Of a stretch of 10,907 bases of DNA, positions 1-10,907 are shown in pieces. The notes under the pieces are model-generated. The model did not search any database. It saw only the letters and a program-made list of their open reading frames with translations, and was not told where the DNA came from. Source of the stretch: Pavlovales sp. CCMP2436 (taxonomy: Eukaryota; Haptophyta; Pavlovophyceae; Pavlovales); the NCBI GenBank assembly GCA_026770615.1, contig MU631456.1, positions 98,720-109,626 on the forward strand. The letters are read 5' to 3'. Made by a program: the position numbers and the translations under genes. Each line of letters begins with the position of its first letter. The stretch's first letter is position 1.

Positions 1-890
1 CACCTAGCTCATCCACCTCGGCCGTATCCTTTTCTCTTGTGGACTCCGTCAGCTCATGGCCCTAGGGCCGGGACTTCACATGTCGCTTCAAAATGTGTCT
101 TTCCTTCGTTGATTGAGATAACACATACCCTCCTGCCTCCTCCACGCGAATCCATGATTAGTTCATGTAGAGATTTTGTGCGGCTTGATCCTGACGGAGC
201 TGTCCACCCTTTATTGTTGACATCATATCGCGAGAGCCCCGCTCGGGGCTCAGCTCGCGGTAAAGAGCAGCAATGAACTCGCTGACTTGCTCGTTCTCTA
301 ATCCCTTACTTAGTCAGTACCATCTCTTACTTAATCAGTACCGCATCCCTGCCTGTGTATGTCGCGATACTGTGGAGCATGTTATCATTCATCCATGCTG
401 CCTGGTTTGGTCCGAAGTGTGGCCCACCGTATCCTGCGTGTGCTGCGATTGGCCAAAAGTTCTTGCGTTGGTTGTGGTCAAGGTTGTCGCCCATAGGGTC
501 ACCTACGTTATCCGATCTGCGTAGTCCCAGATAAATCCTTCTGAGCTTTTTCAGGGAGGGAGCGGGCATGAGCGATTGCCCGATTCCGTTGTGCTATGCC
601 TTCTTCCCAGCTGACTGTCTGCCATGCACTTCATCGGTCCCACTCCTGAGCCCAATCCTATTAGATCCTATGACAAAGGACGCGGCCGCATGGTCGCCGT
701 GTGTTCATATTTCTTTCTCCTGAGCCGAACCTTGGAATTTAGGGTCTCAAGAGGCAAATAAAAAGCCTCGACCCTTAGCTGAGCAAGCAATAATTACTTT
801 AAAATACTTTATAAAATGCCGAATTTAAATAAATGCTGAAATCCTATTCATAGGATATTTCTCGGGAATGGCCAATAGGACGGCAACTAC
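1..890. other. Left flank without a supportable gene
   Basis: Only short open frames occur here. The longest minus-strand one (327-569) begins MPAPSLKKLRR and stops after 80 codons; it has no motif I recognise. Base composition is more balanced than in the gene-bearing part of the window. A near-direct repeat, CTTACTTAGTCAGTACCAT at about 305 and CTTACTTAATCAGTACCGC at about 325, lies in the first third. Transposon-derived or decayed coding DNA is possible, but I see no conserved domain. The far end (780-850) turns AT-rich, with TTTAAAATACTTTATAAAAT-type sequence. Confidence 0.4.
741..775 (+). repeat. Hairpin with AATAAA in its loop
   Basis: AGGGTC (741-746) and GAGGC (751-755) pair with GCCTC and GACCCT (765-775), giving an 11-bp stem with a 4-nt bulge. 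The loop is about 9 nt, A-rich, and contains AATAAA. It looks like a structured RNA 3' end or polyadenylation region for a plus-strand transcript, but no gene is recognised upstream of it. Confidence 0.4.
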
Positions 891-1640
891 GTGCCCCTAG
901 GGGCTGCCCCAGGGGTGAGCCGGACACATCTGAAGTTACCTATGCTTCCCCACACCCCACGCCGAGGCCCCCACGCGCTCAGCGGAGGCGGCGAGCTACC
1001 TCTGGCGTGGCCATCAGCCGTCGACAGTGGTAGTGCACAGCCATATAGTTCATATTGGCACTGGTCCCGCGCCCCTCGAGTTGCGCCCGGCGTGTGCGCG
1101 AGCACCATGCGTGGGAACATGTGGTGTGCAGTATCGATATCGCCGAAGAAGCCGGTCGACGCTCCGGCCAAGGGTGTGAAGACCGGGTCCAGTCCAGAGT
1201 GACTCAGTCCAGACCGGTGACGCGCATCACTTTGCCCTGTGCGGATGCCGGTGCGCGTGTCACTGCGGACCTGCTCGGGCGCGAATGGCTCGGGCTCGAG
1301 CGAGTTCCGCCGAGTTTAGTCATCTTCGCCCGTGGTGTCGCTCTCGTCCTCGCTCGCCTAGAGTGGGTCGGGCGGTTCCAGGTCCGATCCGATCGAATTT
1401 CGCACTCGTCCGCCGTGCGCTCGCGCTGGCAATGGGGCCTGTGCGAGCGAACCCGTTTGTGAGCCCACGAGTCCCGGGAGTAGAGCGCCTTGGTTCTCAC
1501 GAAGATATCTCTCTTCCGCGCCGCAAACTCCGAGCTTGCCGCGTCCCTGCGCGTCGTCATCTGCGCGGCTTGAAACTGGCCAACACCATGCTTTGCCCAA
1601 AATTCAGGGTCTTCGTATCGGGCCTTCGAGAAGGCGGATC
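891..1640. other. GC-rich block, open on both strands, no gene assigned
   Basis: Several overlapping frames of 80-135 codons are open on both strands (for example 1055-1462 plus and 1204-1560 minus). This is expected from high GC and scarce stop codons. Translations are Arg/Ser/Pro-rich without domain motifs. A small palindrome, CCCCTAGGGG, lies at 895-904. I cannot tell whether an exon is hidden here. Confidence 0.35.
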
Positions 1641-1746
1641 ATCAATCTGATTGCTTCCTGGCTATCCCCATGATGTGGCGTCCACGGCGATGCGCGGCGA
1701 CCCTAGGTTCCCGCCTCGCGGTTCGTCCGCTACAGCGTGCCGAATG

Positions 1747-1785
1747 CGTCCTATTAAATAGGACAAACGTCCTATTTGAAAGGCC
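1747..1785. repeat. Overlapping CCTATT/AATAGG palindromes
   Basis: CCTATTAAATAGG is a 13-nt palindrome. It overlaps a second perfect inverted repeat, AATAGGAC-AAAC-GTCCTATT. The same core recurs near 655-672 and at 842-883 (TCCTATTCATAGGA, then CAATAGGAC). A binding site for a dimeric protein or the remains of transposon terminal repeats are both possible. Confidence 0.5.
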
Positions 1786-1871
1786 AAGGAGTGGGACCGT
1801 CTTAGCACGGCGTAGGGGAGGCAGATTCATCCCCTGGTACGCCTACGGGGGCTAGTCTTACACTTGCGAGC

Positions 1872-1886
1872 GAGTGTATATATCAA
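1872..1886 (+). promoter_or_regulatory. TATA-like element
   Basis: GTGTATATATCAAGG resembles a TATA box and sits just upstream of a GC/GA-rich stretch (1890-1935) that could be a transcription start region. I do not recognise a plus-strand coding exon in 1960-2458, so the assignment is tentative. Confidence 0.25.
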
Positions 1887-1959
1887 GGCTAGAGGCGACT
1901 AAGAGGGCGGGCCCGAGAGGAGAGGGCGAGAAGTGTCGATATTAGTTAGTTAAATTGTA

Positions 1960-2458
1960 TGACCCTTCAACACACCCGCAGTCGCCCTAGGCGTAGAGGG
2001 AGGTGGCTTTCATGATATCTGCAGTGGGAGGGGGCGCTCAGCCCCCCTGAGCAGCAATCAGCCTTGACGAAGATGACAACACTGTGTGTGTGCTCGACTG
2101 GTAGCCACACGACGACGCAGCCCACGATGCGCCGCCGACAGTGAGTGATATGGGAGGAATGCAACCCCCGTGTGATGCACCTGAATGCGATCCCCAAGTC
2201 CCGCGAGCAGGCTGGACGACGTGCTGTAGCAGCGTGCCGTACATCAGCTTTCATCGGACAAGTCCGGGATTCGTCGGATCGAGCGCTGTCAGTTGACAGC
2301 GCTGAGCCCGGGATCTGTGGCTGCCGGCTTCGTTGGCTTTAGCAGTGCAGTGGCGGCGCAGCTGCGCTCGCTTTGTCCTTCTTGCCGGTGCCCTTGGTCT
2401 TCGGCTGCGCCTTGTGGCCGGAATCTTTGACTCACACGTGCGTCTCCTTCTGCTCGTA
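1960..2458. other. Spacer downstream of the UBA-like gene, no gene assigned
   Basis: This stretch contains only short frames on both strands and one striking palindrome at 2282-2303. It lies 3' of the minus-strand gene that stops at 2459, so part of it may be that gene's 3' untranslated region. No clear AATAAA signal was seen on the minus strand here. Confidence 0.35.
2282..2303. repeat. Near-perfect 22-bp inverted repeat
   Basis: AGCGCTGTCA (2282-2291) and TGACAGCGCT (2294-2303) are exact reverse complements separated by GT. Each arm begins or ends with the self-palindrome AGCGCT. It could be a dimeric protein site or a hairpin in a transcript; nothing nearby shows which. Confidence 0.6.
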
Positions 2459-3058
2459 CTAGTCGGTGTGTTGCTCCTGTGCGAGCGGCGGTGGCGGTCG
2501 GTGTATCGGCTTCGGGCGAGTATTCGAGGTTGGGGTCGGGGTCGGGGTTGGAGTTGGGGTTGGGGCCAGCTTCGCGTGCGCCTTCGCCTTTGGCGCCTGC
2601 GTCTGCTTCTCTGTCGCCGCCTTTACCGCCTTCGCCTTAGCCGCCTTCGCCTCAGCCGCCTTAGTCCTCTTTTCCTGAGCCGCCGCGTTGTCTGCCGCCT
2701 GATTCGCCTTGTTCTTGGCTTTAAACTGCCTCTCCCTGATCAGCGCCTTGTGCTGCGCCTCTGCCGCCTCTGCCACCTTGGTCAGCAGCGCATCCGCAGC
2801 CCTTCCCGCCGCCGTCTCTTCCTCAGTCGCCTTCCGCCGCGCGGCCGCCTTCTCTGCGGTCTCCTGCTGCTCGGCCGCGTGTTTAGCCGCGTCGAGCAGC
2901 AGCGTGAGCGCCTTGTCAGCATCTCCCTTGGCATCGTCGTACGCCACCTCGGCGAGAGAGTGGTCAATTCTTGCTGCCTGAGCAAGGCACGCCAACACCG
3001 CGTCGCGTGGTGATAATGGCGGCTTCTCCTCGGAGATCAGCGCCGTCGTCGACATCAT
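2459..3058 (-). CDS. Ala-rich coiled-coil protein with UBA-like N-terminus
   Basis: A 199-residue frame starts MMSTTALISEEK and ends LAQEQHTD before TAG. Residues 16-58 resemble a small three-helix UBA/CUE fold, a family that usually binds ubiquitin: the third-helix pattern GDADKALTLLL is typical. Residues 59-155 are Ala/Lys/Glu/Gln-rich and should form a long charged helix or coiled coil. The C-terminus (159-199) is disordered, with a PT repeat and a PPPP run. No membrane segment or signal peptide is seen. The start is preceded by a pyrimidine-rich stretch ending CCCACAG right before CGATGATG, a good splice acceptor, so there may be an upstream exon and the true N-terminus may differ. The opposite strand is also open but gives less natural protein. 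The UBA assignment is by pattern only. Confidence 0.55.
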   Translation of the reverse strand: MMSTTALISEEKPPLSPRDAVLACLAQAARIDHSLAEVAYDDAKGDADKALTLLLDAAKHAAEQQETAEKAAARRKATEEETAAGRAADALLTKVAEAAEAQHKALIRERQFKAKNKANQAADNAAAQEKRTKAAEAKAAKAKAVKAATEKQTQAPKAKAHAKLAPTPTPTPTPTPTSNTRPKPIHRPPPPLAQEQHTD

Positions 3059-3387
3059 CGCTGTGGGCGAAGTGGCGGGGAGCGGAGAGGGCGAAATTGC
3101 GCGGAGCTGTGAGCTCTGGTTGCGCCAAGGTTTGGCGCGCCAGAGCTCGGAGCGCCCGCAGGACCGGTCAGCGAGGAATCCACGGGCGGCGATCGGGCCG
3201 GCATGGTCGGGGAGCGGTCGCCCTCTCCCCCGTCTCGCTGTTCCTTGTACTGCGGCTGCTTCGTGAAGAAGACTTGAGTCTCCACACCGTCCACCTTCAC
3301 GTTGACGCCTGTGACACCGGGCTTGATCACGTGTTGCCGCTGAATCGCGAGGACCGTCTGCGTCTGCTTCATCGCCCGCTGCATCAC
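3055..3387 (-). CDS. Hypothetical short frame or 5' exon upstream of the UBA-like gene
   Basis: A 110-codon frame begins MMQRAMKQTQTV. Its stop overlaps the start codons of the UBA-like gene. Residues 1-45, including VNVKVDGVETQVFF, read like real protein with GC-ending codons; the rest is Pro/Ser/Ala-rich. A possible donor (AAG then GTGGAC) lies inside it, and a pyrimidine-rich acceptor lies at about 3060, just before the downstream start. The first part may therefore be exon 1 of the same gene and the rest an intron. The one phase I could test at that donor runs into a stop, so the exact junction is unresolved. It could also be a chance frame. I do not recognise a domain. Confidence 0.3.
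   Translation of the reverse strand: MMQRAMKQTQTVLAIQRQHVIKPGVTGVNVKVDGVETQVFFTKQPQYKEQRDGGEGDRSPTMPARSPPVDSSLTGPAGAPSSGAPNLGATRAHSSAQFRPLRSPPLRPQR
3111..3148. repeat. Long imperfect hairpin near the UBA-like gene start
   Basis: GAGCTCTGGTTGCGCCAA pairs with TTGGCGCGCCAGAGCTC, interrupted by a one- to two-base irregularity and a loop of about 3 nt. It sits 50-90 bases upstream of the start codon at 3058, either in an intron or in the 5' leader. Confidence 0.55.
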
Positions 3388-3548
3388 TTCGCGCGATGCG
3401 ACGGAATGCAGCTTCTACTCAGAGGTCGGGGCGCATGTTCCGAGCTCTCCGAGGGCGACGTCGTCCACCGCAAATTTGTCGATATTATTATTTATATTAG
3501 CGGCTCAATGATTCAACAGGTGGTGTTCACTCACTGACTTGGTCGTCG
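3388..3548. other. Short spacer between minus-strand genes
   Basis: A GC-rich part (3388-3476) gives way to an AT-rich stretch (3480-3505) with TATTATTATTTATATTAG. It may hold the promoter of the upstream frame at 3387 or the 3' end of the cysteine-rich gene. No specific signal was identified. Confidence 0.3.
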
Positions 3549-3623
3549 TCAGACATTAGTCCTGGCAGCAGGGGTGGTAGAGGTGAGGTTGGTGACGAAC
3601 TCGTAGCATCTGCCACAGGCTCC
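3549..3623 (-). CDS. Possible terminal exon with a GACGRCYEF motif
   Basis: Reading minus from 3623, an open stretch encodes GACGRCYEFVTNLTS and stops at 3549-3551. GAC-GRCYEF resembles the cysteine signature of double-psi beta-barrel proteins (expansins, GH45 enzymes). A GGCAG acceptor at 3611-3615 would join in phase to the donor at 3849 of the upstream cysteine-rich exon, adding CYEFVTNLTS and a short tail. A second acceptor just after the poly-G tract gives another frame ending HPCCQD. Poly-G rather than a pyrimidine tract precedes both, which weakens the case. The motif is too short to prove homology. Confidence 0.2.
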   Translation of the reverse strand, partial: GACGRCYEFVTNLTSTTPAARTNV

Positions 3624-3648
3624 CCCCCCCCCCCCCCCCCCCCCCCCC
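3622..3648. repeat. Poly-C/poly-G homopolymer (27 nt)
   Basis: An uninterrupted run of 27 C on the plus strand. It would be a poly-G tract in the likely intron of the minus-strand cysteine-rich gene. The length is probably unstable and may be imprecise in the assembly. Confidence 0.9.
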
Positions 3649-3684
3649 ACAACGCTCACGTCCATCTAGGTGCGTGCGCCCTGT

Positions 3685-3714
3685 CTGCCGCGGCGGCCGC
3701 GGCCGCCACGGCAG
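3685..3714. repeat. 30-bp GC palindrome
   Basis: CTGCCG-C-GGCGGCCG is followed directly by CGGCCGCC-A-CGGCAG. All 15 positions pair except one C/A mismatch, with no loop. It lies in the presumed intron of the minus-strand cysteine-rich gene and could extrude as a cruciform. Confidence 0.7.
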
Positions 3715-3844
3715 AGGCATGCAGCCCGGTCGGCGGTGTGGCATGCGCTCGCGGTCGGACATTTCGCCCCATCCTCTGCCCTTGAACCCCGTGCCTTTCA
3801 CGCAGCCGAGACTGGCCAAGCTGGCGAATGCGTTGCCGCTGGCC

Positions 3845-4138
3845 TCACCTGATCGCCTCCTCCGGATGGAGCTCCAGGACGTCTTCGTGCGCGCACGGTG
3901 GGAATGTCTTCTTGCAAGTCTCCCTCGCCTGGGCGCACACCTTGTCGCAAGACTCGCGCACCTTGCCGGGCAAGAGGGCGCATCCCTTGGTGCATACATC
4001 AAATACTGGGTCGCACGCGTCCCTTGGGCACGGAGGGGCGCGCGGGCTGGCCTGCACCTCCTCGAGTGCCGTGACCGGGACCATCGCCACCATGAACGTG
4101 AGGACGGCGAGCGCAAAGAGCCGCGAGCGGGGCGCCAT
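3845..4138 (-). CDS. Small secreted eight-cysteine protein
   Basis: The frame encodes 97 residues. Residues 1-25 form a classic signal peptide: a basic start (MAPRSR), a hydrophobic core (LFALAVLTFMVAMV) and a cut site near VTA. The mature part has eight cysteines spaced C-x4-C-x6-C-x3-C-x10-C-x3-C-x6-C-x6-C. The central C-x3-C-x10-C-x3-C, symmetric with flanking x6 spacings, fits a disulfide-stapled helical hairpin of the kind seen in plant alpha-hairpinins. No enzyme motif is present. The start has a good context (GACATGG). The last codons run through AG|GTGAGG, a consensus donor, so the stop at 3845 may be intronic and coding may end at 3849 and continue in a later exon. The role is unknown; a secreted or vacuolar structural or defence peptide is possible. 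The family link is only by spacing. Confidence 0.6.
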   Translation of the reverse strand: MAPRSRLFALAVLTFMVAMVPVTALEEVQASPRAPPCPRDACDPVFDVCTKGCALLPGKVRESCDKVCAQARETCKKTFPPCAHEDVLELHPEEAIR

Positions 4139-4185
4139 GTCGAGGGCGAGACGCCGGGGCGTCGGTCGGAGAGGACGTCCAGGGT

Positions 4186-4196
4186 GTTTTTAAAAG
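4186..4196 (-). promoter_or_regulatory. TATA-like box of the cysteine-rich gene
   Basis: Read on the minus strand this is TCTTTTAAAAAC, 48-58 bases before the start codon at 4138, in otherwise GC-rich DNA. Position and composition suit a TATA element with a short leader. Confidence 0.45.
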
Positions 4197-4859
4197 ATAG
4201 TTGCGGTGGGCGCTCTGTTTTCGGGTGCGGTTGAGAACTGTGGTACGGTGGAGACATGCCAGGGGACGGACGTATTTCTAGATATTTACACTCTGACGGT
4301 CCCAGCTGCCATCGGCTGCCCTCGCGGCTGCGCTGGCTGCTCCATGCGTACGCTGGGAGCCCAGGGCAGAGGCGGAGAAGGCGCTTAAGAAAAAACTTGT
4401 GCGTACATGTCACAGGCGATCGAGGGCGAGACGGCCGAACCTGCGCCGACTCAAAGACGAGATGGCGAGAAATCCTTACGAGCGCCAAGCGCGTCCACGC
4501 CCCAGCAGCTCCACCTCCGAGCGCGGCGTGACTTGAATCTGAGTCTTCGCGGGCCGCGGCGTTTACAAACGACCGGGTTCTCGAGAATGTAGAAATAAAA
4601 TCAGCCACCTTTTATTTTACTCGATTTGAAAAGTGACTTCAGCGAGCTACCACAGGCACCGCTTGCCGATTCACAGGCAAGAAGTAATGCTGTGGAATAA
4701 AACCATCATTATCTTTTGAATGTCTATAACTTAGTAGTTATTTGGTGCATATTTTACTGGCGGGCCATATTAAGCGAAGACGGACGGCGAAGAGAGCCGT
4801 TTTAAAAAGCGCGGCTTGTAAGCCTGAAGGACACTCTCGGACCCGATTATTATTCGTAT
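4197..4859. other. Spacer between the cysteine-rich gene and the kinase gene tail
   Basis: The left part (4200-4580) is GC-rich with accidental frames on both strands. The right part (4590-4760) is AT-rich. No gene is supported. It should contain the promoter of the minus-strand gene at 4138 and the 3' end of the minus-strand gene above 4860. TATTTCTAGATATTTACAC at about 4271 resembles motifs near 10515 and 10740-10795. Confidence 0.4.
4590..4616. terminator. Palindromic AATAAA pair, possible two-way poly(A) region
   Basis: AAATAAAA on the plus strand is followed after 9 bases by TTTTATTTT, so AATAAA occurs on both strands in one small hairpin. This would serve as a polyadenylation signal for the minus-strand transcript coming from above 4860 and for any plus-strand transcript. 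Confidence 0.35.
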
Positions 4860-5060
4860 TTAATACGCAGCTTCATCATGCATCCAGAGACGGGACGGAG
4901 CGGCCAAAAGTCGAATGCGCCATCTGCCAAGTACTGGAAACCCGTCTATAGTGCACATCCGTCCACAGTCGTACAAGTCGCCTGCAGTGCACGCCTTGGC
5001 CTCCTTACAGCGCGTTACTGCGCAGGTGCCTGCTGCCACCCGCCCTCTCTCCCCCCTCTC
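4860..5060 (-). CDS. Cysteine-containing segment, possible last exon of the kinase gene
   Basis: Minus-strand reading gives GTCAVTRCKEAKACTAGDL, then YDCGRMCTIDGF, continuing to a TAA at 4860. Cysteines are spaced x4, x5, x7, x3, loosely like the secreted protein at 3845-4138. An acceptor-like GGCAGCAG precedes it. Against this, the flanking minus sequence is purine-rich rather than pyrimidine-rich. The plus strand over the same bases has its own plausible splice signals (CCTCCTTACAG, GCGCAG|GTGCCT), so even the strand is uncertain. Confidence 0.2.
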   Translation of the reverse strand, partial: ERGERGRVAAGTCAVTRCKEAKACTAGDLYDCGRMCTIDGFPVLGRWRIRLLAAPSRLWMHDEAAY

Positions 5061-5160
5061 CTTCACCGCCCGCCCTCTCTTCCCCCTCTCCTCTCTCTCC
5101 CCTCTCTCCCACACTTGTCCTCTTTCCCCTCGCCTCGGTAAGCTCGGCCGGCGAGTGCGC

Positions 5161-5410
5161 ACCAACAACACGAACAACACGAACAGCACCAACAACACCG
5201 ACAACGCCAACGACACCAACTCGCTGCCGCACGCGCCGCACCTGCCAGCGTTATTATTGTTATTGTTGTCAGTATTATTGTCATCACCATTAGTTTCATC
5301 ATCATCATCATTATTGTCAACATTATTGTTGTTATTGATATTGTTATTGCAGTTTTTGTCATTATCATCATCACTATTATGACGATTATGACGATAAAGT
5401 TTTTTTTTTT
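5161..5410. repeat. Triplet-periodic low-complexity tract
   Basis: Degenerate AAC/ACC triplets (5161-5220) lead into TTA/TTG/TCA triplets (5250-5395) and a poly-T run (5400-5413). Both strands stay open because of the periodicity (Asn/Thr on plus, Val/Gly then Ile/Met/Thr on minus), but this is simple sequence, probably intronic or 3' to the kinase coding region. Confidence 0.6.
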
Positions 5411-5649
5411 TTTAACCTTGACGCTCGTCCGCGTCAGCCGCTGCTCCCCGCATGCCTCGACTTCAGACTCGCCACGACGGGTGGGTGCTGTTGCGAGTGC
5501 AGACGCTCGCTGCGGAGCAGGAGGGGCTCGCTGCGCCGTTCGGGCGGGAAGAAGCTCTTTTTCCCGCTCTTTTCCATTCCCGCTCGGCCCGGCAACGCCC
5601 CCGCTACCACCCTCGCTTCCACCCGCGCCCTTTCGCATTGCCACTCCGC

Positions 5650-5909
5650 CCAGAGCCCTCCCCCACTTCCCCCACCTCCCCCACTGCGGCGTGCTGGCAC
5701 CCGCACCGCCACCAAGCGCCTCCCCACCGGCTGATGCGGCGTAGCCCTGCTGCTGCTGCGTCTGCGTCTGCTGCTCTTGCTGCGCCTGCGCCTGCTGCTG
5801 CGGGAGCATTCGCGCTGCGACGAAGCTAAACTCCATCTTCGCGTCCGTACCCACGAGGTGCGCGCGCGTGCCGAGCAGCATGGCGCAGAGCGCGGCGGTC
5901 TGAGGGGAC
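5650..5909 (-). CDS. Kinase exon 7: Q-rich tail (3' limit uncertain)
   Basis: The acceptor TTCCTCAG at 5910 joins in phase to exon 6. The exon encodes SPQTAALCAMLLGTRAHLVG, then MEFSFVAARML and a Gln-rich stretch encoded by repeated CAG. Downstream the frame stays open to 5063 but drifts into Gly-rich and then simple repeat sequence. A donor such as GGGAG|GTGGGG near 5665 is plausible, and the true end is unknown. Confidence 0.4.
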
Positions 5910-7562
5910 CTGAGGAAGGTATGAATTAATTTATGATTATAATTTCTAATTTATAATTCTAATTTATAATTTATAATGTATAATTTATAATCTATTTTAT
6001 GATTTGTGATTTATGATTATAATTATGATTATGGTTATGATTATGATCATGATCATGATTATAATTGCGATTATTTATTATTCATCATTATTATGATTTT
6101 GTGTTTGTACCCCGAGAGTTCGAGTGTGGCCGCGGCTTTGAGCACTCGCACCAACGCACCGCGTAGCAGCAAGGCGGGGGAGGGGCAGGGGTAGGGGGAG
6201 GGGAGCGTCCCAGAGGCGCCATGCTGCTCGGCGAGTGGGAGGAGGGCGAGGAGTGGGAGGAGTGGGGGGAGTGGCGGCGGAGGGGGAGAGGGAGATGGAG
6301 GGGGCAGCACGCGCGACCACCACGCCTTGACCTCCTCACCGTAGGACCACCCCTCCTCCTCCTCCTCGGCCGAAGCGAGCGAACCGGACAGCATGTGCAA
6401 GGGGGGCAGGGGAAGGCCTGCCTGCGCCTCTGCCGCCTCTGCCAATGCCTCTGGGTGTGTGAGCGAGAGCGCGGCGTGTGCGAGGAAGTTCAGCTTGGCC
6501 GTGACCACCCTCTTGCGCAGCTCCCTGTGAGTGTGTGCGGGTGGGGGGTGGGGGGGGTGTGGGTGCGTGCGTGTGGGAGGGGGGATGTGGGTGTGCGTGT
6601 GCGTATGTGTGGGTGGGTGAGGATGTGTGTGTGTGAGGGGGGGGGGGGGGGGGGGGGGGGGGGTGAGAGGGATTTGGGTGTGCGTGTGCGTATGTGTGGG
6701 TGGGTGAGGATGTGTGTGTGTGAGGGGGGGGGGGGTGTGGGTGTGGGGAGGTGGAATAATAACAATAACCTGACAACAGTAACTATAACAGCAGCAACAA
6801 CAACAACAACAGTAACGACACCGGCAACAACAGCAGCAGCGTCAGCAGCAGCTACAACAACAACAACTACTATTACTATTACTACTACTACTACTACTAC
6901 TACTAGCGCGCACCTGCATTTGCTGAGCGAGGTGTCTGCGAGTCCCATTTCGGCGAGCAACGCATCCCACGGCAGCGCACCCACCGCACACGCAACTATT
7001 AATAATAATTGTTAGCTATTTAGGTTTAGTATTTAGGTAAGTTATGAAGGTTAGTTATTTGTCTGAGTAATCTACATCTTAAATTCATAACTTGCACACA
7101 TAACACCCACCGCACACGCAACTGCAATTATGAGTTGTTGCAGTTGAAGTGATGTGTGCTCAAGTTTCTCAGCCTGTTTTCTTTTCTAAAGATCGGCCCT
7201 CCGAGGGCCGTCCGAATGAAATGAAACAGGAAAATAGGCTGGCAAGTTTCAAGATTTATGATGTAAATTACTCAAATAAATAAATAACCTCAATAATTCA
7301 AAATTGCGCGCGCAAGTGATCGGCAGGGGAGGGAGGGGTGTAAACGGAGGGGGAGGGGGATCACACCGAGGAGTGATGTGAAGGGGAGGGCTTGACGGGG
7401 GGAGTGCGAGATGCACCTGTCACGAATGCGGCACCGATCACATCATCGCGCGGTGCGAGGGGAGCCGAGCCGAGGTGGGGCGAGGAGAAGCGAAGGGTGC
7501 CCGACCTGCACACATACACACACACACACATATATATATATTATATATGCACACATACATAC

Positions 7563-7596
<34 letters not shown>

Positions 7597-7692
7597 GTAT
7601 ATGTGTGTGTTTATATGTGGCCAGTAGATATAAATATCTACTGATACATATGTATATATATATATATATCAGTATATATATATATATATCAG

Positions 7693-7725
<33 letters not shown>

Positions 7726-9391
7726 GTGTGTGTGTTTATATATGTCCAGTAGATATAATTAATTAATTAGTTACAAATTAAGAATAAGAATACAGCAGAA
7801 ATACGAAGAAGAATAGAAATAAGAGCCGAGGTGGGGCGAAGCGTAGCGGAGAGTGCCCGAGCTGCAAACACATAATATTAAGAGCCGAGGTGGGGCGAAG
7901 CGTAGCGGAGAGTGCCCGAGCTGCGAACACATAATATTAGTCTTATATGTGATTTAGTAATGTCATTATTACACGCGGGTATATTTTCAGATTCACATAA
8001 GCGACTTTCAAGTAAGGTGACCCGCGCATAATGAAGAAGAGCAATTATAAGAACAATTACAACAACAAAAACAAAAAAAAAGACAATGATACTCGCCTGT
8101 CCTGAGGCTGCGAGCGCACCGGCCGCGGCTGCGAACTTGAAACACCCGCACTCACAGGCAGCCTGCTCTCGGGGTATTGTCGCAAAAAGGAGAGTCCGGA
8201 AAGGGAAAGTCAGCGGAGGAAAGTGAGAAGGGACGGCAGAGGAGGGGGACGTTCCCCTCTCAAAAAAGAAAGAACTATTATTAAAAAAGGGAAGTCATAG
8301 GGGGAAGAGAGGGGAGAGAGGGGAGAGGGGGGGGAGAGAGAGGGGAGGGGGGGGCGAGAGAGGCGAGAGAGGGGAGGGGAAGGGCAGGAGAGTGGGCGGA
8401 CTTACGCAGAAGTGGGCAGCCGCTCGCTGATTCCAAAGTCGACCAGTCGAAGCAGCGCACCGTCGGGGTGTGCCGCCTGCCCGCCACGGGGCAGGAGCAG
8501 GTTGGCGGGAGAGATGTCTCTGTGTGCATAGCCGCGCGCGTGGCAGCAGGAGACAAGTCGCAGGACCTGGGGGGGGGGGGAGAAGTTAGGCAGGGCATGT
8601 GAAGGGCATGACTGCGGGCGCGAACTCCGCAGCTGTTGCCTGGACGTAACGCCTGTAAGTACTCATGAAAAAAAAAAGGACCCCTGAGTTCGTCCACACA
8701 CTGGATTCGCTGACCGCCACTGCTGCCTGTATCTCTATTAAGTAAGTCGTACCCCCATAGTTGAACAAAAAAAGGACTCTCTCACCTCCGCGCCGAGTAG
8801 CAAGGCGTCCGCCGCAGAGAAGCGACCACCAGGAGCCAAGGCGAGGTGGCGGTTGACGCTCGGGCCGCAGAGCTCGCCCGCGAGTGCCTCGAGCGCGTCG
8901 GGCCCCACGTTGCGCAGGTGTGCGTGCAACCACGGTAGCCCGCCGCCCGGGAAATTTCCGGTCGCCTGCAGCGCCGCCCAGACCACGCGGTCGTTGAAGA
9001 GCTGCCCCCCTCTCTTAGCCACCTTGATGCACACGCGCCGGGCGTGGCGCTCGGACCAACCGGCGTAGACCGAAGCCTGCCCTGAGTCGGCGTCGGCGAG
9101 GCGGTCGCTCTCGCGCCACCAGTAGGTGCCCTCCCAATCCTCGCCGGTGACGACTGTCCAGCCGTCCTTGCCGTCCGCCGCCGGAGGCTGCTCGTCCAAA
9201 GGATCTCTTTTATCCTCCTTTGGCTCCTCCCCATCCGCCTCGTCGCTCGGCCGAGGGCGCTTGGCGGAGGGCGCGGCGGCGCGCAGCTTCGCGCGCCGCC
9301 ACTCGAGCCATGCGAGTTGCGCGCCCGTGTAGCACACGGCCGCTCCCCAGACCGCCACCGCCGCCGCGAGCCCGAGCGCCGGGGCGTCCAT
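5909..9391 (-). CDS. CK1/VRK-group protein kinase with N-terminal membrane anchor (spliced; C-terminus unresolved)
   Basis: Seven in-phase exons are proposed: 9391-8786, 8566-8406, 8162-8097, 7505-7417, 6995-6914, 6524-6111 and one starting at 5909. Residues 5-28 are a hydrophobic segment followed by WRRAKLR, a signal anchor. Residues 36-78 are a charged linker. The kinase domain follows. The glycine loop is poor (about 98-111). VCIK gives the ATP-binding lysine K123. GQLFND puts Asp134 where the helix-C Glu is expected. LCGPSV at 174-179 resembles the CK1 LGPSL signature. HRDISPAN (217-224) keeps catalytic D219 and N224 but has Ser for the usual Lys. DFG is at 245-247. [11 protein letters not shown] (280-290), RDD (297-299) and LPW (315-317) follow. 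Spacings from RFS to NLLL, and from RDD to LPW, match VRK and CK1 proteins, which supports the splices. APLAPRD is closer to VRK than to CK1. It is divergent and may be a weak kinase or pseudokinase. It shares a promoter region with the BAF-like gene. Confidence 0.75.
5930..6090. repeat. AT-rich low-complexity intron 6
   Basis: Repeated variants of AATTTATAAT (5935-6000) are followed by alternating TTATGAT and GATCAT words (6005-6065). The tract fills the proposed intron between exons 6 and 7 and contrasts sharply with the GC-rich exons. Confidence 0.7.
6111..6524 (-). CDS. Kinase exon 6: C-lobe end and Pro/Glu-rich tail
   Basis: The acceptor CACTCACAG follows a C-rich tract. The exon continues [20 protein letters not shown], then an acidic stretch (AEEEEEGW), a Pro/Leu-rich run and [16 protein letters not shown]. 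The proposed donor is GTACAA at 6110, in phase with exon 7. The Pro-rich middle, or GTGAGG after TCCTACG, could mean an extra intron inside. Confidence 0.5.
6540..6745. repeat. GT/poly-G tract with an 87-bp duplication
   Basis: GGATGTGGGTGTGCGTGTGC at 6583 and GGATTTGGGTGTGCGTGTGC at 6670 begin two almost identical units with an 87-base period. Each ends in a G run; the first has 27 G (6637-6663). The tract lies in intron 5. On the coding strand it is C-rich and provides the pyrimidine tract for exon 6. Confidence 0.8.
6770..6905. repeat. AAC/AGC/ACT triplet repeats in intron 5
   Basis: Runs of CAACAACAACAACAACAG, CAGCAGCAGC and TACTACTACTACTACTAC succeed one another. They make long accidental open frames on both strands (Thr-rich on plus, Val-rich on minus). 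Confidence 0.75.
6914..6995 (-). CDS. Kinase exon 5: LPW segment
   Basis: The acceptor is the weak TTAATAG and the donor is GCAG|GTGCGC. It encodes [20 protein letters not shown] then TSLSKC. Joined to exon 4 it gives [20 protein letters not shown] followed by W, the same RDD-to-LPW spacing as CK1 and VRK family members. A 20-nt copy of its acceptor edge lies upstream at 7104-7123. Confidence 0.7.
7104..7123 (-). repeat. Decoy copy of the exon 5 acceptor edge
   Basis: The 20 bases CACCCACCGCACACGCAACT are identical to 6978-6997, which contain the AG and the first 18 bases of exon 5. On the minus strand the copy is preceded by ATTGC, giving TTGCAG, a better acceptor than the AATAG of the functional copy. 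If used, the frame reads [16 protein letters not shown] and stops. Confidence 0.75.
7162..7248. repeat. Nested hairpin in intron 4
   Basis: An inner perfect stem, CGGCCCT-CCG-AGGGCCG (7194-7210), is flanked by outer arms CAGCCTGTTTTC (7170-7181) and GAAAATAGGCTG (about 7230-7241), which pair with one mismatch. It lies between exons 4 and 5. Confidence 0.5.
7417..7505 (-). CDS. Kinase exon 4: GTLRF/RDD segment
   Basis: The acceptor is TGTGTGCAG and the donor ACAG|GTGCAT (phase 1). It encodes [20 protein letters not shown] then DVIGAAFVT. This corresponds to the end of the activation segment and helix F start in CK1/VRK kinases. Its first 40 or so bases have two diverged copies upstream in intron 3. 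Confidence 0.7.
7508..7760. repeat. CA/TA microsatellite block in intron 3
   Basis: (CA)n and (TA)n runs include a duplicated module ending in TTTATATGTGGCCAGTAGAT at 7611-7630 and TTTATATATGTCCAGTAGAT at 7735-7754. CAGTAGATAT (7622-7631) pairs with ATATCTACTG (7634-7643) as a perfect 10-bp inverted repeat. Confidence 0.8.
7821..7938 (-). repeat. Two 59-bp tandem units carrying copies of kinase exon 4
   Basis: Units 7821-7879 and 7880-7938 differ at a single base. On the minus strand each reads GTGTT(T/C)GCAG, a strong acceptor, followed by a 40-base relative of exon 4 that encodes [13 protein letters not shown]. Against exon 4 there are silent changes and two replacements (F to Y, S to A). 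From 7920 the frame stops at TAA (7878-7880). From 7861 it runs 17 codons past the copy and stops at 7771-7773. Both enter in the same phase as exon 4. They look like truncated alternative exons or decoys. Confidence 0.8.
8097..8162 (-). CDS. Kinase exon 3: activation loop insert (GC donor)
   Basis: A 66-nt exon is bounded by GAGAGCAG on the 5' side and by ACAG|GCGAGT on the 3' side. It enters and leaves in phase 2. It encodes a Ser/Pro/Gln-rich stretch ([20 protein letters not shown]) between DFG and the GTLRF motif. The preceding intron end is only weakly pyrimidine-rich, and a GTGAGT inside the exon could act as an alternative donor, so this is the least certain of the first six exons. Confidence 0.5.
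8283..8390. repeat. Polypurine/polypyrimidine tract in intron 2
   Basis: More than 100 bases consist almost only of G and A on the plus strand (GGGGAGAGAG units), hence C and T on the coding strand. Mirror-like repeats here could form triplex DNA; as RNA they make a long pyrimidine tract. Confidence 0.7.
8406..8566 (-). CDS. Kinase exon 2: catalytic loop and DFG
   Basis: The acceptor is CCCCCCAG after a C-rich tract; the donor is GTAAGT after TCTGC (phase 2). It encodes [18 protein letters not shown], then SPANLLL and LVDFGIS. These are the HRD catalytic loop and DFG metal-binding motif of a protein kinase. The junction with exon 1 keeps phase 0. Confidence 0.8.
8786..9391 (-). CDS. Kinase exon 1: membrane anchor and N-lobe
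   Basis: The exon holds 202 complete codons from ATG at 9391 to GCGGAG, followed by the donor GTGAGA (phase 0). It encodes the hydrophobic anchor, the charged linker and the kinase N-lobe through [12 protein letters not shown]. Reading into the intron gives VRESFF and a stop 15 codons later. Continuation in exon 2 restores a helix-E/catalytic-loop segment of normal length. Confidence 0.75.
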
Positions 9392-9678
9392 CGATGGGCT
9401 TTTGGAGTCGGCGACCAGACGGCGACTCGGAGCCGTCCACTGGCGGAGCTCTTGGTGGCGGAGCTACGACGGCTGTGTCGGTGGCGGAGCTCTCTAGTGT
9501 GGTTGCGGCTTGCGAGCGGTTCAATTCAAGGGGAGGGGGGGCCGGGCGTTGGGAGCGACTTCCATCGTGATTTTGCAGCTCTGCTGCCAGGCCCTCCAAT
9601 ACAGCGCCGAGCCGTCCTTGTCCGGCAGCTCAGCGAGTCCGCACCCGAGCCCAACCCGCGCCGAGCCCAGCCCGCGCC
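9392..9678. promoter_or_regulatory. Divergent promoter region, kinase and BAF-like genes
   Basis: This 287-bp interval separates the kinase start (minus, 9391) from the proposed BAF-like start (plus, 9679). It contains three exact copies of TGGCGGAGCT at 9441, 9456 and 9482, and no clear TATA box. The 5' leaders of both genes must lie here. Co-regulation through shared elements is an inference. Confidence 0.5.
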
Positions 9679-10441
9679 ATGGCCGGCGCCAACGAGACCG
9701 AGGTCTACATTCTACTGCCCACTGCCTTCTGCCCACTGCCTGCTGCCCACTGCCTGCTGCCCATTGCTGCCCACTACCTGCCGCCCACTGCCTGCTGCCC
9801 ACTGCCTGCTGCCCACTGCTGCCCACTGCCTGCTGCCGGCTCACCGGGCTGACCGCAGCACAACCCCGACCCAATTCCGTTCGCAGGTAATGCGTCGCTT
9901 CGGCAGGGAGCCGCTCTCCGCCGAGCCGCTGCGTCCCGGCCTCGTGCCGGGCATCGGAGCGGTGGGCGCGCAGAAGCTCTTGAGCAAGGGCGTCGCCTCG
10001 GCGCAGCAGCTGATGGGGCGCTTCCTCCTCTTCAACTGCTCGGTGGACAGGTTTATGGCCGACCTCAAGGACGCTGGCATCACATTGCACTGGGCACAGC
10101 AGATCGCCGACGCGCTCGCGGCCAAGGCGGTGGGTTTCTGCACGGACGACGCCCCCGAGTACCCGACCTCCCCCACCAAAGGCACAGACGGCAGAACCAC
10201 CACCGTCTCGGAGTCCTTCGCGCGCAGCCCGCTGCCCACCACCACGCTCGTGCCGTCGCAGGTGCCCGGCCTGGGGAAGGCGGGCATCAGCTGCGTGCGT
10301 AAGGCCATCCTCAAGATGGCCCCCACGCTGCACCCGGCCACCCCCTCGGCGGTGCAGCTCCTCGGCCTCTTCCTCTCGCTCGGCCGAGTGCGCGAGAGCT
10401 ACCTCAACTTCCTCGTCGACGAGTGCGGCTGCCAGCTGCAG
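9679..10441 (+). CDS. Tandem BAF-like domain protein (spliced, 3' incomplete)
   Basis: The proposed exon 1 is 9679-9702 (MAGANETE, start context GCGCCATGG). Intron 1 is 9703-9886, ending TTCGCAG. Exon 2 is 9887-10441. Together they give 193 residues. Domain 1 (about 13-93) has FGREPLSAEPL, then VPGIGAVGAQKLLSKGV, a helix-hairpin-helix, and LMGRFLLF, DRF and a Trp-containing helix. Length and key glycines match animal barrier-to-autointegration factor, a dimeric DNA-bridging protein of chromatin and nuclear envelope. Domain 2 (about 117-193) repeats it: VPGLGKAGISCVRKAILKM, QLLGLFLSLG and SYLNFLVDE. Its last helix is missing, so another exon must follow; CAG|GCACGC at 10442 is a possible GC donor. 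The intron 1 donor (GTCTAC) is weak, so translation might start at 9890 instead. BAF is usually one short domain, so the tandem form is unusual. Identity to animal BAF is low, so function is inferred. Confidence 0.7.
9715..9837 (+). repeat. 14-bp minisatellite in the BAF-like gene intron 1
   Basis: Seven 14-bp units of CTGCCCACTGCCTG type alternate with two 10-bp units lacking the last four bases. The array starts 12 bases after the proposed donor and ends about 50 bases before the acceptor. It is open in all plus frames, which creates a misleading long reading frame through the intron. Confidence 0.85.
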
Positions 10442-10847
10442 GCACGCACCTCCCCCTATTACATCCGCCTATTAAATCTCCCCCTATTCTGTGGCTGCCA
10501 ACTGCAGGCACATTTCTGGACATTTACACATTTCTGTGGGTGCCAACTCCAGGCACGCACCTCCCCCCCCGCCCCGCCCCTCCGCCCCCTCTTCTGTGGC
10601 TGCACGCACTTCCCCCAACCATTGTCTAGAAATGTGGCTGCCAACTGCAGGCATGTTTCTTTGTATTTGCACATTATTTTCTAGTTATTTTACACAGTTC
10701 TACACAGTATATTACTGTGACACATTTCTATATATTGACACATTTCTATATATTGACACATCTCTATATATTTACAAATGTCTAGATATATTCACATAAT
10801 GGGTCGAGTAGGGGGCTGCCGACTGCAGGCATGCACCTCCCCCTATT
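10424..10847 (+). repeat. Dispersed copies of the BAF-like exon 2 end
   Basis: TGCGGCTGCCAGCTGCAGGC at the exon end (10424) recurs as TGTGGCTGCCAACTGCAGGC at 10490 and 10633, TGTGGGTGCCAACTCCAGGC at 10535, a shortened form at 10594, and GGGGCTGCCGACTGCAGGC at 10812. Copies at 10424, 10535 and 10812 are followed by (C/T)GCACCTCCCCC; those at 10490 and 10633 by CA(T)TTTCT-like sequence. All are on the plus strand. Confidence 0.75.
10720..10800 (+). repeat. 18-bp AT-rich tandem repeat
   Basis: CACATTTCTATATATTGA occurs twice exactly, then as diverged copies (CACATCTCTATATATTTA, and AATGTCTAGATATATTCA). Related words occur at 10510-10535 and at about 4271. It lies in presumed intron 2 of the BAF-like gene. 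Confidence 0.7.
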
Positions 10848-10854
10848 CGACCCC

Positions 10855-10907
10855 TTATGTGGCAGGTGCCCCCCCCTCCCTCCTAACCCCCTTACCCCCC
10901 TCCTTAG
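10855..10907 (+). other. Pyrimidine-rich end, possible splice acceptor
   Basis: The window ends in a C/T-rich tract finishing CCCCCCTCCTTAG. This fits the 3' end of an intron whose next exon, perhaps carrying the missing last helix of BAF domain 2, would begin beyond the window. Confidence 0.35.

Follow-up and report, generated by a model that had tools for sequence, protein, structure and literature searches.

Animal BAF is an obligate dimer and needs a LEM-domain protein for membrane tethering. Emerin-type tail-anchored proteins of the inner nuclear membrane carry a lone hydrophobic segment at the C-terminal end, together with a LEM domain that binds BAF. Excerpts of PMC8053085 report that in animals VRK1 phosphorylates BAF at Ser4 and then at Thr3, and that phosphorylated Ser4 is considered the cause of the lost DNA affinity of BAF; a study of how BAF binds LEM used the Leu58 mutant L58R (excerpt of PMC10668030). 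BAF is described as a metazoan protein in the excerpted text of two papers (PMC8053085; PMC10099716), and that of another states that plants and unicellular eukaryotes have no lamins (PMC9512039). The open-licence literature yielded nothing on BAF in haptophytes, on PF02961 or on the evolutionary origin of BANF1/VRK1; no account of an algal BAF appeared in excerpts of that literature on BAF homologs and algae, and nothing on BAF outside animals in excerpts on BAF, protists and evolution or in those of PMC12607486.

Here, we describe a head-to-head gene pair from the haptophyte alga Pavlovales sp. CCMP2436, encoding a duplicated BAF-domain protein and a kinase that resembles the CK1 group. Our preferred explanation, held tentatively and a little short of an even chance, is a membrane-tethered tandem BAF with a linked kinase acting on the Thr residues that occupy the position of BAF Ser4. 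Should the tandem BAF prove to be phosphorylated by its neighbour, a kinase-BAF switch would be present in a lineage far removed from animals, and the origin of that switch would be directly testable in an alga.

The divergent locus and its tandem BAF gene

The window, by which we mean the whole 10,907-nucleotide stretch of DNA analysed, had been interpreted in an earlier sequence-only reading as carrying two genes of a non-animal eukaryote that start 287 bp apart on a shared promoter. The host is indeed a haptophyte, and the start codons are an ATG at 9391 (minus strand) for the kinase and an ATG at 9679 (plus strand) for the BAF-like gene, separated by 287 bp, both matching the starts of database proteins (P0006 for the kinase, P0001 for the BAF-like protein). 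The strandless intergenic region between them (9392..9678; 287 bp, 68% GC) is a putative shared promoter, a reading that derives from the distance. The flanking sequence retrieved reads N, and gene portions outside the window were taken from the database proteins.

BAF-like exon 1 (9679..9702, plus strand) encodes MAGANETE, the residues with which P0001 starts, and includes the codon for Thr7 (9697-9699), placed at the Ser4 position of BAF by alignment and ungapped extension. P0001 runs across the splice of intron 1 (9703..9886; GT-AG, 184 bp) into exon 2 (9887..10441, defined by P0001 and splice sites), which holds the remainder of repeat 1 (residues 9-93, 9887..10141, matched by SAM_BAF) and most of repeat 2 (residues 109-193, 10187..10441 for the portion inside the window, delimited by hhalign and alignment); in the latter, Thr112-Thr113 align with Thr3-Ser4 of BAF. 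P0001 is 291 aa long, is identical to all 193 BAF-like residues encoded in the window, and carries on with HAERTV past the exon 2 donor. This continuation sets the donor as CAG followed directly by GC and 10441 as the exon end, with the gene extending past the window; the next intron would be of GC-AG type, provided that its acceptor is AG. P0001 spans a splice and its source contigs do not exceed 1224 bases, which makes a transcript origin very probable. The last 15 bases of exon 2 plus three intron bases read GGCTGCCAGCTGCAGGCA, which recurs four times in the next intron, at 10493, 10538, 10636 and 10814, with at most four substitutions (span 10427-10831); such a repeated exon-intron junction could create decoy splice donors.

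The suggestion of tandem BAF-like repeats was confirmed by profile comparison. SAM_BAF (cut-off 25 bits) matched the window portion of repeat 1 at 40.9 bits and full-length P0001 at 46.1 bits, hhalign paired repeat 1 with repeat 2 at a probability of 98.7 (E 1.6e-16, 33% identity), and the BAF profile (PF02961) found two stretches at E<=1 in each of the full-length proteins P0001-P0004. P0005, which comes without repeat 1, reached just 12.5 bits, and the window portion of repeat 2 cut out alone, its exon ending mid-repeat, gave no Pfam match at E<=1. The BAF fold was recovered by structure comparison, the well-scoring matches being confined to repeat 1; the Foldseek E-values were 0.07-0.18, none below 0.001, and count against our preferred explanation. 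Five proteins (P0001-P0005) emerged at E<=1 among 416 candidates scored, and the D. lutheri protein, KFE25_004354, is deposited as hypothetical. Across the host genome (119 Mb, 703 contigs) SAM_BAF returned a single match, to repeat 1, at 37.9 bits, and P0001 as query found one more weak place (E 0.013), unconvincing as a paralogue.

Beyond the window the protein ends in a C-terminal hydrophobic, membrane-type tail. Animal BAF has a single-domain, soluble, 89-residue architecture that this protein does not share: because it has two repeats and a hydrophobic tail, the plus-strand product is a BAF-domain protein and not a BAF of animal architecture.

A viral origin was considered for both genes and rejected: 31 stretches of viral contigs for the BAF alignment and 33 for the kinase alignment were retrieved, and none was confirmed. 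Of 38 stretches found with the BAF alignment in prokaryote genome contigs, likewise none was confirmed. Elsewhere in the window, an ORF at 3845-4189 (minus strand) has a signal-peptide-like start, many cysteines and no Pfam match at E<=1. A long Ala/Lys-rich open frame at 2459-3063 (minus strand) contains MMSTTALISEEKPPL; the whole frame, 2459-3418 (minus strand), gave no Pfam match above cut-off.

The neighbouring kinase

Six minus-strand kinase exons were assembled by splice phase, the last two less surely. Exon 1 (8786..9391, identical in P0006) encodes the N-lobe, with an N-terminal hydrophobic segment at about 9311-9385 by hydropathy and a KRPR motif at 9251-9262 by alignment; exon 2 (8406..8566, from splice phase, P0006 and P0008) carries the HRDISPAN catalytic loop and DFG; and exon 3 (7417..7505, from splice sites and phase and from residues 263-296 of P0008) carries the activation segment (GTLRF...PRDD). 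Splice phase and alignment also place exon 4 (6914..6995) and exon 5 (6111..6524), the latter a C-lobe exon with a long Pro-rich stretch and less certain boundaries. A tentative exon 6 (5790..5909) depends on weak alignment to P0007-P0009, its low end at 5790 marking the approximate reach of that alignment and not the 3' end of the gene. The product of exons 1-2 is identical over 256 residues to T492DRAFT_871682 (P0006), and exons 3-5 supply the activation segment, an LPW motif and part of the C-lobe, aligning with P0007-P0009. The deposited T492DRAFT_871682 model (256 aa; 8406-9391, minus strand) stops at the exon 2/intron boundary, leaving the remainder of the kinase domain outside it in further downstream exons. 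Within a kinase intron, at 7820-7939, lie two near-identical 59-bp tandem copies (98% matches).

The spliced 389-aa product matched Pkinase at 36.7 bits (cut-off 31.7), and the catalytic Lys, HRD Asp, Asn and DFG Asp (Lys115, Asp212, Asn217 and Asp238 of P0008) are invariant in the family alignment. A degenerate glycine loop and an Asp in place of the alphaC Glu nevertheless leave kinase activity uncertain, and both features count against our preferred explanation. Within residues 82-135 of P0008, the place of the CK1 alphaC Glu is taken by an NDRVVW block that does not vary in the family, and this block, with the remnant glycine loop, suggests an unusual nucleotide-binding lobe. The structure model of the kinase (pLDDT 44.9) was too poor for use. 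In protein searches that scored roughly 8000 candidates with the most shared words, the whole spliced kinase gave three hits and missed D. lutheri; the P0008 core gave seven (P0008, P0007, P0009 and four other kinases) and found it. Two weak places in the host genome matched by P0008 (E 0.03 and 0.29) were unconvincing as paralogues.

The sequence-only reading had called the kinase VRK/CK1-like, and the resemblance to the CK1 group stood while the VRK assignment did not. A three-row profile (P0008, P0007 and P0006) was searched against the PDB, and among the best 60 of 128 matches CK1-delta came first at 59.8 bits, followed by CK1-epsilon (59.2) and CK1-alpha (54.0), with TTBK1 at 43.3, CK1-gamma at no more than 37.5 and VRK at no more than 34.6 bits. 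The top 55 of these 60 were CK1, TTBK or VRK (59.8 to 29.7 bits), counting as CK1 two rows filed as 'protein kinase' by their position beside a YCK2 row; the next match was MELK at 26.4 bits. Exons 1-2 alone scored about equally with bacterial PknA (28 bits) and CK1 (27.6), which counts against the preferred explanation. In an 11-row tree, in which four of eight inner branches are open and for which the tool warns of long-branch joins, the four family kinases formed a separate clade on a long branch, nearest by path to TTBK1 and CK1-delta; the AU test did not reject a grouping with VRK1 (p 0.10). A specific VRK label was rejected, CK1 and TTBK outscoring VRK and the HGD and DYG of VRK1 being absent, and on the basis of profile scores and tree the kinase appears to belong in or close to the CK1 group and not to be a VRK.

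The membrane anchor predicted for the kinase is supported by a hydrophobic segment at the N-terminus of all four family members, that of the window included, though its hydropathy is modest (1.6-2.1); the tail of the BAF-like protein itself lay out of view of the sequence-only reading. Stretches within the kinase domain reach a hydropathy of 1.4-1.6 in three of the four, and this too weighs against our preferred explanation. The segment is followed by a basic stretch and then by KRPR (KRSR in D. lutheri), which may be read as resembling a nuclear localisation signal. The positive-inside rule would place the catalytic domain in the cytosol or nucleoplasm, together with the BAF repeats.

Proposed coupling of kinase and tandem BAF

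We propose that the plus-strand gene yields a tail-anchored tandem BAF, in which the two BAF domains probably stand in, within a single chain, for the BAF dimer by which dsDNA is bridged or clamped. The C-terminal tail would fix the protein in a membrane with its BAF domains on the cytosolic or nucleoplasmic side; this membrane is most likely ER or nuclear envelope, with others possible, the nuclear envelope being the likeliest of several ER-continuous membranes. Tandem BAF could then tether DNA to the membrane directly, the tail replacing a LEM-domain partner. The neighbouring gene's product is probably a kinase that crosses the membrane once and belongs in or close to the CK1 group; located in the same membrane, it might phosphorylate Thr7 and Thr112/113 and so weaken DNA binding, much as VRK1 acts on BAF, a modification that could plausibly serve for release.

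Nine repeats (four first and five second) were aligned to human BAF, and the Ser4 position is Thr in all nine, a count drawn from related sequences and so not nine independent observations; at the Thr3 position 5/5 second repeats have Thr, and 4/4 first repeats have Glu or Gln. Thr at the Ser4 position makes a kinase-substrate relation more plausible. The residues around Thr7 presumably do not form a classic CK1 consensus, a point against it.

The strongest competing explanation, a substantial possibility that we nonetheless doubt, retains the tandem BAF as a membrane-chromatin tether and makes the kinase an unrelated neighbour, kept alongside by inherited gene order and acting on other substrates. 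Its case draws on the long-branch position of the kinase clade, apart from CK1, TTBK and VRK, and on gene order in D. lutheri, where the BAF protein KFE25_004354 and the kinase KFE25_004344 each lie on a contig 259,598 bases long, presumably the same one, and would be ten tags apart if the tags follow genome order. The two genes would then not be adjacent there, which counts against the preferred coupling; linkage is apparently kept in D. lutheri, and the head-to-head arrangement, on the same reading of the tags, is not. D. lutheri has 14,446 genes according to an excerpt of PMC8379373, so that chance alone would put a gene within ten tags in about 20/14,445 cases; the figure favours inherited linkage and lends no support to head-to-head pairing, and the linkage fits selection and plain conservation of gene order alike. 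An unrelated kinase accords less well with that figure, with Thr at the Ser4 position in every repeat and with the conserved hydrophobic segment in both proteins.

The membrane-tethered tandem BAF with its linked kinase would need no LEM partner, and the absence of Leu58 from 9/9 repeats fits independence from LEM. A LEM profile gave no match at E<=1 in the host genome, with weak controls (two archaea only, below cut-off); the MSC, Sad1_UNC and HeH profiles matched neither the host nor the control genomes. The same tail would suit a cytoplasmic device, and the tail-anchored BAF might instead be a foreign-DNA trap on ER-type membranes, for instance against large haptophyte DNA viruses, with the kinase releasing its catch; the BAF of animals binds poxviral DNA on entry and is opposed by a poxviral kinase (excerpt of PMC4063967), yet the viral contigs scanned yielded no confirmed relative of either protein and no viral counter-kinase or copy, and we consider this reading improbable.

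Conservation of the DNA-contacting surface is mixed. Phe10, Gly25, Gly27, Gly47 and Leu63 of human BAF are kept in 9/9 repeats, the HhH Gly25-x-Gly27 is present in all of them, and a basic residue holds the Lys33 position in 8/9. Lys6, which we take to be a DNA contact in human BAF, is replaced by Val, Thr or Ile in 9/9; repeat 1 has Arg or His at the Lys72 position, which is non-basic in repeat 2, and the Arg75 equivalent is likewise non-basic in repeat 2 except for an Arg in P0004. The Lys6 and Lys72 changes count against our preferred explanation and, with that at Arg75, would suit BAF domains that have lost DNA binding and serve as a helix-hairpin-helix scaffold for protein-protein contacts, an outcome we consider unlikely given the retained Gly25 and Gly27 and the basic residue at Lys33.

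Comparison with animal BAF, LEM proteins and CK1-group kinases

A BAF that anchors itself in the membrane would represent another wiring of the same parts, with DNA binder and membrane tether fused, where animals split these roles between BAF and a LEM protein. It is possible, if doubtful, that the locus represents a self-contained, membrane-integral BAF system outside animals, LEM-free, with its own tail anchor, and regulated by a linked membrane kinase in or close to the CK1 group; it would be either an ancient BAF form of eukaryotes or a separate redeployment in haptophytes.

With animal BAF (BANF1, PF02961) the algal protein shares the fold, the HhH GxG hairpin, Phe10, Gly47, Leu63 and a phosphorylatable residue at the Ser4 position; unlike the 89-aa animal protein, it has 291 aa, two repeats per chain and a C-terminal hydrophobic tail, and has not kept Lys6 and Leu58. 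Emerin-type proteins are similar in architecture: the tandem BAF also has a hydrophobic segment at its C-terminal end and may link DNA to membrane, but it contains the BAF domains itself. With CK1 and TTBK the algal kinase shares G-x-LPW, RDD, H-x-G after GT, 'LxGxS' and its best profile scores, as well as PDY in two of three kinase relatives (P0008 and P0009), and differs from them in its N-terminal hydrophobic segment with a KR-P/S-R motif, its degenerate glycine loop and its alphaC Asp. Like the VRK family, the algal kinase appears to be a CK1-group relative, but it has HRD and DFG where VRK1 has HGD and DYG, and is missing most of the extra segment that VRK1 carries before beta4.
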